From Nitrosomonas sp. Nm34 (GTDB taxonomy: Bacteria > Pseudomonadota > Gammaproteobacteria > Burkholderiales > Nitrosomonadaceae): a stretch of 64,000 nt of DNA. Location of the stretch: NCBI RefSeq assembly GCF_900113925.1, contig NZ_FORD01000017.1, forward strand, positions 1 through 64,000, written 5' to 3'. The notes beneath the pieces were generated by a model. It made no database searches, was not told the DNA's origin, and saw only the letters and a list, made by a program, of their open reading frames with translations. A program made the position numbers and the translations under genes. The first letter of the stretch is position 1. Every line of letters starts with the position of its first letter. Below are positions 1 to 64,000 of this stretch, one piece after another.

Positions 1-105
1 CCGGGCAATAGCGACACGATACGACAAGCTGAAGCGAAATTATGAAAGTATGGTAGCCATAGCGTGTGGATATCTGTGGCTACCTATGTGAAATGTCAAC
101 AGACC
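1..105 (+). mobile_element. 3' end of an IS5-family insertion sequence (cut by window edge)
   Basis: Only the transposase-distal end of the element lies in the window. It ends in the inverted repeat GTCAACAGACC (95-105), followed by CTAG (106-109), the likely 4-bp target duplication. The last ~55 bases match the left end of the copy at 11080-11930 with about two differences, read on the opposite strand. The insertion truncates the flavin amine-oxidase gene to its right. The CTAG duplication and 11-bp ends fit the IS427 group of IS5; that subgroup assignment is recalled family knowledge, not searched. Confidence 0.85.
2..91 (+). CDS. IS5-family transposase, C-terminal 29 residues (partial)
   Basis: Reading from base 2 gives an open frame beginning RAIATRYDKLKRNYES and stopping at TGA 89-91, four bases before the terminal repeat. 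This is the usual C-terminus of IS5/IS427-type DDE transposases. The corresponding stretch of the copy near 11.1 kb is frameshifted, so this copy is the better preserved of the two, at least over the part visible. The rest of the gene lies left of the window. Confidence 0.8.
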   Translation, partial: RAIATRYDKLKRNYESMVAIACGYLWLPM

Positions 106-1061
106 CTAGGGATAACCCCGTTAATGATGCGCCCAATAGCATCGGGAAAAAAGGGTAAGAGTTTTTTTAAAGAACTCTGCGGAATCGCCAGCACGAGGTG
201 GCGAGTCCGCACAGTGATGCTTTCGTGATGGTGCGTTTCCAGAGTCAATCTAAGATGATTGTTTTCATCTTGATGAATGGCAGTCAAACAATAATTCATG
301 TAAAGCTGAATCGAAGGGTATTGAGGCGAAGAGAATAATTTTACTAACTCAATGACCAGTGCTTCGGTTCCCTGCTTAATACCAACCAGCTCATCTTCAG
401 GATGCAATCCTCTGAGCCAGAAATTGATCCACTCTGCGGCAGAGGGATTTTGATGGATAAAATGGTAAAATGTACCATATTCAATAATTTTCTTAAGGGC
501 ATTGTGGCTCAACACCTCACTTAATACGTTCCAGAAGCCGGTTTGGTAAAGCGAAATTCCATTAAAAGTAAGCTCATTTCTGACGCGGTGATAGAAGGCT
601 TCATCCAGGCCAGCCCACCATTCCCAGTGCCGTGTATCTCGCGGATTATTTAAATCACCACCACTTTGTCCAAGAACCCGCAATATGCCCAGACTTAAAA
701 GCTCAAGCGCATTAAATGGGTGTCCATGAGAAATACGGCCTTCATCTTTTTCCAGATCAAAGAGTGCTTCCAGATTAGTGGCTGGGGTATAGGGTGGAAA
801 ATAACAGGTTGCCAGTTTTAATTCCTGGATAAGGCGCATAAGAAGCGGTTGACCTTTTTTCTCAAAGCGCATGGAACCAAATTCTGCCAGGAACCCATCC
901 ATATCGACGGTCTCGATGCGTCCACCAAATCGCTCAGATTTTTCGAAGAGGGCTATTCTATGCCCAGGACCTTTCTGCTTATATAATTGATAACACGCGT
1001 AAAGGCCGGTAATCCCTCCTCCGATAATGACAGTATCCAGCTGCATCGAATCACTCATCAT
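96..1061 (-). pseudogene. FAD-dependent amine oxidase, 3' end removed by IS insertion
   Basis: The N-terminus has a Rossmann FAD-binding motif (VIIGGGITGLYACYQL, residues ~11-26) followed by an FEKSERFGGR segment, typical of flavin monoamine oxidases and related protoporphyrinogen-oxidase-like enzymes. These normally run about 430-560 residues. Here only 321 codons are open, and the last four or five, with the stop codon, come from the CTAG duplication and the IS end (96-109). The C-terminal part with the second FAD-contacting segment is missing and may lie beyond the IS, outside the window. The truncated product is probably inactive. Transcription diverges from the peroxiredoxin gene. Substrate unknown. 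Confidence 0.8.
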
Positions 1062-1203
1062 TCTCTCCTTTTTTCGTATGCTGCTCAGATGATGTTTCTA
1101 CCGCATCATGCTCTTCAAAAAATCCCCCTGTTTACTTTTGCGTCCAGGGTATCTAGTATATGATTCTAAGCAAAATAAGAAGAGAAAAGCTTCAATCATA
1201 ACG

Positions 1204-1222
1204 TTGACTTCGTACAAGTCAA
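1204..1222. promoter_or_regulatory. Inverted repeat upstream of the peroxiredoxin gene
   Basis: TTGACTT and AAGTCAA form a perfect 7-bp dyad around a 5-base centre (CGTAC), 46 bases before the peroxiredoxin start. The left arm also resembles a -35 box, but I see no convincing -10 box 17 bases downstream. It could be a regulator site in the divergent amine-oxidase/peroxiredoxin spacer. Confidence 0.35.
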
Positions 1223-1267
1223 TTGTTACCGAACTAATTTACTTTACTTAACTTAAAAGGAAATATT

Positions 1268-1870
1268 ATGTCTGTACTCGTCACATGTCCTGCACCCGAT
1301 TTTACTAAACCTGCTGTCTTACCTGATGGCAGCTTTGATGAGAATTTTAATTTTCATACGCATATCCGTAACAAATACGCCGTGCTGTTTTTCTATCCGC
1401 TGGACTTTACTTTTGTCTGTCCCTCGGAAATCATTGCACATTCCCATCGCGCGAAAGATTTTCAGCAGCGTAATGTAGAAGTAATTGGTGTGTCAGTCGA
1501 TTCCCACTTCACGCATTACGCCTGGCGTAACACCCCTATCACCAAAGGTGGGCTGGGTCCGATTGATATTACCCTGGTGGCTGATTTAGGCGGCGAAGTC
1601 ATGAATGCCTACGGGGTCGCCCATCCCAATCATGTGGCGCTACGTGGCTCTTTCCTGATCGATCGACAAGGTATTGTACGGCATCAGGTCGTCAATGATC
1701 TGCCACTCGGGCGCGATGTTGATGAGATGCTGCGCATGGTTGACGCTTTACGCTTCCATGAAGAGCATGGTGAAGTTTGCCCAGCTGGCTGGAAAAGCGG
1801 ACAACCTGGCATGAAAGCAAGTCCTGAAGGAGTAGCAGAATACCTCAGCAGCCACGGGGACAAATTGTAA
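1268..1870 (+). CDS. Typical 2-Cys peroxiredoxin (AhpC/Prx1 type)
   Basis: Thiol peroxidase that reduces H2O2 and organic hydroperoxides. It has the peroxidatic Cys51 in FTFVCPSE and the resolving Cys171 in GEVCPAGW, so it belongs to the Prx1/AhpC group, and 200 residues is the normal length. The ATG is preceded by AAAAGGAAAT, a good ribosome site. No ahpF-like reductase adjoins it, so the electron donor is probably thioredoxin or an unlinked protein. The ferritin-like gene downstream on the same strand suggests a shared oxidative-stress or iron theme, but about 200 bases separate them. No damage seen. Confidence 0.93.
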   Translation: MSVLVTCPAPDFTKPAVLPDGSFDENFNFHTHIRNKYAVLFFYPLDFTFVCPSEIIAHSHRAKDFQQRNVEVIGVSVDSHFTHYAWRNTPITKGGLGPIDITLVADLGGEVMNAYGVAHPNHVALRGSFLIDRQGIVRHQVVNDLPLGRDVDEMLRMVDALRFHEEHGEVCPAGWKSGQPGMKASPEGVAEYLSSHGDKL

Positions 1871-2022
1871 GGCCGAATTCGACTGCTTCACGCTGGTGTT
1901 TTAATAGATAGATTAGGAAGAGATCATAATATAAGCAATCTAAGTGCAATATAAAAGGAACGCATAAGCCAGATAATCAGTCTCATGAGTTTGGATAGAG
2001 CGAAGTTTTGTTAAAGCTTTTT

Positions 2023-2038
2023 TAACGAAATATCGTTA
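2023..2038. promoter_or_regulatory. Inverted repeat upstream of the ferritin-like gene
   Basis: TAACGA and TCGTTA form a 6-bp dyad with a 4-base centre, ending 30 bases before the ferritin-like start. The preceding bases (GTTAAAGCTTTTTTAAC) are also partly symmetric. This is a possible operator or promoter region for a stress- or iron-responsive gene. It does not obviously match a Fur box. Confidence 0.3.
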
Positions 2039-2068
2039 CTTATACTTCAGAGCTGAGAGGAGGAACAC

Positions 2069-2536
2069 ATGAGCTTAGATAAAGATAAAGCTGTCGCCTT
2101 ATTGAATCAAATCATGGAACTCGAGCTGGCCGGTGTGGTACGTTATACGCACTACGCCTTGATGGTATACGGCTATAACCGTATACCTATCGTGGAGTGG
2201 TTGAACAAACAAGCTGAAGAAGGATTGCTGCATGCGCGCAAGGCGGGTGAGCTCGTCACCCTATTGGGAGGACATCCCTCGCTCGCCATCGGGCCTTTGC
2301 TGGAGACACACGAGCACGATACTAGTCTAGCCTGTTCAGTTCCGGTCGGCGATATCTTGCAGGAATCCCTTGCTCATGAAGATAAGTCGCTGAATCTCTA
2401 TTATCAACTGTTGGAACTGGCTCAGGGCAAATCGGTAGTGGTGGAGGAATATGCGCGCAGTCAGATTGTGGCAGAAGAAGTGCATGCCGATGCAGTCAGA
2501 AAAATGCTGCGTCAACCCTGCGAAGCAGGGAGATAG
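2069..2536 (+). CDS. Ferritin-like / bacterioferritin family protein
   Basis: A 155-residue four-helix protein of the ferritin-like superfamily. Carboxylate and His residues at the expected helix positions suggest a di-iron site: Glu in MELELAG near residue 17, RYTHYAL, AEEG..HA near 49-56, AHEDK near 102, and AEEVHADA near 135. These proteins oxidise and store iron or protect DNA from peroxide. I cannot separate a true bacterioferritin from a Dps-like or catalase-like branch by eye, and no haem-ligating Met is obvious. AGGAGGAACAC before the ATG is a strong ribosome site. It follows the peroxiredoxin gene. Confidence 0.82.
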   Translation: MSLDKDKAVALLNQIMELELAGVVRYTHYALMVYGYNRIPIVEWLNKQAEEGLLHARKAGELVTLLGGHPSLAIGPLLETHEHDTSLACSVPVGDILQESLAHEDKSLNLYYQLLELAQGKSVVVEEYARSQIVAEEVHADAVRKMLRQPCEAGR

Positions 2537-2632
2537 ATGCGATTTGTGAGTGTGAGGCACAAGATTTCATTGATATTGCCATCGCGGCACCGGCTCTGGC
2601 TGTGGTTCACGTGCCAACCGATGGTTACTTGA

Positions 2633-5808
<3,176 letters not shown>

Positions 5809-5934
5809 CTAAATGAAAAATATATTGTTATACAATAAGCTATGTAATTTATGCCTGTGGTGCTATATGAGTACCTAAATAAACATCAGGCCCAGAACGG
5901 CATGTAACGGGCGTAGCGTTCTGAAGCAGGAGCA

Positions 5935-5963
5935 GTAGGTTGGGCTGACGAAGGAAGCCCAAC
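5935..5963 (+). repeat. REP element, left copy flanking the RAYT gene
   Basis: A 29-base sequence (starting GTAGGTTGGG, ending GGAAGCCCAAC) that is itself partly palindromic (GTTGGGCT...AGCCCAAC). Its exact reverse complement lies at 6536-6564, so the pair brackets the RAYT transposase gene. This is the usual layout of a REP/RAYT unit. Confidence 0.85.
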
Positions 5964-5975
5964 ATGCCCAACACA

Positions 5976-6509
5976 TCACCGCTCACCATAGTCATCCACA
6001 CCATTGTTCATCATTTCACCACCCCAATTTGCCGTTGCCATGCCCCGCTCGATATACCCATGCAAAGTTGAATAAGGCCAATCCACCGCGCGCGCTGCCC
6101 AACCATGCTTGACCGGATGGTAATGAATGTAATCTACATGTCGCTCTAAATCGGCTTCATCCCGGATTTGATGTTCCCAATAGCGCCGTTGCCAAATGCC
6201 GCGTTCTCGCTTGGCTTGCCGACTAACGCTGACCACTTCGCCGACTGCCAGCCGCCGTGAAAATCCAGCTTTGATCAGCGACCAGCGCAACGGATAATCC
6301 GCGTTGCTCTCCGGCAAGCGCCAGATTGCGTGCAGGTGTTCGGGCAGCACCACCATCGCCACGATGGCGAATGGATGACGGGTTTTCACCGCATTCACCG
6401 CCGTGCGAAAAGCATCAATATGCCGTACCAAGATATCAGAACGCCGGTCTGCGAGATTTACCGTGAAAAAGTAGGTTCCTCCCGCTGTTCTTGCACGCCG
6501 ATAATGCAT
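5976..6509 (-). CDS. REP-associated tyrosine transposase (RAYT, Y1_Tnp)
   Basis: A 177-residue single-strand DNA transposase related to IS200/IS605 TnpA. It has the HUH motif (His58-Leu-His60 in VLPEHLHAIW) and the likely catalytic Tyr127 in VDYIHYHPVKHG. RAYTs act on REP palindromes, and perfect inverted REP copies sit just outside this gene (5935-5963, 6536-6564). It starts four bases after hsdS stops, so it may be co-transcribed with the hsd operon. It splits hsdS from hsdR. The frame is intact, so the enzyme may be functional. Confidence 0.9.
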   Translation of the reverse strand: MHYRRARTAGGTYFFTVNLADRRSDILVRHIDAFRTAVNAVKTRHPFAIVAMVVLPEHLHAIWRLPESNADYPLRWSLIKAGFSRRLAVGEVVSVSRQAKRERGIWQRRYWEHQIRDEADLERHVDYIHYHPVKHGWAARAVDWPYSTLHGYIERGMATANWGGEMMNNGVDDYGER

Positions 6510-6513
6510 CTGA

Positions 6514-7791
6514 TCAGTTCTGTGGTGATGCTGGTGTTGGGCTTCCTTCGTCAGCCCAACCTACGGTTTCTGGTACGCGCAGTTCGCCGGAGAGGAGTTT
6601 GGGGAGAAGGGTGTCGCGCAGGGAGGCAAGTGTTCTCGTCTGGTTGGTATTAGAAAGAATCACTTCGAAAAGCGGAGCCAATAATTCCTGGTAAGAACAA
6701 CGTAAGTCTGCTGTAGCAGCTAAAACACGCATTTCTGAGAAGCGGCCTGTACTAAGGTTTGTCAATACTGAACCACCGCTGCCACCTGCTCGGATTTCGT
6801 CGCCGAGATCTCGGAGAGTCCAGAACCAGTAGTACGTTTCACCCAGGTGCTCCGGGACAACCGAATTGATTTGCTGATTCGTCTGAGAATCTTCTGTTGT
6901 AATAACCACCAGCCCCGGCGTTGCTATACAACTCACACAAATTGAACCAGCCGGTAATGTCTTCTTCGTCTGCGATACTGCTCCTTTATGTGAGAGCTTT
7001 CTCTGGGTCATTGTGGCAAAGACGTTTCCATGCATATCCGGGATGGTAATGAATGGAATGTCATTTCCGTAATAAGCTGGATTCTTCGTCGGTGGAGTCT
7101 TTCCACATACGATGTTTCCAACATCCCTCACAGCCCACACAAACCACCCCTCCGGAATCTCGCCGAGTTCGGAGTCGACGAGTCGGTCGGGGAAGAGGGC
7201 GAGGAGGTCGGGAGTGAGTCCAAGGCGGTGGCAGATGGTTTCGGACGGTTCGCCGCTGGCTTTGGCGCGGACGGGGTCGAAGTCGACAAACCAGGATTTG
7301 AAGATCGCTCGTGCGATGGCCTCCAGCGTTTCGCTCATGCGTCGGTTCAGTTCGATTTTGTCGTCGAGTTTGCCGAGGATGTGGGCGATGGCGTGTTGTT
7401 CTTCAAGCGGCGGAACATTCACCTCTATTGGGTAAATAAAGTTGCGATTCAGCGAAGGTTGAGCACTACCGGAATTGTACCTGGCGAAGCTGATACTCTT
7501 CAGAAAGTAATAAGCAAATTTCGGATCATTACCGTGAAAATCGGTGACGTACAAAGCCGTGTTATGTGGCCAGTAATTAACCGGACAGTAATGCACCTGA
7601 CCAAAAGAAGCGCCACTTCGCCCAATTACGATTCCAGGGCCCTTGGCCAGCGCGATGTCGTGAAAACCATTCTGTCCAGCTGAACCCATTACAGGAATCG
7701 TCCCAGGTTTACGCTCTATCTCGGTCAGATCATGCCCTCGCTGAAGGCTTACGAACTCGCCAAGCGTGGTGTGCCGCCAATTACCTGCCAT
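6514..7791 (-). CDS. hsdS: Type I restriction-modification specificity subunit
   Basis: A 425-residue HsdS, the DNA-recognition subunit of the type I methylase/restriction complex. Two target-recognition domains (about 1-130 and 215-365) are each followed by a helical spacer; the first reads PPLEEQHAIAHILGKLDDKI and the last TRTLASLRDTLLPKLL. The start overlaps the hsdM stop by 11 bases, as expected for translational coupling. The final ~17 codons, after SGELRVPE, run through the right-hand REP copy, so the C-terminus (GWADEGSPTPASPQN) is repeat-derived. The frame is intact. Recognition sequence cannot be read from sequence alone. Confidence 0.92.
   Translation of the reverse strand: MAGNWRHTTLGEFVSLQRGHDLTEIERKPGTIPVMGSAGQNGFHDIALAKGPGIVIGRSGASFGQVHYCPVNYWPHNTALYVTDFHGNDPKFAYYFLKSISFARYNSGSAQPSLNRNFIYPIEVNVPPLEEQHAIAHILGKLDDKIELNRRMSETLEAIARAIFKSWFVDFDPVRAKASGEPSETICHRLGLTPDLLALFPDRLVDSELGEIPEGWFVWAVRDVGNIVCGKTPPTKNPAYYGNDIPFITIPDMHGNVFATMTQRKLSHKGAVSQTKKTLPAGSICVSCIATPGLVVITTEDSQTNQQINSVVPEHLGETYYWFWTLRDLGDEIRAGGSGGSVLTNLSTGRFSEMRVLAATADLRCSYQELLAPLFEVILSNTNQTRTLASLRDTLLPKLLSGELRVPETVGWADEGSPTPASPQN
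6536..6564 (-). repeat. REP element, right copy inside the hsdS 3' end
   Basis: Exact reverse complement of 5935-5963. It lies within the coding end of hsdS and supplies part of that protein's last codons, and it flanks the upstream side of the RAYT gene. Confidence 0.85.
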
Positions 7792-8020
7792 AACCCAACC
7801 TCGCCAAATTCTCGCGTATCACGGCCTCTAGCCGCGCGCTTTCTCTGAATTGCTCGTTTAACTGCGCGGTGAGTCGCGCCATTATGTCCTCGAACGGTTC
7901 GCCGTCGGTTTCCTGTTCGGCCGCGCCGACGTAGTGGCCGGGGGTGAGTACGTAGTCGTGCTTTTTGATGTCTGTGAGCATGGCGGCTTTGCAGAAGCCG
8001 GGGATGTCTTGATAAATGAG

Positions 8021-8050
8021 TTGCCCTTCGACAGGCTCAGGGCGAACGGA
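8021..8050. repeat. In-frame dispersed palindrome in hsdM (second)
   Basis: GCCCTTCGACAGG...CAGGGCGAACGG is a small stem-loop that adds about ten residues (SVRPEPVEGQ) between the HAWK and DIPGFCKAA segments of HsdM. The same sequence, and the peptide RPEPVEG or its antisense FDRLRANG, is recalled as a common dispersed repeat in proteobacterial genomes. Confidence 0.7.
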
Positions 8051-8180
8051 TTGCTTCCAGGCGTGGAAGGTGTCAGCGATCTTGCGGATGTCTTCCGGCG
8101 CGAAGTCGCGGAGCACGCGGTCTTTCATATAGCCGAGGTTGCGCGCGTCGATGAACAGGGTTTCGCCTTTGCGGTTTCTG

Positions 8181-8217
8181 AGCTCTGGATTCCCGCTTTC
8201 GCGGGCATGACGGCCAC
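8181..8217. repeat. In-frame dispersed palindrome in hsdM (first)
   Basis: GGATTCCCGCTTTCGCGGGCATGACGG has TCCCGC/GCGGG arms and is a widely dispersed REP-like sequence by recollection. It inserts about 13 residues (SGRHARESGNPEL) between FLTKHKQ and RNRKGETLFIDARN of HsdM, without breaking the frame. Confidence 0.75.
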
Positions 8218-9556
8218 TTTGTTTGTGCTTGGTGAGGAACCAGATGCAGGCGGGGATTTGGGTGTTGGTGAACAGCTGGCCGGGTAACGCGACCATGCAT
8301 TCGATCAGGTCAGCCTCAATTAGTGCTTTGCGGATGCCGCCCTCGTTGTTGGTGTTGCTGCTCATGGAGCCATTGGCGAGCAATAGCGCCATACTGCCGT
8401 GTGGCGCCAGGTGGTGGATCATGTGCTGCATCCAGGCGAAATTGGCATTGCTCGCGGGTGGGATGCCGTAGTGCCAGCGCGGGTCGTCGTCTTTCACGCC
8501 GGCGTTCCACTCTTTCATGTTGAACGGTGGGTTGGCCATGATGAAGTCGGCGCGCAGGTCGGGGTGCTGGTCGCGGGTGTAGGTGCTGGCGGGTTCTTTG
8601 CCGAAGTCGAAGTCCATGCCGCGGATGGCCATGTTCATTGAGGCCAGGCGCCAGGTGGTGGGGTTGGATTCCTGGCCGTAGACGGAGATCTGGCCGATGC
8701 GGCCGCCATGCTCTTCGACGAATTTTTCCGATTGCACAAAGAAGCCGCCGGAGCCGCAGCAGGGGTCGTACACGCGGCCCTGGTAGGGCTCCAGCATTTC
8801 GACGATGAGGGTGACAATGCTCTTGGGCGTATAATACTGCCCGCCCTTTTTGCCCTCAGCCATGGCGAATTCGCCGAGGAAGTATTCATACACATGGCCC
8901 AGGATGTCTTTGGCCTTGAGCGTGCCGTGCTTGAACGGAATTTCAGCGATGAGATCGATCAGGCCAGGCAGTGCGGCGTCGATCTGCTTGCGCGCGTAGT
9001 CTTTTCCAGCACACCTTTAAGTTTGGGGTTTTCCTTTTCCACCGCTTCGAGCGCATCGTCGAGCAGGCGGCCGATGCCGTTGAATTTGTAGTCGGTAGTC
9101 TTGCCGTTCTTGACCTGCAGCACGGTGCCGACCGCAACCTTGGCATGGGCTTGCAGGAAATCCCAGCGCGCCAGCGCCGGCACCCAGAATACGTTCTTTT
9201 CGGTGTAATAGTCACGCGCTTCGAGTTCCTGTTCGATCAGCTCGGCGCTGTCATCGCCCAGGTAATAATCATGGTTCGGGTCGCGGAAGGCAAGCTCAAG
9301 CTCAGCACGACGTTCCTTGAACGCATCTGACACGTATTTGAGGAAAATGAGGCCGAGCACCACATGCTTGTACACCGCGGCATCGAGCATCGGCAGCAGC
9401 TTGTTGGCCATGGTCCATAGGCGTTTATCGAGTTCGTTGAGGAATTGCTGTTCTTCAAGATTCATAAGGGTTACTGCATGATTATGTCCATTCGAGAGTG
9501 CCGATTTGAGCACCGGCAAGCGCATCAGTCAAGCGAGTTGTATTCAAGGTGAATAT

Positions 9557-10435
9557 TCATCTGTGTTGTTTCAACGCCCAGTTATCAATCAGCTCGCATA
9601 GCTCATCAGGATGGAGGGCCGGTAACCAGTGTTCGGAGTCGACTGTAGCAAATTCTACTTGTGGCAAACTGTGCAGTAGGTTTTGGGTGTGTTCAGGGTC
9701 GGTGATACTGCGTCCACTTGACTGGATGACGAGGGCAGGGCAGCGCACCTCAGCAATGGGCAAGGGGCGCATAATCTCACTCAGGTTATTGATGTACTGC
9801 GCTGTCGGGATGACTTTGAGATCATGCTTGGGGCTGCCATATTCTGCCAGCATGGTTTGCAGCTCGGCTGGGCTTGCTTGATGTACGCGGCGATCCAGTA
9901 CCTGCAGATCTAATGTGCCGAGTTGGCGTCGATAGAGACCAAGTCGATTGAGTAGTTTAATCAGTGACACAGAGACGCGCAGCAGTGGTATGAATGGCCG
10001 CAGTCGAGCCAGAATGCCGGTGAGTGCTTGACGCGCCATGGGTTCAATCAGTACCAGGCCAGCACACATGTTGGGATAGCGCGCGGCAAAGTTGAGGGCA
10101 ATATTAGCGCCGAGGCAATGACCGACGAAAATGGCACGCGGCTGATGTTCATGCTGTAGAAGGGTAGCGATATCCTGGCTCCAATCCTCGAGTCGTGCTG
10201 GCCCGCGCCACATTGATTCGCCATGTCCGCGCAAATCCGGGCGCAACAACAAATGATCAGCAGCCAGGCGGCTGTGCTGGGTGAAATACCACCAGCGAGT
10301 GGAGTTGCTCGCAGCACCATGCAGCAACACGAGTGGTGTGACAGGGGGATGACTTTGCAAGTTTTGCGTCGGCGTCCATCGGCAGTAGGTGAGTTGGGTA
10401 CCGTCTTTACCTTGGAAATGTAATTTTTCGTCCAT
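9557..10435 (-). CDS. Alpha/beta-hydrolase with a Cys in the nucleophile elbow
   Basis: A 292-residue alpha/beta-hydrolase. It shows the HG oxyanion motif (LVLLHGAASNS, ~36-46), the DLRGHGES motif (~67-74), and a nucleophile elbow reading GHCLG (105-109) where most relatives have GxSxG. A TGC codon at 107 makes Cys the predicted nucleophile. The likely catalytic His is in SEHWLPALHPDEL near the C-terminus. Cys elbows are known in dienelactone hydrolases, but the overall pattern resembles esterase or haloperoxidase-type members. It starts directly after the DUF393 stop, so the two form an operon. Substrate unknown. Confidence 0.85.
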   Translation of the reverse strand: MDEKLHFQGKDGTQLTYCRWTPTQNLQSHPPVTPLVLLHGAASNSTRWWYFTQHSRLAADHLLLRPDLRGHGESMWRGPARLEDWSQDIATLLQHEHQPRAIFVGHCLGANIALNFAARYPNMCAGLVLIEPMARQALTGILARLRPFIPLLRVSVSLIKLLNRLGLYRRQLGTLDLQVLDRRVHQASPAELQTMLAEYGSPKHDLKVIPTAQYINNLSEIMRPLPIAEVRCPALVIQSSGRSITDPEHTQNLLHSLPQVEFATVDSEHWLPALHPDELCELIDNWALKQHR

Positions 10436-10810
10436 CTACAGCCGTCCTGTTTTTTCTAAGCGGCGCTGGACCATGCGGTGATAGAGCGAGGACAGCCAGG
10501 GGCGAACCACGGGCAGGCCGATCAACCAGGCGAGCGGTTTGAGTAACGGCACGCGCGACATCAGCAGAATATAGGCATCCAGTTCAGAAACGACCCGTTG
10601 ATTCTTATCGCGCACATGCAGCTCACTCAAGGCTTTGCGCGGATCAATCCCGATTTTGCGCAAATGATCGTCCTGCCCGGTGATATCGAACCAGCAGATA
10701 GCTTCCCCCTCTTTTCCTGCCAGTTTTTCATAGTTTTCCCGGTCCTTGATACAAGCTGGGCAGGAACCGTCGTAATAGACAGTGATTTCTTTCTTTTGCT
10801 CACTCATCAT
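10436..10810 (-). CDS. DCC-family (DUF393) thiol-disulfide oxidoreductase-like protein
   Basis: A 124-residue member of DUF393, recognised by YYDGSCPACIKDRENY near residues 12-27, where the CPAC pair resembles a thioredoxin-type active site. The rest (WFDIT, LSELHVRD, LLKPLAWLIGLPVVRPW) follows the family pattern. Family function is not well established; redox activity is inferred from the CxxC motif. Its stop adjoins the start of the hydrolase gene with no gap, so both are likely made from one message. Confidence 0.85.
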   Translation of the reverse strand: MMSEQKKEITVYYDGSCPACIKDRENYEKLAGKEGEAICWFDITGQDDHLRKIGIDPRKALSELHVRDKNQRVVSELDAYILLMSRVPLLKPLAWLIGLPVVRPWLSSLYHRMVQRRLEKTGRL

Positions 10811-11079
10811 CCATCCTCTGATAAAAAGTCATCTCTAGTAAACTGTTCCAACATAACATTAAGAAAAAATGCCGTTCAATCTGAGCTCGTCCAAGGCCAA
10901 TGTCAATTGCTTGGCAGATTGATGAGTTCACCGTGAGCGGTAAAGGTTTTACTGGGATGATCCGTTAGTTAGTCATGAAAACAGGTTTGAGGCAAGTTTC
11001 CTGGAACAAAAAAACTTTTTACCATAAATATAGATCGCGTAGGAGAGCAGAGAAGTGAATTTCTAGCATTTGTTCCTAG

Positions 11080-11930
11080 GGTCTGTTGACATTTCATATA
11101 GGTAGCCACAGCTATCCACACGCTATGGCTACCCTACTCTCGTAATTTCGCTTCAGTTTTCGTATCGTGTTGCTATTGCCCGATATGCTTTAGCCGGGCA
11201 ATAGCATTCTCCAGCCAATGCCGGTATTGATTAAACCCCAATCCATATCTGCACTACTCTTCAGTGAGTTGCGCTTTCCCGGTATCACAGCCCGAGCGAC
11301 CTTCTTCGTTATCTGTTCCCGTAACCATTCGCTGTCATAGCCCTTGTCTGCAACTATTGCTTTTGCGTCAGGCAACCTGGCAATCAAATCAGGTGCGGCA
11401 AAACAGTCATTGACTTCTCCACCGGTGATTTCAAACTCAACTGGCAAGCCATAACCATCGACCGCTAAATGGATCTTGGTGGTATTGCCTGCACGGCTTT
11501 TCCTGAGAGCCTGCGATGCTTGACTCGCTGCTCCCGCACTATGTTGATGCGCTTTAACATAACTGCCATCCATAAATCTCCATTCCTAATCCGGATCAAC
11601 AGCCAATGCTTTGAAAATATTGAGCCATTTCCTGCTCAATGACCCTGCATTGAATCATTTATAGATAAAATTCCAGCAGCCGAACACCTGGGGCAGACCG
11701 CGCCATAGACAGCCAACCCGCATTCGATACAGTATGCCTTCTACCGTCATGCGCAGATTGCGCTTGTTATCAATCGATTCTTGAAGCAGAATCTTCTCCA
11801 GCTTCGACCAGTACTCATCATTGAGCCTCATTCGGGGCATCGCAAACTCGTTTTGTTGGTGGTAGGGGAACCCCAATATGACGAGTTTGTTTCTATCTAT
11901 GAAACACTTATATTAAAACGTCAACAGGCT
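11080..11930 (-). mobile_element. Decayed IS5-family insertion sequence, complete ends
   Basis: An 851-bp element with imperfect 11-bp terminal repeats: GGTCTGTTGAC on the left and GTCAACAGGCT on the right, 9 of 11 matching. It is flanked by CTAG on both sides (11076-11079 and 11931-11934), a 4-bp target duplication. The transposase runs leftward and is broken (see next entry). It is related to the element cut by the left window edge, in opposite orientation. Confidence 0.92.
11094..11840 (-). pseudogene. IS5-family transposase, two nonsense codons and a frameshift
   Basis: Reading begins at MPRMRLNDEYWSKLEK (11840). The frame meets TGA after CWNFIYK (11655-11657), continues in the same frame as FNAGSLSRKWLNIFKALAVD, meets TAG just before EWRFMDGSYVKAHQHSAGAA, and then stays open to 11190. 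Near 11240 the frame shifts: the correct continuation FNQYRHWLENAIARLKH is in another frame. Further damage follows, including a 1-base loss relative to the copy at 2-91. The DDE segments (MDGSYVKAHQ, ADKGYDSEWLR) are still readable. It cannot make an active protein, but the ends could be moved by a relative's transposase. Confidence 0.88.
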
Positions 11931-12096
11931 CTAGCGTCCAGAGAGTTTTAATTTTTTAAAGAAAAGCATTTATTGAACATTATTGTCAAAGCAATAACGG
12001 CTTCTTTCGCTGTTCATTCAAAATTGGTGGTATTCTAAAATAGAATTTCCGATCTTGAAGATTTGTAGGCTAAATCTCTTGCAAAAGGAGCGAATT

Positions 12097-12480
12097 ATGA
12101 CTATTACCCTTAATCATACGATTGTGCCGTGCATTGATAAGCAAGCGTCTGCAGAGCTTTATTGCAGATTATTTGGTTTTGAATATTTGGGTAAATTCTC
12201 CCACTTTATTGTGGTGCGGGTGAACGATACGCTATGCTTGGATTTTGATAACAAGGAAAAATTTGAATCGCACCATTATGCATTTAAAGTTTCCGAGCAG
12301 GAGTTTGGCGAAATCTTTGCGCGCTTGCAGGCAGAGAAGCTTAAATATGGCAGTGGTCCTACTGACGCAGAGAATATGACGATCAACCACAATTATGGAG
12401 GGCGCGGAGTTTATTTCCGTGATCCAAATGGACATCTGTTGGAGCTGCTTACGGCAGATTATGAAATGCCTCCACAATAG
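12097..12480 (+). CDS. VOC-superfamily (glyoxalase/dioxygenase-fold) protein
   Basis: A 127-residue single-domain vicinal-oxygen-chelate protein. Possible metal ligands at the usual sites are the His in TLNHTIVPC, the His in SHHYAFKV and the Glu in GHLLELLTA. FRDPNGHLLEL is the family's C-terminal signature. The start at 12097 is chosen because AAAAGGAGCG lies 8-9 bases upstream; an in-frame codon at 12055 lacks such a site. VOC proteins include lactoylglutathione lyases, fosfomycin-type resistance proteins and dioxygenases, and nothing here fixes the activity. Its neighbours are the decayed IS and the fluoride genes. Confidence 0.85.
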   Translation: MTITLNHTIVPCIDKQASAELYCRLFGFEYLGKFSHFIVVRVNDTLCLDFDNKEKFESHHYAFKVSEQEFGEIFARLQAEKLKYGSGPTDAENMTINHNYGGRGVYFRDPNGHLLELLTADYEMPPQ

Positions 12481-12525
12481 CTTACTTCCAGGTGGAGTTG
12501 TCACACCAGAGTGAGAATGAGCTGT

Positions 12526-12843
12526 TCAGTGTTCTTCGCTCATACCATATTCTATTGGTGTTTTGATGAAGAAGATATTGATTCCTTCTTCGTGTAGTCG
12601 GTTAAATATGTGTTTGGCCTCAGCTTCACTCAGCGCCATCGTTACTTCGATGGGCTGATCACTCAGCTCGAAAAAATGTGCTGCATGTAGTTTGCCATCA
12701 TGACCGTAACCTTGGGTTGCAGCAATTAATGTGGCACCTCGGATACCGAGTCTGCGCGATTCTTGTAATAACCATTCACCCAAGGGTAAGCCATCATGTT
12801 GACGGGCTTGTTGGGTAAAAAAAGTCAATTGATAACCATGCAT
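12526..12843 (-). CDS. DUF190 PII-like protein
   Basis: A 105-residue DUF190 protein, a small PII-like ferredoxin-fold family. Typical pieces are MHGYQLTFF, GLPLGEWLLQESRRLGIRGATLI and GYGHDGKLHAAHFFEL. It lies 18 bases after crcB on the same strand. DUF190 genes often accompany crcB, so a regulatory or accessory role in fluoride export is a reasonable inference rather than a demonstrated function. The rising-helix and loop pattern suggests trimer formation as in PII. Confidence 0.83.
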   Translation of the reverse strand: MHGYQLTFFTQQARQHDGLPLGEWLLQESRRLGIRGATLIAATQGYGHDGKLHAAHFFELSDQPIEVTMALSEAEAKHIFNRLHEEGINIFFIKTPIEYGMSEEH

Positions 12844-12861
12844 AGTCTTTCTTCCTTGAAT

Positions 12862-13245
12862 TTAGGCGCTCCTTAAGAGCGAAATTGTTACTAACCCGAG
12901 CATTGTCATCAACAATGATCCTATCACATGTAGACTGATAGCACCGGCTGCTAAGAGTATTCGTTCCTGTTGAATGAGTGTGATAACTTCTGCCGAGAAG
13001 GTAGAGAAAGTCGTGAGTCCACCAAGGAAGCCAGTAATAATAAATAAACGCCACTGGGGGGCAAGCTCAGGGTGATTGGCAAATAGGGAAATTGCTATAC
13101 CTATTAAATAGCTGCCAATGAGATTGGCGATGAGCGTTCCTGGCGGAATGGCTGGAAATAGTGTGTTGAGCGTGCTTCCAAGGAGCCACCGCAGGAGAGC
13201 GCCTAACGATGCACCGATGCAAATGGCGAGTATGGAATGAAACAT
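12862..13245 (-). CDS. crcB: Fluoride-specific ion channel CrcB/Fluc
   Basis: A 127-residue inner-membrane protein with four hydrophobic helices. It carries the Fluc motifs [10 protein letters not shown] (~12-21), [16 protein letters not shown] (~34-49) and the central [15 protein letters not shown] (~73-87), whose TTFST segment lines the fluoride path. Fluc channels work as antiparallel dimers that let fluoride leave the cytoplasm. It is first in a two-gene unit with the DUF190 gene. I looked for a crcB-type fluoride riboswitch in the ~100-base leader and could not recognise one. Confidence 0.93.
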
Positions 13246-13402
13246 ATACTTCTATGATTCCGGATAATGATTAATTAACTAAAGTTGGTAGCTGATATGT
13301 TATACAACAAATTAAATTGATTCAGAGTTTTCGTCAGAATGATCTTATTTGTGCTATCCAAAAACCAATAAACCTATATTTTTGTTATACCGATTACCTC
13401 AA

Positions 13403-15163
13403 ATGATTAATTTGTTGCGTATAGGCCATGATCGCTGGCAGAAGACCAGAATGGTAGTGGCCTTCGTTGCGCCCTATAAAAGGCAGGTTGCTTTCAGCCT
13501 GGTAGCGCTGTTGTTTACTGCAACGATCATGCTTTCAATCGGGCAGGGCATTCGCCTGCTGATCGATCGTGGCCTGGCTACCCAATCAGTTGAGCTGCTG
13601 ACGCAGTATATGCTTATTTTCATATTGTTGATTATCGCGCTGGCGGTAGGTACCTTTACGCGCTTTTACTGGGTGACCTGGCTGGGCGAGCGTGTGGTAG
13701 CGGATATCCGCTGCAAAGTATTCGATCATTTAATCCATCTGCACCCTGGTTTTTTTGAAAATAACCGCAGTCTTGAAATTCAATCACGCTTGACTGCAGA
13801 TATGACATTACTGCAAACCGTGGTTGGTTCATCTGTTTCAGTTGCTTTGCGTAATCTGGTAATGCTGCTGGGAGGGGTGGTCTGGCTATTTATAACCAAT
13901 GCCAAGTTGACAGCACTGGTGTTGGTCAGCGTGCCGTTGGTGGTAGCGCCTATTCTGGTGTTTGGGCGCAGGGTACGGCGTCTGTCCCGTCAGAGCCAGG
14001 ACAAGGTAGCAGCAGTAGGTGCTTATATCGGCGAGATACTAGGGCAGATAAAAACTGTGCAAGCTTACAACCATCAGGCGATCGATAAGATCAATTTTCA
14101 TCGGCATGTGGAAGATGCTTTTGCCATAGCCAAGCAACGAACCATTCAACGCGCATGGTTAATCACCGCGGTGATTATCCTGGTGTTTGGCGCAGTAGGT
14201 CTGGTCCTTTGGGTGGGAGGTATGGATGTGATTGCAGGGCAGATTAGTGGAGGTGAATTGGCAGCATTTGTTTTTTACAGTGTTATCGTAGGTTCTGCGG
14301 TGGGTTCGATTTCAGAGGTTCTGGGAGAACTGCAACGTGCTGCGGGTGCCGCTGAGCGTACTGTCGAGTTATTATCTGCTCCCAGTCAGATCGTATCGCC
14401 TGCCCATCCCAAATCCTTGCTGAACGTATCGGGTCATATCGAAATAGAGCAATTGTGTTTTGCTTATCCCTCGCGTCCTGATGTGCTTGCCCTCAATAAA
14501 TTGTCATTGACTATTAAACCCGGCGAGATGCTGGCGCTGGTCGGGCCATCAGGTGCCGGAAAATCGACCTTGCTGGATTTGCTATTACGTTTCTATGATC
14601 CGCAATCTGGTTGCATCAAGCTGGAAGGGATCGATATCCGGCAGATGGAAATAACAGCGTTACGAGCAAGTTTTGGATTAGTGTCACAAAATCCCATCTT
14701 ATTTTATGGCACCATCAGCGATAATCTTCGTTATGCCCGCCAGGATGCAACGGATGCAGAAGTAGAAATGGCTGCCAAAGCAGCCTACGCACATGAGTTT
14801 ATCGTTAACTTGCCAAAAGGCTATCAAACGCATCTGGGTGACGCAGGTTTAGGATTGTCAGGTGGGCAGAAACAGCGGATTGCGATCGCTCGCGCCATTT
14901 TAGCTAATGCAGCGATTTTGTTGCTGGATGAAGCGACCAGTGCATTGGATGCAGAAAGTGAATATTGGGTCAAGCAAGCGCTATCTCAGTTGATGGCACA
15001 TCGTACTACGATAGCGATTGCGCATCGCTTGAGTACAGTCAAATCAGCGGATAGGATCGCAGTACTTAATCATGGGCGTGTAGAAGCACTCGGTACGCAC
15101 GCAGAATTGATGGCAACCAGTGAGCTTTATGCACGATTGGCAGCGCTGCAGTTTGAAACTTAA
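13403..15163 (+). CDS. MsbA-related ABC exporter (fused permease-ATPase half transporter)
   Basis: An N-terminal six-helix ABC exporter domain (~20-310) joined to an ATPase domain with Walker A GPSGAGKST, signature LSGGQKQR, Walker B ILLLDEATSALD and the H-loop in IAHRLST. It acts as a homodimer in the inner membrane. The overall pattern fits the MsbA-related group of lipid or hydrophobic-compound exporters, but the substrate cannot be read from sequence. The start is uncertain: ATG 13403 (MINLLRIGHDRW) is preferred over a TTG at 13349; neither has a strong ribosome site. It converges with moeB. Confidence 0.88.
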   Translation: MINLLRIGHDRWQKTRMVVAFVAPYKRQVAFSLVALLFTATIMLSIGQGIRLLIDRGLATQSVELLTQYMLIFILLIIALAVGTFTRFYWVTWLGERVVADIRCKVFDHLIHLHPGFFENNRSLEIQSRLTADMTLLQTVVGSSVSVALRNLVMLLGGVVWLFITNAKLTALVLVSVPLVVAPILVFGRRVRRLSRQSQDKVAAVGAYIGEILGQIKTVQAYNHQAIDKINFHRHVEDAFAIAKQRTIQRAWLITAVIILVFGAVGLVLWVGGMDVIAGQISGGELAAFVFYSVIVGSAVGSISEVLGELQRAAGAAERTVELLSAPSQIVSPAHPKSLLNVSGHIEIEQLCFAYPSRPDVLALNKLSLTIKPGEMLALVGPSGAGKSTLLDLLLRFYDPQSGCIKLEGIDIRQMEITALRASFGLVSQNPILFYGTISDNLRYARQDATDAEVEMAAKAAYAHEFIVNLPKGYQTHLGDAGLGLSGGQKQRIAIARAILANAAILLLDEATSALDAESEYWVKQALSQLMAHRTTIAIAHRLSTVKSADRIAVLNHGRVEALGTHAELMATSELYARLAALQFET

Positions 15164-15234
15164 TGAACAAACTTAATGGATGAGTAAGATAGTAGCATAC
15201 ACAGTAAGCTAGAGTTTATCCACCGTCGTTGCTC

Positions 15235-15999
15235 TTATTTGCTGAGCTGGAACTTGGAACTACAAGCTTCGCAGGCAGGATCTTTTTTTAAATTGATGGT
15301 TCGCCATTTCATTGTCAGCCCATCGAGTAAAAGTAAACGTCCGTTGAGTGTTTCGCCAATGCCCAGCAAAACTTTGATTGTTTCCGCTGCTTGAGTACAA
15401 CCGATGATCCCGGCTAAAGGTGCAAATACTCCCATCACAGCACAGTTGGGATCATTATCTTCACCAGAAAGAGGAAAAAGACAATGGTAACAGGGATTGT
15501 CGGCAGTACGCAGATCAAATACAGAGACCTGGCCATCAAAGCCCATCACGGCCCCTGAGATCAGAGGTTTTTTCTGAATAATACAAGCTTGGTTGATGGC
15601 ATGACGAGTGGCAAAATTATCGCTCGCATCAACCACGGCATCAGCGGAAGAAAGCAGATGCACCAGCATTTCTTCTGTTGCTGGTTCTTGCAAAGTCATA
15701 ATTTCGACTTCTGGATTGATATGATTAAGCGTTCTTCGAGCAGAGGTCGTTTTAGGTTCGCCAATCGCGTCAGTATTATGGATAATTTGCCTTTGCAAAT
15801 TAGTTAAGTCGACGTTATCTTTGTCACAGATAACAATTTTTCCGATACCACTGGCAGCCAGATAAAGCGCGGCGGGGGAACCGAGTCCCCCCGCCCCAAC
15901 GATCAGTATGCATGATTGCGTTAGCTTTTCTTGTCCCCTTACATCAATTTGGGGCAGCAAAATATGGCGACTATAACGCAATAGCTGACTGTCATTCAC
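15235..15999 (-). CDS. moeB: MoeB/ThiF-type adenylyltransferase
   Basis: An E1-like enzyme that adenylates the C-terminus of a ubiquitin-fold sulfur carrier (MoaD or ThiS). It shows the ATP-binding loop VGAGGLGSPA (34-43), an acidic stretch at CDKDNVDLTNLQRQ (58-71), and two zinc CxxC pairs, C170/C173 and C243/C246. The length of 254 fits MoeB, which lacks the rhodanese domain of MOCS3/MoeZ. It lies 50 bases after ctpA on the same strand, last in a gpmA-envC-ctpA-moeB run. ThiF is the main alternative identity. Confidence 0.88.
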   Translation of the reverse strand: MNDSQLLRYSRHILLPQIDVRGQEKLTQSCILIVGAGGLGSPAALYLAASGIGKIVICDKDNVDLTNLQRQIIHNTDAIGEPKTTSARRTLNHINPEVEIMTLQEPATEEMLVHLLSSADAVVDASDNFATRHAINQACIIQKKPLISGAVMGFDGQVSVFDLRTADNPCYHCLFPLSGEDNDPNCAVMGVFAPLAGIIGCTQAAETIKVLLGIGETLNGRLLLLDGLTMKWRTINLKKDPACEACSSKFQLSK

Positions 16000-16048
16000 A
16001 ATCCTTCCGCCTCACTTTTCAGCTATTGCATTACTTAGCACTTAGAAA

Positions 16049-17485
16049 TCAGCTACTTTTTTTCGCTGTTTTTGTAGATTTTCTTTTTGCATCGGCATCC
16101 ATTCCTTTCAGATGCTTAATTGCTTTGGTAAGCAGCACATCATCATTAGAACCAAACTCTATAGGAGTTTTTTTCTTGGAGCTAGATTTTTTGCTTTTAG
16201 GCTTCTCATCCGATTCATTAGCTTTTTGTGAGTCTACAGCATCAATTTTTAAGACTTCATCCACTTTGTTACTACGCAGATGCCGGCTAAGATCTGATTC
16301 ACGCAATTGCCGGGAGGCGTCATCCGTTTCATCGATAATATCCGGTGTGATGCCCTTGGCCTGAATGGACTGGCCGTTAGGTGTGTAGTAGCGGGCTGTA
16401 GTCAACTTGATCGCAGTATTGTTGCCAAGTGGAAGAATAGTTTGCACTGAGCCTTTGCCAAATGTTTGGGTGCCCATCACGATGGAGCGCTTGTGATCCT
16501 GTAGCGCACCTGCAACAATTTCAGAGGCGGAAGCTGAGCCCCCGTTGACAAGTGTAACCATGGGGACTGTTTTAATTTCCGATGGTAATCCTGCTATAAA
16601 ATCTTTACCTGGTCCACGCAGATAATATTCAGGATTAGCCAGGAGCCGCATTTTTGCATCATTTGTACGCCCCTCTGTATAAACAATGAGTGCATTAGCG
16701 GGAAGAAACGCTGCTGACACTGCTACAGCACTGTTGAGTAATCCGCCGGGGTCGTTTCTTAAATCAAGTACCAGCCCTTTCATCGGAGTTTTACTTTCTT
16801 TAAATAGCTTTTCAATTGCCTGGGCCAAATTTTCACCTGTCTGTTCCTGGAACTGCGTGACGCGCAAATAGCCATAACCAGGTTCAACTAATTTGGCTTT
16901 GACACTTTCGATTTTGATAATAGCACGCGTTAATGTAAATTCCAGTGGCTCGCCTTCGCCTTCCCGAGCGATAGTCAGTGTAATCGAAGTGTTAGGTTTA
17001 CCTCGCATGAGCTTGATGGCCTCATTAAGGGTCATACCTTTCACTGCGGTATCATCTAGTTTGATAATCAAATCACCTGTTTTGATACCCGCTCGAAATG
17101 CTGGTGTGTCCTCAATAGGTGAAATGACTTTAACCAACCCATCTTCCATGGTCACTTGGATACCGAGCCCACCAAATTCGCCTTGTGTGCCGATTTGCAA
17201 TTCTTTATATTCTTCGCTATCCAAATAGGCAGAGTGTGGATCCAAGCCAACCAGCATGCCGTTGATGGCTTCAGTAATAAGTTTCTTATCATCAACCGGT
17301 TCAACATAATCGCTTTTAATACGACCAAACACCTGGGTAAAAGCTCGTAACTCTTCGATTGGGAGAGGAGGCAATTCCGCTTTGAGTGCTTTATCAGCAA
17401 CAGCGGAAAAGTTGAGACTGATCATCACTCCGGCAGCAACTCCAGAGAGGATTAAACTAAGTTTTTTAATAAAATTATGCATCAC
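16049..17485 (-). CDS. ctpA: C-terminal processing protease, S41 family
   Basis: A periplasmic serine protease with an N-terminal signal/anchor (KKLSLILSGVAAGVMISL), a PDZ domain (~95-180, GLGIQVTMEDGLVKVISPI) and an S41 domain. The catalytic Ser lies in GGSASASEI (~317) and the Lys in FGKGSVQT (~343), as in the Ser-Lys dyad of Tsp/CtpA. After residue ~400 comes a Lys/Ser-rich tail with low complexity. Homologues trim cell-wall hydrolases and other envelope proteins, which fits its place directly after envC (43 bases). Confidence 0.93.
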   Translation of the reverse strand: MMHNFIKKLSLILSGVAAGVMISLNFSAVADKALKAELPPLPIEELRAFTQVFGRIKSDYVEPVDDKKLITEAINGMLVGLDPHSAYLDSEEYKELQIGTQGEFGGLGIQVTMEDGLVKVISPIEDTPAFRAGIKTGDLIIKLDDTAVKGMTLNEAIKLMRGKPNTSITLTIAREGEGEPLEFTLTRAIIKIESVKAKLVEPGYGYLRVTQFQEQTGENLAQAIEKLFKESKTPMKGLVLDLRNDPGGLLNSAVAVSAAFLPANALIVYTEGRTNDAKMRLLANPEYYLRGPGKDFIAGLPSEIKTVPMVTLVNGGSASASEIVAGALQDHKRSIVMGTQTFGKGSVQTILPLGNNTAIKLTTARYYTPNGQSIQAKGITPDIIDETDDASRQLRESDLSRHLRSNKVDEVLKIDAVDSQKANESDEKPKSKKSSSKKKTPIEFGSNDDVLLTKAIKHLKGMDADAKRKSTKTAKKSS

Positions 17486-17528
17486 GTATTCTCCGCGCCT
17501 ATCAACTTTACTATTTTTACCATAAATT

Positions 17529-18791
17529 TCATTCTATTATCATCCAAATTAATGGGTCAAATGGTTTACCCTGGTGTCGCAATTCAAAGTATAAACCTGA
17601 TTCACGATGACCACCGCTGTTTCCTACAGTCGCTATCGTATCGCCACTTCGAACTCGATCGCCAACACGTTTGTAGATGGCTTCATTGTAGCCATAAAGA
17701 CTCATATAATTGTTGCCATGATCTAAAATCATAAGGTTCCCAAATCCACGCAACCAATCGGCAAATACAACTTGTCCGCTTGCTATTGCCTTTACTTCAT
17801 TACCGTTTTGAGAGCGAATAAATAATCCTTTCCATTTAATTCCTCCCTCCTGCCGTGGACTGTCAAAACGGTTGACAAGTTCCCCTCGTACTGGTAATCG
17901 CAGTTGGCCTTTGAGTGATTCAAATGAACGTCCGCTTGCAGAAGAATCCGGAAGCAAGTTGTTATGATGTAATGGTTGAGTAAATTTATCTGTGGCAGGG
18001 GGGGGAGATTTTTGGGGGGCATGCTTTTTGGGTGTAGGTTTTTTTTGACTAAGCAGTCTATTGATTTCTTCTACGAGCTTAGACAGCCGCTGCTCATCGC
18101 TTTTAAGCTTGGTAATTTCCCGCTGTTGCTGGATAATTTCTTCAGAAAGATTTGCAAGAATTTCTTCGCGCTTCATCTTTTCTTGTTCAAGTTGTTGTTT
18201 TTTTTTAGTTTGCTCAGATTGAATTTTTACAATTTCTTCTCTTTTTGTGTGGCTCTCGCGAGTTAATAGGTCTAATTGTTCAAGCTGGGTACGTAAGGTA
18301 TTGATATTTTCGGAGCGTGCTCGCTTGAGATATCCATAATAATGAAGATTGCGAGCTATTTGATTGGGATCCTGCTGTTTGAGCAGTAACTGCATGTAAT
18401 CTTGCTGCCCTTTTATGTATTGATAGTAAAGCATCTTACCAAGCTGCTCTTGCTGCATTTTAATTTCACTTTGAGTTTGTTTAGATTGCTCCGATAATTG
18501 AGCAAGACTCATATTGGCGTCGATCAATTGTTGAGCAAGCGTGACTAATATTCGATTGGTTTTGCTAATAGCGCGTTCTGATTCGCGTAAGGTATCTGCT
18601 GCTTCAGTTTTAGATGTTTCCTTGCTTGCCAGCTCTTTCTGTAACGCTTTAATGCGCTTTTGTAACTGTTTTAAGTCTTTACTGGCTGGAGGATTGGCAT
18701 AAAGCTGGCCAGCACATATAAGAGCTAAAAAAAAGAGAGCTAAAAAAAACGTTATGATTTTGCGCAGTGTATCATTTCCATGGGAATACAT
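17529..18791 (-). CDS. envC: Murein hydrolase activator EnvC (degenerate M23/LytM domain)
   Basis: A 420-residue periplasmic protein: signal sequence (~10-32), long coiled coil (~36-245) rich in Lys/Glu/Gln, a Pro/Lys linker with KKPTPKKHAPQK, and a LytM domain (~295-420). In the LytM domain the zinc-binding positions of active M23 peptidases are replaced: the HxxxD region reads GGIKWKGLFI, and the final HxH reads LYFELR. This matches EnvC, which activates cell-splitting amidases (AmiA/AmiB) rather than cutting murein itself. It sits between gpmA and ctpA. Confidence 0.92.
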   Translation of the reverse strand: MYSHGNDTLRKIITFFLALFFLALICAGQLYANPPASKDLKQLQKRIKALQKELASKETSKTEAADTLRESERAISKTNRILVTLAQQLIDANMSLAQLSEQSKQTQSEIKMQQEQLGKMLYYQYIKGQQDYMQLLLKQQDPNQIARNLHYYGYLKRARSENINTLRTQLEQLDLLTRESHTKREEIVKIQSEQTKKKQQLEQEKMKREEILANLSEEIIQQQREITKLKSDEQRLSKLVEEINRLLSQKKPTPKKHAPQKSPPPATDKFTQPLHHNNLLPDSSASGRSFESLKGQLRLPVRGELVNRFDSPRQEGGIKWKGLFIRSQNGNEVKAIASGQVVFADWLRGFGNLMILDHGNNYMSLYGYNEAIYKRVGDRVRSGDTIATVGNSGGHRESGLYFELRHQGKPFDPLIWMIIE

Positions 18792-18853
18792 GATTTATTT
18801 CAGATATATCATGCACAAGGTTTATGGGCGCGCGTTTTTGCGGACAGGTCAGA

Positions 18854-19603
18854 TTAAGCATTCGCTTTGGCCTGGTTTGCTACATCTGACATGGCTTTTT
18901 CAATTTCAGCTAAGTTGCCGAGATAGTAATTGCGTAAAGGTTTTAAGTTATCGCCGAGCTCATATACCAGAGGAATGCCAGTAGGGATGTTATAGTTAAG
19001 AATATCCTGATCTGAAATATTATCTAGATATTTAATGAGTGCGCGCAGGGAATTACCATGCGCTACGATAATTGCCTGTTGTCCTGCGCTGACTTGTGGC
19101 GCAATCGTTTGGATCCAGTAGGGTAAAAATCGAGTGGTGGTATCTTGGAGGCTCTCAGTCAGAGGAATATCCTGCTTCGACATATTGCTATAGCGAACAT
19201 CAAAACCCGGGTAGCGCTTATCATCCATTGTAAGGGCTGGAGGTTGAATATCGTAGCCACGTCGCCATAGCAAGACTTGTTTTTCGCCATAGTGGGCAGC
19301 TGTTTCTGCTTTGTTCAATCCTTGTAATGCGCCGTAATGCCGTTCATTCAGTCGCCAGCTAAGGTTAGTTGGGACCCACATCTGATCCATTTGATCAAGC
19401 GTGATCCAGAGTGTGCGAATGGCACGCTTTAATACTGAGGTATAAGCAACATCAAAGATAAATCCACTATCTCGTAGAAGCTGGCCAGCAGATTTGGCTT
19501 CTTCCTGTCCTTTTGGTGTTAAATCTACGTCTGTCCAGCCGGTAAAACGATTTTCTTTATTCCAAGTGCTTTCTCCATGCCGCAGGAGAACGAGTTTTTT
19601 CAT
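18854..19603 (-). CDS. gpmA: 2,3-bisphosphoglycerate-dependent phosphoglycerate mutase
   Basis: Glycolytic/gluconeogenic enzyme that interconverts 3- and 2-phosphoglycerate through a phosphohistidine. It has [18 protein letters not shown] with catalytic His9, the [14 protein letters not shown] motif, and the second His in [14 protein letters not shown]. The 249-residue length is normal for the dPGM type. The start at 19603 ([10 protein letters not shown]) is chosen because GAAGG lies just upstream; the TTG four codons earlier overlaps that site. First gene of the gpmA-envC-ctpA-moeB run, a linkage recalled from other betaproteobacteria. Confidence 0.95.
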
Positions 19604-19980
19604 GTTGACCTTCAAAAGAAGAAGCTAATAGTTGATAAAATCGGAGTTTGTAAAAGTGGTTGAGACATTAGAATTTTATTATATTTTGACAAAGAACGCA
19701 GCATATTGCAGTGATCTTCGTTGTTTTTTTGTAGTTGGGCGATAAAAAAAGTGCATTTCTGCTTAAGCAGCGCTCAATTTAATTAAGTTTTTTAATAAAA
19801 GGTTGCAGCTGAATTGTGTAAGGCACGCTGTGGGTTATCTATTCCTTCATGATAACCTATGACGCTATTTTTTCATTATTCTCTCTTTCTTTCTTGTTTT
19901 CTAGAGATGGAGATTTGTGAATACTTTGCTAAAATAAAAGGTTAATAAAACTCAGAGAATTGGAACAGGCATTTACTTAT
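19604..19980. other. AT-rich divergent spacer between gpmA and yibN
   Basis: About 375 bases without a gene, separating two divergent operons. It is strongly AT-rich with many T runs and must hold both promoters. I saw TTGACA at 19686-19691 but no -10 box at a suitable distance, so I do not call a promoter. No RNA gene or repeat seen. Confidence 0.5.
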
Positions 19981-20397
19981 ATGGAATCAACCTTTTTACA
20001 GGAAAATGTTTTTTTTATTATTGCTGCTGTTATGAGTGGCGGTATGTTGTTATGGCCAATGCTTTCACGCAATTCTGCTAAAGAAATAGATGTTCAGAAA
20101 GCAATCAGGTTTATTAATTACGAAAATGCGGTAATACTCGATGTGAGGAATGATCGTGAATATGCTGAAGGTCATCCTCCAAATGCTAAGCATATTTCTG
20201 TCGAGGACATAAAGGAGCGCTGGCATGAACTGGAGAAGTTCCAGGATAAACCTATTGTTGTGATATTCCAGCCTGGCTTGCGTGCAGGTCATGCTGGTGC
20301 AGTTTTACGTAAAAATGGCTTCAAGAAAGTTTACAATCTTAACGGTGGTATTGATACATGGCGCCGAGAAAATCTTCCAATAGTAAAAGATCGCTAA
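19981..20397 (+). CDS. yibN: YibN-type membrane rhodanese-like protein, active-site Cys replaced
   Basis: One N-terminal membrane helix (FFIIAAVMSGGMLLWPML) followed by a rhodanese domain (~40-135: VILDVRNDREYAEGHPPNAKHI and GGIDTW). The active-site loop reads VVIFQPGLRAG, with Phe where sulfur-transferring rhodaneses have Cys (TTC instead of TGC), so classical transferase activity is unlikely. E. coli YibN, as I recall it, also lacks the canonical Cys loop. The order yibN-grxC-secB-gpsA matches the enterobacterial operon. The ATG at 19981 is preferred; a TTG at 19960 is possible. Confidence 0.85.
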   Translation: MESTFLQENVFFIIAAVMSGGMLLWPMLSRNSAKEIDVQKAIRFINYENAVILDVRNDREYAEGHPPNAKHISVEDIKERWHELEKFQDKPIVVIFQPGLRAGHAGAVLRKNGFKKVYNLNGGIDTWRRENLPIVKDR

Positions 20398-20413
20398 ATA
20401 GGTAAAAAAGAAT

Positions 20414-20671
20414 ATGGCAAAAGTGATCATGTATGTATCGGGTTTTTGTCCTTATTGCACCATGGCGGAGAAGTTGTTGCGATCCAGAGGTGTGGAGGAA
20501 ATAGATAAAATCAGAGTTGATTTGCACCCCGATCAACGTACTGAAATGATCAAAAAAACTGGGCGGCGCACCGTACCCCAAATCTATATTGGGGAGACCC
20601 ACATAGGGGGATATGATGATCTTGCGCGGCTTGATCAGCAAGGTGAAGTCATAAAACTGTTATCAACCTGA
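20414..20671 (+). CDS. grxC: Glutaredoxin 3
   Basis: An 85-residue dithiol glutaredoxin with active site C12-P-Y-C15 (SGFCPYCTMAEKLL), the cis-Pro in RTVPQIYIG and the GGYDDLARL glutathione-binding end. It reduces protein disulfides and mixed disulfides with glutathione. It starts 16 bases after yibN, with a weak AAAAAAG-type ribosome site, and precedes secB in the conserved operon. Confidence 0.95.
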   Translation: MAKVIMYVSGFCPYCTMAEKLLRSRGVEEIDKIRVDLHPDQRTEMIKKTGRRTVPQIYIGETHIGGYDDLARLDQQGEVIKLLST

Positions 20672-20733
20672 TTGTTAGTGATGTACTGTCGCTTAATAAT
20701 CTTTATTATCAATTATTCTAATTGGGATTTAAC

Positions 20734-21210
20734 ATGAGTGAGCAACAGCCTGTATTTACCATTGAGAAAATTTATGTCAAGGATCTTTCTCTTGAAATTC
20801 CAAATGCCCCGCATATTTTTCTTGATCGGGAAGTGCCTGAAATTAATATGCAGTTAAGTACCCAAGGCGGAGGTATTGAGGGGGATATCTATGAAGTTAT
20901 GCTGACAATTACGGTTACTTCGCGAATTAAGGAAAAAACCGTATTTCTGATTGAAGCTCACCAGGCTGGAGTCTTTCGGATACGTAACGTGCCTGGAAAT
21001 GATATTGATCCTGTGCTGGGGATCGTATGTCCTAATATTTTATTTCCTTATTTGCGTGAAACTGTGTCGGATACGGTAGTGCGCGCGGGATTCCCTCCAG
21101 TCATCCTTAATCCAGTTAATTTTGAAGTCATTTATCACCAGAAAAAGCAGCAGACTGAATCAAAAACAGAGAAGGCTCAACAGACATCTGAAACAGAAAG
21201 CGTTCATTAA
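20734..21210 (+). CDS. secB: Protein-export chaperone SecB
   Basis: Tetrameric cytosolic chaperone that keeps preproteins unfolded and hands them to SecA. The protein is 158 residues from ATG 20734 (MSEQQPVFTIEKIYVKDLS); an in-frame TTG four codons earlier is less likely. The motifs IYVKDLSLEIPNAPH, the GIVCPNILFPYLRE loop and the VNFEVIYHQK end are family-typical. The tail (QQTESKTEKAQQTSETES) is a flexible acidic/polar extension. Confidence 0.95.
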   Translation: MSEQQPVFTIEKIYVKDLSLEIPNAPHIFLDREVPEINMQLSTQGGGIEGDIYEVMLTITVTSRIKEKTVFLIEAHQAGVFRIRNVPGNDIDPVLGIVCPNILFPYLRETVSDTVVRAGFPPVILNPVNFEVIYHQKKQQTESKTEKAQQTSETESVH

Positions 21211-21222
21211 TAGGGGGTTCAC

Positions 21223-21684
21223 TTGCTACCAAGAAGAGACTTAATCCAAAGTTTCTTTCTGTTTTTCTCGCTTTTTTTTTCGTGTTGGGGTATGGCTGCA
21301 GAAGCAGAATTTTTCTCTGTCTCAGAAAATGCAGTCATAATGTATGACGCTCCTTCGCTGAGTGCTGAAAAGTTATATGTGGTCAGCATTCATTTGCCAT
21401 TAAAAGTGATAGCGAAAGTAGAGGGATGGGTAAAAGTAAGCGATAGTAGTGATGCAGTTGCGTGGATAGAGAGAAAATTTCTAAGTGATAAGCGCTTTAT
21501 TATTGTGACTGCTCCATTAGCCAATGTATATCAATCACCAGATGTTCATTCACCTCTACTTTTTCAGGCTCAAAAAAATGTGGTCATAGAATGGTTAAAC
21601 TCCGACGTTGCCGGCTGGGTTAAAGTCCGTCATCGTGACGGTCAGAGTGGTTATATTAGAACTAATCAGGTCTGGGGTTCATGA
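21223..21684 (+). CDS. Exported SH3b-domain protein
   Basis: A 153-residue protein with an N-terminal signal peptide (DLIQSFFLFFSLFFSCWGMAA) and two tandem bacterial SH3-like repeats: one around VSENAVIMYDAPS...EGWVKVSD, one around TAPLANVYQSPD...VAGWVKVRHRDG. Such domains bind peptidoglycan or proteins in the periplasm. It starts at TTG 21223 after AGGGGG and overlaps the gpsA start by four bases (ATGA). A matching SH3 gene between secB and gpsA is recalled from other betaproteobacteria. Exact role unknown. Confidence 0.8.
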   Translation: MLPRRDLIQSFFLFFSLFFSCWGMAAEAEFFSVSENAVIMYDAPSLSAEKLYVVSIHLPLKVIAKVEGWVKVSDSSDAVAWIERKFLSDKRFIIVTAPLANVYQSPDVHSPLLFQAQKNVVIEWLNSDVAGWVKVRHRDGQSGYIRTNQVWGS

Positions 21685-22670
21685 AAATTGCCATATTAGG
21701 AGCAGGTGCTTGGGGTACAGCACTGGCCATCAATCTTTCTACAAATCATCAAGTCACATTGTGGACGAGAGATCAGAATCAATTGGCTGAACTTGTGGCG
21801 CTACGAGTTAATCAACGCTATCTTCCTGATTTATTTTTGCCTGATTCTTTGAAATTAACCTCAGAGCTGGATCTGGCTATCAAAAATGCTCAGTTTGCTT
21901 TGATTGCTGTTCCTGTCGCTGGGTTGCGTGAATTATTGCAAAAAATTAGCGCGATAAATAAAACATTACCCATCATTCTTGGGTGTAAAGGATTTGAGAC
22001 GCAATCATCATTGCTACCCCATCAAATAGTACACGAGGTTTATTCTAAGATAGCGCCCTGTGGAATTTTATCAGGTCCCAGCTTCGCACAAGAGGTGGCG
22101 CAAGGATTACCTACTGCATTAACTTTGGCATCAGATGACAATAAGTTTTCTAGGGATATTATTAGAGCAATCCATACCGCTTGCTTACGTATTTATTCAA
22201 GTAACGATGTGATTGGTGTAGAAACGGGTGGTGCAATAAAAAATGTGATTGCGATAGCTACTGGCATCTCTGATGGATTAAAACTGGGCAATAATGCACG
22301 AGCTGCATTGATAACACGTGGTTTAGCAGAAATTACGCGTCTGGGTGTGGCATTGGGTGGCTGCAGAGAGACATTTATGGGGTTGGCTGGGATTGGTGAT
22401 CTGATTTTAACTTGTACAGGCGATATGTCGCGTAACCGCCAAGTAGGGATGATGCTGGCGGCTGGTCAATTGCTGCCTGATATTTTACAAAAAATTGGAC
22501 ATGTAGCAGAAGGAGTGCATACTGCACGAGAGGCGGAACGAATGAGCCGGCATTTTAAGATTGAGATGCCCGTGACACAAGGGGTATGTAGTATTATTTA
22601 TGAGGAAGTACCTGCTGAAATAGTCGTTAAGAAAATCCTCGAGCGTGAGCCGAGAAACGAGTTTGATTGA
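21681..22670 (+). CDS. gpsA: Glycerol-3-phosphate dehydrogenase [NAD(P)+]
   Basis: Makes sn-glycerol-3-phosphate from dihydroxyacetone phosphate for phospholipid synthesis. It has the NAD(P) loop ILGAGAWGTALA (5-16), the GCKGFE segment, SGPSFAQEVAQGLPTA, and the catalytic Lys in ETGGAIKNVIAIATG. The 329-residue length is normal. Translation is coupled to the SH3 gene by an ATGA overlap. Last gene of the yibN operon. Confidence 0.96.
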   Translation: MKIAILGAGAWGTALAINLSTNHQVTLWTRDQNQLAELVALRVNQRYLPDLFLPDSLKLTSELDLAIKNAQFALIAVPVAGLRELLQKISAINKTLPIILGCKGFETQSSLLPHQIVHEVYSKIAPCGILSGPSFAQEVAQGLPTALTLASDDNKFSRDIIRAIHTACLRIYSSNDVIGVETGGAIKNVIAIATGISDGLKLGNNARAALITRGLAEITRLGVALGGCRETFMGLAGIGDLILTCTGDMSRNRQVGMMLAAGQLLPDILQKIGHVAEGVHTAREAERMSRHFKIEMPVTQGVCSIIYEEVPAEIVVKKILEREPRNEFD

Positions 22671-22802
22671 TAGCGTTTATGATCTCCCTATCCTATCAAG
22701 TGCTAGTAAAATTTGAATTCTGGCAGGGTGATCGTTATTTTTAAATATGATTTTACTGCTTTTGGGTCTTCTGTACTGTCATTAGAAATCATCTCTCTTT
22801 TT

Positions 22803-22822
22803 TTTGGGTAAAAGTACCCAAA
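22803..22822. terminator. Hairpin between gpsA and hupB
   Basis: TTTGGGTA and TACCCAAA form a perfect 8-bp stem with an AAAG loop. T-rich sequence lies before it and A-rich sequence, then TTTT, after it. It could end gpsA transcripts, perhaps in both directions. No long T run follows directly on the + strand, so confidence is limited. Confidence 0.45.
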
Positions 22823-22844
22823 GAAAAAATTTTAAGACAATAAC

Positions 22845-22873
22845 TTGACCAGGCGAAGATGGCTTGATATAAG
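22845..22873 (+). promoter_or_regulatory. Sigma70-type promoter of hupB
   Basis: TTGACC (22845-22850), a 17-base spacer and TATAAG (22868-22873). Transcription would start near 22880, giving a ~60-base leader before hupB. Confidence 0.65.
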
Positions 22874-22940
22874 GGCATCTGCAGGATTTTCTGTGTGTGA
22901 TTTAAGTATCCATAACCCAATAACGCGAAAGGGGAATTAA

Positions 22941-23213
22941 ATGAACAAATCTGATCTTATCGATGCCATTGCAGATTCTGCTGGAATCTCTAAAGCATGT
23001 GCAGGAGATGCATTGAATGGGGCGTTATCAGCGATTAAAGATGCGCTTAAAAATAATGAAAGCGTCACCTTGGTTGGTTTTGGAACCTTTAGAGTAGGAA
23101 AAAGAGCAGCACGTGCTGGTCGCAATCCCCGTACTGGAGAAGTCATAGAAATCAAAGAAGTCAAAGTGCCAAAATTCACTGCTGGTAAAGCGCTAAAAGA
23201 TGCGGTAAACTAA
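22941..23213 (+). CDS. hupB: DNA-binding protein HU
   Basis: A 90-residue HU/IHF-family protein. It begins [19 protein letters not shown] and carries the DNA-arm motif [12 protein letters not shown] (~61-72), with the GFGTF turn before it. HU dimers bend and compact DNA. It is followed by two tRNA genes and ppiD; hupB next to ppiD is a widespread linkage. AAAGGGGAA before the ATG is a good ribosome site. Confidence 0.96.
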
Positions 23214-23233
23214 TCGCTTCCTTACGCAAGGTG

Positions 23234-23309
23234 GGGTGCTTAGCTCAGCTGGTAGAGCGTCGCCCTTACAAGGCGAATGTCGGCGGTTCGATCCCGTCAG
23301 CACCCACCA
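23234..23309 (+). tRNA. tRNA-Val (anticodon TAC)
   Basis: A 76-base cloverleaf. The acceptor arms GGGTGCT and AGCACCC pair, and the D arm contains AGCTCAGCTGGTAGAGC. The anticodon loop CTTACAA sits on a TCGCC/GGCGA stem, and GGTTCGATCCC is the T arm. The 3' ACCA is encoded. Confidence 0.97.
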
Positions 23310-23342
23310 ATCAGCGAGCAAGAATTAGATTGTTTTATGTTA

Positions 23343-23419
23343 GGAGTGGTAGTTCAGTTGGTTAGAATACCGGCCTGTCACGCCGGGGGTCGCGGGTTCG
23401 AGTCCCGTCCACTCCGCCA
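23343..23419 (+). tRNA. tRNA-Asp (anticodon GTC)
   Basis: A 77-base cloverleaf. Acceptor arms GGAGTGG and CCACTCC pair. The anticodon loop CTGTCAC lies on a CCGGC/GCCGG stem, and GGGTTCGAGTCCC is the T arm. The 3' GCCA is encoded. It lies 33 bases after tRNA-Val, probably in one transcript. Confidence 0.97.
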
Positions 23420-23498
23420 ACTCATTATTAAGAGCGAGCATTAAATAGCGTATTAATGCAGACTTTCTTCCCATTTTTTACTTCACTGGATTTTAACT

Positions 23499-25379
23499 GT
23501 GTTTGATTTTGTTCATCGAAAAAAGACGATTGTTCAGGTTATACTGTTATTAGCTATTTTGCCGTTTATGTTTTGGGGCGTGGAGTCGTATCGTACGGAT
23601 GGCAAAGAGAGCTATGTCGCAGTTGTGGACGGTGAAGAAATCACGCGAAGAGAATTTGAACAGGCGCTTAGGAATCAACATGAGGCCATGCGTAATATGT
23701 TAGGGGATAAATTTGACAGCACTCTGCTTGATAATCCTCAGATGCGCTTGGCAGTTTTAGAAAATCTGATTCAGAAAAAATTGCTACAGCACGAAGCGGC
23801 TAATGTCGGTTTAACTGTTTTGGATTCACAATTGGCACGCGAGATTCAGAATATTTCAGCTTTCCACGAAGATCAAAAATTTTCATATCAGCGTTATGAA
23901 GAGCTATTACGCCGTCAGCAAATGACCCCGGCAATGTTTGAGTCACGAATGGTCGCTGAGATTATGCGGCAGCAAGTGTTGGAGGCAGTTGCCAAAAGCA
24001 CCGTGATTCCAGATACTGTAACCCGGAATGTGGCTCACTTAAGCGAAGTGAAGCGTGAAATAAATCAAGTTAAAATTGAACCGCAACATTTCATATCGCA
24101 GATTAACCCGGATGAAGCGGCAATACAATCTTACTATGAGAATCATCAAGCAGATTTTCTTCTGCCCGAGCGTGTGCGCATTGAATATGTGGTGTTATCT
24201 TTAGAGGAACTGGCTCAGCAAGAAGAAGTTGCGGCAGATGAAATCAAAAAATATTTTGATGAGCATCAAAGTGAGTTCGGTCAAGAAGAACAGCGACAAG
24301 CCAGTCATATTTTAATTGCTGCTCCTGCAACAGCTTCTGACGATGAGAAGGCTGCAGCACGTGAAAAAGTGGAGAATTTGCTGGCGCAGTTAAAAGCTGA
24401 ACCAGAGAAATTTGCTGAACTGGCAAGCGAGCATTCGGAAGACCAAGGCTCGGCAAAAGTAGGAGGTGATTTAGGGTTCTTAGGGCGGGGTATATTAGTT
24501 AAGGAATTTGAAGATGAGCTGTTTCAAATGCAGCCGAATGAAATTCGTGGCCCCGTTGAAACGACGTTTGGTTTTCATATCATTAAGCTTTCTGAAATAA
24601 AACCGGCACAAACAGCGCCTTTGGAAGAGGTAAGAGATGAGATTGAACAAACTCTGAAACGTCAGAAGGCTGCAAGCCATTTTGGTGAAATTGTAGAAGA
24701 TTTCAGTAATATAGTATACGAGCAAAGTGATAGTTTGCAACCTGCCGCAGAAAGACTCGGTTTAGCAATACAGCAAAGTGAGTGGATCGATAAAAAATCG
24801 AAGGAGCCCGCTATCGTCACTAACGAAAAACTGCTGCAGGCAATTTTTTCGGATGATGCGATTAACGAGAAACGCAATACAGAAGCGATAGAAGTCATGC
24901 CTGATACTTTTGTTTCTGCCAGGGTATTGGAGCACAAATCAGCGGCTATTCAATCATTAGATGTGGTCAGAGATGAAGTCATTGATCGCGTTAAGAAACA
25001 GCTCGCCGCTGAACTGGCTGAGAAAGAAGGCAGGGACAAGCTGGCTCAATTACAGGCTGGCGAAGACGTTTCGGTTTCATGGGGCGATACTAAGGAGATA
25101 TCCTATATGCAACCCCAAGGATTGGAGTTAGATACTTTGCGTGCTATCTCCCAGACAGAAAGTGATAAATTACCCGCTTATACCGGGGTGACAGGATCAG
25201 ACGGGAGTTTTAGCCTGATCCGTATCAATCGGATTATTGAACCGGCTTCTTTGGACAAAGACCAATACCAAGTTTTTAGTAATCAGCTAAAACAAATGAT
25301 TGTTCAGGAAGAATTATCATCGTATCAGCTTGGCCTCAGGCAGCGATACGATGTAAAAATCCGCGAAGAAAGCTATTGA
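23499..25379 (+). CDS. ppiD: Membrane-anchored periplasmic folding factor PpiD (SurA_N/parvulin)
   Basis: A 626-residue inner-membrane protein. It has one N-terminal helix (VQVILLLAILPFMFWGV, ~13-29), a SurA-like N-domain (~30-220) and a parvulin-type rotamase domain (~264-365: RQASHILIA, GGDLGFLGRG, TTFGFHIIKL). It then has a long C-terminal chaperone part. It helps outer-membrane and secreted proteins fold near the Sec channel. It starts at GTG 23499 (VFDFVHRKK). Position after hupB and length near 620 support PpiD over SurA. Confidence 0.92.
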   Translation: MFDFVHRKKTIVQVILLLAILPFMFWGVESYRTDGKESYVAVVDGEEITRREFEQALRNQHEAMRNMLGDKFDSTLLDNPQMRLAVLENLIQKKLLQHEAANVGLTVLDSQLAREIQNISAFHEDQKFSYQRYEELLRRQQMTPAMFESRMVAEIMRQQVLEAVAKSTVIPDTVTRNVAHLSEVKREINQVKIEPQHFISQINPDEAAIQSYYENHQADFLLPERVRIEYVVLSLEELAQQEEVAADEIKKYFDEHQSEFGQEEQRQASHILIAAPATASDDEKAAAREKVENLLAQLKAEPEKFAELASEHSEDQGSAKVGGDLGFLGRGILVKEFEDELFQMQPNEIRGPVETTFGFHIIKLSEIKPAQTAPLEEVRDEIEQTLKRQKAASHFGEIVEDFSNIVYEQSDSLQPAAERLGLAIQQSEWIDKKSKEPAIVTNEKLLQAIFSDDAINEKRNTEAIEVMPDTFVSARVLEHKSAAIQSLDVVRDEVIDRVKKQLAAELAEKEGRDKLAQLQAGEDVSVSWGDTKEISYMQPQGLELDTLRAISQTESDKLPAYTGVTGSDGSFSLIRINRIIEPASLDKDQYQVFSNQLKQMIVQEELSSYQLGLRQRYDVKIREESY

Positions 25380-25394
25380 TAATTTAACTGGTTA

Positions 25395-26180
25395 TTATTC
25401 ATCAAGATCAAAAGCGATGGTATTAAAACCGGCATCAACATAGGTAATTTCGCCCGTAATGCCACTGGCTAAGTCGCTACAAAGAAAAGCAGCAACATTG
25501 CCAACTTCCTCGGTGGTTACATTTCTTCGTAATGGTGCGACTTTCTCAGCATATCCAAGCAGTTTGCCAAAATTGCTTATGCCGGCCGCAGCCAGTGTTT
25601 TAATTGGTCCGGCCGAGACCGCATTTACACGTATACCTTTCTTGCCTAGACTGGAAGCCATGAAACGTACATTTGCCTCCAGACTGGCTTTAGCGAGACC
25701 CATTACATTGTAACTTGGCATGACGCGAACAGCCCCCAGGTAACTGAGCGTCAAAAGTGCAGCATTTCTTCCCTCCATCAATGGCAAGCCAGCTTTTGCT
25801 AATGCTGCAAAGCTATAAGAGCTGACTTCATGGGCAATATTGAATGCCTCGCGATTCACGCTTTCAAGATAATCACCCGCTAATGCTTCGCGTGGTGCAA
25901 ATGCGATAGAGTGTACAATACCATCCAATCCATCCCACTCTTTGTTCAAATCTGTAAAACATTGATTAATTTCTTCATCATTTCTGACATCGCAACGAAA
26001 CAATAAATGGCTGTCAAAATCACCAATCAGTTTTGCAACACGATCTCTTATATCTTCCCCTTGGAAAGTAAAGGCTAGTTGTGCGCCTTCACGCTTCATG
26101 GCTTTGGCTATACCATAAGCAATAGATCGATTACTGAGTAGTCCGGTGATGAGGATACGTTTATTGTCTAAAAATCCCAT
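25395..26180 (-). CDS. fabI: Enoyl-[acyl-carrier-protein] reductase (NADH) FabI
   Basis: Last step of each fatty-acid elongation round. It shows the SDR fold with the FabI-type cofactor segment [15 protein letters not shown] (11-25) and the catalytic set Tyr147, Tyr157 and Lys164 in the Y-x6-K spacing special to Fab[17 protein letters not shown] is the substrate-loop region. Length 261 is normal. It converges with ppiD, 15 bases apart. Confidence 0.96.
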
Positions 26181-26347
26181 AATATGTCCTTCTACTGATT
26201 GAATCTGAAATTATAACCTAAGGATAATGGTAAAGAGGAGTAGTGCAAAGATAATAAGATTGCTGCAAGATATTGATTGTAAATTTTCTTTATCTTCATC
26301 TTATTCTTCGCACTATCATATGCAAGAGAGCATGAAATATAAGCTCA

Positions 26348-26448
26348 TTCCATTTCTAAATCAAAAATGACGCGAGGGCGAGCCGCAGACAGTATAACTA
26401 ATACGACAAGGAGAAGTCGGCAAAGTCAGTTCTGGTTTAGAAATGGAA
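26348..26448 (+). repeat. Family-1 MITE-like element, copy 1
   Basis: A ~101-bp repeat beginning TTCCATTTCTAAATCA and ending GGTTTAGAAATGGAA, so the ends are inverted repeats. The core carries the shared segment GGCGAGCCGCAGACAGTAT. Flanks are TCA on the left and TAA on the right, a possible eroded 3-bp duplication. It lies between fabI and the peptide-ABC operon, in an AT-rich ~340-base spacer. Four more copies occur at 48.9, 52.1, 55.2 and 60.2 kb. Confidence 0.85.
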
Positions 26449-26524
26449 TAAATAATATGGATACATTAACCCATCTCTATATATTTATGCTGAAATCAAT
26501 TCCATTTACAGTGAGATAATTTGA

Positions 26525-28744
26525 ATGTTTTTCTCATTCCAGATCTTAGTTTTTTCAAAAAAATTCCTCAGGATGAGTTCGCTTATTGTTTTGATTTTGT
26601 TTCTAACAGCCTGCAATGAGGCTATTTGGAATAATCCTTATCCAAGCGATGATTCAGGTAAAAATATTCTTTACAATGCATTTGCTGAGCGCCCGAAACA
26701 TCTTGATCCCGTTCAGTCATATAGTTCTAACGAAATATTATTTACTGCTCAGATATATCAGCCTCCTTTGCAGTACCATTATTTGAAACGTCCCTATGCC
26801 CTTATCCCACAGACAGTGGACAAAATGCCGACCGTGCAATATTTTGACGAGGACGGGAATCTTTTATCAGCAGATAATGAGAGCAATCATGTTGCTTATT
26901 CCGTGTATGAGCTCTCTCTCAAGCAAGATATTTTTTATCAACCTCATCCATCATTTGCTCGGAATGATCAGGGAGAGTTTCTCTATCATGATCTGACACG
27001 AGAGGAGTTACAGAAAGTTTTCAAGCTTGCTGATTTTACTCAAACGAATACAAGGAAATTGTTGTCGGAAGATTATATTTATCAAATCAAGCGATTGGCG
27101 CATCCAAAATTGCATTCACCCATATTTGGGTTAATGGCTGATTATATCGTTGGCTTGAGGGAATATGCCGATATATTGAGGAAGGAGGCTGGTGTCGCTC
27201 CTAACGATGAGTACCTGGATTTACGCAGTTTTCCATTAGCAGGCGTTGAGAGGGTGGATGACTATACTTTTCGTATCAAGATAAAAGGTAAATATCCTCA
27301 ATTCATGTATTGGTTGGCAATGCCATTTTTTTCACCCATTCCTTGGGAAGCTGATCGCTTCTACGCCCAAGCAGGGCTCATAAAAAAAAATATTACCCTG
27401 GATTGGTACCCGATAGGGACTGGGCCTTACATGCTTACAGAGAATGATCCTAATCGCATCATGGTTCTGGCAAGAAACCCTAATTTTAAGGGGGAGTTTT
27501 ATCCTTCTGAGGGTATGCCTGATGATATAGAAAAGGGATTACTGAATGATGCCGGTAAACCGCTTCCATTTATCGACAAGATTATATTTAGTCGTGAAAA
27601 GGAGAGTATTCCGCGTTGGAACAAATTTCTGCAGGGATATTATGATGCTTCAGGCATCAGTTCTGACAGTTTTGATCAGGCTGTACAAGTGACCGGGCAA
27701 GGCGAGGCAACAGTTACTGAAGCAATGGAAGCACAAGGAATGCGATTGGAGACAGCTGTCGCACCTGCTACTTATTATATCGGATTCAATATGCTTGATC
27801 CGGTTGTGGGAGGTCGTAATGAGCAAGAAAAGGCGTCTGCCCGTAAATTACGGCAAGCCATTTCAATTGTAGTGGATTATGAAGAATATATTTCGATATT
27901 TGCCAATGGTCGAGGTATTCCGGCGCAGAGCCCCATCCCCCCTGGAATTACAGGCTATCGAGAAGGCAGGGAGGGAGTTAATCCGATTGTCTATAAATGG
28001 CAGGATGGAAAGGCGCAACGCAGATCTATTGAAGAAGCAAACAGATTGTTGGCGGAAGCTGGCTATCCTAATGGAATAGATAATAAGACTGGCACGCCGC
28101 TTGTATTGTACTTTGATGTGACAGCGCGTAGTGCCGATGACAAATCGCTACTTGACTGGATGCGCAAGCAGTTCAGAAAAATCAATATCCAGCTAGTGGT
28201 TCGCAGTACTGACTATAATCGTTTTCAGGACAAAATACGCAAGGGTAATGCTCAAATTTTTGAGTGGGGTTGGAATGCAGATTATCCTGATCCAGAAAAC
28301 TTTCTGTTTTTATTGTACGGTCCTCAGCGTAAGGTTGGCAGTAATAGCGGAAATAATGCTGCCAATTATGATAATGCCGAGTATAACCGGTTGTTCGAGC
28401 AGATGGAAAAGATGGAGGACAGTCCAAAGCGGGAGCAAATCATCGCTCGCATGGTTGATATCTTGCGTGAGGATACGCCCTGGTTGTGGGGGTATCATCC
28501 GAAGGATTATGCCTTGTATCATTCCTGGTACCATAATGTGAAACCCAATAAATTGTCTTATAACAACATTAAATATTCACGTATTGATTTTGTTTTACGG
28601 GAGCAAAAGCGGCGTGAATGGAATGAGCCAGTGATATGGCCAATTGGAGCGGGCGTGGCTGTGCTTCTCTTATTTCTTGTTCCTGGGATAATTGCTTATC
28701 GCCGCAGACAGCGAGCTGTCGGACTCGGGAAACCAGCTGAATAA
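26525..28744 (+). CDS. ABC peptide-type substrate-binding lipoprotein (family 5) with C-terminal membrane helix
   Basis: A 739-residue DppA/OppA-like solute-binding protein. A KKFLRMSSLIVLILFLTAC signal with lipobox Cys30 predicts lipid attachment. The family-5 body spans ~50-690 (IYQPPLQYHY, WYPIGTGPYML, RQAISIVVDYEEY, AGYPNGIDN). Unusually, a hydrophobic helix (WPIGAGVAVLLLFLVPGII) followed by RRRQR lies at ~706-727, so the protein may be anchored at both ends. It is followed 22 bases later by one permease gene. Substrate unknown. The upstream Met (26525) is preferred because it retains the basic part of the signal. Confidence 0.87.
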   Translation: MFFSFQILVFSKKFLRMSSLIVLILFLTACNEAIWNNPYPSDDSGKNILYNAFAERPKHLDPVQSYSSNEILFTAQIYQPPLQYHYLKRPYALIPQTVDKMPTVQYFDEDGNLLSADNESNHVAYSVYELSLKQDIFYQPHPSFARNDQGEFLYHDLTREELQKVFKLADFTQTNTRKLLSEDYIYQIKRLAHPKLHSPIFGLMADYIVGLREYADILRKEAGVAPNDEYLDLRSFPLAGVERVDDYTFRIKIKGKYPQFMYWLAMPFFSPIPWEADRFYAQAGLIKKNITLDWYPIGTGPYMLTENDPNRIMVLARNPNFKGEFYPSEGMPDDIEKGLLNDAGKPLPFIDKIIFSREKESIPRWNKFLQGYYDASGISSDSFDQAVQVTGQGEATVTEAMEAQGMRLETAVAPATYYIGFNMLDPVVGGRNEQEKASARKLRQAISIVVDYEEYISIFANGRGIPAQSPIPPGITGYREGREGVNPIVYKWQDGKAQRRSIEEANRLLAEAGYPNGIDNKTGTPLVLYFDVTARSADDKSLLDWMRKQFRKINIQLVVRSTDYNRFQDKIRKGNAQIFEWGWNADYPDPENFLFLLYGPQRKVGSNSGNNAANYDNAEYNRLFEQMEKMEDSPKREQIIARMVDILREDTPWLWGYHPKDYALYHSWYHNVKPNKLSYNNIKYSRIDFVLREQKRREWNEPVIWPIGAGVAVLLLFLVPGIIAYRRRQRAVGLGKPAE

Positions 28745-28766
28745 ATTGGAATAATTCTTAAGTTGT

Positions 28767-29744
28767 ATGCTTAATTACATTTTTAGACGCATTCTCTATG
28801 CAATCCCAATTTTAGTGGGGGTTAATCTCATCACTTTCACCTTGTTTTTTGTAATTAATACGCCTGATGATATGGCCCGGATGCATCTAGGGGTCAAGCA
28901 TGTGACGGATGAGGCGATCATGAAGTGGAAGCTAGAACACGGTTATGATAAACCTCTGCTGTATAATCCCGAGGCTGAGGGTCTAGCAAAATTGACTGGC
29001 ACCATATTCTTTGAGAAATCAATCGCAATGTTTGTATTTGATTTTGGTCATGCTGATGACGGGCGCGATATTGCGCATGAAATCAAATCACGGATGTTGC
29101 CGAGTCTGGCAATCGCGCTGCCAATATTTTTATTGGGGTTACTAGCTCATATTACTTTTGCGCTGGTTATGGTTTTTTTTCGCATGACTTATATAGATTT
29201 CTGGGGTGTCGTATTGTGTGTGGCGCTCATGTCGATTTCAAGTTTGTTTTATATTATTGGCGGCCAATTTCTTGTGAGTAAGTTGTGGCATTTAGTGCCT
29301 ATTTCTGGTTATGGTAGTGAACTGGATGCAGGCAGGTTTTTGCTATTACCCATTATTATCGGGGTAATAAGTAGTGCTGGAGCGAATGTACGGTGGTATC
29401 GCACAATTTTTCTGGAAGAAATGAATAAGGAGTATGTTCGGACTGCACGTGCCAAAGGTTTGCCAGAGAGTATTGTATTGTTCAGGCATGTACTCAAAAA
29501 TGCTCTGATTCCAATTCTTACGGGTGCAGTGGTAGTTATTCCATTATTGTTTCTTGGCAGTCTGATTACTGAGTCGTTTTTTGGCATACCAGGCTTGGGG
29601 AGTTATACTATCGAGGCAATCAATTCTCAGGATTTTGCCGTAGTTCGTGCTATGGTGTTTCTGGGTTCTTTGCTCTACATCGTAGGTCTGATATTGACTG
29701 ATATATCCTATACTCTGGTAGATCCAAGGATCAGGCTGGAATGA
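28767..29744 (+). CDS. ABC transporter permease, DppB/OppB type
   Basis: A 325-residue inner-membrane permease with about six helices. It has the BPD_transp_1 EAA-type loop EYVRTARAKGLPESIVLFRHVLKNALIPI (starting near residue 224) and the family N-terminus RRILYAIPILVGVNLITF. It pairs with the binding protein just upstream. A second permease (DppC type) and the ATPases that a working importer needs are absent here: a family-2 repeat and then an opposite-strand gene follow. Partners must be encoded elsewhere, or the transporter is incomplete. Confidence 0.9.
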   Translation: MLNYIFRRILYAIPILVGVNLITFTLFFVINTPDDMARMHLGVKHVTDEAIMKWKLEHGYDKPLLYNPEAEGLAKLTGTIFFEKSIAMFVFDFGHADDGRDIAHEIKSRMLPSLAIALPIFLLGLLAHITFALVMVFFRMTYIDFWGVVLCVALMSISSLFYIIGGQFLVSKLWHLVPISGYGSELDAGRFLLLPIIIGVISSAGANVRWYRTIFLEEMNKEYVRTARAKGLPESIVLFRHVLKNALIPILTGAVVVIPLLFLGSLITESFFGIPGLGSYTIEAINSQDFAVVRAMVFLGSLLYIVGLILTDISYTLVDPRIRLE

Positions 29745-29760
29745 TATAGGATGAATTCAA

Positions 29761-29940
29761 GAGCCTTCTAAAAGTTCATATTTGTGAGCGCCCGCTTCGC
29801 GGATTGCCTGCTTACCCCGTCTCGTCATAATACTATGTTGTTCACAAAAAATATTTCCTTACCTAGCAGTGATAGGCTGAATCAACATTTTTTGTTCTCG
29901 CCTTGTCTTGTTTAGAACTCTGAATTTTTAGAGGTGCGCT
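29761..29940 (-). repeat. Family-2 MITE-like element, copy A (diverged)
   Basis: About 180 bp directly after the orphan permease gene. Read on the minus strand it aligns along its whole length with 63167-63344. Shared features are the CTCTAAAAATTCAGAG-type end, the AGAACAAAAAATGTT region, GGGTAAGCAGGCAATCCG and the TTTTAGA-type other end. The internal palindrome is degraded here (TTCCTTACCTAGCAGTGATAGGCTGAATC). Flanking duplications are not evident. Confidence 0.8.
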
Positions 29941-29976
29941 TATGTTTACGTCTCTGTCTTTTGCGATATTATCTGC

Positions 29977-30621
29977 CTAATAATCAATGGGTATAGGGTC
30001 AAGACTGCGCCATAGGTACCAGGTAGCTACCGAACGCCAAGGCCGCCAGTTTGTGGCAATTGTTTGTAATCTATTTTTCTCTATTGGTTGATTGCCATTA
30101 TAGTGAATGCTTACAGCGCGTTGCAATCCAATGTCGGCTAAGGGAAGGACATCTGGCCGCTGCATATAAAAGATCAGAAACATTTCAGCGGTCCAGCGAC
30201 CAATACCCTTTATCTGGATGAGGTGAGTAATCAGAGCCTCATCATTCATCTTTTGCCAAGCTATTTCGTCGTATCCACCTTGTATGAATCGCTCGGATAA
30301 ATCTTGCAGATAACTTATTTTTCTTCCAGATAGACCACATGTTCGTAATATCTCTGCATCGATGCTATACAAATTTTCAGGTGTAATATTTGATAAAACA
30401 GTCGCTAATTTTTGCCATACACTTGCTGCAGCTTTGACCGAAATTTGCTGGCCAATAATAGCGCGAACCAGTGTAGTAAAAGCATCTCCGCGCGAATAAA
30501 GTGCGGAATCGTTAAATTGGCTTACGAGCCGTTGCATGACGGGATCTCGTTTTGCTAAATCATTCCTCGCTTGTTCCCAAAATATAGGCGCATTTCGCTG
30601 TTTTTCTTTAAGTAAGACCAT
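29977..30621 (-). CDS. DNA-3-methyladenine glycosylase, AlkA-like (HhH-GPD)
   Basis: A 214-residue base-excision glycosylase of the HhH-GPD superfamily. It has the helix-hairpin-helix LIQIKGIGRWTAEMFLIF (~132-149) and the catalytic Asp in VLPLADIGLQRAV (~157). FTTLVRAIIGQQISVKAA is the usual N-terminal helix. It lacks the extra AlkA N-terminal domain and any iron-sulfur cluster Cys set, so it is a short AlkA/MAG-type enzyme that removes alkylated purines. It diverges from the dcw cluster. Confidence 0.9.
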   Translation of the reverse strand: MVLLKEKQRNAPIFWEQARNDLAKRDPVMQRLVSQFNDSALYSRGDAFTTLVRAIIGQQISVKAAASVWQKLATVLSNITPENLYSIDAEILRTCGLSGRKISYLQDLSERFIQGGYDEIAWQKMNDEALITHLIQIKGIGRWTAEMFLIFYMQRPDVLPLADIGLQRAVSIHYNGNQPIEKNRLQTIATNWRPWRSVATWYLWRSLDPIPIDY

Positions 30622-30811
30622 CCTTTACTCTTTTGTTCTGTCACTAAAAACCATTTGTTAATTGCTCAATTGGACATTCATTTTACATGATAGCTTATCG
30701 ATATTTATCGGCAATTTATTCTCAAAATTAAAGTAATGTTGTTTATTTTTAAGACCTTGCTTATTTCTTTTAAGTCTTTGTCACACAAGTGAAAAGTGCA
30801 TATTTTTCTTC

Positions 30812-30840
30812 TTGACTACCCTCATTTTTTTGATTAGAGT
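30812..30840 (+). promoter_or_regulatory. Promoter of the dcw cluster (Pmra)
   Basis: TTGACT (30812-30817), a 17-base spacer and TAGAGT (30835-30840). The first MraZ box overlaps the end of the -10 hexamer, a good arrangement for repression. It lies about 80 bases before mraZ. Confidence 0.7.
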
Positions 30841-30878
30841 GGCAAAGGGTGGTAAAAAGTGGGGAAGAGTGGGGAGTA
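30839..30878 (+). promoter_or_regulatory. MraZ operator: four GTGG boxes at 10-bp spacing
   Basis: GTGGC, GTGGT, GTGGG and GTGGG begin at 30839, 30849, 30859 and 30869, exactly 10 bp apart, so all face the same side of the helix. MraZ is known to bind tandem TGGGN-type repeats before its own gene. The array overlaps the -10 box and the predicted start of transcription, which fits autorepression of the whole cluster. Confidence 0.88.
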
Positions 30879-30922
30879 TTTGGAATATAGCGTGAGCTTC
30901 CAATAAAAAATAAAGGAGCGGC

Positions 30923-31369
30923 ATGTTTCGCGGTATTACACAACTTTGCTTGGATAGTAAGGGCAGGTTTGCGGTGCCTGCGAAGTACCGCGAAGAATTA
31001 TTATCCAGCTGTGCCGGAAATTTGGTGATTACTGCTGATCCTTCAAGATGCTTGCTGATTTACCCCCAGCCTTCCTGGGAACCCATAGAAAAAAAACTGA
31101 ATAGTCTCTCTAGTTTCAATCCACAAAGTCGTAGCTTGCAACGTCTTATTGTAGGTAACGCATGTGATGTTGAAATGGACAGTGCGGGACGGGTACTGGT
31201 CGTGACACCGTTACGGCAGTTTGCCAGTTTGGTCAAAGATATTGTGTTAGTTGGTCAGGGTGAGAAATTTGAGTTGTGGGATGCTGAAAAATGGAATCAA
31301 GAAATTGAGGCGGCGCTTGTATATAAAGATGGGAATATGCCCCCCGAGCTGGAAGGGTTCTCATTGTAA
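30923..31369 (+). CDS. mraZ: Transcriptional regulator MraZ
   Basis: A 148-residue protein with two SpoVT/AbrB-like DNA-binding halves (CLDSKGRFAVPAKYRE near 9-24; EMDSAGRVLVVTPLRQFASL near 83-102). It forms a ring and binds the GTGG boxes just upstream, repressing its own operon in known systems. AAAGGAGCGGC before the ATG is a strong ribosome site. First gene of the dcw cluster. Confidence 0.96.
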   Translation: MFRGITQLCLDSKGRFAVPAKYREELLSSCAGNLVITADPSRCLLIYPQPSWEPIEKKLNSLSSFNPQSRSLQRLIVGNACDVEMDSAGRVLVVTPLRQFASLVKDIVLVGQGEKFELWDAEKWNQEIEAALVYKDGNMPPELEGFSL

Positions 31370-31378
31370 TGCTGGGGT

Positions 31379-32329
31379 ATGGTTGTGCATTTACCCGTTC
31401 TGCTAAATGAAGCTATCGATGCGTTAGCAATCAAAACAGATGGAGTTTATGTAGATGGCACATTTGGGTATGGCGGACATAGTCGTTTGATTTTATCCAG
31501 ATTGGGTAAAAAAGGACGCTTGATTGCATTTGATAAAGATTTGGCTGCGATCAAAGCGGCAGCAATGATTGATAATAAGCGATTCAGTATAAGACACTGC
31601 AGTTACGTCAAAATACAAAATGAATTGCTCGCATTAAGAGTAGAACGCGTAGACGGCGTGCTGTTAGATCTCGGAGTGTCTTCGTCTCAACTGGATGAAA
31701 GTACACGTGGATTTAGCTTTCGCTTAGAAGGGCCGCTTGACATGCGGATGGATACTAGCTGTGGGCAAACAGCGGCAGAGTGGCTTAATTCTGTTACGGA
31801 GTCTCAATTAGAAGAAGTCATTAGAAACTATGGTGAGGAACGGAATGCGAAGCAGATTGCGAGAGCGATTGTTATGGCACGAGCACGGCATCCTATTTCT
31901 AGCACGATTCAACTTGCCGAGATTGTAGCAGCGGTCGTGCGCGCGCGTGGGTATCAGCGGGAAGGTAAGCATCATCCTGCCACACGCACTTTTCAGGCGA
32001 TACGGATATACCTTAATCAAGAACTTGAAGAATTGTTGTTAACTTTGCCGCAATGTGTAGATTTATTAAACCCTGGTGGGCGATTGGTCGTCATCAGTTT
32101 TCATTCACTTGAGGATCGCATAGTAAAACGTTTTATGCGCAAGGAAGCGAGCTCAGATAGGCTGCCGCATAAACTTCCTTTGCGTGATAGAGAAGTGAAG
32201 GAGTTGAGTAAACAGCGGTTGCGATTGGTAGGGAAGGCAACGCGGCCGGGCGCACAGGAAATAGCGGTTAACCCACGCGCAAGAAGCGCGGTCATGCGTG
32301 TGGCAGAAAGAATCATAATTAATGAGTAA
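31379..32329 (+). CDS. rsmH: 16S rRNA C1402 N4-methyltransferase RsmH
   Basis: SAM-dependent methyltransferase acting on 16S rRNA in the ribosomal P site. It shows VDGTFGYGGHSRLIL (~23-37), GVLLDLGVSSSQLD (~95-108), GKHHPATRTFQAIRI and VVISFHSLEDRIVKRFM. Length 316 is normal. It starts nine bases after mraZ and overlaps ftsL by eight. Confidence 0.96.
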   Translation: MVVHLPVLLNEAIDALAIKTDGVYVDGTFGYGGHSRLILSRLGKKGRLIAFDKDLAAIKAAAMIDNKRFSIRHCSYVKIQNELLALRVERVDGVLLDLGVSSSQLDESTRGFSFRLEGPLDMRMDTSCGQTAAEWLNSVTESQLEEVIRNYGEERNAKQIARAIVMARARHPISSTIQLAEIVAAVVRARGYQREGKHHPATRTFQAIRIYLNQELEELLLTLPQCVDLLNPGGRLVVISFHSLEDRIVKRFMRKEASSDRLPHKLPLRDREVKELSKQRLRLVGKATRPGAQEIAVNPRARSAVMRVAERIIINE

Positions 32330-32630
32330 TTATATGACTAAACTGAATATTTATTTGGCTGTGATTCTTATTATTTGTGGGCTAGGCATCGTTACCTCGC
32401 AGCATGAGGCACGTAAACTTTTTATATTGTTAGAGAAAGAACAGGAGCTGGCTGATCAATTGGCAATAGAATGGAATCAACTGTTACTTGAGCAGAGAAC
32501 ATGGGCGATGCATGGACATGTTGAAAAAATTGCCAGAGGAAAGCTTGATATGACTGTACCAGCCCCGCTAAATATTCAAGTTATTTTGTCTGACCATGCC
32601 TCAAACCGGCCCTATAAGGAGTTTCCTTGA
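32322..32630 (+). CDS. ftsL: Cell division protein FtsL
   Basis: A small bitopic divisome protein: short cytoplasmic tail, one membrane helix (IYLAVILIICGLGIVTS, ~10-26) and a periplasmic leucine-zipper-like coiled coil (ARKLFILLEKEQELADQLAIEW). It forms a complex with FtsB and FtsQ and activates FtsI/FtsW. Recognised by position and architecture, as the sequence is poorly conserved. A start at 32334 is also possible. Confidence 0.88.
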   Translation: MSNYMTKLNIYLAVILIICGLGIVTSQHEARKLFILLEKEQELADQLAIEWNQLLLEQRTWAMHGHVEKIARGKLDMTVPAPLNIQVILSDHASNRPYKEFP

Positions 32631-32632
32631 TC

Positions 32633-34363
32633 ATGAAACGCGATCCTGCCTCGTCTTTAGCTTTACCTCTATGGCGTTCACGATTGCTGATAATGCTATT
32701 GCTGTTGGGGTTGGCCGTGCTGGCAGGGCGCGCTATTTATCTGCAAGGACTGAATAAGGATTTTCTCCAACAACAAGGGCAATCACGCTATAGCCGTATC
32801 GTGGAATTGAATGCGCAACGGGGAAAAATAACAGACCGGTATGGTGAGATACTGGCGATCAGTGCCCCAGTAAAATCTGTTTGGGCTGATCCACAAAAAG
32901 TAAACGCAACACCCGAGCAATTACAGGCATTAGCTCAATTGCTCGAAATGGATGTAACAGATCTACGCAAGCGAGTTCTTGATCAGGATAAGAGATTTGT
33001 CTATCTCAGAAGACAACTCTCACCGGAAATGGCATCTGGTGTGGCTAATCTAAAAATAGCCGGTGTGTATCTTAAACGGGAATTTTACCGGTATTACCCA
33101 ACAGGGGATGTGGCTGCCCACATTACTGGTTTTGCTGATATAGATGGCAAGGGACAAGAAGGTGTAGAACTAGGATGGGAAGATATCCTTACGGGTGAGC
33201 ACGGTAGCCGGCGCGTCATCAAGGATCGTATCGGGCGTGTCATAGAAAGTGTCGAGAAAATTCGCTCACCCAAACCTGGCCAAAACTTGATGTTATCGAT
33301 TGATAGTAAAATCCAATATCTTGCTCATCGAGAATTAAAGCGGTCGGTTAAAGCTAATCAGGCTAAGGCGGGTAGTGTGATTGTGCTGGACGTACTGACA
33401 GGAGAAGTGCTGGGATTAGCCAATTATCCCTCCTATAACCCTAACCAGCGATCAACTATACGGCCTGGAACCACACGTAATCGAGCGTTAGTTGATGTTT
33501 TCGAACCGGGCTCGACACTCAAGCCATTTGCTGTCGCTGTCGCGATGGAGATAGGCAAGATTAATCCCAATACGTTGTTTCACACCTCTCCGGGTATGCT
33601 GAAAATAGGAAACGCTACGATACGGGATGTCCGTAATAAAGGGACAATTTCTGTATCTCAAGTTATCCAAGAATCGAGTAATGTGGGGGCAGCAAAAATT
33701 GCTTTGATGTTACCTCCTAAAACATTGTGGGAAATGCTGAGTCGCTCTGGTTTTGGTATGCCAACGGGAGCAAATTTTCCGGGAGAAGAAAACGGTAGGT
33801 TGCGTCCTTACCATAAGTGGCGACCGATCGAGCAAGCTACGATGTCCTATGGCCATGGAATATCAGTCAATTTAATGCAGTTAGCACGTGCGTACACACT
33901 CTTTGCTGCAGGAGGAGAGCTCAAACCTGTATCGCTATTGAAACGGGATACCCCACCTGTTGGTCAGCAAGTGATTTCACGTGAAACGGCACTGGCCATG
34001 AGCAGGATGCTGGAGACAGTAGTGCAGCCAGGCGGTACCGGCTTGCAAGCTAAAGTCAACGGTTATCGAGTTGCTGGCAAAACTGGAACAGCGCATAAGC
34101 CATTGGAAGGTGGTATGAAAGGTTATGCAAAGAACCGATATATTTCTACTTTTGTAGGTTATGCGCCAGTATCTAATCCTCGTCTAGTTGTTGCCGTCAT
34201 GATTGATGAGCCTTCAGCAGGACAATATTACGGAGGAGCTGTGGCAGCTCCTCTATTCAGTCAAGTGATGTCGGGTGCCTTGCGCCAATTACGTGTTCCA
34301 CATGATGCGCTGGGCAATATTGTCACTTCTCCTTTACCTATTAAGTTGGAGAATGAAGGATGA
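32633..34363 (+). CDS. ftsI: Septal peptidoglycan transpeptidase FtsI (PBP3)
   Basis: Class B penicillin-binding protein with an N-terminal membrane helix (LLIMLLLLGLAVLAG). The pedestal domain includes RGKITDRYGE, and the transpeptidase domain has SxxK in EPGSTLKPF (Ser ~294), SxN in QESSNVGAA (~347) and KTG in AGKTGTAHK (~482). It crosslinks septal murein. The ATG at 32633 is chosen; a TTG two codons earlier is possible. It follows ftsL with essentially no gap and overlaps murE by four bases. Confidence 0.96.
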   Translation: MKRDPASSLALPLWRSRLLIMLLLLGLAVLAGRAIYLQGLNKDFLQQQGQSRYSRIVELNAQRGKITDRYGEILAISAPVKSVWADPQKVNATPEQLQALAQLLEMDVTDLRKRVLDQDKRFVYLRRQLSPEMASGVANLKIAGVYLKREFYRYYPTGDVAAHITGFADIDGKGQEGVELGWEDILTGEHGSRRVIKDRIGRVIESVEKIRSPKPGQNLMLSIDSKIQYLAHRELKRSVKANQAKAGSVIVLDVLTGEVLGLANYPSYNPNQRSTIRPGTTRNRALVDVFEPGSTLKPFAVAVAMEIGKINPNTLFHTSPGMLKIGNATIRDVRNKGTISVSQVIQESSNVGAAKIALMLPPKTLWEMLSRSGFGMPTGANFPGEENGRLRPYHKWRPIEQATMSYGHGISVNLMQLARAYTLFAAGGELKPVSLLKRDTPPVGQQVISRETALAMSRMLETVVQPGGTGLQAKVNGYRVAGKTGTAHKPLEGGMKGYAKNRYISTFVGYAPVSNPRLVVAVMIDEPSAGQYYGGAVAAPLFSQVMSGALRQLRVPHDALGNIVTSPLPIKLENEG

Positions 34364-35922
34364 CACCAGGAGCGATACGGAAAACGGATGCAAATTTTGC
34401 CATCAGACTTTTCAGTCAACTGGGAGTACCAGTGACGCGCTTGACTGCAGATAGCCGTAAGTTGATGCCAGGCGATACCTTTCTAGCTTATGCCGGTGAA
34501 AGATATGATGCACGCAAAGATATTCCTCAGGCTATTGCAGTCGGTGCCAATGCTGTGATTTGGGAGAAGAATCAATTTACATGGAACCCCCTTTGGAAAA
34601 TACCGAATTGTGCTGTATCAGGATTACAAGCCAAGGCAGGTGTGATTGCCAGTCATGTTTATGGATATCCCTCGCGTGAATTAGGGCTTGTAGGTATTAC
34701 GGGCACTAATGGTAAAACTTCATGTAGTCATTGGTATGCTCAGGCAATGACAACTTTGGGGGAAAAAATCGCGGTTATTGGTACGTTAGGGAATGGATTC
34801 TTAGATTCACTAAATGAGTCGGTCAATACCACACCGGATGCGGTATCACTTCAGGCAGAATTTGCAAAGATTTTGCAAAATGGGGCGGGAGGTGTGGTAA
34901 TGGAAGTTTCATCTCACGGTCTGGTACAGGAGCGAGTTAATGGCGCTGAATTTGCCGTGGCTGTGTTGACTAATTTATCACGTGATCATCTTGACTATCA
35001 TGGCAATATGGATGCCTATGCTGCCGCTAAAGCAAAATTATTTTTTTGGCCCACACTTAAGTGCGCGGTTTTAAATCTAGATGATGTGTTGGGAATGGAG
35101 TTGTCTCACCAGCTTGTACACAAAAATATGCAAGTAATTGGATATGGATTCTATCAACCAGACAATATGGGGAGATACTCGCAAAACTTGAGGATATTGA
35201 GAGGAAGTAACCTTAAAGTAAATATCGATGGGCTGGAGTTTGATGTTGAATTTGAAGGACAGCGGGAAAGTTTGAAGGCTAATGTCACGAGCAGATTTAA
35301 TGCCTCGAATTTGCTGGCGGTCTTGGCTACTATGCTTGCGAATGGGGTCGATTTCCACAAGGCATCTCATGCATTATCACAGGTTAAACCGATTGCAGGA
35401 AGAATGGAGAAATTTGGCGGCGGCGAGCAACCTGTGGTTATCATTGATTATGCCCATACTCCGGATGCTTTGGAGAAGGTGTTGAGGGGATTGAGAGAAA
35501 CGATTTATAACAGTCAGGCAAGAAATAAATTTAGCTTAAGAAAGCCGAGATTGATCTGTGTATTTGGCTGCGGGGGTGATCGGGATCGAGGAAAACGTCC
35601 TTTAGCCGGTGAAATAACTACAAAACTTGCCGACGAAGTCATCATTACTAGTGATAATCCCCGTAGCGAAGATCCCCGTGCCATCATAGACCAGATAGTA
35701 ACAGGTATCTCGCGTCACAATTACTCAATTGAAGAAGATCGTACATCAGCGATTTATCAGGCTATCCATAATGCGCGAAAAGGCGATGTGGTGCTGATCG
35801 CTGGTAAAGGATCTGAAGCGTATCAGGAAATTAATGGACAAAAAAATCCATTTGATGACCGTGAAATTGCGCAGCAAGTATTAGATGATCTGGCTAACCT
35901 GAAAGTGCAGGCGCAAAGATGA
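34360..35922 (+). CDS. murE: UDP-MurNAc-tripeptide synthetase MurE (meso-DAP adding)
   Basis: Adds meso-diaminopimelate to UDP-MurNAc-L-Ala-D-Glu. ATP loop GITGTNGKTS (~112-121); the DNPRSEDP motif (~432-439) indicates mDAP rather than lysine. 520 residues. ATGA overlaps link it to ftsI upstream and murF downstream. Confidence 0.96.
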   Translation: MTPGAIRKTDANFAIRLFSQLGVPVTRLTADSRKLMPGDTFLAYAGERYDARKDIPQAIAVGANAVIWEKNQFTWNPLWKIPNCAVSGLQAKAGVIASHVYGYPSRELGLVGITGTNGKTSCSHWYAQAMTTLGEKIAVIGTLGNGFLDSLNESVNTTPDAVSLQAEFAKILQNGAGGVVMEVSSHGLVQERVNGAEFAVAVLTNLSRDHLDYHGNMDAYAAAKAKLFFWPTLKCAVLNLDDVLGMELSHQLVHKNMQVIGYGFYQPDNMGRYSQNLRILRGSNLKVNIDGLEFDVEFEGQRESLKANVTSRFNASNLLAVLATMLANGVDFHKASHALSQVKPIAGRMEKFGGGEQPVVIIDYAHTPDALEKVLRGLRETIYNSQARNKFSLRKPRLICVFGCGGDRDRGKRPLAGEITTKLADEVIITSDNPRSEDPRAIIDQIVTGISRHNYSIEEDRTSAIYQAIHNARKGDVVLIAGKGSEAYQEINGQKNPFDDREIAQQVLDDLANLKVQAQR

Positions 35923-37301
35923 TGTCGATACAAGAAGCTGCGCATGCCCTATCCGCAAAGTGGGGAGGTAAGAATGTTTTATTTACAGGTGTGAGCACAG
36001 ATAGCCGAGCTATGAAGTATGGCGAGCTATTTGTCGCATTATCCGGCAAACAATTCGATGGCCATCAATTTATTGCCAGTGCAAGAGATCAAGGAGCCGT
36101 TGCTGCCTTAGTAGAGAGAAGAATGGATATTGGACAATCTCTACCGGAATTTGGTTGGCTAGAAGTTGCTGACACGCGATTAGGTCTAGGGCAATTATCA
36201 GCTTATTGGCGTACACGCTTTTCATTACCACTTGTGGCAGTTACTGGAAGCAATGGTAAGACAACGGTCAAGGAAATGATTGCCTCCATTTTCCGTAAAG
36301 CAGTGATGGCTAATGTCGAAGAAAACGATTTAGCTTCAGACAGAGTACTGGCAACTTTCGGTAACCTTAATAATGATATTGGTGTACCACAAATGCTGTT
36401 AAGGCTGCGCGAGCAGCATGCTTATGCCGTAATCGAGATGGGTATGAATCACGCTGGGGAGATCGCTTATTTAACCCGTTTGACTCATCCAACGGTAGCC
36501 GTCATTACGAACGCCGGTGCAGCTCATATTGAAGGACTTGGTTCGGTAGAAGCCGTTGCGCGGGCCAAAGGTGAAATTTTTGAGGGTTTGAGTGATAAGG
36601 GTGTGGGCATCATCAATGCCGATGATGATCACGCTTCATTATGGCGCAGCCTGGTAAAAAGTAGACATATCATTGATTTCAGTTTGAATAGCCCCGCACA
36701 AGTAACAGCTTGTTACCAATCTGATTCTTCCGGAAATAGATGGATGCTTAAACTTCCTGAAGGAAGCGAGGAGATACGGTTACAAGTGCCAGGCCAGCAT
36801 AATATCTATAATGCCTTGGCAGCTGCAGCAACGGCGGTTGCTGTTGGCATTGATAAGCATACGATTGTAGCAGGATTGCAGGCATTTCGTGGCGTACAAG
36901 GGCGCCTGCAAAAAAAACTTGGCTTACATCAAGCCACCTTGATTGATGATACCTATAACGCTAATCCGGAGTCAATGAAAGCGGCACTCGCGGTGCTCGC
37001 TAATGAACCTGGAAAAAAAGTGCTGGTGCTTGGTGATATGGGAGAATTAGGTCCGAATGCAGCAGATTTTCATCACCAGATTGGTGTGGAAGCGAATCAT
37101 TTCGGGATAGACCAGTTGCTTACTTTGGGCAGTTTAAGCAAGCATGCTGCGGTTGGATTTGGTAGGGGTGCTCGCCACTTTCCAACTATGGAGGCCTTGC
37201 TAGTAGAAGCGGAGAAATTATTGGACATCAACGTTAATATGCTGGTAAAAGGCTCGCGTTTTATGCAGATGGAGCGCGTGATAAGACGGTTAGAGGCTTG
37301 A
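35919..37301 (+). CDS. murF: UDP-MurNAc-tripeptide:D-Ala-D-Ala ligase MurF
   Basis: Adds D-Ala-D-Ala to finish the UDP-MurNAc pentapeptide. ATP loop [13 protein letters not shown] (~108-120), VIEMGMNHAGEI (~168-179) and DDTYNANPESMKAAL (~345-359) are MurF hallmarks. 460 residues, normal. It overlaps murE by four bases; a ~84-base gap follows before mraY. Confidence 0.96.
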   Translation: MMSIQEAAHALSAKWGGKNVLFTGVSTDSRAMKYGELFVALSGKQFDGHQFIASARDQGAVAALVERRMDIGQSLPEFGWLEVADTRLGLGQLSAYWRTRFSLPLVAVTGSNGKTTVKEMIASIFRKAVMANVEENDLASDRVLATFGNLNNDIGVPQMLLRLREQHAYAVIEMGMNHAGEIAYLTRLTHPTVAVITNAGAAHIEGLGSVEAVARAKGEIFEGLSDKGVGIINADDDHASLWRSLVKSRHIIDFSLNSPAQVTACYQSDSSGNRWMLKLPEGSEEIRLQVPGQHNIYNALAAAATAVAVGIDKHTIVAGLQAFRGVQGRLQKKLGLHQATLIDDTYNANPESMKAALAVLANEPGKKVLVLGDMGELGPNAADFHHQIGVEANHFGIDQLLTLGSLSKHAAVGFGRGARHFPTMEALLVEAEKLLDINVNMLVKGSRFMQMERVIRRLEA

Positions 37302-37384
37302 TGTGGTCTCGTTCCCTGATAAAAAATGAATGACAATAACTATTTAATGCAATATCAGCAACTTGTAGTGTTCTAAGGATAAAA

Positions 37385-38470
37385 ATGCTATTAGTCATCT
37401 CTCAATGGATTTCCCAGGATATTCGTGCATTTAATGTGTTTAGTTATATTACTTTACGCACGATGTTGGCTGCACTTACCGCCCTGGTGATTTCATTTAT
37501 TGTCGGCCCGACCATGATCCGCAAGTTGATGGCGTATAAAATTGGCCAATCCGTACGTAATGATGGTCCGCAAACTCATCTTGTTAAAGCAGGCACGCCA
37601 ACAATGGGGGGAGCACTGATACTCGTCTCGATTATTATTACAACGCTATTATGGGCGGATCTGACTAATCAATATATTTGGATCGTTTTATTGACAACTT
37701 TGGGATTTGGCGTCATTGGCTGGATAGATGATTATCGTAAAGTAGTCCATCGTAATTCCAAAGGCCTGTCTGCATCAGTTAAGTTTTTCTGGCAATCAGT
37801 CATCGCGTGTTGTGTGGCATGGTATCTCGTCTCGATAGCTGAGCTTCCTGAACAGATTAATATGATTGTGCCATTCTTTAAAGAGGTGGTGATTCCATTG
37901 GGTGTCTCTGGTTTTGTGTTGTTGACTTATCTCGTTATCGTGGGAACAAGTAATGCAGTAAATTTGACAGATGGATTAGATGGTCTTGCCATTATGCCGA
38001 CAGTTATGATTAGCGGTGCGCTGGCGATTTTTGCTTATGTAGCCGGTCATGTTGTTTTCGCAAAATATCTGGGTATTCCTTATATCGCTAATGCAGGTGA
38101 ACTGGCAGTTTTTTGTGGTGCGCTTGCGGGTGCTGGTTTGGCATTTCTATGGTTTAACACTTATCCGGCAGAAGTATTTATGGGCGATGTGGGCGCGCTT
38201 TCACTGGGTGCAGCATTAGGAGTGATCACCGTGATTGTCCGTCAGGAGATCGTGTTGGTCATTATGGGCGGAGTATTTGTGATGGAAGCTTTGTCTGTGA
38301 TGTTACAAGTCACATCCTTTAAGCTGTTTGGTAAGCGTATCTTCCGTATGGCGCCCCTTCATCATCATTTTGAATTGAAAGGATGGAAAGAAAATCAGGT
38401 GGTTGTCAGATTCTGGATTCTGACAATCATTCTAGTGTTAGTGGGATTATCAACATTAAAGTTACGATGA
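37385..38470 (+). CDS. mraY: Phospho-MurNAc-pentapeptide transferase MraY
   Basis: Polytopic membrane enzyme (about ten helices) that makes lipid I from UDP-MurNAc-pentapeptide and undecaprenyl phosphate. It has the catalytic Asp-rich segments GWIDDYRKV (~117) and [11 protein letters not shown] (~194), and [12 protein letters not shown] near the C-terminus. 361 residues, normal. AAGGATAAAA before the ATG. It overlaps murD by four bases. Confidence 0.96.
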
Positions 38471-39876
38471 ATCTGCATAATAAAAAAGTGCTGGTTTTGG
38501 GAATGGGTGAAACGGGTCTATCGATGGTGAAATGGTTGGCACGCCAAGGTGCAGAGGTGCGTGTTGCTGATAATCGTACTTCCCCTCCCAATCATGCAGT
38601 GCTGGAACATTTGCTTCCTGCTGGAAAAATATACAGTGGGCCGTTCAGAGCAGAAGTATTTGATGATGTTGATCTCATTGCGATCAGCCCGGGTGTGCCA
38701 TTAGCTGAGCCGCTCGTACAACAAGCTGTGAAGCGCGACATCCCCGTTGTAGGAGATATTGAATTATTTGCCCAGGCACTAGAAAAGCTTGAGCAACCAA
38801 GGCCCAAAATTCTGGCCATTACCGGTTCGAATGGAAAGACAACTGTCACAACGATGGTAGGTGAGATGGTCAGAAATGCAGGATGGGATGTTGAAGTGGC
38901 AGGCAACATTGGTCCGGCAGTATTGGAATCACTCATGCGCCGCATGGACTTGGGTAAATTGCCGCAATATTGGGTGCTGGAGCTTTCCAGTTTTCAACTG
39001 GAAACAACACACAATCTTTCTGCTGATGCAGCAGCGGTACTTAATTTAAGTGAAGATCACTTCGATCGCTATGCTGGCATGCATGACTATGCAGTAGCCA
39101 AAGCAAGAATCTTTATCGGAGATAACAAAAGTGTCCAAATTCTAAATCGGGATGATGCAATGGTGCGCGCTATGGCATTGCCTGACAGAAAACAAATGAC
39201 TTTTGGCCTGGATGAACCCATCTCAAATATGGATTTTGGTTTATTGCAAAGTGGTGCAGATCTTTGGCTGGTTCAAGGAGGCATGTACCTAATAAAAGCG
39301 AGCGAGATGATGATTCCAGGCAGACATAATATTGCCAATGCGCTGGCAGCGATAGCGTTATGTCGTGCCGTCACATTGCCCTATGAGCCCTTGTTGAAAA
39401 CTTTGCGTGCGTTTCAGGGATTGCCTCATCGTATGCAAAAAATAGCGGTGATTAATAATGTTACTTTTTATGATGACTCCAAAAGTACTAATGTAGGATC
39501 CGCTATTGCAGCGTTGAGTGGAATGCAAAAAAACGTGGTGTTAATTGCAGGGGGAGATGGGAAGGGACAAGACTTTTTTCCTTTAAAGCAAGCTGTAGCT
39601 AACTGTACGCGTGCAGTGGTATTGCTTGGTCGTGATGCCAAGAAGATCGCTGAAGTGATCAGCGATGGCCAGCTTTTAATTCATTATGCAGCAACGATGG
39701 ACGAGGCTGTACGGATCAGTTTTTTATTGGCACAACCCGGTGATGTGGTGATGTTGTCCCCAGCTTGTGCCAGTCTGGATATGTTTAGAAATTACATCCA
39801 TCGGGCAGAGGTTTTTGTTGCTGCTGTCAAAGAAATTGAAAAGAAGTTTATTTTTTCTGATCAAGAGAGCCATTGA
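38467..39876 (+). CDS. murD: UDP-MurNAc-L-alanine:D-glutamate ligase MurD
   Basis: Adds D-Glu to UDP-MurNAc-L-Ala. N-terminal [21 protein letters not shown] loop [13 protein letters not shown] (~118-130), [10 protein letters not shown] and [12 protein letters not shown] are present. The start at 38467 is chosen because MNLHNKK begins the family domain there and overlaps the mraY stop (ATGA); upstream in-frame codons lie inside mraY. 469 residues. Confidence 0.96.
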
Positions 39877-39879
39877 GCC

Positions 39880-41040
39880 ATGATTAACCAGCCCACTATT
39901 AATCGCCAAGAAATAACAACCGATTTTGACTACTATCTGATTTGGTCTGCACTCGTATTGTTAAGCCTTGGGTTGGTCATGGTTTATTCTGCATCTATTG
40001 CAATCGCCGAGTCGGAATATGGTGAAAGTGGCTCATACTATTATTTGATACGCCATAGTATTTATTTGTTTGTAGGTCTAGTAATTGGATTTTTTGCTTT
40101 CCAATTTCCTATGCGCACATGGCGGGAATATTGTCCCTATCTGTTTTTGGTCGGAACCATATTATTAATTCTGGTATTGATTCCAGGAATTGGTCGTGAA
40201 ATTAATGGCAGTCAGCGCTGGATTCCGCTGGGAATAGTCAATTTTCAACCCTCTGAGCTGATGAAGCTCTTAATGGTGATCTACGCTTCGGATTATGTCG
40301 TTCGTAAATTAGCTTACCTCGATAACTGGCGTAAAGGGGTTTTACCTATCGTAGCTTTGATATCCGCAGTAGGTTTTTTGTTACTGCGCGAACCTGATTA
40401 CGGCGCATTTGTCGTTGTGACTGGCATTGCGGTGGCCATTATGTTCATGGGGGGGATGAGTCTTAAGCTATTTATTGGCGTGACGGGGTTGCTCGTTGCT
40501 TGTTTAAGTCTATTAATTATATCAGTAAGTTATCGTAGCAGCCGTATTGATGGCTTTCTGGATCCGTGGGCCGATCCTTATGGCAAGGGTTATCAATTAA
40601 GCCATGCATTAATTGCATTTGGGCGAGGTGAATGGTTTGGAGTGGGATTGGGTGGAAGTGTAGAAAAACTGTTTTATTTGCCGGAAGCACATACTGATTT
40701 TATGTTTGCTGTACTTGCTGAAGAATTGGGGTTTGTAGGTGTGGCAACGGTGATGGCGATGTTTACTTGTATACTTGTGCGCGCATTTAGTATCGGCCGT
40801 ACCGCAGCCATCTTGGAAAACTATTTCTCAGCCTTGGTAGCACAAGGAATCGGGGTTTGGCTGGGGTTCCAGGCTTTTATCAATATGGGGGTAAATATGG
40901 GTGTGTTGCCGACCAAAGGATTGACACTACCACTTATGAGTTTTGGTGGAAGTAGTATCGTTGTTACCTGTATTGCACTTGCTGTCTTATTGCGGATAGA
41001 TTGGGAAAATAGACAGAAAATAAAAGGGTTAAACGTGTGA
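39880..41040 (+). CDS. ftsW: Septal peptidoglycan polymerase FtsW (SEDS)
   Basis: Ten-helix SEDS glycosyltransferase that polymerises septal murein with FtsI. It shows [12 protein letters not shown]-type sequence ([20 protein letters not shown], ~109-128), the catalytic-Asp loop region with [19 protein letters not shown] and the [20 protein letters not shown] end. 386 residues. It begins three bases after murD. Confidence 0.95.
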
Positions 41041-41065
41041 TAACTTTGATAACTATTCTAGTGAT

Positions 41066-42154
41066 GTGAAGGTGGCACGAACAATCATGATTATGGCTGG
41101 TGGAACAGGCGGTCATGTTTTTCCTGGATTGGCAGTGGCTGATCATATGAAAACATTAGATTGGAATATCGTCTGGTTGGGTACATATAATGGGATGGAA
41201 GCGGTATTAGTACCCAAGCATGGCTATCACACTGAGCTTATTGAATTCTCCGGTTTGAGGGGGAAAAAAGCGTTGGATTGGTTATGGTTGCCATGGCGCT
41301 TGCTGCTGGCTTTCTGGCAGAGCGCCAGAATAATTATCCGCACTCAACCCGATGTGGTATTGGGAATGGGCGGCTATCCCGCTTTTCCAGGCGGTATCAT
41401 GGCCTCATTACTAAATAAACCTCTCTTAATTCATGAGCAAAATGCAATTCCTGGCCTTACAAACCGGGTTCTTGCAAAAATCGCTGACAAAATTTTACTG
41501 GGATTTCCTGCGGCCATAGAAGGGACGACCAACAAGGTACAGGTGACTGGAAATCCAGTGCGATATGACATTTTGCGCTTGCCAGTACCTGGGCAACGTT
41601 TTGCTAAGCGGAGTGGGAGGCTTAAGGTATTAGTGATCGGGGGCAGTTTGGGGGCACGCATACTGAATACCACCATACCCCAGGCATTAAAGCTGATTCC
41701 GGAAAATGAACGCCCTTGGATCACCCACCAGGCAGGAAAAAATAATTTGAATGAGTTGCAAAAAAATTATGCCGAATATGGGGTGGAGGGCGACCTGGTA
41801 TCGTTTATCGAAGATATGGCTGCGAGTTATGCGGAATGTGATCTAGTGATCTGCCGTGCTGGTGCGCTGACGATATCAGAGCTGGCGGTGGTGGGTGTGG
41901 CTAGTATTCTTGTTCCCTACCCTTTTGCAGTGGATGATCATCAAACGGCTAATGCTCAGTTCTTAAGCCAACATAATGCCGCCCTGTTATTGCCGCAAGA
42001 CCAATTGACTCCAGAGGTTCTGGCAGATTTGATCCAGGGATTTACACGTGAAAGATTGCTGGAGATGGCAACACTCGCGCGCAGTCTGGCGAAACCGGAT
42101 GCCACCAGAATAGTCGCAGAGGTCTGTCGGGAAATAGGAGCGCGGGCCAGATGA
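41066..42154 (+). CDS. murG: UDP-GlcNAc:lipid I GlcNAc transferase MurG
   Basis: Membrane-associated GT-B enzyme making lipid II. It has the N-terminal loop [14 protein letters not shown] (~10-23), [23 protein letters not shown] and the UDP-GlcNAc region [15 protein letters not shown]...DDHQTANA. 362 residues from GTG 41066; a nearby GTG (41072) is possible because the ribosome site is weak. ATGA overlap with murC. Confidence 0.95.
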
Positions 42155-43569
42155 AGCATAAGGTTAGGCATGTGCATTTTGTCGGCATTGGCGGTTCAGG
42201 GATGAGTGGCATCGCTGAAGTCATGATTAACCAGGGTTATCGGGTAAGCGGCTCTGATCTAAGCAAGAATCTGACAACTGAGCGTTTGCAGCAATTGGGT
42301 GCCATAGTTCATATCGGCCATGCGAAGGAGAATGTGGCATCTGCTGACGTTGTGGTAACTTCAACTGCAGTAAAACAGGACAATCCTGAGGTTACAGCCG
42401 CACGTGAACGTCGTATTCCGGTGGTACCCCGTGCCATGATGCTGGCAGAATTATTACGCTTGCGACAAGGCATAGCTGTTGCAGGTACCCATGGTAAAAC
42501 GACTACCACCAGCCTCATTGCAAGTATTCTGGCAGAAGCAGGACTTGATCCGACTTTCGTGATTGGTGGCAAACTCGAGGCAGCGGGTAGTCATGCCAAA
42601 CTCGGTAGTGGGGAATTTATCGTAGTAGAAGCAGATGAGTCTGATGCTTCCTTCCTTTATTTAAAGCCTATTCTGGCAGTAGTGACCAATATTGATGCCG
42701 ATCATATGGTTACTTATGGTCATGATTTCAGTAAGCTCAAACAGACATTTGTCGAATTTATCGAGCACTTACCCTTTTATGGCATGGCAGTTTTATGCAT
42801 TGATGATAAAAATGTGCGCGAAATCATGTCAGCCATTACTAAACCAGTGACCACCTATGGCTTGTCCGAAGGGGCCCATATTAGTGCGACTGATATTCGC
42901 CACGATCATGGCAGAATGTATTTTTGTGCACATATTGGCGTAAATGGTGCCGCGCGCAAAATCAAGGTTACGCTTAATCTGCCAGGTATTCATAATGTTC
43001 AGAATGCACTTGCCGCTATAGCAGTTTGTAATGAGCTGGGCGTCTCGGATGCGGCCATCATTCGTGCGATGGCGACATTTGAGGGGGTCGAACGCCGTTT
43101 TCAGCGCTATGGTGAGATTAAATTGAACGGACAAGGTAGTTTTACCTTGATAGATGATTATGGTCACCATCCAGCGGAAATCGCTGCAACTATGGCGGCA
43201 GCGCGTGGTGCATTTCCTGGACGCCGGCTCGTGTTGGTTTTTCAACCTCACCGCTATACTCGTACGCGAGATGTGTTTGAAGATTTCATCCGAGTATTGT
43301 CGAGCGCTGATCTATTGCTGCTGACCGAGGTTTATGCAGCGGGAGAGGAGCCGATCGTTGCTGCCGATAGCAAATCACTAGCTCGTGCCATTAGAGTACT
43401 AGGGAAATTGGAGCCCATTTATACCGAATATATAGAGGAACTTCCTGCAGTGATCCATGAGGTTGTATTAGATAAGGATATCGTATTGATCATGGGTGCT
43501 GGCTCGATAGGGAAAGTAGCTGCTCGCGTGAAGCAAGCCGTGAAAAAGCTGGCTGTCGTCGGTGAATGA
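42151..43569 (+). CDS. murC: UDP-MurNAc:L-alanine ligase MurC
   Basis: First amino-acid ligase of the murein precursor pathway. N-terminal [19 protein letters not shown] loop [12 protein letters not shown] (~110-121), [14 protein letters not shown] (~335) and [11 protein letters not shown] are diagnostic. 472 residues, normal. It overlaps murB by eight bases. Confidence 0.96.
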
Positions 43570-44605
43570 AGCTATGAGTACACTGATATCACGCCATCCA
43601 AAATCTAGTCGAGCGGTATCTCGGCCGCATGTGACGGTTATGAGCATTTCAGAGCAGGATGATTTTATTGGAGTGGTCGATACCCGTTTGCTACGGGGTG
43701 AGCTACGCATGCGTGAACCAATGAGAAAGCACGTTTCCTGGCGCGCTGGAGGTGTAGCAGATTATTTTTACTTACCGGCTGATCTGCAAGATCTTGTCCT
43801 TTTTTTACACCATTTACCGAGAACCGAGCCGGTTCATATGATGGGGTTAGGGAGCAATTTGCTGGTGCGTGACGGAGGACTCCGCGGTGTAGTCGTGGCA
43901 TTGCATGCCCGGCTCAATGCTTTACTGCTGATCAAGCAAGATGAAGCAGGTGGCTTAATTTATGCCGAGGCAGGAGTGCCCTGTGCCAAGCTGGCACGTT
44001 TTGCAGCTTTACATCACTTGGCTGGTGCCGAATTTCTGGCTGGAATTCCAGGGACGGTAGGGGGAGCCTTAGCAATGAATGCCGGATGTTATGGGGCAGA
44101 AACTTGGGAAATTGTAGAGAAGGTCAAAACAGTTGATCGAGTAGGTAAGCTGCATGAACGCAACCCAGAGGATTATCTCGTCGGGTACCGGCATATCACT
44201 TTGCAACAAGCATCCGATAGCATCGACAATGAAGAATGGTTTGTCGGCGGGTGGTTCAAATTACACCAAGGTAATCATGACGATTCCCGACAAAAAATCA
44301 AAGCATTATTAGCAGCGCGTATTAGTAGTCAACCACTGAGTTTTCCTAATGCAGGTTCGGTTTTCCGTAACCCGACTGGCGACTATGCGGCGCGCCTGAT
44401 TGAAGCATCGGGTCTCAAGGGCTATCGTGTAGGTGGAGCAGTCGTTTCAAGCAAGCATGCTAACTTTATCATCAATGACGAGAGTGCTACTGCTGCGGAT
44501 ATCGAGGCAATTATTTCCATGCTACGCAACACCGTGAAGGAAAAAACAGGAATTGATTTGATTCAGGAGGTTAGGATTATTGGCGATGCCAGGGATGAGA
44601 GATAA
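43562..44605 (+). CDS. murB: UDP-N-acetylenolpyruvoylglucosamine reductase MurB
   Basis: FAD enzyme that reduces UDP-GlcNAc-enolpyruvate to UDP-MurNAc. It has the FAD-binding segment [35 protein letters not shown] and [21 protein letters not shown]. An N-terminal extension of ~45 residues precedes the FAD domain; ATG codons inside it make the true start uncertain (GTG 43562 or a later Met). Its stop overlaps the ddl start (TAATG). Confidence 0.94.
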
Positions 44606-45522
44606 TGCGTGTGCCTGACTACGGAAAAGTTGCAGTACTGCTAGGTGGGCGTTCAGCAGAGCGTGAAATTTCACTTAAAAGTGGCGCGGCAGTACTTGAG
44701 GCGCTGCTAAGTGAAGGGGTGGATGCCTATCCTTTTGATCCGGCTCATCAGCCTATGGAGGCGCTACAGCAACAAGGGTTCAATCGGGCATTCATCGCAT
44801 TGCATGGCCGTTATGGAGAGGATGGTTCGGTCCAGGGGGCTTTGGAACTGATGGGGTTGCCTTATACTGGCAGTGGTGTTCTTGCGAGTGCTCTGGCAAT
44901 GGATAAATGGCGTACTAAATTAATCTGGCAGGCCGTGGGCATTAGTACACCCCGTTACCTCATCATCAATGCCCAAAGTGATTTTGATGAAGTGGCAGCT
45001 TATCTCGATTTACCTTTGATCATTAAGCCTGCACGCGAAGGCTCAACAATAGGCCTTAGTAAGATTGAGTCAAAGAAAGACTTTTCAAATGCTTATCAGT
45101 TAGCAGCACAGCATGATTCGATTGTATTGGCAGAGCAATTTATTAAGGGTAAGGAATTAACTGCCGCAATTCTGGGTGAGACACCGTTGCCACTGGTTCG
45201 TATAGAAGTGACCGGAGAACTGTACGATTACCATGCAAAGTATGTTGCAAATGATACCCGTTATTTTTGTCCAAGCGGGCTGCCGGATGAACTTAGTCGC
45301 CAGCTACAGGCGCAGGCTTTACAGGCACACAGAATTTTAGGGTGCGCAGGATGGAGCAGGGTGGATTTGATCTTGGATAAAAATGATCAGCCTTACTTTC
45401 TTGAAGCGAATACATCCCCAGGCATGACTGATCATAGCCTTGTTCCGATGGCTGCGAAAGTTGCAGGTATTCCTTTTGAAGAGTTAGTCGTAAAAATTCT
45501 GGCATTGTCCTATGTGGAATAA
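44605..45522 (+). CDS. ddl: D-alanine:D-alanine ligase
   Basis: ATP-grasp enzyme supplying D-Ala-D-Ala for MurF. It has VLLGGRSAEREISLKSG (~11-27), LHGRYGEDGSVQGALELMG, LIIKPAREGSTIG and FLEANTSPGMTDHSLVP. 305 residues fits the DdlB form usually found in dcw clusters. Translation is coupled to murB and it overlaps ftsQ. Confidence 0.96.
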   Translation: MRVPDYGKVAVLLGGRSAEREISLKSGAAVLEALLSEGVDAYPFDPAHQPMEALQQQGFNRAFIALHGRYGEDGSVQGALELMGLPYTGSGVLASALAMDKWRTKLIWQAVGISTPRYLIINAQSDFDEVAAYLDLPLIIKPAREGSTIGLSKIESKKDFSNAYQLAAQHDSIVLAEQFIKGKELTAAILGETPLPLVRIEVTGELYDYHAKYVANDTRYFCPSGLPDELSRQLQAQALQAHRILGCAGWSRVDLILDKNDQPYFLEANTSPGMTDHSLVPMAAKVAGIPFEELVVKILALSYVE

Positions 45523-46288
45523 TTATCGAATGCTGAATCTATTTGCCAACATGATGTTTATAGGCGTGATATTGGCTGCAATCTATGTGCTTGGTTCAAG
45601 GGTGATAAAATTACCCTTGTTTGTACTAAAAGAAATAAATGTGGAAGGAATGAGTACCAATCAATTGGATAACACTAAGCTACGGTATATCACCCGCCAA
45701 GAGATTGAAGGTATTGCTCAGAATGAAGTGAGAGGAAATTTTTTTACTGTTAATTTGGATGCATTACGTGAAACATTTAAAAGTTTGCCATGGGTGCGGT
45801 CAGCAAAGGTTCAGCGTACTTGGCCATCAGGATTGAAAGTGATGTTGGAAGAACATAGCGCATTTGCGTACTGGGGCGATACGGCGCTAGTGAATAGGCA
45901 AGGAGAAATATTTCGCGCCCCGACTGACGAAATATTGCCGGTTTTTACCGGCCCTAGTGAAGAAAGCGTATCCGTGATTATGGATCAATATAAGATCTTT
46001 AACAAATTATTAGAGCCAATCAAACAAAGTGTTGCAGAAATTACGTTATCGCCACGGCATGCTTGGCTTGTTCGTCTGGAAAATGGAACATTATTAAAAC
46101 TGGGTCGTGAAAAAATTGAAACTCGACTGAAGCGTTATATTTCGGTTTATAGCCAAAGTATCGTAAACATGAATCAGTCAATTCCTCTGGAATATGTGGA
46201 TTTGCGTTATCCTAATGGGTTTGCCATACGACTGTCTGAGGCAATGCCACAGGTTTCGCGTAAGACCGGTACCGGCAAGAAGTTGTGA
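45512..46288 (+). CDS. ftsQ: Cell division protein FtsQ
   Basis: Bitopic divisome protein: cytoplasmic N-tail, one helix (MMFIGVILAAIYVLGSRVI), a POTRA domain (LFVLKEINVEGMS..., ~37-110) and a beta domain with WVRSAKVQRTWPSGLKVMLEEH. It recruits FtsL/FtsB. It overlaps ddl by 11 bases; ATG 45530 is an alternative start. Confidence 0.93.
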   Translation: MWNNYRMLNLFANMMFIGVILAAIYVLGSRVIKLPLFVLKEINVEGMSTNQLDNTKLRYITRQEIEGIAQNEVRGNFFTVNLDALRETFKSLPWVRSAKVQRTWPSGLKVMLEEHSAFAYWGDTALVNRQGEIFRAPTDEILPVFTGPSEESVSVIMDQYKIFNKLLEPIKQSVAEITLSPRHAWLVRLENGTLLKLGREKIETRLKRYISVYSQSIVNMNQSIPLEYVDLRYPNGFAIRLSEAMPQVSRKTGTGKKL

Positions 46289-46307
46289 AATCAGGGAGGA
46301 ATGTTAA

Positions 46308-47546
46308 ATGAATAAAGCCAAAGAAGGCAGAGACCTGATCGTTGGTCTGGATATAGGCACTTCAAAGATTATGGCCATTGTTGCTGAAATAAAACCTGAG
46401 GGTGGTTTTGAAATTATTGGCTTGGGGAGTCATCCCTCACGTGGATTGAAGAAAGGCGTTGTGGTTAACATTGAAACAACGGTTACCGCGATCCAGCGAG
46501 CACTCGAAGAAGTTGAGTTGATGGCAGACTGTAAGGTAAGTGAAGTTTATACCGGCATTGCAGGCAGTCATATTCGAGGGTTCAATTCACACGGGATGGT
46601 TGCAATCAAGGATAAAGAAGTATCGGCACTGGATGTGGAGAAAGTGATGGAAACCGCCAAAGCGGTCAATATCCCAGCTGATCAACAGATCCTGCATATC
46701 CTTAATCAGGAATTTATTGTCGATGGGCAGGAAGATGTGCGGGAACCTATTGGTATGAGTGGAATACGGCTTGAAGTAAAGGTGCATATCGTGACTGGCG
46801 CAGTATCAGCTGCGCAAAATATTATTAAATGTGTTCATCGTTGTGGTTTGGAAGTACGCGATTTGATTCTGCAACCACTCGCTTCGGCCATTGCCGTTTT
46901 ATCTGAGGATGAAAAGGATTTAGGTGTGTGCCTGGTTGATATCGGGGGAGGCACAACTGATATCGCAGTATTTACTAATGGGGCAATTCGCCATACTGCA
47001 GTGATTCCGATTGCTGGCGATCAAATCACGAATGATATTGCCATGGCGCTACGCACACCGACCAAAGATGCGGAAGACATCAAGTGTCGTTATGGGTGTG
47101 CCTTACGCACGTTAGCTGACGTGCGTGAAGCGGTGGAAGTGCCGGACGTAGGTAATCGAGGAGCACGCCAGCTTTCCAGGCAAACGCTCGCAGAAGTTAT
47201 TGAGCCACGTGTAGAAGAGCTTTATTTATTGATACAAGCTGAATTACGACGTAGCGGTTTTGAACAGCTGCTTTCATCCGGAATTGTTATTACCGGTGGG
47301 AGTAGCTCTTTGCAGGGAATGGTAGAACTGGGCGAAGAAATATTTCATATGCCTGTACGTCTAGGGATACCTCAGTATAAAGGCAGTCTGGAAGAAGTTG
47401 TTCGAACTCCCAGATTTTCCACAAGTATTGGTTTAATTATGGCTGGTATGGAGGAGCATCGGCTCCATCAGCACAGCCATTTACAAGGGGGATCAGCTAA
47501 ACAGGTCTTCGCAAGAATGAAAAGTTGGTTTCAAAAGAATTTTTGA
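46308..47546 (+). CDS. ftsA: Cell division protein FtsA
   Basis: Actin-like ATPase that tethers FtsZ to the membrane. It shows IVGLDIGTSKIMAIVAE (~10-26), LVDIGGGTTDIAVF (~206-219) and TGGSSSLQGM (~340). The C-terminal amphipathic membrane helix is visible as KQVFARMKSWFQKNF. GGAGGAATGTTAA precedes the ATG. 412 residues, normal. Confidence 0.96.
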   Translation: MNKAKEGRDLIVGLDIGTSKIMAIVAEIKPEGGFEIIGLGSHPSRGLKKGVVVNIETTVTAIQRALEEVELMADCKVSEVYTGIAGSHIRGFNSHGMVAIKDKEVSALDVEKVMETAKAVNIPADQQILHILNQEFIVDGQEDVREPIGMSGIRLEVKVHIVTGAVSAAQNIIKCVHRCGLEVRDLILQPLASAIAVLSEDEKDLGVCLVDIGGGTTDIAVFTNGAIRHTAVIPIAGDQITNDIAMALRTPTKDAEDIKCRYGCALRTLADVREAVEVPDVGNRGARQLSRQTLAEVIEPRVEELYLLIQAELRRSGFEQLLSSGIVITGGSSSLQGMVELGEEIFHMPVRLGIPQYKGSLEEVVRTPRFSTSIGLIMAGMEEHRLHQHSHLQGGSAKQVFARMKSWFQKNF

Positions 47547-47617
47547 GTATAGCGTTGTCAACACAGCACATTAAAACGAAGTTATCTAAAATTTAACATG
47601 CTAAAAGGAGAAGCATC

Positions 47618-48766
47618 ATGTTTGAAATCATGAATACCGATAGTCAGGAAGCCATCATAAAAGTAATCGGTGTGGGGGGATGCGGTGGCAATGCAGTCGA
47701 TCATATGATCCAGAATGAAACAAAAGGAGTTGAATTCATTTGTATTAATACCGATGCGCAGGCACTCAAAGCAAACCGTGCGCCCACCTTGCTTCAGCTC
47801 GGTGGGGGTATTACGAGAGGATTGGGAGCAGGTGCCAACCCGGAAGTTGGGCGTGAAGCTGCTTTGGAAGATCGGGATCGCATTGCAGAATTGATTCAAG
47901 GCGCTGATATGCTATTTATAACAGCCGGTATGGGTGGGGGTACCGGAACAGGGGCTGCACCCGTGGTAGCACAAATAGCCAAGGAAATGGGTATTCTGAC
48001 TGTTGCTGTGGTCAGCAAACCTTTCTCATTTGAAGGAAAACGTCTGAAAACAGCCCAAGCTGGTATGGAAGCCTTGGCACAGCATGTTGATTCTTTAATT
48101 GTCATTCCCAATGATAAGCTGATGATGGTGCTGGGTAACGATATCAGTATGCTGGACGCGTTCAAAGCAGCCAATGACGTGCTATACGGCGCAGTAGCGG
48201 GTATTGCTGAAGTGATTAATTGTCCTGGGCTTGTCAATGTCGATTTTGCTGACGTTAAAACCGTCATGTCAGAAATGGGTATGGCCATGATGGGCTCAGC
48301 TGTGGCAAGTGGGGTCGATCGTGCACGTATGGCAGCAGAGCAGGCAGTGGCTAGTCCGCTACTTGAGGAAATAACACTATCAGGTGCACGCGGCGTTTTA
48401 GTAAATATTACTGCCAACTCAGGCATGAAAATGCGCGAAGTACATGAAGTAATGAATACGGTTAAAGAGCTGACAGCTGAAGATGCGACCGTAATTGTTG
48501 GAACAGTCATCGATGAAGGAATGAACGATGACTTACGTGTAACGCTCGTTGCCACTGGGTTGGGAAGCGTTACTCAAACCCAAACCCGACCCCTTACCGT
48601 TATCCATACCCGTACCGGAACAGATGATAGAGCCTCCACTATGCAGTTTGAGGAACCAGCTGTGATGCGTACAGGAAGGAGAAGCAGTGCCACGGTAGCA
48701 GCAATGCAGCAATCAGGTGTCGACCCGATGGATATTCCGGCATTCCTGAGAAGACAAGCAGATTAA
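47618..48766 (+). CDS. ftsZ: Cell division GTPase FtsZ
   Basis: Tubulin-like protein that forms the division ring. It has the GGCGGNAVDHM start of the GTP fold, the GTP loop GMGGGTGTGAAPV (~104-116), the T7-loop NVDFADVKTVMSEMG and the C-terminal peptide DPMDIPAFLRRQAD that binds FtsA/ZipA. AAAGGAGAAG precedes the ATG. 382 residues. lpxC, which often follows ftsZ, is absent here: a terminator and a repeat follow instead. Confidence 0.97.
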   Translation: MFEIMNTDSQEAIIKVIGVGGCGGNAVDHMIQNETKGVEFICINTDAQALKANRAPTLLQLGGGITRGLGAGANPEVGREAALEDRDRIAELIQGADMLFITAGMGGGTGTGAAPVVAQIAKEMGILTVAVVSKPFSFEGKRLKTAQAGMEALAQHVDSLIVIPNDKLMMVLGNDISMLDAFKAANDVLYGAVAGIAEVINCPGLVNVDFADVKTVMSEMGMAMMGSAVASGVDRARMAAEQAVASPLLEEITLSGARGVLVNITANSGMKMREVHEVMNTVKELTAEDATVIVGTVIDEGMNDDLRVTLVATGLGSVTQTQTRPLTVIHTRTGTDDRASTMQFEEPAVMRTGRRSSATVAAMQQSGVDPMDIPAFLRRQAD

Positions 48767-48843
48767 AAATTAGCTTTAAGACAATAATATCGAAGAAATC
48801 TGGTAATCTGGTTCTTGATTGGTAACTCCTAAACGCATGTTAT

Positions 48844-48873
48844 ACTGCCCCTACCGATTACAATAGGGGCAGT
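48844..48873 (+). terminator. Terminator at the end of the dcw cluster
   Basis: ACTGCCCCTA and TAGGGGCAGT form a perfect 10-bp stem with a 10-base loop, about 77 bases after the ftsZ stop, followed by ATTGTTATTG. G+C-rich stem and position support a Rho-independent terminator, though the T tract is interrupted. Confidence 0.7.
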
Positions 48874-48909
48874 ATTGTTATTGGCACATTAATTTATTCG
48901 GCTTAATAA

Positions 48910-49010
48910 CTCCATTTCTAAATCAAAAATGACGTGAAGACGAGTCGTAGACAGCATCAACAATACGGCAAGGTGAAGCTGGCAAAGTCAGCTTTGATTT
49001 AGAAATGGAA
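48910..49010 (+). repeat. Family-1 MITE-like element, copy 2
   Basis: 101 bp, starting CTCCATTTCTAAATCA and ending GATTTAGAAATGGAA. It is flanked by TAA on both sides (48907-48909 and 49011-49013), a clean 3-bp target duplication. Same orientation as copies 1 and 4. The remainder of the ~600-base spacer between ftsZ and 49375 holds the dcw terminator and otherwise nothing I recognise. Confidence 0.9.
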
Positions 49011-49374
49011 TAACATGGCTCACTGAGCTGATAGCTGAATTTAGTTGCTCTATACAAAATCTTGTCAAACTTTTCCTCTTAAGTTTTATCCAATATACAA
49101 GAAATGACCGTTCTTCGTGCTGGATAATTTTTCTGAAGTTACGGGAATTATTGTCCGATCCTGGATCGGAATATGTTTGAGAGTTCGGCATTACTGTGCT
49201 TTTAGAGTTTTTCTCTATGTGTGTAACTCATAAAATCAATTATTTAAAATACTAACTTACCCAAAAAGTCAGTTATACAGACCTCTCTTTAAAAGAGATA
49301 GGGAATTTTTTGCTCTATGGTAATTGTGCTTTAGCCAGACAAAATCGGGCGATGGGATGAAGAGGTGGCAGTAA

Positions 49375-49830
49375 ATGGAAACTTTTAATTTCTGGAATTA
49401 TCCAGATAATATCTGGATATTGACTGGATTGATTCTGGTCATAGCGGTTAGTTTGTTGAAGATGCTTTCAGTCAATAATCAGAATAGCCGTAAATCTAAA
49501 CAGCAGCTACAGAAAGGTATTAATTATTTATTTGTACTTAGCATAACCGGTATGGCGCTTAGTATTCTATTTTCTCAAAACAGCAGTCAAACAACATCCC
49601 AGCAAACTCCGCTTTCCTTTCCCACTCAAGACGCGATTGATCACAGATCTCCACAATCATTTGGCAGTGATACTGATAACGCTGTAAATACTGGGGATAG
49701 TATGAACTTTAATCAGTTATTTAGCATAATGCCCGATCGCGTGCGCTCGGGACGCCCAAAGACGACTGATCAGCAAAAAAAAGATGAGGATAGTGTAATC
49801 ACTTCTGATGATGAAAAAGATTTTCGTTAA
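49375..49830 (+). CDS. Hypothetical two-helix membrane protein
   Basis: 151 residues, family not recognised. Two hydrophobic helices (IWILTGLILVIAVSLLKML, ~13-31, and GINYLFVLSITGMALSILF, ~48-66) are joined by a short basic loop (SRKSKQQLQK). A long polar tail rich in Ser/Thr/Gln/Asp (QNSSQTTSQQTPLS...) ends in acidic residues. The basic loop between the helices suggests a cytoplasmic loop, with the tail periplasmic. The start follows a weak GATGAAGAGG site. It stands alone between long spacers. Confidence 0.55.
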   Translation: METFNFWNYPDNIWILTGLILVIAVSLLKMLSVNNQNSRKSKQQLQKGINYLFVLSITGMALSILFSQNSSQTTSQQTPLSFPTQDAIDHRSPQSFGSDTDNAVNTGDSMNFNQLFSIMPDRVRSGRPKTTDQQKKDEDSVITSDDEKDFR

Positions 49831-50803
49831 CGAGAACTAATGGTGATCTCATTTGTCTCCTTTATTGATGAGCTTATTATTTGCATAAGTGGGGGGAGCT
49901 GATTACATTATAAAAAACAATAAGATAATTGAATTGTTCTTTGCTGTGAAGGAAATTAAATCATTTTAAGCATCGCGAAAATTCTATTTACGGTAGTTTT
50001 CTCGGAAAATTAACATAATTTTAATGAACAGTTAATCTTCAAGTCGAAATCTTCCTATCAATTATTTATAAAGTTAATGTAGGTATATTCCAAGTGGATA
50101 GAGATAAATGTACTAATATTTATCACATTATCATGTGATAAATATGGATTAATTTATCCTAATCTGGCTTTTCAATAACGCTATGCTGAGAATTAAATAG
50201 TTATATTGCCTTTATTTTAAAAGGAGGTAACTTAATTGATCCCAGACCATTTTTGTATTCTCGTTTGATCAACGATTTCGCTAAAGTTGGCCAATACTTT
50301 ATGGGTGAGTAACCATTCGCATACTCGTATTGGGAGCACCACCCGCTTTCTTTATAGTTGTATTAGAGGAATAAGTGATTCTTCCTATGTGCGCGATAAT
50401 CACTGTATTAATGGATACAAAGCTGCGGATCACATGGATGGCGATTGTAGTAAGGCTATTGCATTATTAGCAGTACTGATGCCTTCTTTTTGAATGATGG
50501 CTCTAAAATTGGTGTAAGTACTTTCGAGGATCTTGATATTGATGATCGTGGAAGCGATAAAGTAGGGCAGCCATTGGTCATAGTACAGCCACTTTGGTAG
50601 AGAGTTTTTCCACTTGGCTATAGCTTAAAAATTTTTTTCACTCTAATTTCACATAAAAATACTGAAATTAGATTCAATCCAGCAGATAGCCGCTCAACTT
50701 GGTGACTGCCAAATCAAACCGTAATTAATACATTTTAAAGCAGACCGAAACCTCACTTCATAGCAACAAGAGGTATCGTGACTGGAGAGGATTTTTTTAT
50801 TTT
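49831..50803. other. Gene-poor AT-rich spacer with possible gene remnant
   Basis: About 970 bases with no convincing intact gene. It contains a perfect hairpin (50116-50145). A short stretch near 50453-50600 reads as a protein-like fragment (DAFFLNDGSKIGVSTFEDL... to a TAG) without a start or ribosome site. A 68-codon frame at 50287-50493 opens with TTG and has no family features. Together these look like the remains of a decayed gene. Confidence 0.4.
50116..50145. repeat. Perfect AT-rich inverted repeat
   Basis: ATATTTATCACA and TGTGATAAATAT form a perfect 12-bp stem around the 6-base centre TTATCA. The TGTGATAAA core resembles half-sites of CRP/FNR-type regulators, but spacing and context do not settle this. 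It could equally be a hairpin in RNA. Confidence 0.5.
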
Positions 50804-51946
50804 ATGATGCACACACTAAAAAAAGATGAGATTCGTTCCCATACTGCTCTACGAGGCTGGGCAGCATTAATGGTAGTGCTCGTTCACTTTCGGTCCTTTT
50901 TGCATCCATCGATTGATCCGGATGAGATAACATTTTTCTTTGCAAAGGGTTACCTTTGGGTAGATTTTTTCTTTATCCTCAGCGGTTTCGTTTTGTCCTA
51001 TGTCTATGGTATCGAACGTCCTGAGCGTCGTACTTTTCCTGAGGTTACTTACTATCTGATTGCTCGTTTTGCTCGAATATATCCATTACATTTCGTATCG
51101 CTTATAGCTGTTTGCTTATTCTTTATCACAGGAGCCCTGATTAATTGGGGTTGGGAGGGAGAATTTTGCTGTGTATTCGAGGATGACTTGCGAAGCCCCG
51201 AATCACTGGTGGCTAACCTGTTCCTTATTCATGCTTGGGGTATGTTTGATTTTGAGACATGGAATCGCCCATCATGGTCTCTCAGTGTGGAGTTTTTTTG
51301 CTATCTGGGCTTTGCTGCTCTTCTCGGCATGGAAGGCCGAGGCAGAAAACTTGTTTTACTTGCTTGGTCATGCACTGCCATGCTTTTCTATTGTTTTTAT
51401 CTGGGTACTAGTAGTGATGTAGATGAAAATTTTCGCTTGTCTATCATACGTGCTGCATCAGCTTTTTTGATTGGAATCATGCTGTTCTTAAAGCGTGAGA
51501 CGATGTCTGCTGTCTCTGACAGATGGTTAACGATTATTCAGATCACGGCAGGTATTATGCTTTTGCTGGCACTACACTTTGGTATCACTGATGTTGTCTC
51601 GATTGGTTTAATGGCTGTGATAGTTTTAATTACTTGGGAAGATCGGGGCTTCTTATGCAAGTGGCTTGCCACGCGCCCGCTATACACGATCGGAGTATTT
51701 TCGTTCTCCATTTATATGTGGCATTATCTTATTAAGTTCGCCGCACAGAAGGATTGGGAAAGTTATACTGGCCTGGCTTTGCAGAGTAGTGCTGCTGGAT
51801 CGCTATTACTCATCGCTTGTATGATCACCCTGGTCATCCCGATCGCAATTTGGAGTCATCGTTTGCTGGAAATACCCGCACGTAGATGGATTACCTCTCA
51901 GTTGAATGGTTTACTTGAAACCAGGTATATGCCTAAGTGTGCGTGA
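50804..51946 (+). CDS. Acyltransferase 3 family membrane protein (OafA/YrhL-like)
   Basis: A 380-residue polytopic protein with about ten helices. The N-terminal segment HTALRGWAALMVVLVHFRSF carries the Arg and His spaced as in the R-x10-H motif, and FFILSGFVLSYVYG is the family's second-helix signature. These enzymes O-acetylate sugars of lipopolysaccharide, polysaccharide or small molecules. The acceptor cannot be inferred because no sugar-biosynthesis genes adjoin it. GGAGAGGATTTTTTTATTTT precedes the ATG. Confidence 0.87.
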   Translation: MMHTLKKDEIRSHTALRGWAALMVVLVHFRSFLHPSIDPDEITFFFAKGYLWVDFFFILSGFVLSYVYGIERPERRTFPEVTYYLIARFARIYPLHFVSLIAVCLFFITGALINWGWEGEFCCVFEDDLRSPESLVANLFLIHAWGMFDFETWNRPSWSLSVEFFCYLGFAALLGMEGRGRKLVLLAWSCTAMLFYCFYLGTSSDVDENFRLSIIRAASAFLIGIMLFLKRETMSAVSDRWLTIIQITAGIMLLLALHFGITDVVSIGLMAVIVLITWEDRGFLCKWLATRPLYTIGVFSFSIYMWHYLIKFAAQKDWESYTGLALQSSAAGSLLLIACMITLVIPIAIWSHRLLEIPARRWITSQLNGLLETRYMPKCA

Positions 51947-52144
51947 TTCTGTGTATTATCAAAAAAGGAGTTTAGCTTTAAGGACGGTCGCTCAAGTAGT
52001 TAAGGAGTTTCTTGGTCAATGCTGAGATGGTTGACCTGTTCAAGCATGTTGTAACTCCCCAATAAAGTGATCTTTTTGAGTTTTGCCATTTTAGTTTCAT
52101 ATTGGAAGGGGTTCACGCTCGACCCCATCCAATGACAGCTTTTA

Positions 52145-52244
52145 TTCGATTTCTAAATCAAACCTGACTTTGTCGGATTTCCTTATCGTATTATTAATAC
52201 TGTCTGCGGCTCGCCTTCGCATCATTTATGATTTAGAAATGGAA
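52145..52244 (-). repeat. Family-1 MITE-like element, copy 3 (inverted)
   Basis: 100 bp in reverse orientation, ends TTCGATTTCTAAATCA and GATTTAGAAATGGAA. It is flanked by TTA on both sides (52142-52144 and 52245-52247), a clean 3-bp duplication. It ends 11 bases before the ferric-reductase-like start and may carry that gene's promoter or leader. The remaining ~200 bases of the spacer show nothing else. Confidence 0.9.
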
Positions 52245-52255
52245 TTAGGTTTAAT

Positions 52256-53480
52256 GTGATGAAATATATAATTATCGCTCTGGCGCTATTGCCAGCATCA
52301 ATGAAGATCTCTTCGTTACCATTCAATGCATACGGATTTGGCCTATTATCCGGTTGGCTTGGTATGGGCTTGATTGCTGCAAGTTTATTGTTAATGATAC
52401 GTGAGCCGGCCTGGGCAGACTGGTTTGATGGCTTGCAGCATATGTATCTCTGGCATCATAGAATGGGTGTGATGGGTTATGTATTGTTATTAGCTCACCC
52501 CTTGATTCTGTCTAGCCATTACTTTGAGCTAGATCTCGATGTTGCATGGCAGTATTTATCTCCTTTTAATCCAGATCCCATTAATATGGTGGGGTGGACA
52601 GGATTGATTATCTTTATGCTGGGTCTGGCGGCAACTTTTACTCAGCGCTTGTCGTATAGCCTGTGGCGGCGTCTGCATATGATATTGGTTGGAGCAGTAA
52701 TGTTAGGTCTAGGGCATATATGGATAGCTGATAATTCTTCTGTCAGCTTCGTTATGGCTTGCTTTACAGTTGCTATAGCCATTGGCTGGCGAAGCATACG
52801 GGGAGATTATGGCATTGGTGCATTTCCTTATGAAGTCAATGCTGTTTATCATCCGACAGAACAAATTACTGAAGTATCTTTGCGTTCTCTGGCAAAACCC
52901 ATGCTTGTTGCACCAGGCCAGTTTGTCAAGGCAGCTTTCTTTCAAGGTCCGAATTTCCAAGGATGTGGAGAATTCCATCCTTATACAGTCAGCAGAGTAG
53001 CAAAGGACGGTAGCTTATCTTTAAATATTAAGGCGCTGGGTAATTGCACGAAGCATATCCAGTCGCTTGAGCCTGGCGTTGCCGTCCATCTGCAAGGTCC
53101 TTATGGCAACTTTTTAATTGATCGGCCATCCTCACCGGAGATATGGATTGCTGCCGACCCCTTTTCTGGCTTTATTACGCAGCGACAAAGTGGACCGGAA
53201 AACAGAACTGATTTACCTTCACCGAGAGAAAGAAAATGTACCCTTTGAAAAAGAACTACAAACTTATGCGGCTAACCAAGAGCTTTTACATTTTTATTCT
53301 TTAGCAATGGAAAATGATCCCACGCTTTTATTTAAATGGTTGGCGAGTATCAGGAGATTAAAAGAGCAGCAAATATATCTCTGTGGACCACCATCGTTAA
53401 TAGCGCTAACCACCAGTTGGTTACAGGAACAAGGTGTATCCAGGCGGCAAATTCATTTTGAGCAGTTTGATTTCCGTTAA
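52256..53480 (+). pseudogene. Ferric-reductase-like transmembrane flavoprotein, broken at the NAD-binding loop
   Basis: N-terminal haem-binding membrane domain (~1-185) with paired His (LQHMYLWHHRMGV; VLLLAHPLIL; RLHMILVGAVMLGLGHIW), then an FAD-binding domain with HPYTVSRV. At about 53155 the family's GGxGxTP loop is lost: IWIA joins ADPFSG and the frame runs on to a false stop at 53248. The correct C-terminus (TPFLALLRSDKVDRK..., IYLCGPPSL) continues in another frame to 53480. A short deletion with frameshift therefore removes the NAD(P)H pyrophosphate site. Probably inactive. Confidence 0.85.
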
Positions 53481-53563
53481 TGAAATATATTTATGTCATC
53501 ACAACCTTATTGTTTTGGCTGTTCGTGGTGGGTTTATGGGCTGTACACTTCTTGACCATTTGA
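53480..53563 (+). CDS. 27-residue single-helix membrane peptide, coupled to the reductase gene
   Basis: The ATG overlaps the reductase stop as TAATG, a typical sign of translational coupling. The peptide (MKYIYVITTLLFWLFVVGLW...HFLTI) is almost all one hydrophobic helix and ends at TGA 53561-53563. It resembles in style the tiny subunits of haem membrane complexes such as CydX, but no homology is claimed. If real, it may be a small subunit of the reductase. No separate ribosome site is needed with this overlap. Confidence 0.45.
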   Translation: MKYIYVITTLLFWLFVVGLWAVHFLTI

Positions 53564-53578
53564 ACCGGATAATGTTAT

Positions 53579-54967
53579 TCACCAAGAGCAAGCGGTGACT
53601 GATCCCTTTAAATCAACAATAGGCTGTAATAACTTTATAGCTTTCAATAATATTTGGTAGGAATCTTTGTCGAATTGAGGTTTTGGTGAATTCAGAAGTT
53701 GGCAGAGTTCCGCCTCCGTTTTGATCGTGCCAAGATAAGCCCAGTTATCTACTATGATCAAATCATCATTTTCCTTTAGGTAGGCGGGACCCGTAAAAGG
53801 CCAGGTATGAAGGCGTAGTTGGGATAGCACTTCCTTCAGGCGTAGTGAATGCATAACTAACGGTTCTTCACCAACACACGCACCGCGGCATTTTTTGAGC
53901 TGTCTAGCGAAGCATGGGTTGCCCGCTTTAACCTTTTCCAGCCCAATGATGGCCTTGCAAAGTCCATGCTCGTTTGCCAGACCGGACAGTGCATTGTTGG
54001 CTGCTCGCAGACTTTTAAATAGGCCATAAAGATTCGATTGTTCACCAAAGTTTAAATCATGCGCATAAGCTATGTTAACATGCAGTCCTGCTTCAGTTTC
54101 CTTGAGCGAGATCGAACAGAGCTCATTATTGCGTCGAAGTTTGCGGTTATGCGTCGGTTGAAGCTTTTTCACCAGTTCGACTTCCTTGAGCAGTGCGCCG
54201 ATCTCGCCTCCTGTCTCGACATAGTCAATCCGCCGTACCTGCTGCGAAAGGCTCATTTCTTTTGCTGACGAAACGTCGCCGGTGAAATGAGAAAGTACCC
54301 TTTGGCGAAGTTTCTTTGACTTGCCAACATATAGTGGGAGTTCGTTCTCTCCGTAAAATAAATAGACACCAGGACCTGTAGGTAGGCTATCCAGCATCTG
54401 CTCGTCCAAATATGTCGGCATGCTTGGGCGTCCAGACAAGGCTTTGATCGCAGCCGCAACTTCGATGGCAGGGATCTGTTGCTGGATCTTTTGCCAAAAC
54501 TGATGAATAAGTTGCGCATCTGCCAGTGCTCGGTGACGGCCATTTACCTGCAAGCCATGCCGCTCAATCAGACTATCCAGATTGTGCTTAGGGTGTCCGG
54601 GGAATAGACGTCTCGAAAGTTTGACGGTACAGATTGTCGTTGCCCGGAAGTCATAACCTTCGCGTTTAAATGAGTGTTTTAAAAATCCATAATCGAACCG
54701 GGCGTTGTGCGCAATGAAAAGACGGTCTTCTATCATGCAGAATATTTGATGGGCGATTTCTGCAAAGGTTGGGGCATTTGCCACCATTTCGTTGGTAATC
54801 CCGGTCAAATTCTCAATAAATGTAGAGATTCGTGTTTCCGGATTGATCAGGCAGCTCCATTCTTGAGCCTCAGAACCATCAACCAAGATAATGCCAATCT
54901 CGGTGATCCGATCGACAGAAGCGGTGGTGCCCGTAGTTTCAAGATCAACGAAGGCTAAGGGCTGCAT
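53579..54967 (-). CDS. DnaQ-type exonuclease fused to GIY-YIG (UvrC/Cho-like) nuclease
   Basis: A 462-residue protein with an N-terminal DEDDh 3'-5' exonuclease (~1-175: FVDLETTGTT, HNARFDYGFL, HRALADAQLIHQF) like the DNA polymerase III epsilon subunit. It is followed by a GIY-YIG domain (~195-285: GPGVYLFYGENELPLYVGKSKKLRQRVLSHF) like UvrC or Cho. A C-terminal region with four Cys (CFARQLKKCRGACVGE and others) resembles the UvrC-type Cys motif. This fusion is a recognised proteobacterial family, likely in DNA repair. The start is at 54967. Confidence 0.9.
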   Translation of the reverse strand: MQPLAFVDLETTGTTASVDRITEIGIILVDGSEAQEWSCLINPETRISTFIENLTGITNEMVANAPTFAEIAHQIFCMIEDRLFIAHNARFDYGFLKHSFKREGYDFRATTICTVKLSRRLFPGHPKHNLDSLIERHGLQVNGRHRALADAQLIHQFWQKIQQQIPAIEVAAAIKALSGRPSMPTYLDEQMLDSLPTGPGVYLFYGENELPLYVGKSKKLRQRVLSHFTGDVSSAKEMSLSQQVRRIDYVETGGEIGALLKEVELVKKLQPTHNRKLRRNNELCSISLKETEAGLHVNIAYAHDLNFGEQSNLYGLFKSLRAANNALSGLANEHGLCKAIIGLEKVKAGNPCFARQLKKCRGACVGEEPLVMHSLRLKEVLSQLRLHTWPFTGPAYLKENDDLIIVDNWAYLGTIKTEAELCQLLNSPKPQFDKDSYQILLKAIKLLQPIVDLKGSVTACSW

Positions 54968-55235
54968 TGGTCGAATTCTCCGCTAAATTTTAGCAACTCA
55001 ATAGCAACCAAAAATCATGAGGCAGCTCTGTATAAATCACTTCGCCTGATTTTTAATCAAATGGGGATTGGGGACAGAAAAAATAATCTCTGTCATTTTG
55101 CCTTGCAGTACCATAAATATCACTTACATTCATGGTTGGATGACAGAAATCCAAATTAATGTAAATAAGCAAAACGAAATTATTGATTGTGGATTACCAT
55201 AGTTAAGTATACCATGTCAAAGATTAGATTGCTTA

Positions 55236-55336
55236 TTCCATTTTCGAATCAAAGCTGACGTGAAGGCGAGCAGCAGACAGTATCAATAATACGGCAAGGT
55301 GAGGTCGATAAAGTCAGTTGTGATTTAAAAGTGGAA
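55236..55336 (+). repeat. Family-1 MITE-like element, copy 4
   Basis: 101 bp, starting TTCCATTTTCGAATCA and ending GATTTAAAAGTGGAA, flanked by TTA on both sides (55233-55235 and 55337-55339). It lies in the ~390-base spacer between the exonuclease and GNAT genes, which otherwise shows nothing I recognise. Confidence 0.9.
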
Positions 55337-55357
55337 TTAGATAGCATCTAATATAAA

Positions 55358-56206
55358 CTAACCTAATTCGAAACTGGTCACGCCGTATAATCGGTCAGTA
55401 TCTAAGGCAGGAGCTTGCTGAGTGTACATTCTTGCTGTCTCAAAAACTGGCTGCATCTTATGGCGCCGAACTAATGTAAATGCATTGGGATTTTGTTCCA
55501 TAATATCCAGAAAAACGGGCTGCTCTGCTCTTACATTTGCTTTCAGTGCTAGAAACAGTGTTTCAGCGAATATAGGACTGTCTGCGAATAATGGAGCAAT
55601 TTTATAACCAACGCGACAAGCTCGAATGACTCCATAGGCAACGAGCTTATCTTCATGAATAACACCAAGTGCCACGCTATCTGGTTGAGTAAGCCACAAT
55701 TTTAGAAATGCGGCTCTGTCAGCGGGAAAAAATGCTGAGTCGTATAAATTAATCTGCTTAAAAGGAATTTCTGTAAGTTTAATCAGGCCTGAATTATTTG
55801 GAGCTTTGCCACCTGTTAGCCCTTGATAACGAATATTATGATAGGCCAGTTGAAAACCGTATTTTTTATAATTGTTCAACTGGGCGAGTACGCCATCCAA
55901 TCCAATATTGCAACCTTTGAGATACTCCAATCCCGCATGCATAATTCTGCTGCCATAACCCTTGCCACGATATGATTCTTTAACAATATAAAGTCCAACA
56001 AAGCCAAAGGAGTTGCTGTATTTAACAGCGGATAAAAAGGCTACAGGTTCATTATTAAGTAAGCCTAAAAAAAAGCCGTTATTATCGGCTGCGTAAAAAC
56101 AATCGCTATCATGCAAGCCAGGGTTCCAACCTTCAGATGCAGCTAATTCAATCGTGAAATCTAACTCTTTTTGGGTCATCCTTTTTATAATGTACGTATC
56201 GTTCAT
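55358..56206 (-). CDS. GNAT-family N-acetyltransferase, two-domain
   Basis: A 282-residue protein. The N-terminal GNAT domain (~1-135) shows the acetyl-CoA motif VKESYRGKGYGSRIMHAGLEYL. The C-terminal second acetyltransferase-like domain (~150-280) reads SVALGVIHEDKLVAYGVIR...KIAPLFAD. This matches the YitH-type two-domain GNAT arrangement. Substrate unknown. The gene stands alone, and the start at 56206 has AAGAGAATTTC upstream. Confidence 0.85.
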   Translation of the reverse strand: MNDTYIIKRMTQKELDFTIELAASEGWNPGLHDSDCFYAADNNGFFLGLLNNEPVAFLSAVKYSNSFGFVGLYIVKESYRGKGYGSRIMHAGLEYLKGCNIGLDGVLAQLNNYKKYGFQLAYHNIRYQGLTGGKAPNNSGLIKLTEIPFKQINLYDSAFFPADRAAFLKLWLTQPDSVALGVIHEDKLVAYGVIRACRVGYKIAPLFADSPIFAETLFLALKANVRAEQPVFLDIMEQNPNAFTLVRRHKMQPVFETARMYTQQAPALDTDRLYGVTSFELG

Positions 56207-56918
56207 GAAATTCTCTTTTTGTGTTGGGTTTGCGTATAAGGCAGATCAAGTTTGAAGTACAACTTTTATAAGATTAACGAGAGACAAGCTGCGATAACAT
56301 CCGAGTTGCTTGAAAAGGTGCTTCTTATATTCTGGCACAGTGGAATCGCGCTATATTCTGACGGGCGACTATCAACTAAACCTGCTGAAGGGGTAACAGA
56401 AAGGATTAATAATGTGCTACTTTCTCACCAGCACAAAGGTCACACTGTAACACTTGGTAATGCCAATAAATTTGCAGAACATGAAACTATCGCCTCAGAG
56501 CTGGAAGCTGCCATTTAGCTTGCGCCCCCCGACCATTCATGAGAGCGAGGATGGAATGAGAAATAGTAATGGCTTAAATCTTGCTACGATAGTATTTCTC
56601 AGTAATATGAAATTGACTGATAAAGTATCTGGATTTAGAGAGAGCGCATGAAGTGTGTTTCGGTTTATCGGTAAGTTATACCAGATAGTCATCAAAAGTT
56701 ATACTTCGAATTAGGACCCACGTGTTGAAAAAGAGGTTTATTCCACCATTGTACCAAGTACACTCGTCCTTATTGCATCTTCGACCAGGACGAATTTCTA
56801 CCGTTAATGCACGTGCTGATAATAGAATAGGAAGGAGCTATTCTAATCTAAAAACAGCAGATAGAGTAGAGCAATACAAAATACTGCAGAAAACTCTTTA
56901 TCAACTACAAATTTGATG
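56207..56918. other. Spacer with doubtful small reading frames
   Basis: About 700 bases between the divergent GNAT and earP genes. An 88-codon frame at 56252-56518 opens at TTG, contains no recognised motif and lacks a clear ribosome site. A 64-codon frame (56722-56916) runs into the earP start and also has no family features. I do not accept either as a gene. No repeat or RNA gene recognised. Confidence 0.4.
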
Positions 56919-58109
56919 ATGCGTTGGGATATTTTTTGTCGTGTCATAGATAACTACGGCGACATCGGTGTATGTTGGCGATTGGCGCGGCAATTAGTGG
57001 CAGAGCATGGCATTGCAGTACGGCTGTGGGTGGATAATGTAGCTAGCTTGCAGCGCATTTGCCCGGATGTTGATGATTCCCAGGAGGTGCAAAATTGTCG
57101 AGGAGTAGAAGTGCGGCGCTGGACTGAGCCATTGCCAGACTTGGCACCGGCTGATGTAGTGATTGAGGCATTTGGCTGCGAGTTGCCTGAGAATTATGTG
57201 GCGGCGATGGTGCCCACTGTATCCCATTCTACAGATCAAGCTCAGAGCAGGCTTTCTCTTGCGAGAGGAAAGGTAACGCGCGTATGGATTAACCTGGAAT
57301 ACTTGTCGGCAGAGCAGTGGGTAGAAGGTTGTCATGGTCTCCCTTCGCCGCATCCGTACCTCCCGATGATCAAGCATTTCTTCTTTCCCGGTTTTACTCC
57401 CATGACGGGTGGGTTGCTGCGAGAAAAAGGACTGCTAATGCAACGGGATGTGTTGCAGCACAATCTGGCAGAATTATGGTGTCAGCTTGACCTGCCTTTG
57501 CCTATTTTCTCCGAAACCACCATTTCGCTGTTTTGCTATGACAGTGCGTCGATAAGCAATCTACTGGACGCTTGGGCGGCCTCAACCACAGCGATACGTT
57601 GTCTGTTGCCAGAGGGCAAGGCATTGGGACAGGCAGCGAACTGGGCTGGACGAACAAGTCTGGCAGTAGGCGATAGTGTGCAGCGCGGCAATTTGCTCTT
57701 GCAGATCATTCCTTTCTTGCCACAGGAGCATTATGATCTCCTGTTGTGGGCGTGCGACTGCAATTTCGTACGCGGTGAAGACTCCTTCGTGCGAGCGCAA
57801 TGGGCAGCGCGGCCTTTGATCTGGCAAATTTACCCGCAACAGGAAAATGTGCATCAGATCAAGCTCGATGCTTTCCTGTATCGCTATTGCCAAGGATTAA
57901 CAGAAGAGGCCGTTGCCGCACTGTGTACTTTTCACCATAACTGGAACAGCGGTGGATGCTTGGATTGGGATGATTTCTGGCAGCATCATGCGGAGTTGCA
58001 AAGCCATGCCGCAGCTTGGGCCGGGCAGCTTGCGCAGCTTATCGATCTCGCATCCAATTTGGTGAGTTTTTGCAAGAATAAACTGTCCTGTAAGAAATTG
58101 AATTTTTAA
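56919..58109 (+). CDS. earP: EF-P arginine rhamnosyltransferase EarP
   Basis: Attaches rhamnose from dTDP-rhamnose to Arg32 of EF-P, which lets EF-P rescue ribosomes stalled on polyproline. It begins with the family start MRWDIFCRVIDNYGDIGVCWRL. Later segments include VIEAFGCELPENYV, WINLEYLSAEQWVEGCHGLPSPH, FFFPGFTPMTGGLLRE and CNFVRGEDSFVRAQWAARPLIWQIYPQ (given here in parts of the nucleotide-sugar site). The start is chosen at the third of three adjacent in-frame start codons. efp follows 160 bases later. Confidence 0.95.
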   Translation: MRWDIFCRVIDNYGDIGVCWRLARQLVAEHGIAVRLWVDNVASLQRICPDVDDSQEVQNCRGVEVRRWTEPLPDLAPADVVIEAFGCELPENYVAAMVPTVSHSTDQAQSRLSLARGKVTRVWINLEYLSAEQWVEGCHGLPSPHPYLPMIKHFFFPGFTPMTGGLLREKGLLMQRDVLQHNLAELWCQLDLPLPIFSETTISLFCYDSASISNLLDAWAASTTAIRCLLPEGKALGQAANWAGRTSLAVGDSVQRGNLLLQIIPFLPQEHYDLLLWACDCNFVRGEDSFVRAQWAARPLIWQIYPQQENVHQIKLDAFLYRYCQGLTEEAVAALCTFHHNWNSGGCLDWDDFWQHHAELQSHAAAWAGQLAQLIDLASNLVSFCKNKLSCKKLNF

Positions 58110-58202
58110 GCGGAATAAGAGGCAAATAAAAATTTTAATGAATTATCTGTTTGATAAATAAGAAATAATTATTTATAAACATGCTTCATATAATAAGAGG
58201 AA

Positions 58203-58232
58203 TTGAATTCTTAAAAGTGCTCAGAGTATAAT
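58203..58232 (+). promoter_or_regulatory. Sigma70-type promoter of efp
   Basis: TTGAAT (58203-58208), an 18-base spacer and a consensus TATAAT (58227-58232), about 37 bases before the efp start. It shows efp has its own promoter in addition to any read-through from earP. Confidence 0.75.
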
Positions 58233-58268
58233 AGAAATATTTATCACCCCTAGAATTATTAGATTTAG

Positions 58269-58826
58269 ATGAAAACAGCCCAGGAACTTCGTGTAGGTAA
58301 CGTGTTTATGGTTGGCAACAGCCCTATGGTTGTGCTGAAAACAGAATTTACCAAATCCGGCCGCAACTCTTCCGTAGTAAAAATGAAATTCAAGAATCTG
58401 CTCACCGAATCACCCAGTGAAGCAGTGTATAAGGCAGATGACAAATTCGACATCGTTGTGCTGGATAAGAAGGAGGTTACCTATTCTTACTTTGCCGAAC
58501 CCATGTATGTTTTCATGGATGCTGAATACAACCAATATGAAGTTGAAGCAGAAACTATGAGCGACGCGCTCAATTTCCTGGAAGATGGCATGCCTTGTGA
58601 AGTGGTTTTTTATAATGATAAGGCTATTTCGGTTGAACTACCCAACTCGGTAGTACGCGAAATCACCTATACCGAACCCGCCGTCAAGGGCGATACCTCC
58701 GGTAAAGTAATGAAACCTGCTAAAATTGCCACCGGCTTTGAATTGCCGGTACCGTTGTTCTGCGAAATCGGCGACAAAATCGAAATTGATACCCGTACGC
58801 TGGAATACCGCAGCCGCGCCAAGTGA
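58269..58826 (+). CDS. efp: Elongation factor P, Arg32 (EarP-dependent) type
   Basis: A 185-residue tRNA-shaped three-domain factor that speeds peptide-bond formation at consecutive prolines. The tip loop reads [11 protein letters not shown], with Arg at residue 32 instead of the modified Lys34 of the enterobacterial type. This is the site rhamnosylated by EarP, whose gene lies just upstream. The C-terminal [21 protein letters not shown] is the family signature. A strong hairpin terminator follows. Confidence 0.97.
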
Positions 58827-58843
58827 TTTTCCCCACCTACAAC

Positions 58844-58882
58844 AGAAATAACAAAGGAGCCATAGGCTCCTTTGTTATTTCT
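58844..58882. terminator. Strong terminator after efp
   Basis: A perfect 18-bp inverted repeat (AGAAATAACAAAGGAGCC and its complement) with a 3-base ATA loop. The GGAGCC/GGCTCC core is followed by TTTGTTATTTCT on the + strand and mirrored by an A-rich start, so it could act on both strands. It begins 18 bases after the efp stop. Confidence 0.9.
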
Positions 58883-59315
58883 AGAGTGTGAATACACGAC
58901 ATTTCTTAGATCAAAAGAAAATATAGCAGCCACGTAAATTTAATACCTCGTACCTCATTATTCGTTAAAGCATTGGCCAAATTTATGTTTGGACGTGATA
59001 GTTTAATTTGCCAATTTATCCTCTGGTAATGGCGAAATAATAATCAAGCGTTCTTCTGAACAAAGATCCTATAAAAGAATCAAAAATAAGGTCAAAGAAG
59101 CTATCGAGATAATACTGAACGATAAAAGTTGGAGTTTGAATGTAATATCCAACAGAACGTCATTAAGCTTCAAGTGATCTTCGGTAATCTCAAGAAAGCT
59201 ATTATATTAAAGACAAAAGGAGTGTTGCTGAGTTTTTGCCGCTCCTGGTTTCATGGTGCTCCCCTGTTCTGGGGGGGCGATTTTCGATCTCTTGATTGTC
59301 AAAAGGGAATTCATA
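58883..59315. other. Spacer between efp and the methyltransferase gene
   Basis: About 430 bases, AT-rich, with no intact gene. TTGCCGCTCCTGG and GGGGGGGCGATT near 59237-59280 stand out as G/C-rich islands just before the methyltransferase, but form no clear repeat or terminator. Confidence 0.4.
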
Positions 59316-60191
59316 ATGAGAATTAGGCCCACTACGATCACAAACTTCGCTAAGATGGCGACGAGCAGTATATACCAGAGAAAAGAAGACGAAACAGCGA
59401 ACAGTGAAATTTATGACCAGATAGCAGCGGGTTATGACAATGATTACGGTAGGATCTTTAAGCGCGTCAAGCATGAGATTGAAATTCAACTTTCACAGCT
59501 GCCTTTGGTTTCTCCTTCGATTATCGATGTGGGGACTGGTACGGGTGAAAATATTCTGCTGGCAGAAAATATTTTCGGATCATTGAATAAAGTATACGGT
59601 ATCGATATTTCTCATAAGATGCTGGAAATTGCCAAAGAAAAATATCCTCCAATGCAGATTGTCCAAGCTAGCGCACTGACCATGTCGAATTTCATACATC
59701 ATAAAGCTGATGTGGTTTTTATTCACTTTCTCTTGTCATATGTATCCATAGATAAACTCTTGCCGCTCGTCTCAGGATTGCTTAAGCCAGAGGGGTATAT
59801 CTCAGTAGCATCCTCTCTTCTCAGTTCATGGCCTAAAGGGCAAAGACTCGGTATTCCACTGGGATTAAGTCCCAGCTCTGCTAAGCATTACATACCGAAG
59901 AGTTCTCAAGAATTGAGGAGCAAGCTGACCGATTTCGGATTTAAGGAGATTGATTCTGTCGAAATCCGCAAGCGCATGATCTTCGATTCTATCAATGAGG
60001 GTTATCGATTCGGTTTCGAACAGGGCTGGATCTATCAACTATTTGAGCTATTGGACTGCGCGGGTAATCCGAAGAAATTCGCTAAAGACTGGGGTCATAT
60101 CATTCCCTATGATGATGAAATCCATATCCATATAGGCCTCTATAAGAAATCTAAAACAAGGAAGGGGAGAGAGGAGCTGCTTCACCTTTAA
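59316..60191 (+). CDS. Class I SAM-dependent methyltransferase
   Basis: About 291 residues. The SAM-binding motif is IIDVGTGTGENILLAENIFG (first part of it near 73), followed by the acidic end of strand 2 in VYGIDISHKMLEIAKEKYP and the motif-III-like LLKPEGYISVAS. The N-terminal IYDQIAAGYDNDYGR is typical of UbiE/BioC-like small-molecule methyltransferases. The start at 59316 (MRIRPTTITNF) follows AAAAGGGAATTC and is preferred over an upstream in-frame codon. Substrate unknown, and the neighbours do not help. Confidence 0.83.
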   Translation: MRIRPTTITNFAKMATSSIYQRKEDETANSEIYDQIAAGYDNDYGRIFKRVKHEIEIQLSQLPLVSPSIIDVGTGTGENILLAENIFGSLNKVYGIDISHKMLEIAKEKYPPMQIVQASALTMSNFIHHKADVVFIHFLLSYVSIDKLLPLVSGLLKPEGYISVASSLLSSWPKGQRLGIPLGLSPSSAKHYIPKSSQELRSKLTDFGFKEIDSVEIRKRMIFDSINEGYRFGFEQGWIYQLFELLDCAGNPKKFAKDWGHIIPYDDEIHIHIGLYKKSKTRKGREELLHL

Positions 60192-60221
60192 CGGGATGTT
60201 CTCGGTCAAATAGCTATATAA

Positions 60222-60310
60222 TTCCATTTCTCAATCCATACTGACTTTGTCGGCTTCACCTAACCGTAATATTTATCCTGTCTACAGCTCGCCTTCGTAT
60301 CATTCTGAGA
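60222..60310 (-). repeat. Family-1 MITE-like element, copy 5 (inverted, right end lost)
   Basis: Starts TTCCATTTCTCAATCCATA after a TAA and keeps the core CTGTCTACAGCTCGCCTTCG in reverse orientation. After CATTCTGAGA the expected AAATGGAA end is replaced by TGCCGTCTCGG, so this copy is degenerate or truncated. No right-hand duplication can be assigned. Confidence 0.75.
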
Positions 60311-61010
60311 TGCCGTCTCGGTATGAGGCGTGCCAATACTCAGTGATTTCTTCAATAGAAATGAGCTTTAGATCACTGATTGCAAAGTTGCTGCAGCATG
60401 ATGGTGATCGCCTTGGGCAAAGCAAAGATTGCTCGATCCTTGATTCCAGTTGCTTGTAGGAGCATTCGTCGATCATCCATAGCGCTTTTATGATTCTTGC
60501 TTTGCTGCAGCCCCTTCATTCCACAAAACTCAGCATACCTCAGTCCTCTTATTGGCCTTTACACGAACTCCGGGTACATTTGGGCAAACATATTCACTTT
60601 GTTTGTGGAATTAGTCGGTATTGCAGGCGCAATTACATTACTTTACCGGATCCAAGGGTAGCTTCTCCCAAAAAATTTAATTGTTGGAGTTACATAAAGA
60701 GGAGGATGGCTAATTGAATCCTCTGGGTTTTTCAATGAATCAATAGTTTAAGCCGAGCTGCGGTGCCGGATTTCTTCTGTTGATGAACACACCCTGCAAC
60801 TCTACCGGTGATAGGTGTGTCAATCGACTCCAGCAATCGACAAAGATTGAATTACTCTATTCATATGAGAGATTTTTGGATCGTTTAACAGAAAGTGTGT
60901 TCCAACTAATTAACTTTATATATTTCTTACTTTAATAGAGAATAACTTTTATTTCTCGACATAGGCTTGCCCATTCTTCTAAATTTCATAATTTGGATAC
61001 CGTATCTCTT
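60311..61010. other. Gene-poor spacer before pcm
   Basis: About 700 bases. Short frames at 60247-60459 and 60490-60717 on the + strand have no recognisable domains, and the first begins inside the repeat copy. The minus strand also shows only broken stretches. This could be a decayed mobile or accessory gene, but I cannot name it. Confidence 0.4.
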
Positions 61011-61766
61011 ATGAACTCATCAGCTCGCGCGTTGATATCATTATGGATAGTCAGCATCCTGTTGATTCACAGTCTGATTGCTCTTACCGGATGCAGCGGA
61101 GTTTCACGAGAGGACTCGCGGCTCAAAGATCCTACGCGTCAAACCGAACGCGACAGTATGGTGGATGAACAGATCATTCCTCAGGGAATTAAGGACCCGA
61201 AGATCCTGAGTGCAATGCGCCATGTTCCTCGCCATAAGTTCGTTCCCTCCGGTTACTCTGATCTGGCCTATTATGACATTCCTCTCCCGATCGGCCACGG
61301 CCAGACGATCTCGCAACCTTCTCTTGTTGCGCTCATGACCGAAGCGCTGGCATTGGAAGGAGCCAAGAGAGTGCTTGAGATAGGAACCGGTTCAGGATAC
61401 CAGTCTGCGGTTTTGGCTGAGATTGTGCCGGATGTCTTCACCATAGAAATCGTCCAGCCCTTGGCGACAAAAGCCGCGCATACACTGGCAGAGCTGGGTT
61501 ACCGCAACATCCACGCACGCGTTGGTGATGGCTATCGAGGCTGGCCTGAAGAAGCGCCTTTCGATGCCATTATTGTAACCGCCGCACCCGATCATGTACC
61601 GCAACCGCTCCTTGATCAGCTCGCGGTTGGGGGGCGGCTGATTCTGCCAGTTGGCCGCGACTACCAGACCCTGGAGCTCCATTACCGGACTGCTAAAGGC
61701 TTTGAGCGCAAAATCATTACGCTCGTGCGGTTTGTCCCGTTAGTGCGCGAGAGACAACCAGAGTAG
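61011..61766 (+). CDS. pcm: Protein-L-isoaspartate O-methyltransferase with lipoprotein signal
   Basis: SAM enzyme that repairs isoaspartyl residues in aged proteins. It has the PIMT segments MRHVPRHKFVP (~63-73), IGHGQTISQPSLVALMTEAL (~87-106) and EIGTGSGYQSAVLAEIVP (~116). It also has an N-terminal extension with a hydrophobic stretch (LISLWIVSILLIHSLIALTGC) ending in a lipobox with Cys28, so it may be an envelope lipoprotein, unlike the usual cytosolic form. The ATG at 61011 is preferred to a TTG six codons earlier. It stops three bases before the permease gene and is G+C-richer than the backbone. Confidence 0.88.
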   Translation: MNSSARALISLWIVSILLIHSLIALTGCSGVSREDSRLKDPTRQTERDSMVDEQIIPQGIKDPKILSAMRHVPRHKFVPSGYSDLAYYDIPLPIGHGQTISQPSLVALMTEALALEGAKRVLEIGTGSGYQSAVLAEIVPDVFTIEIVQPLATKAAHTLAELGYRNIHARVGDGYRGWPEEAPFDAIIVTAAPDHVPQPLLDQLAVGGRLILPVGRDYQTLELHYRTAKGFERKIITLVRFVPLVRERQPE

Positions 61767-61769
61767 ATC

Positions 61770-63134
61770 GTGGAGATGGAGAAATCTAAGCAAGATCCGT
61801 CTACACTTCCCCGACACATCGGCTGGTTTACGGCTAGCTGCGTCCTTGTCAGTAGTGTGGTCGGCACGGGCATTTTTACCACTACCGGCTTCATGGCCCG
61901 CGACCTCGGCCATCCTGGTGTGATCCTCTCGGTTTGGCTGGTAGGAGCGCTGATCGCGCTCGCAGGGGCTCTCTCTTATAGTGAGCTGGGCGCGGCCTTT
62001 CCTGTCGCCGGCGGAGAATATACATACCTGCGCCGCGCCTATGGGCCATTCCTCGGATTTCTAAGTGGATGGACGTCTTTCACCATCGGCTTTAGCGCTG
62101 CTATTGCCGCAAGTGCCATGAGCTTTGCTGCTTACTTCCTCCAACTCCTTCCGCTTAATGGCGAGGGAAGGTGGCTATCTACAGCCTTAGCCTTAGCCCT
62201 CCTCTGGTCCATTACAGGTTTCCACCTCGCTGGCGGTGGAGCAGGAGGCGCTCTCCAGCGCAGCCTGACGGTGCTGAAGATGGGAGCCATTCTCTTGTTC
62301 ATGGTAGTAGGGCTAATGTTCGGAGCGGGCGACTGGGCACATCTTATTCCCACGGATACTCAGCCTGCCTTCAGCATGGGAGCTTATGTCGTGTCATTGG
62401 TTTTTGTGCTCTATGCCTATTCTGGCTGGAATACCGCGGCGTATCTGGCGGGAGAAATTACTGATCCTGCCCGTACTATTCCCCGCACGATGATTGGCGG
62501 GACCCTTTTCGTGGCATTGCTTTATCTCATGCTGAATGGATTCTATTTTTACGCTCTGCCGGTGACAGAGCTAGCTACGCCACCACTTTTGCCCGTTGCC
62601 GATAAAGTTGCGCGAGCCATGCTGGGCCTCGAAGCCGGCCAATTTGTAACTGTCATCTTGTGCCTTTCAATCGCAGGAGCTGTGAGCGCCATGGTGTGGG
62701 TCGGATCGCGCGTCTACTATGCCATGGCACAAGATGGGTTGATTCCCTTCGTCTTTGCGAATACCTCTGGCAGGCAATGTACTCCGTTCAACGCTATTCT
62801 GCTGCAAAGCCTCTGGGCTTCAGCCTTGATTGTATCGGGGAGCTTCGAGCAATTGGTAATTTATAGCGGTTTTGCGTTGGTGATTTTCAGCGCACTCGCA
62901 GTCGGTGCAGTATTGATTCTACGTCGACGGGAACCGGATTTGCCCCGCCCTTATCGCACGCCTCTTTATCCGTTTATTCCCGCGTTCTATGTGTTGGTGT
63001 CAATCGTCATAGTTGGGAGCGTGCTTTATGAACGGCCGTTAGAAGGAGGGGTGGGAATCGCGACCGTCTTAGCTGGGACGCCACTATACTTACTCTGGCA
63101 TCGATTCCGTCGTATCGGAAAAAAGGGCGCGTGA
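61770..63134 (+). CDS. APC-family amino-acid permease
   Basis: A 454-residue inner-membrane transporter with about 12 helices. Helix 1 carries the substrate-binding break VVGTGIFTTTGFM (~31-43), followed by SELGAAFPVAGGEYTYLRRAYGP-type sequence around residues 72-94. Helix 6 region reads VLYAYSGWNTAAYLAGE, where amino-acid carriers have their second unwound segment. It starts at GTG 61770 directly after pcm, so the two form an operon. Substrate not predictable beyond amino acid or amine. G+C-richer than the dcw genes. Confidence 0.9.
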   Translation: MEMEKSKQDPSTLPRHIGWFTASCVLVSSVVGTGIFTTTGFMARDLGHPGVILSVWLVGALIALAGALSYSELGAAFPVAGGEYTYLRRAYGPFLGFLSGWTSFTIGFSAAIAASAMSFAAYFLQLLPLNGEGRWLSTALALALLWSITGFHLAGGGAGGALQRSLTVLKMGAILLFMVVGLMFGAGDWAHLIPTDTQPAFSMGAYVVSLVFVLYAYSGWNTAAYLAGEITDPARTIPRTMIGGTLFVALLYLMLNGFYFYALPVTELATPPLLPVADKVARAMLGLEAGQFVTVILCLSIAGAVSAMVWVGSRVYYAMAQDGLIPFVFANTSGRQCTPFNAILLQSLWASALIVSGSFEQLVIYSGFALVIFSALAVGAVLILRRREPDLPRPYRTPLYPFIPAFYVLVSIVIVGSVLYERPLEGGVGIATVLAGTPLYLLWHRFRRIGKKGA

Positions 63135-63166
63135 CTTGCAGCAAGGATGCAGCCTTAACCACATTA

Positions 63167-63344
63167 GGGCGCCTCTAAAAATTCAGAGTTCTAACCAAGA
63201 CAATGCGAGAACAAAAAATGTTTCCTTACCTATCACTGATAGGTAAGGAAACATTTTTGTGAACAACGAAGTATGATGGCGAAGCGGGGTAAGCAGGCAA
63301 TCCGTGAAGCGGATGCTCGCAAATATGGATTTTTAGAGGTGTCC
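63167..63344 (+). repeat. Family-2 MITE-like element, copy B (well preserved)
   Basis: 178 bp with terminal inverted repeats GGGCGCCTCTAAAAATTCA and, on the other strand, GGACACCTCTAAAAATCCA. It is flanked by ATTA on both sides (63163-63166 and 63345-63348). The centre is a perfect hairpin around TTTCCTTACCTATCA...TGATAGGTAAGGAAA (63221-63252). It has no coding capacity. It lies about 30 bases after the permease stop, where the hairpin could also end transcription. Confidence 0.9.
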
Positions 63345-63493
63345 ATTAATCAAAAAACGCTTACTTCGAATGCGTTGATCGGTCGCTAAGTTCAATGCTG
63401 CACCCATATGGTGCCGTATCATCGACATCTAAATTTACCTGGAGTATAGTTTATTCCAGAGTAGTCTCCCTTTAATAACCATTTGATTTAAAC

Positions 63494-63865
63494 GTGAGCG
63501 CTTATACTACTCTGAGACAACTAATAGCAAGAGTAACTCCTAATTCATGGGGAGAAAGGGTGGTGTCTATATCTTCTCTGCATCGAGGCGTTGCACACGA
63601 CATCAGATGCTATAAACCTCGCGATTTTCGCGACAAAAAGTCTGATCAGTGTACCGTTTGTGCTTATCCTGATAATTTATCTCGATTTCAAAGACACATT
63701 GGACTGACGTCCAATTTTCTTGCACTGATTGCTTCATATTTTGTTGTCGCATACTTACCCACTAGAGGGTATGGTGATTGGTATTTTGGAGAAGGGCGCG
63801 CGAACGAAATTGATGAGGTGTGCGCTTCTGCTAAAGCGCTACCTGTTGCTCCAAGAGATTATTGA
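63494..63865 (+). CDS. Doubtful hypothetical protein
   Basis: A 123-codon frame starting at GTG with no good ribosome site. It contains one weak hydrophobic stretch (NFLALIASYFVVAYLP) and a lone CTVC pair. No family recognised. It ends just before the glycosyltransferase start. It may be a remnant or chance frame. The ~360 bases before it hold the family-2 repeat and little else. Confidence 0.25.
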   Translation: MSAYTTLRQLIARVTPNSWGERVVSISSLHRGVAHDIRCYKPRDFRDKKSDQCTVCAYPDNLSRFQRHIGLTSNFLALIASYFVVAYLPTRGYGDWYFGEGRANEIDEVCASAKALPVAPRDY

Positions 63866-63867
63866 TC

Positions 63868-64000
63868 GTGGTGTCCCTGCCGATTCGTTCGCTCGCTTTG
63901 ATTGTGCGCACACTCGAGGGAGGGGGGATGCAGCGCATTGTTTTGCAGTTGGCCGAAGCCTTTGCGAGGAGTGGTATCCAGGTGGAGGTCGTAACGGGCC
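63868..64000 (+). CDS. Glycosyltransferase (GT-B, family 4-like), N-terminus only
   Basis: The frame is open to the window edge. It starts at one of two adjacent GTG codons (63868, 63871) and reads SLALIVRTLEGGGMQRIVLQ, then LAEAFARSGIQVEVVTG. A first beta strand, a glycine-rich EGGGMQR loop and a helix ending in a second strand are typical of GT4-type N-terminal domains (compare LEGGGAERV-type starts). This suggests a polysaccharide or LPS gene set continues to the right. Confidence 0.72.
   Translation, partial: MVSLPIRSLALIVRTLEGGGMQRIVLQLAEAFARSGIQVEVVTG

Follow-up and report, generated by a model that had tools for sequence, protein, structure and literature searches.

Protein L-isoaspartyl methyltransferases (PIMTs) of the canonical Pcm type are repair enzymes normally located inside the cell, whose gene lies in a surE-pcm-nlpD setting, and it is commonly assumed that methylation by SAM does not extend beyond the inner membrane. 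The closest described departures are CI-PIMT of Paracoccus complex I (8qby_t) and RPA2580, in which, according to passages of PMC11522691, the four residues that hold the substrate in other PIMTs (Thr and Ser for the isoaspartate, Asp and Gly for SAM) have all been changed, leaving catalytically dead proteins. The PIMT described here, from Nitrosomonas sp. Nm34, has points in common with both. It shares with canonical Pcm (3lbf; PF01135, NF001453, TIGR00080) the predicted fold and the isoaspartate- and SAM-binding residues, but adds a signal, a lipobox and a linker and is encoded outside the surE-pcm-nlpD setting. Like CI-PIMT and RPA2580 it appears to be a PIMT fold in a non-standard placement, but it keeps the residues that these proteins are reported, in the same passages, to have lost. 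We think it rather probable that this is a periplasm-facing lipoprotein that repairs isoaspartyl damage in envelope proteins and that it was gained, paired with a permease, from Nitrospirota. Searches of the open-licence PMC literature turned up no description of an exported PIMT.

The window, by which we mean the whole stretch of 64,000 nucleotides analysed (contig NZ_FORD01000017.1, positions 1 to 64,000), carries the PIMT and permease genes near its end, on the same strand and with 9 nt between them. The initial annotation had recognized here a PIMT with a signal-like helix and a lipobox beside a permease, and this description proved to be right, coordinates included. The features are as follows.

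61011..61766, + strand: PIMT gene, start ATG, 251 aa
61011..61091, + strand: signal-peptide-like segment, residues 1-27, with a predicted helix at 3-25
61092..61094, + strand: codon of Cys28, predicted lipidation site of the lipobox LTGC, with Ser at +2
61095..61145, + strand: linker from Cys28 to the PIMT domain, pLDDT <50 at residues 29-34
61146..61742, + strand: PIMT catalytic domain, residues 46-244
within the PIMT domain, + strand: SAM motif EIGTGSGYQ, residues 123-131
61776..63134, + strand: gene for a LAT-like APC-superfamily amino-acid permease, start ATG, 452 aa
61001..63114 (about), + strand: two-gene cassette, the extent common to loci L005, L006 and L007 on unrelated flanks
63167..63344, no strand assigned: MITE-like insertion, just downstream of the cassette and outside it, with another copy at 29767-29945

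The permease has an alternative in-frame GTG start at 61770. For the PIMT, the in-frame TTG at 60993 is a less likely start than the ATG at 61011, because the position of the latter is common to L004-L008.

Membership of the protein in the PIMT family is indicated by two equivalog models (NF001453, 248.5 against a cut-off of 188; TIGR00080, 216.5 against 159.05) and by PF01135 (210 against 20.3 bits), while its score of 215.7 with the archaeal-type equivalog NF010549 lies below the cut-off of 282. The best PDB match of the predicted model is E. coli Pcm 3lbf (TM 0.94, rmsd 1.0). When the contact residues are placed on the window protein by reading of the motifs, all four are kept, as T99 and S101 for the isoaspartate and D173 and G174 for SAM, and their conservation in the signal-bearing relatives is 1.00, 1.00, 0.94 and 1.00, respectively. 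From its sequence and model the enzyme looks active, and the retention of these contacts implies that selection maintains a SAM site in an exported-looking protein.

An exported PIMT might nevertheless have been recruited to other work, either methylating a particular secreted protein or peptide or acting as a binding protein. Precedents for such a change would be the dead complex I subunit, as treated in the passages of PMC11522691 referred to above, and the methyltransferases linked to graspetides, which are known PIMT relatives with a different role. We consider this unlikely for the window protein, in view of its four kept contacts, the absence of a consistent substrate gene among the neighbours scanned and its scores of 125 bits with TIGR04188 and TIGR04364 against cut-offs of 380 and 320. 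On these same scores a RiPP/graspetide reading was rejected.

The genome that holds the window has two other PIMT copies. One (L002) is an ordinary pcm between surE and an nlpD-like gene, as judged from its neighbours by eye. The other (L003, on contig C71 of genome G000) reads GAVMLTP in place of GQTISQP, so that Thr and Ser are replaced by Val and Leu, as they are in CI-PIMT; it keeps the Asp and has Ala in place of Gly. Its sequence makes it a candidate dead copy and the one that resembles CI-PIMT and RPA2580, and it may serve as a complex I subunit in Nitrosomonas.

The window PIMT opens with 27 hydrophobic residues, the last four of which, ALTG, precede Cys28 and give the context ALTGC-SG, in which LTGC (residues 25-28) matches the signal of bacterial lipoproteins. 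AlphaFold2 (mean pLDDT 92) predicts a helix at residues 3-25 and, beyond a link modelled with low confidence at 29-34, a well-predicted PIMT domain. Of 300 shuffles of this N-terminus, 38% produced a hydrophobic stretch of any kind and 6% one that was followed by a lipobox. The lipobox of the window protein, taken alone, could thus be due to chance, and the case for a signal rests on the relatives.

These relatives were the best 80 of 566 from a collection scan (81 rows with the window), and their signals were called by a home-made rule rather than by SignalP, the rule being a 12-residue uncharged hydrophobic window after a start codon followed by a lipobox or a small-residue end. A signal-like N-terminus was scored in 71 of the 81 rows (43 with a lipobox, 26 signal-I-like, 2 unclear); two of the ten negative rows are cut by a contig end. 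The same rule found a signal in 1 of 30 canonical PIMT controls drawn from the phylum, and that one (L122) looks like a false call. We also examined 40 genomes, representing half of the 80 loci and chosen for holding a window-like copy. Sixteen of them yielded 20 further copies, 19 of which are signal-free by the rule; the single signal-positive copy (L219) falls in the exported clade of the tree described below, as do two of the 19 (L217, L218) in which a lipobox-like sequence lies below threshold. In the nearest clade of that tree, which has 21 rows, a lipobox-like Cys is present in 20 of the 20 rows examined, L019 having been left out because of its cut frame. Over a set of 92 signal-scored rows, which leaves out duplicates and the two calls judged false (L122, L181), 47 are of the lipobox type, compared with 2.1% of shuffles, so that the lipobox across the family is beyond chance. 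Among the five nearest relatives, three (L006, L007, L008) have a Pro at position -2 of their lipobox, a residue that lies outside the usual pattern. LspA (PF01252) is present in all six genomes tried, including that of the window.

The initial annotation had named permease-linked homologues without a signal as evidence that would tell against it. The linked copies give no such evidence. A signal is carried by 13 of the 14 permease-linked rows (in one of the 14, L012, the permease is only a fragment), and the exception, L019, comes from a low-coverage contig in which the frame stops just ahead of the core. A lipobox-like end was also seen in three additional linked copies, L173, L222 and L223, the latter two being judged by eye.

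The signal might still be misread or optional if translation began at Met50 and gave an ordinary cytosolic PIMT, possibly in addition to an exported one. The codons for residues 50-51 are ATG GTG, a possible start for such a shortened protein, and no clear Shine-Dalgarno sequence precedes the ATG at 61011. Met50 is likewise without one, however, and is a near-invariant residue of the family regardless, while the segment ahead of it is an uninterrupted in-frame stretch whose length does not differ among five loci. Pairwise dN/dS values for five near relatives are 0.33-1.38 over codons 2-27, which are therefore loosely constrained, 0.16-0.49 over codons 28-45 (where values could be computed for 8 of 10 pairs) and 0.13-0.23 over codons 46-112; the constraint on codons 28-45 argues against a start at Met50, and we regard such a start as very unlikely.

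Another alternative keeps the N-terminal helix as an uncleaved anchor and turns the PIMT domain toward the cytoplasm, where it would repair membrane-associated cytosolic proteins. Such a placement would account for the supply of SAM and for the conserved SAM site, and some Nitrospirales relatives do combine an acidic or uncharged n-region with the lack of a lipobox. Of the 92 signal-bearing rows, 15 have an n-region without net charge and 6 have a negatively charged one, many of these 21 coming from one Nitrospirales subgroup, and eight relatives that have a hydrophobic segment but lack a lipobox, and in which the n-region is neutral or acidic (L024, L026, L027, L029, L037, L040, L175, L176) could, from their sequences, be uncleaved anchors of either orientation. 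The n-region is positive in the other 71, however; signal-I-like ends occur in other rows, the lipobox-like Cys recurs throughout the examined rows of the nearest clade, and Lgt and LspA act on the outer face of the inner membrane. For the window protein we accordingly rate a cytoplasm-facing anchor as quite improbable. The initial annotation had offered a cytoplasm-facing anchor, another role of the enzyme and a misread signal as ways out of its difficulty with SAM; of these three, we favour neither the anchor nor the misread signal.

Cysteine content was considered as a sign of an oxidising compartment. When the exported-looking copies were compared with the remaining copies of their own genomes, they had fewer core cysteines in 11 of 16 genomes, as many in 3 and more in 2. 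In the same match list, however, 8 of the 10 rows without a signal likewise have none, and independent-pair tests on the tree gave no significance for low cysteine. As an independent proof, cysteine depletion is weakened by ancestry, and we set it aside.

The distribution of the signal was followed on a quick tree of 184 rows (182 labelled) built from the core domain alone, the deep branches of which are weakly supported. The signal label changes 8 times on this tree (4 of the changes forced by starred branches), compared with a mean of 61 and a minimum of 50 for shuffled labels. One large group of 88 rows contains 81 with a signal, 5 without and 2 truncated, and the titles of its members name Nitrospirota, Acidobacteria, Planctomycetota, Verrucomicrobia, Omnitrophota, Zixibacteria, KSB1, Chloroflexota, Bacteroidetes and others. 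A second, betaproteobacterial group, with copies from the genus and order of the window, has a signal in 10 of 12 rows; eight of ten copies from this genus and order (L085-L094) have no lipobox by the rule. The main cytosolic group is without a signal in 74 of 76 rows, the two exceptions being the calls judged false. By these sequence comparisons the window PIMT belongs to an extensive subfamily of exported-looking proteins that often supplies the sole PIMT found in a genome, a circumstance that the initial annotation had not foreseen.

In 21 of the 40 genomes the only full-length PIMTs found bear signals; ten of these 21 are titled Nitrospira. The 24 full-length PF01135 matches in these genomes are the signal-bearing loci (G217:C1 and G215:C7 being judged by eye), and the next PF01135 matches among those listed are short and score at most 60.1 bits. 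Single absences prove little, since genome completeness figures are not reported, but it is unlikely that all 21 are gaps. Of 118 genomes drawn from the Nitrospira phylum, 70 have a match with an E value of at most 1e-10, and since signal-bearing and signal-free kinds both occur among these matches, export is not universal in that phylum.

The permease matches PF13520 (AA_permease_2) with 200.7 against a cut-off of 27 bits. It aligns nearly end to end with 6f2g (E 2.7e-59), which we take to be BasC, and with the eukaryotic LAT exchangers 7b00 and 7p9u, but it differs from them in that its score of 239.7 with the L-type transporter model TIGR00911 lies below the cut-off of 701.8 bits. In 17 genomes searched, a permease homologue of at least 68% identity occurs in 13 and adjoins a lipoprotein-type PIMT in every one of these, which bears out the pairing proposed by the initial annotation. 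Homologues of 60-61% identity lie elsewhere in the genomes G219 and G308, and a search of the genomes G221 and G222 gave none at E 1e-20. The permease adjoins the PIMT in 13 of the best 80 loci (once as a fragment), and two more of these loci have a 31-32% relative further away. Three genomes (G215-G217) hold two lipoprotein PIMTs each, one of them permease-linked. The sequences identify the permease as a close partner on the Nitrospira/Nitrosomonas branch only, most of the exported-looking PIMT family being without it.

There are several indications that the two genes travelled together. DNA similarity between the window and L005, L006 and L007 begins at 60919-61001 and ends at 63099-63150, and L008 and L009 have a shorter part of the cassette in common with the window; among six loci compared, only that of Nitrosomonas sp. 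Nm33 (L004) shares the flanks. On the protein tree the Nitrosomonas copies are nested among Nitrospirota (the 21-row clade, 97% SH-aLRT), within a six-row group (95%) of four Nitrosomonas copies and L006 and L008, which are titled Nitrospirota or Nitrospirae and are MAG contigs for which misbinning is possible. The L006 locus has a G+C content of 60%. In the window, the PIMT and permease genes have G+C contents of 0.544 and 0.545 and GC3 values of 0.563 and 0.558. The whole window has a G+C of 0.454, and the listed ORFs between 13 and 56 kb have a GC3 of 0.33-0.47; a higher G+C is also seen in the gene at 56913 and in much of the first 10 kb. The cassette occurs in 2 of 37 genomes of the genus, its own included, and seven others have a different copy of ~50% identity. 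Because of the unrelated flanks and the nesting among Nitrospirota, the pair probably moved into Nitrosomonas as a two-gene unit, and the joint acquisition that the initial annotation had suggested from the pairing and the higher G+C is supported by the sequences. Transfer from Nitrospirota is the simplest reading of the sequences, and its direction is what we infer from them. Carriage by a phage or plasmid found no support: no relative in viral contigs was confirmed, the 508 matching records of a plasmid collection are all below 60% identity, and the one annotated plasmid match inspected (H2), a 410-codon Rhizobium gene, has no signal because it begins just ahead of the core; another match (H1) carries no annotation.

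The MITE-like element that follows the cassette is ~178 bp long; its terminal inverted repeats of 24 nt are imperfect, and it contains a perfect palindrome of 22 nt. It has at least 71 matches in its own genome (40 of 61 candidates scored), at least 26 of which span 160 or more of 191 bases. At the same site Nm33 has no MITE, and a single ATTA replaces the flanking ATTA pair. At the other end of the window, type I restriction genes of higher G+C occupy 2633-9525 on the - strand. The system looks damaged, since HsdM is spread over two ORFs (N-terminal domain at 8959-9525, methylase at 7781-8893, - strand) and the match of HsdR to the model of its N-terminal domain is confined to the second half of that model.

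With regard to the supply of SAM, a Pfam scan of 25 upstream and 23 downstream same-strand neighbours at chosen loci of the wider clade found no widely shared family that might feed SAM to the enzyme, and in the part of the loci examined outside the Nitrospira/Nitrosomonas branch no candidate for this role was seen. The best families were Lon_C (3 of 25 upstream, including the neighbour of L022) and HbpS-like (6 of 23 downstream), the latter presumably being the six downstream neighbours, all Nitrospirae-titled, that are 62-63% alike. In L022, L024, L027, L029, L037 and L040, also Nitrospirae-titled, the anchored PIMT follows a protein of 227-276 aa, which is 51-53% alike to that of L022.

We know of no SAM exporter. 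Carriers of the LAT type work by exchange and have a site for amino acids, and in yeast a member of the APC superfamily serves to import SAM; the partner permease could therefore carry SAM or SAH. It is conceivable, though very doubtful, that the pair forms a periplasmic methylation module in which the permease swaps cytoplasmic SAM for periplasmic SAH, or otherwise feeds SAM outward, and the lipid-anchored PIMT uses this SAM in the repair of envelope proteins. If so, many bacteria would hold a periplasmic pool of SAM.

The reading of the window protein as a periplasm-facing lipoprotein would entail the following steps. The PIMT would be made with a lipoprotein signal, cleaved by LspA before Cys28 and anchored by lipid. 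The residue at +2 is Ser and not Asp, the latter being the avoidance signal according to the abstract of PMC5727369, and the Ser suggests that the protein would be sorted to the outer membrane, on its periplasmic face. Isoaspartyl residues may build up in the long-lived envelope proteins of slow-growing nitrifiers, and the anchored enzyme would methylate them and so start their repair, using SAM that might arrive outside the cytoplasm by leakage, by a transporter or from lysed neighbours in flocs. The gene pair would have entered Nitrosomonas from Nitrospirota as one unit. Support for a role in lasting cells is mixed: E. coli pcm mutants survive stress less well according to passages of PMC5705917, and RPA2580, the longevity gene of that paper, is catalytically inactive according to those of PMC11522691.

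What stands of the initial interpretation is the lipoprotein-like N-terminus, the pairing and the joint acquisition. Its premise that SAM is absent outside the cytoplasm does not fare as well, being questioned more than confirmed by these data. The PIMT retains its catalytic residues and is preceded by a signal, and many genomes yielded no cytosolic counterpart; this implies that the envelope has SAM at its disposal or that PIMTs of this kind are placed or used in a way that has not been described, and the annotation pcm need not mean cytosolic repair.
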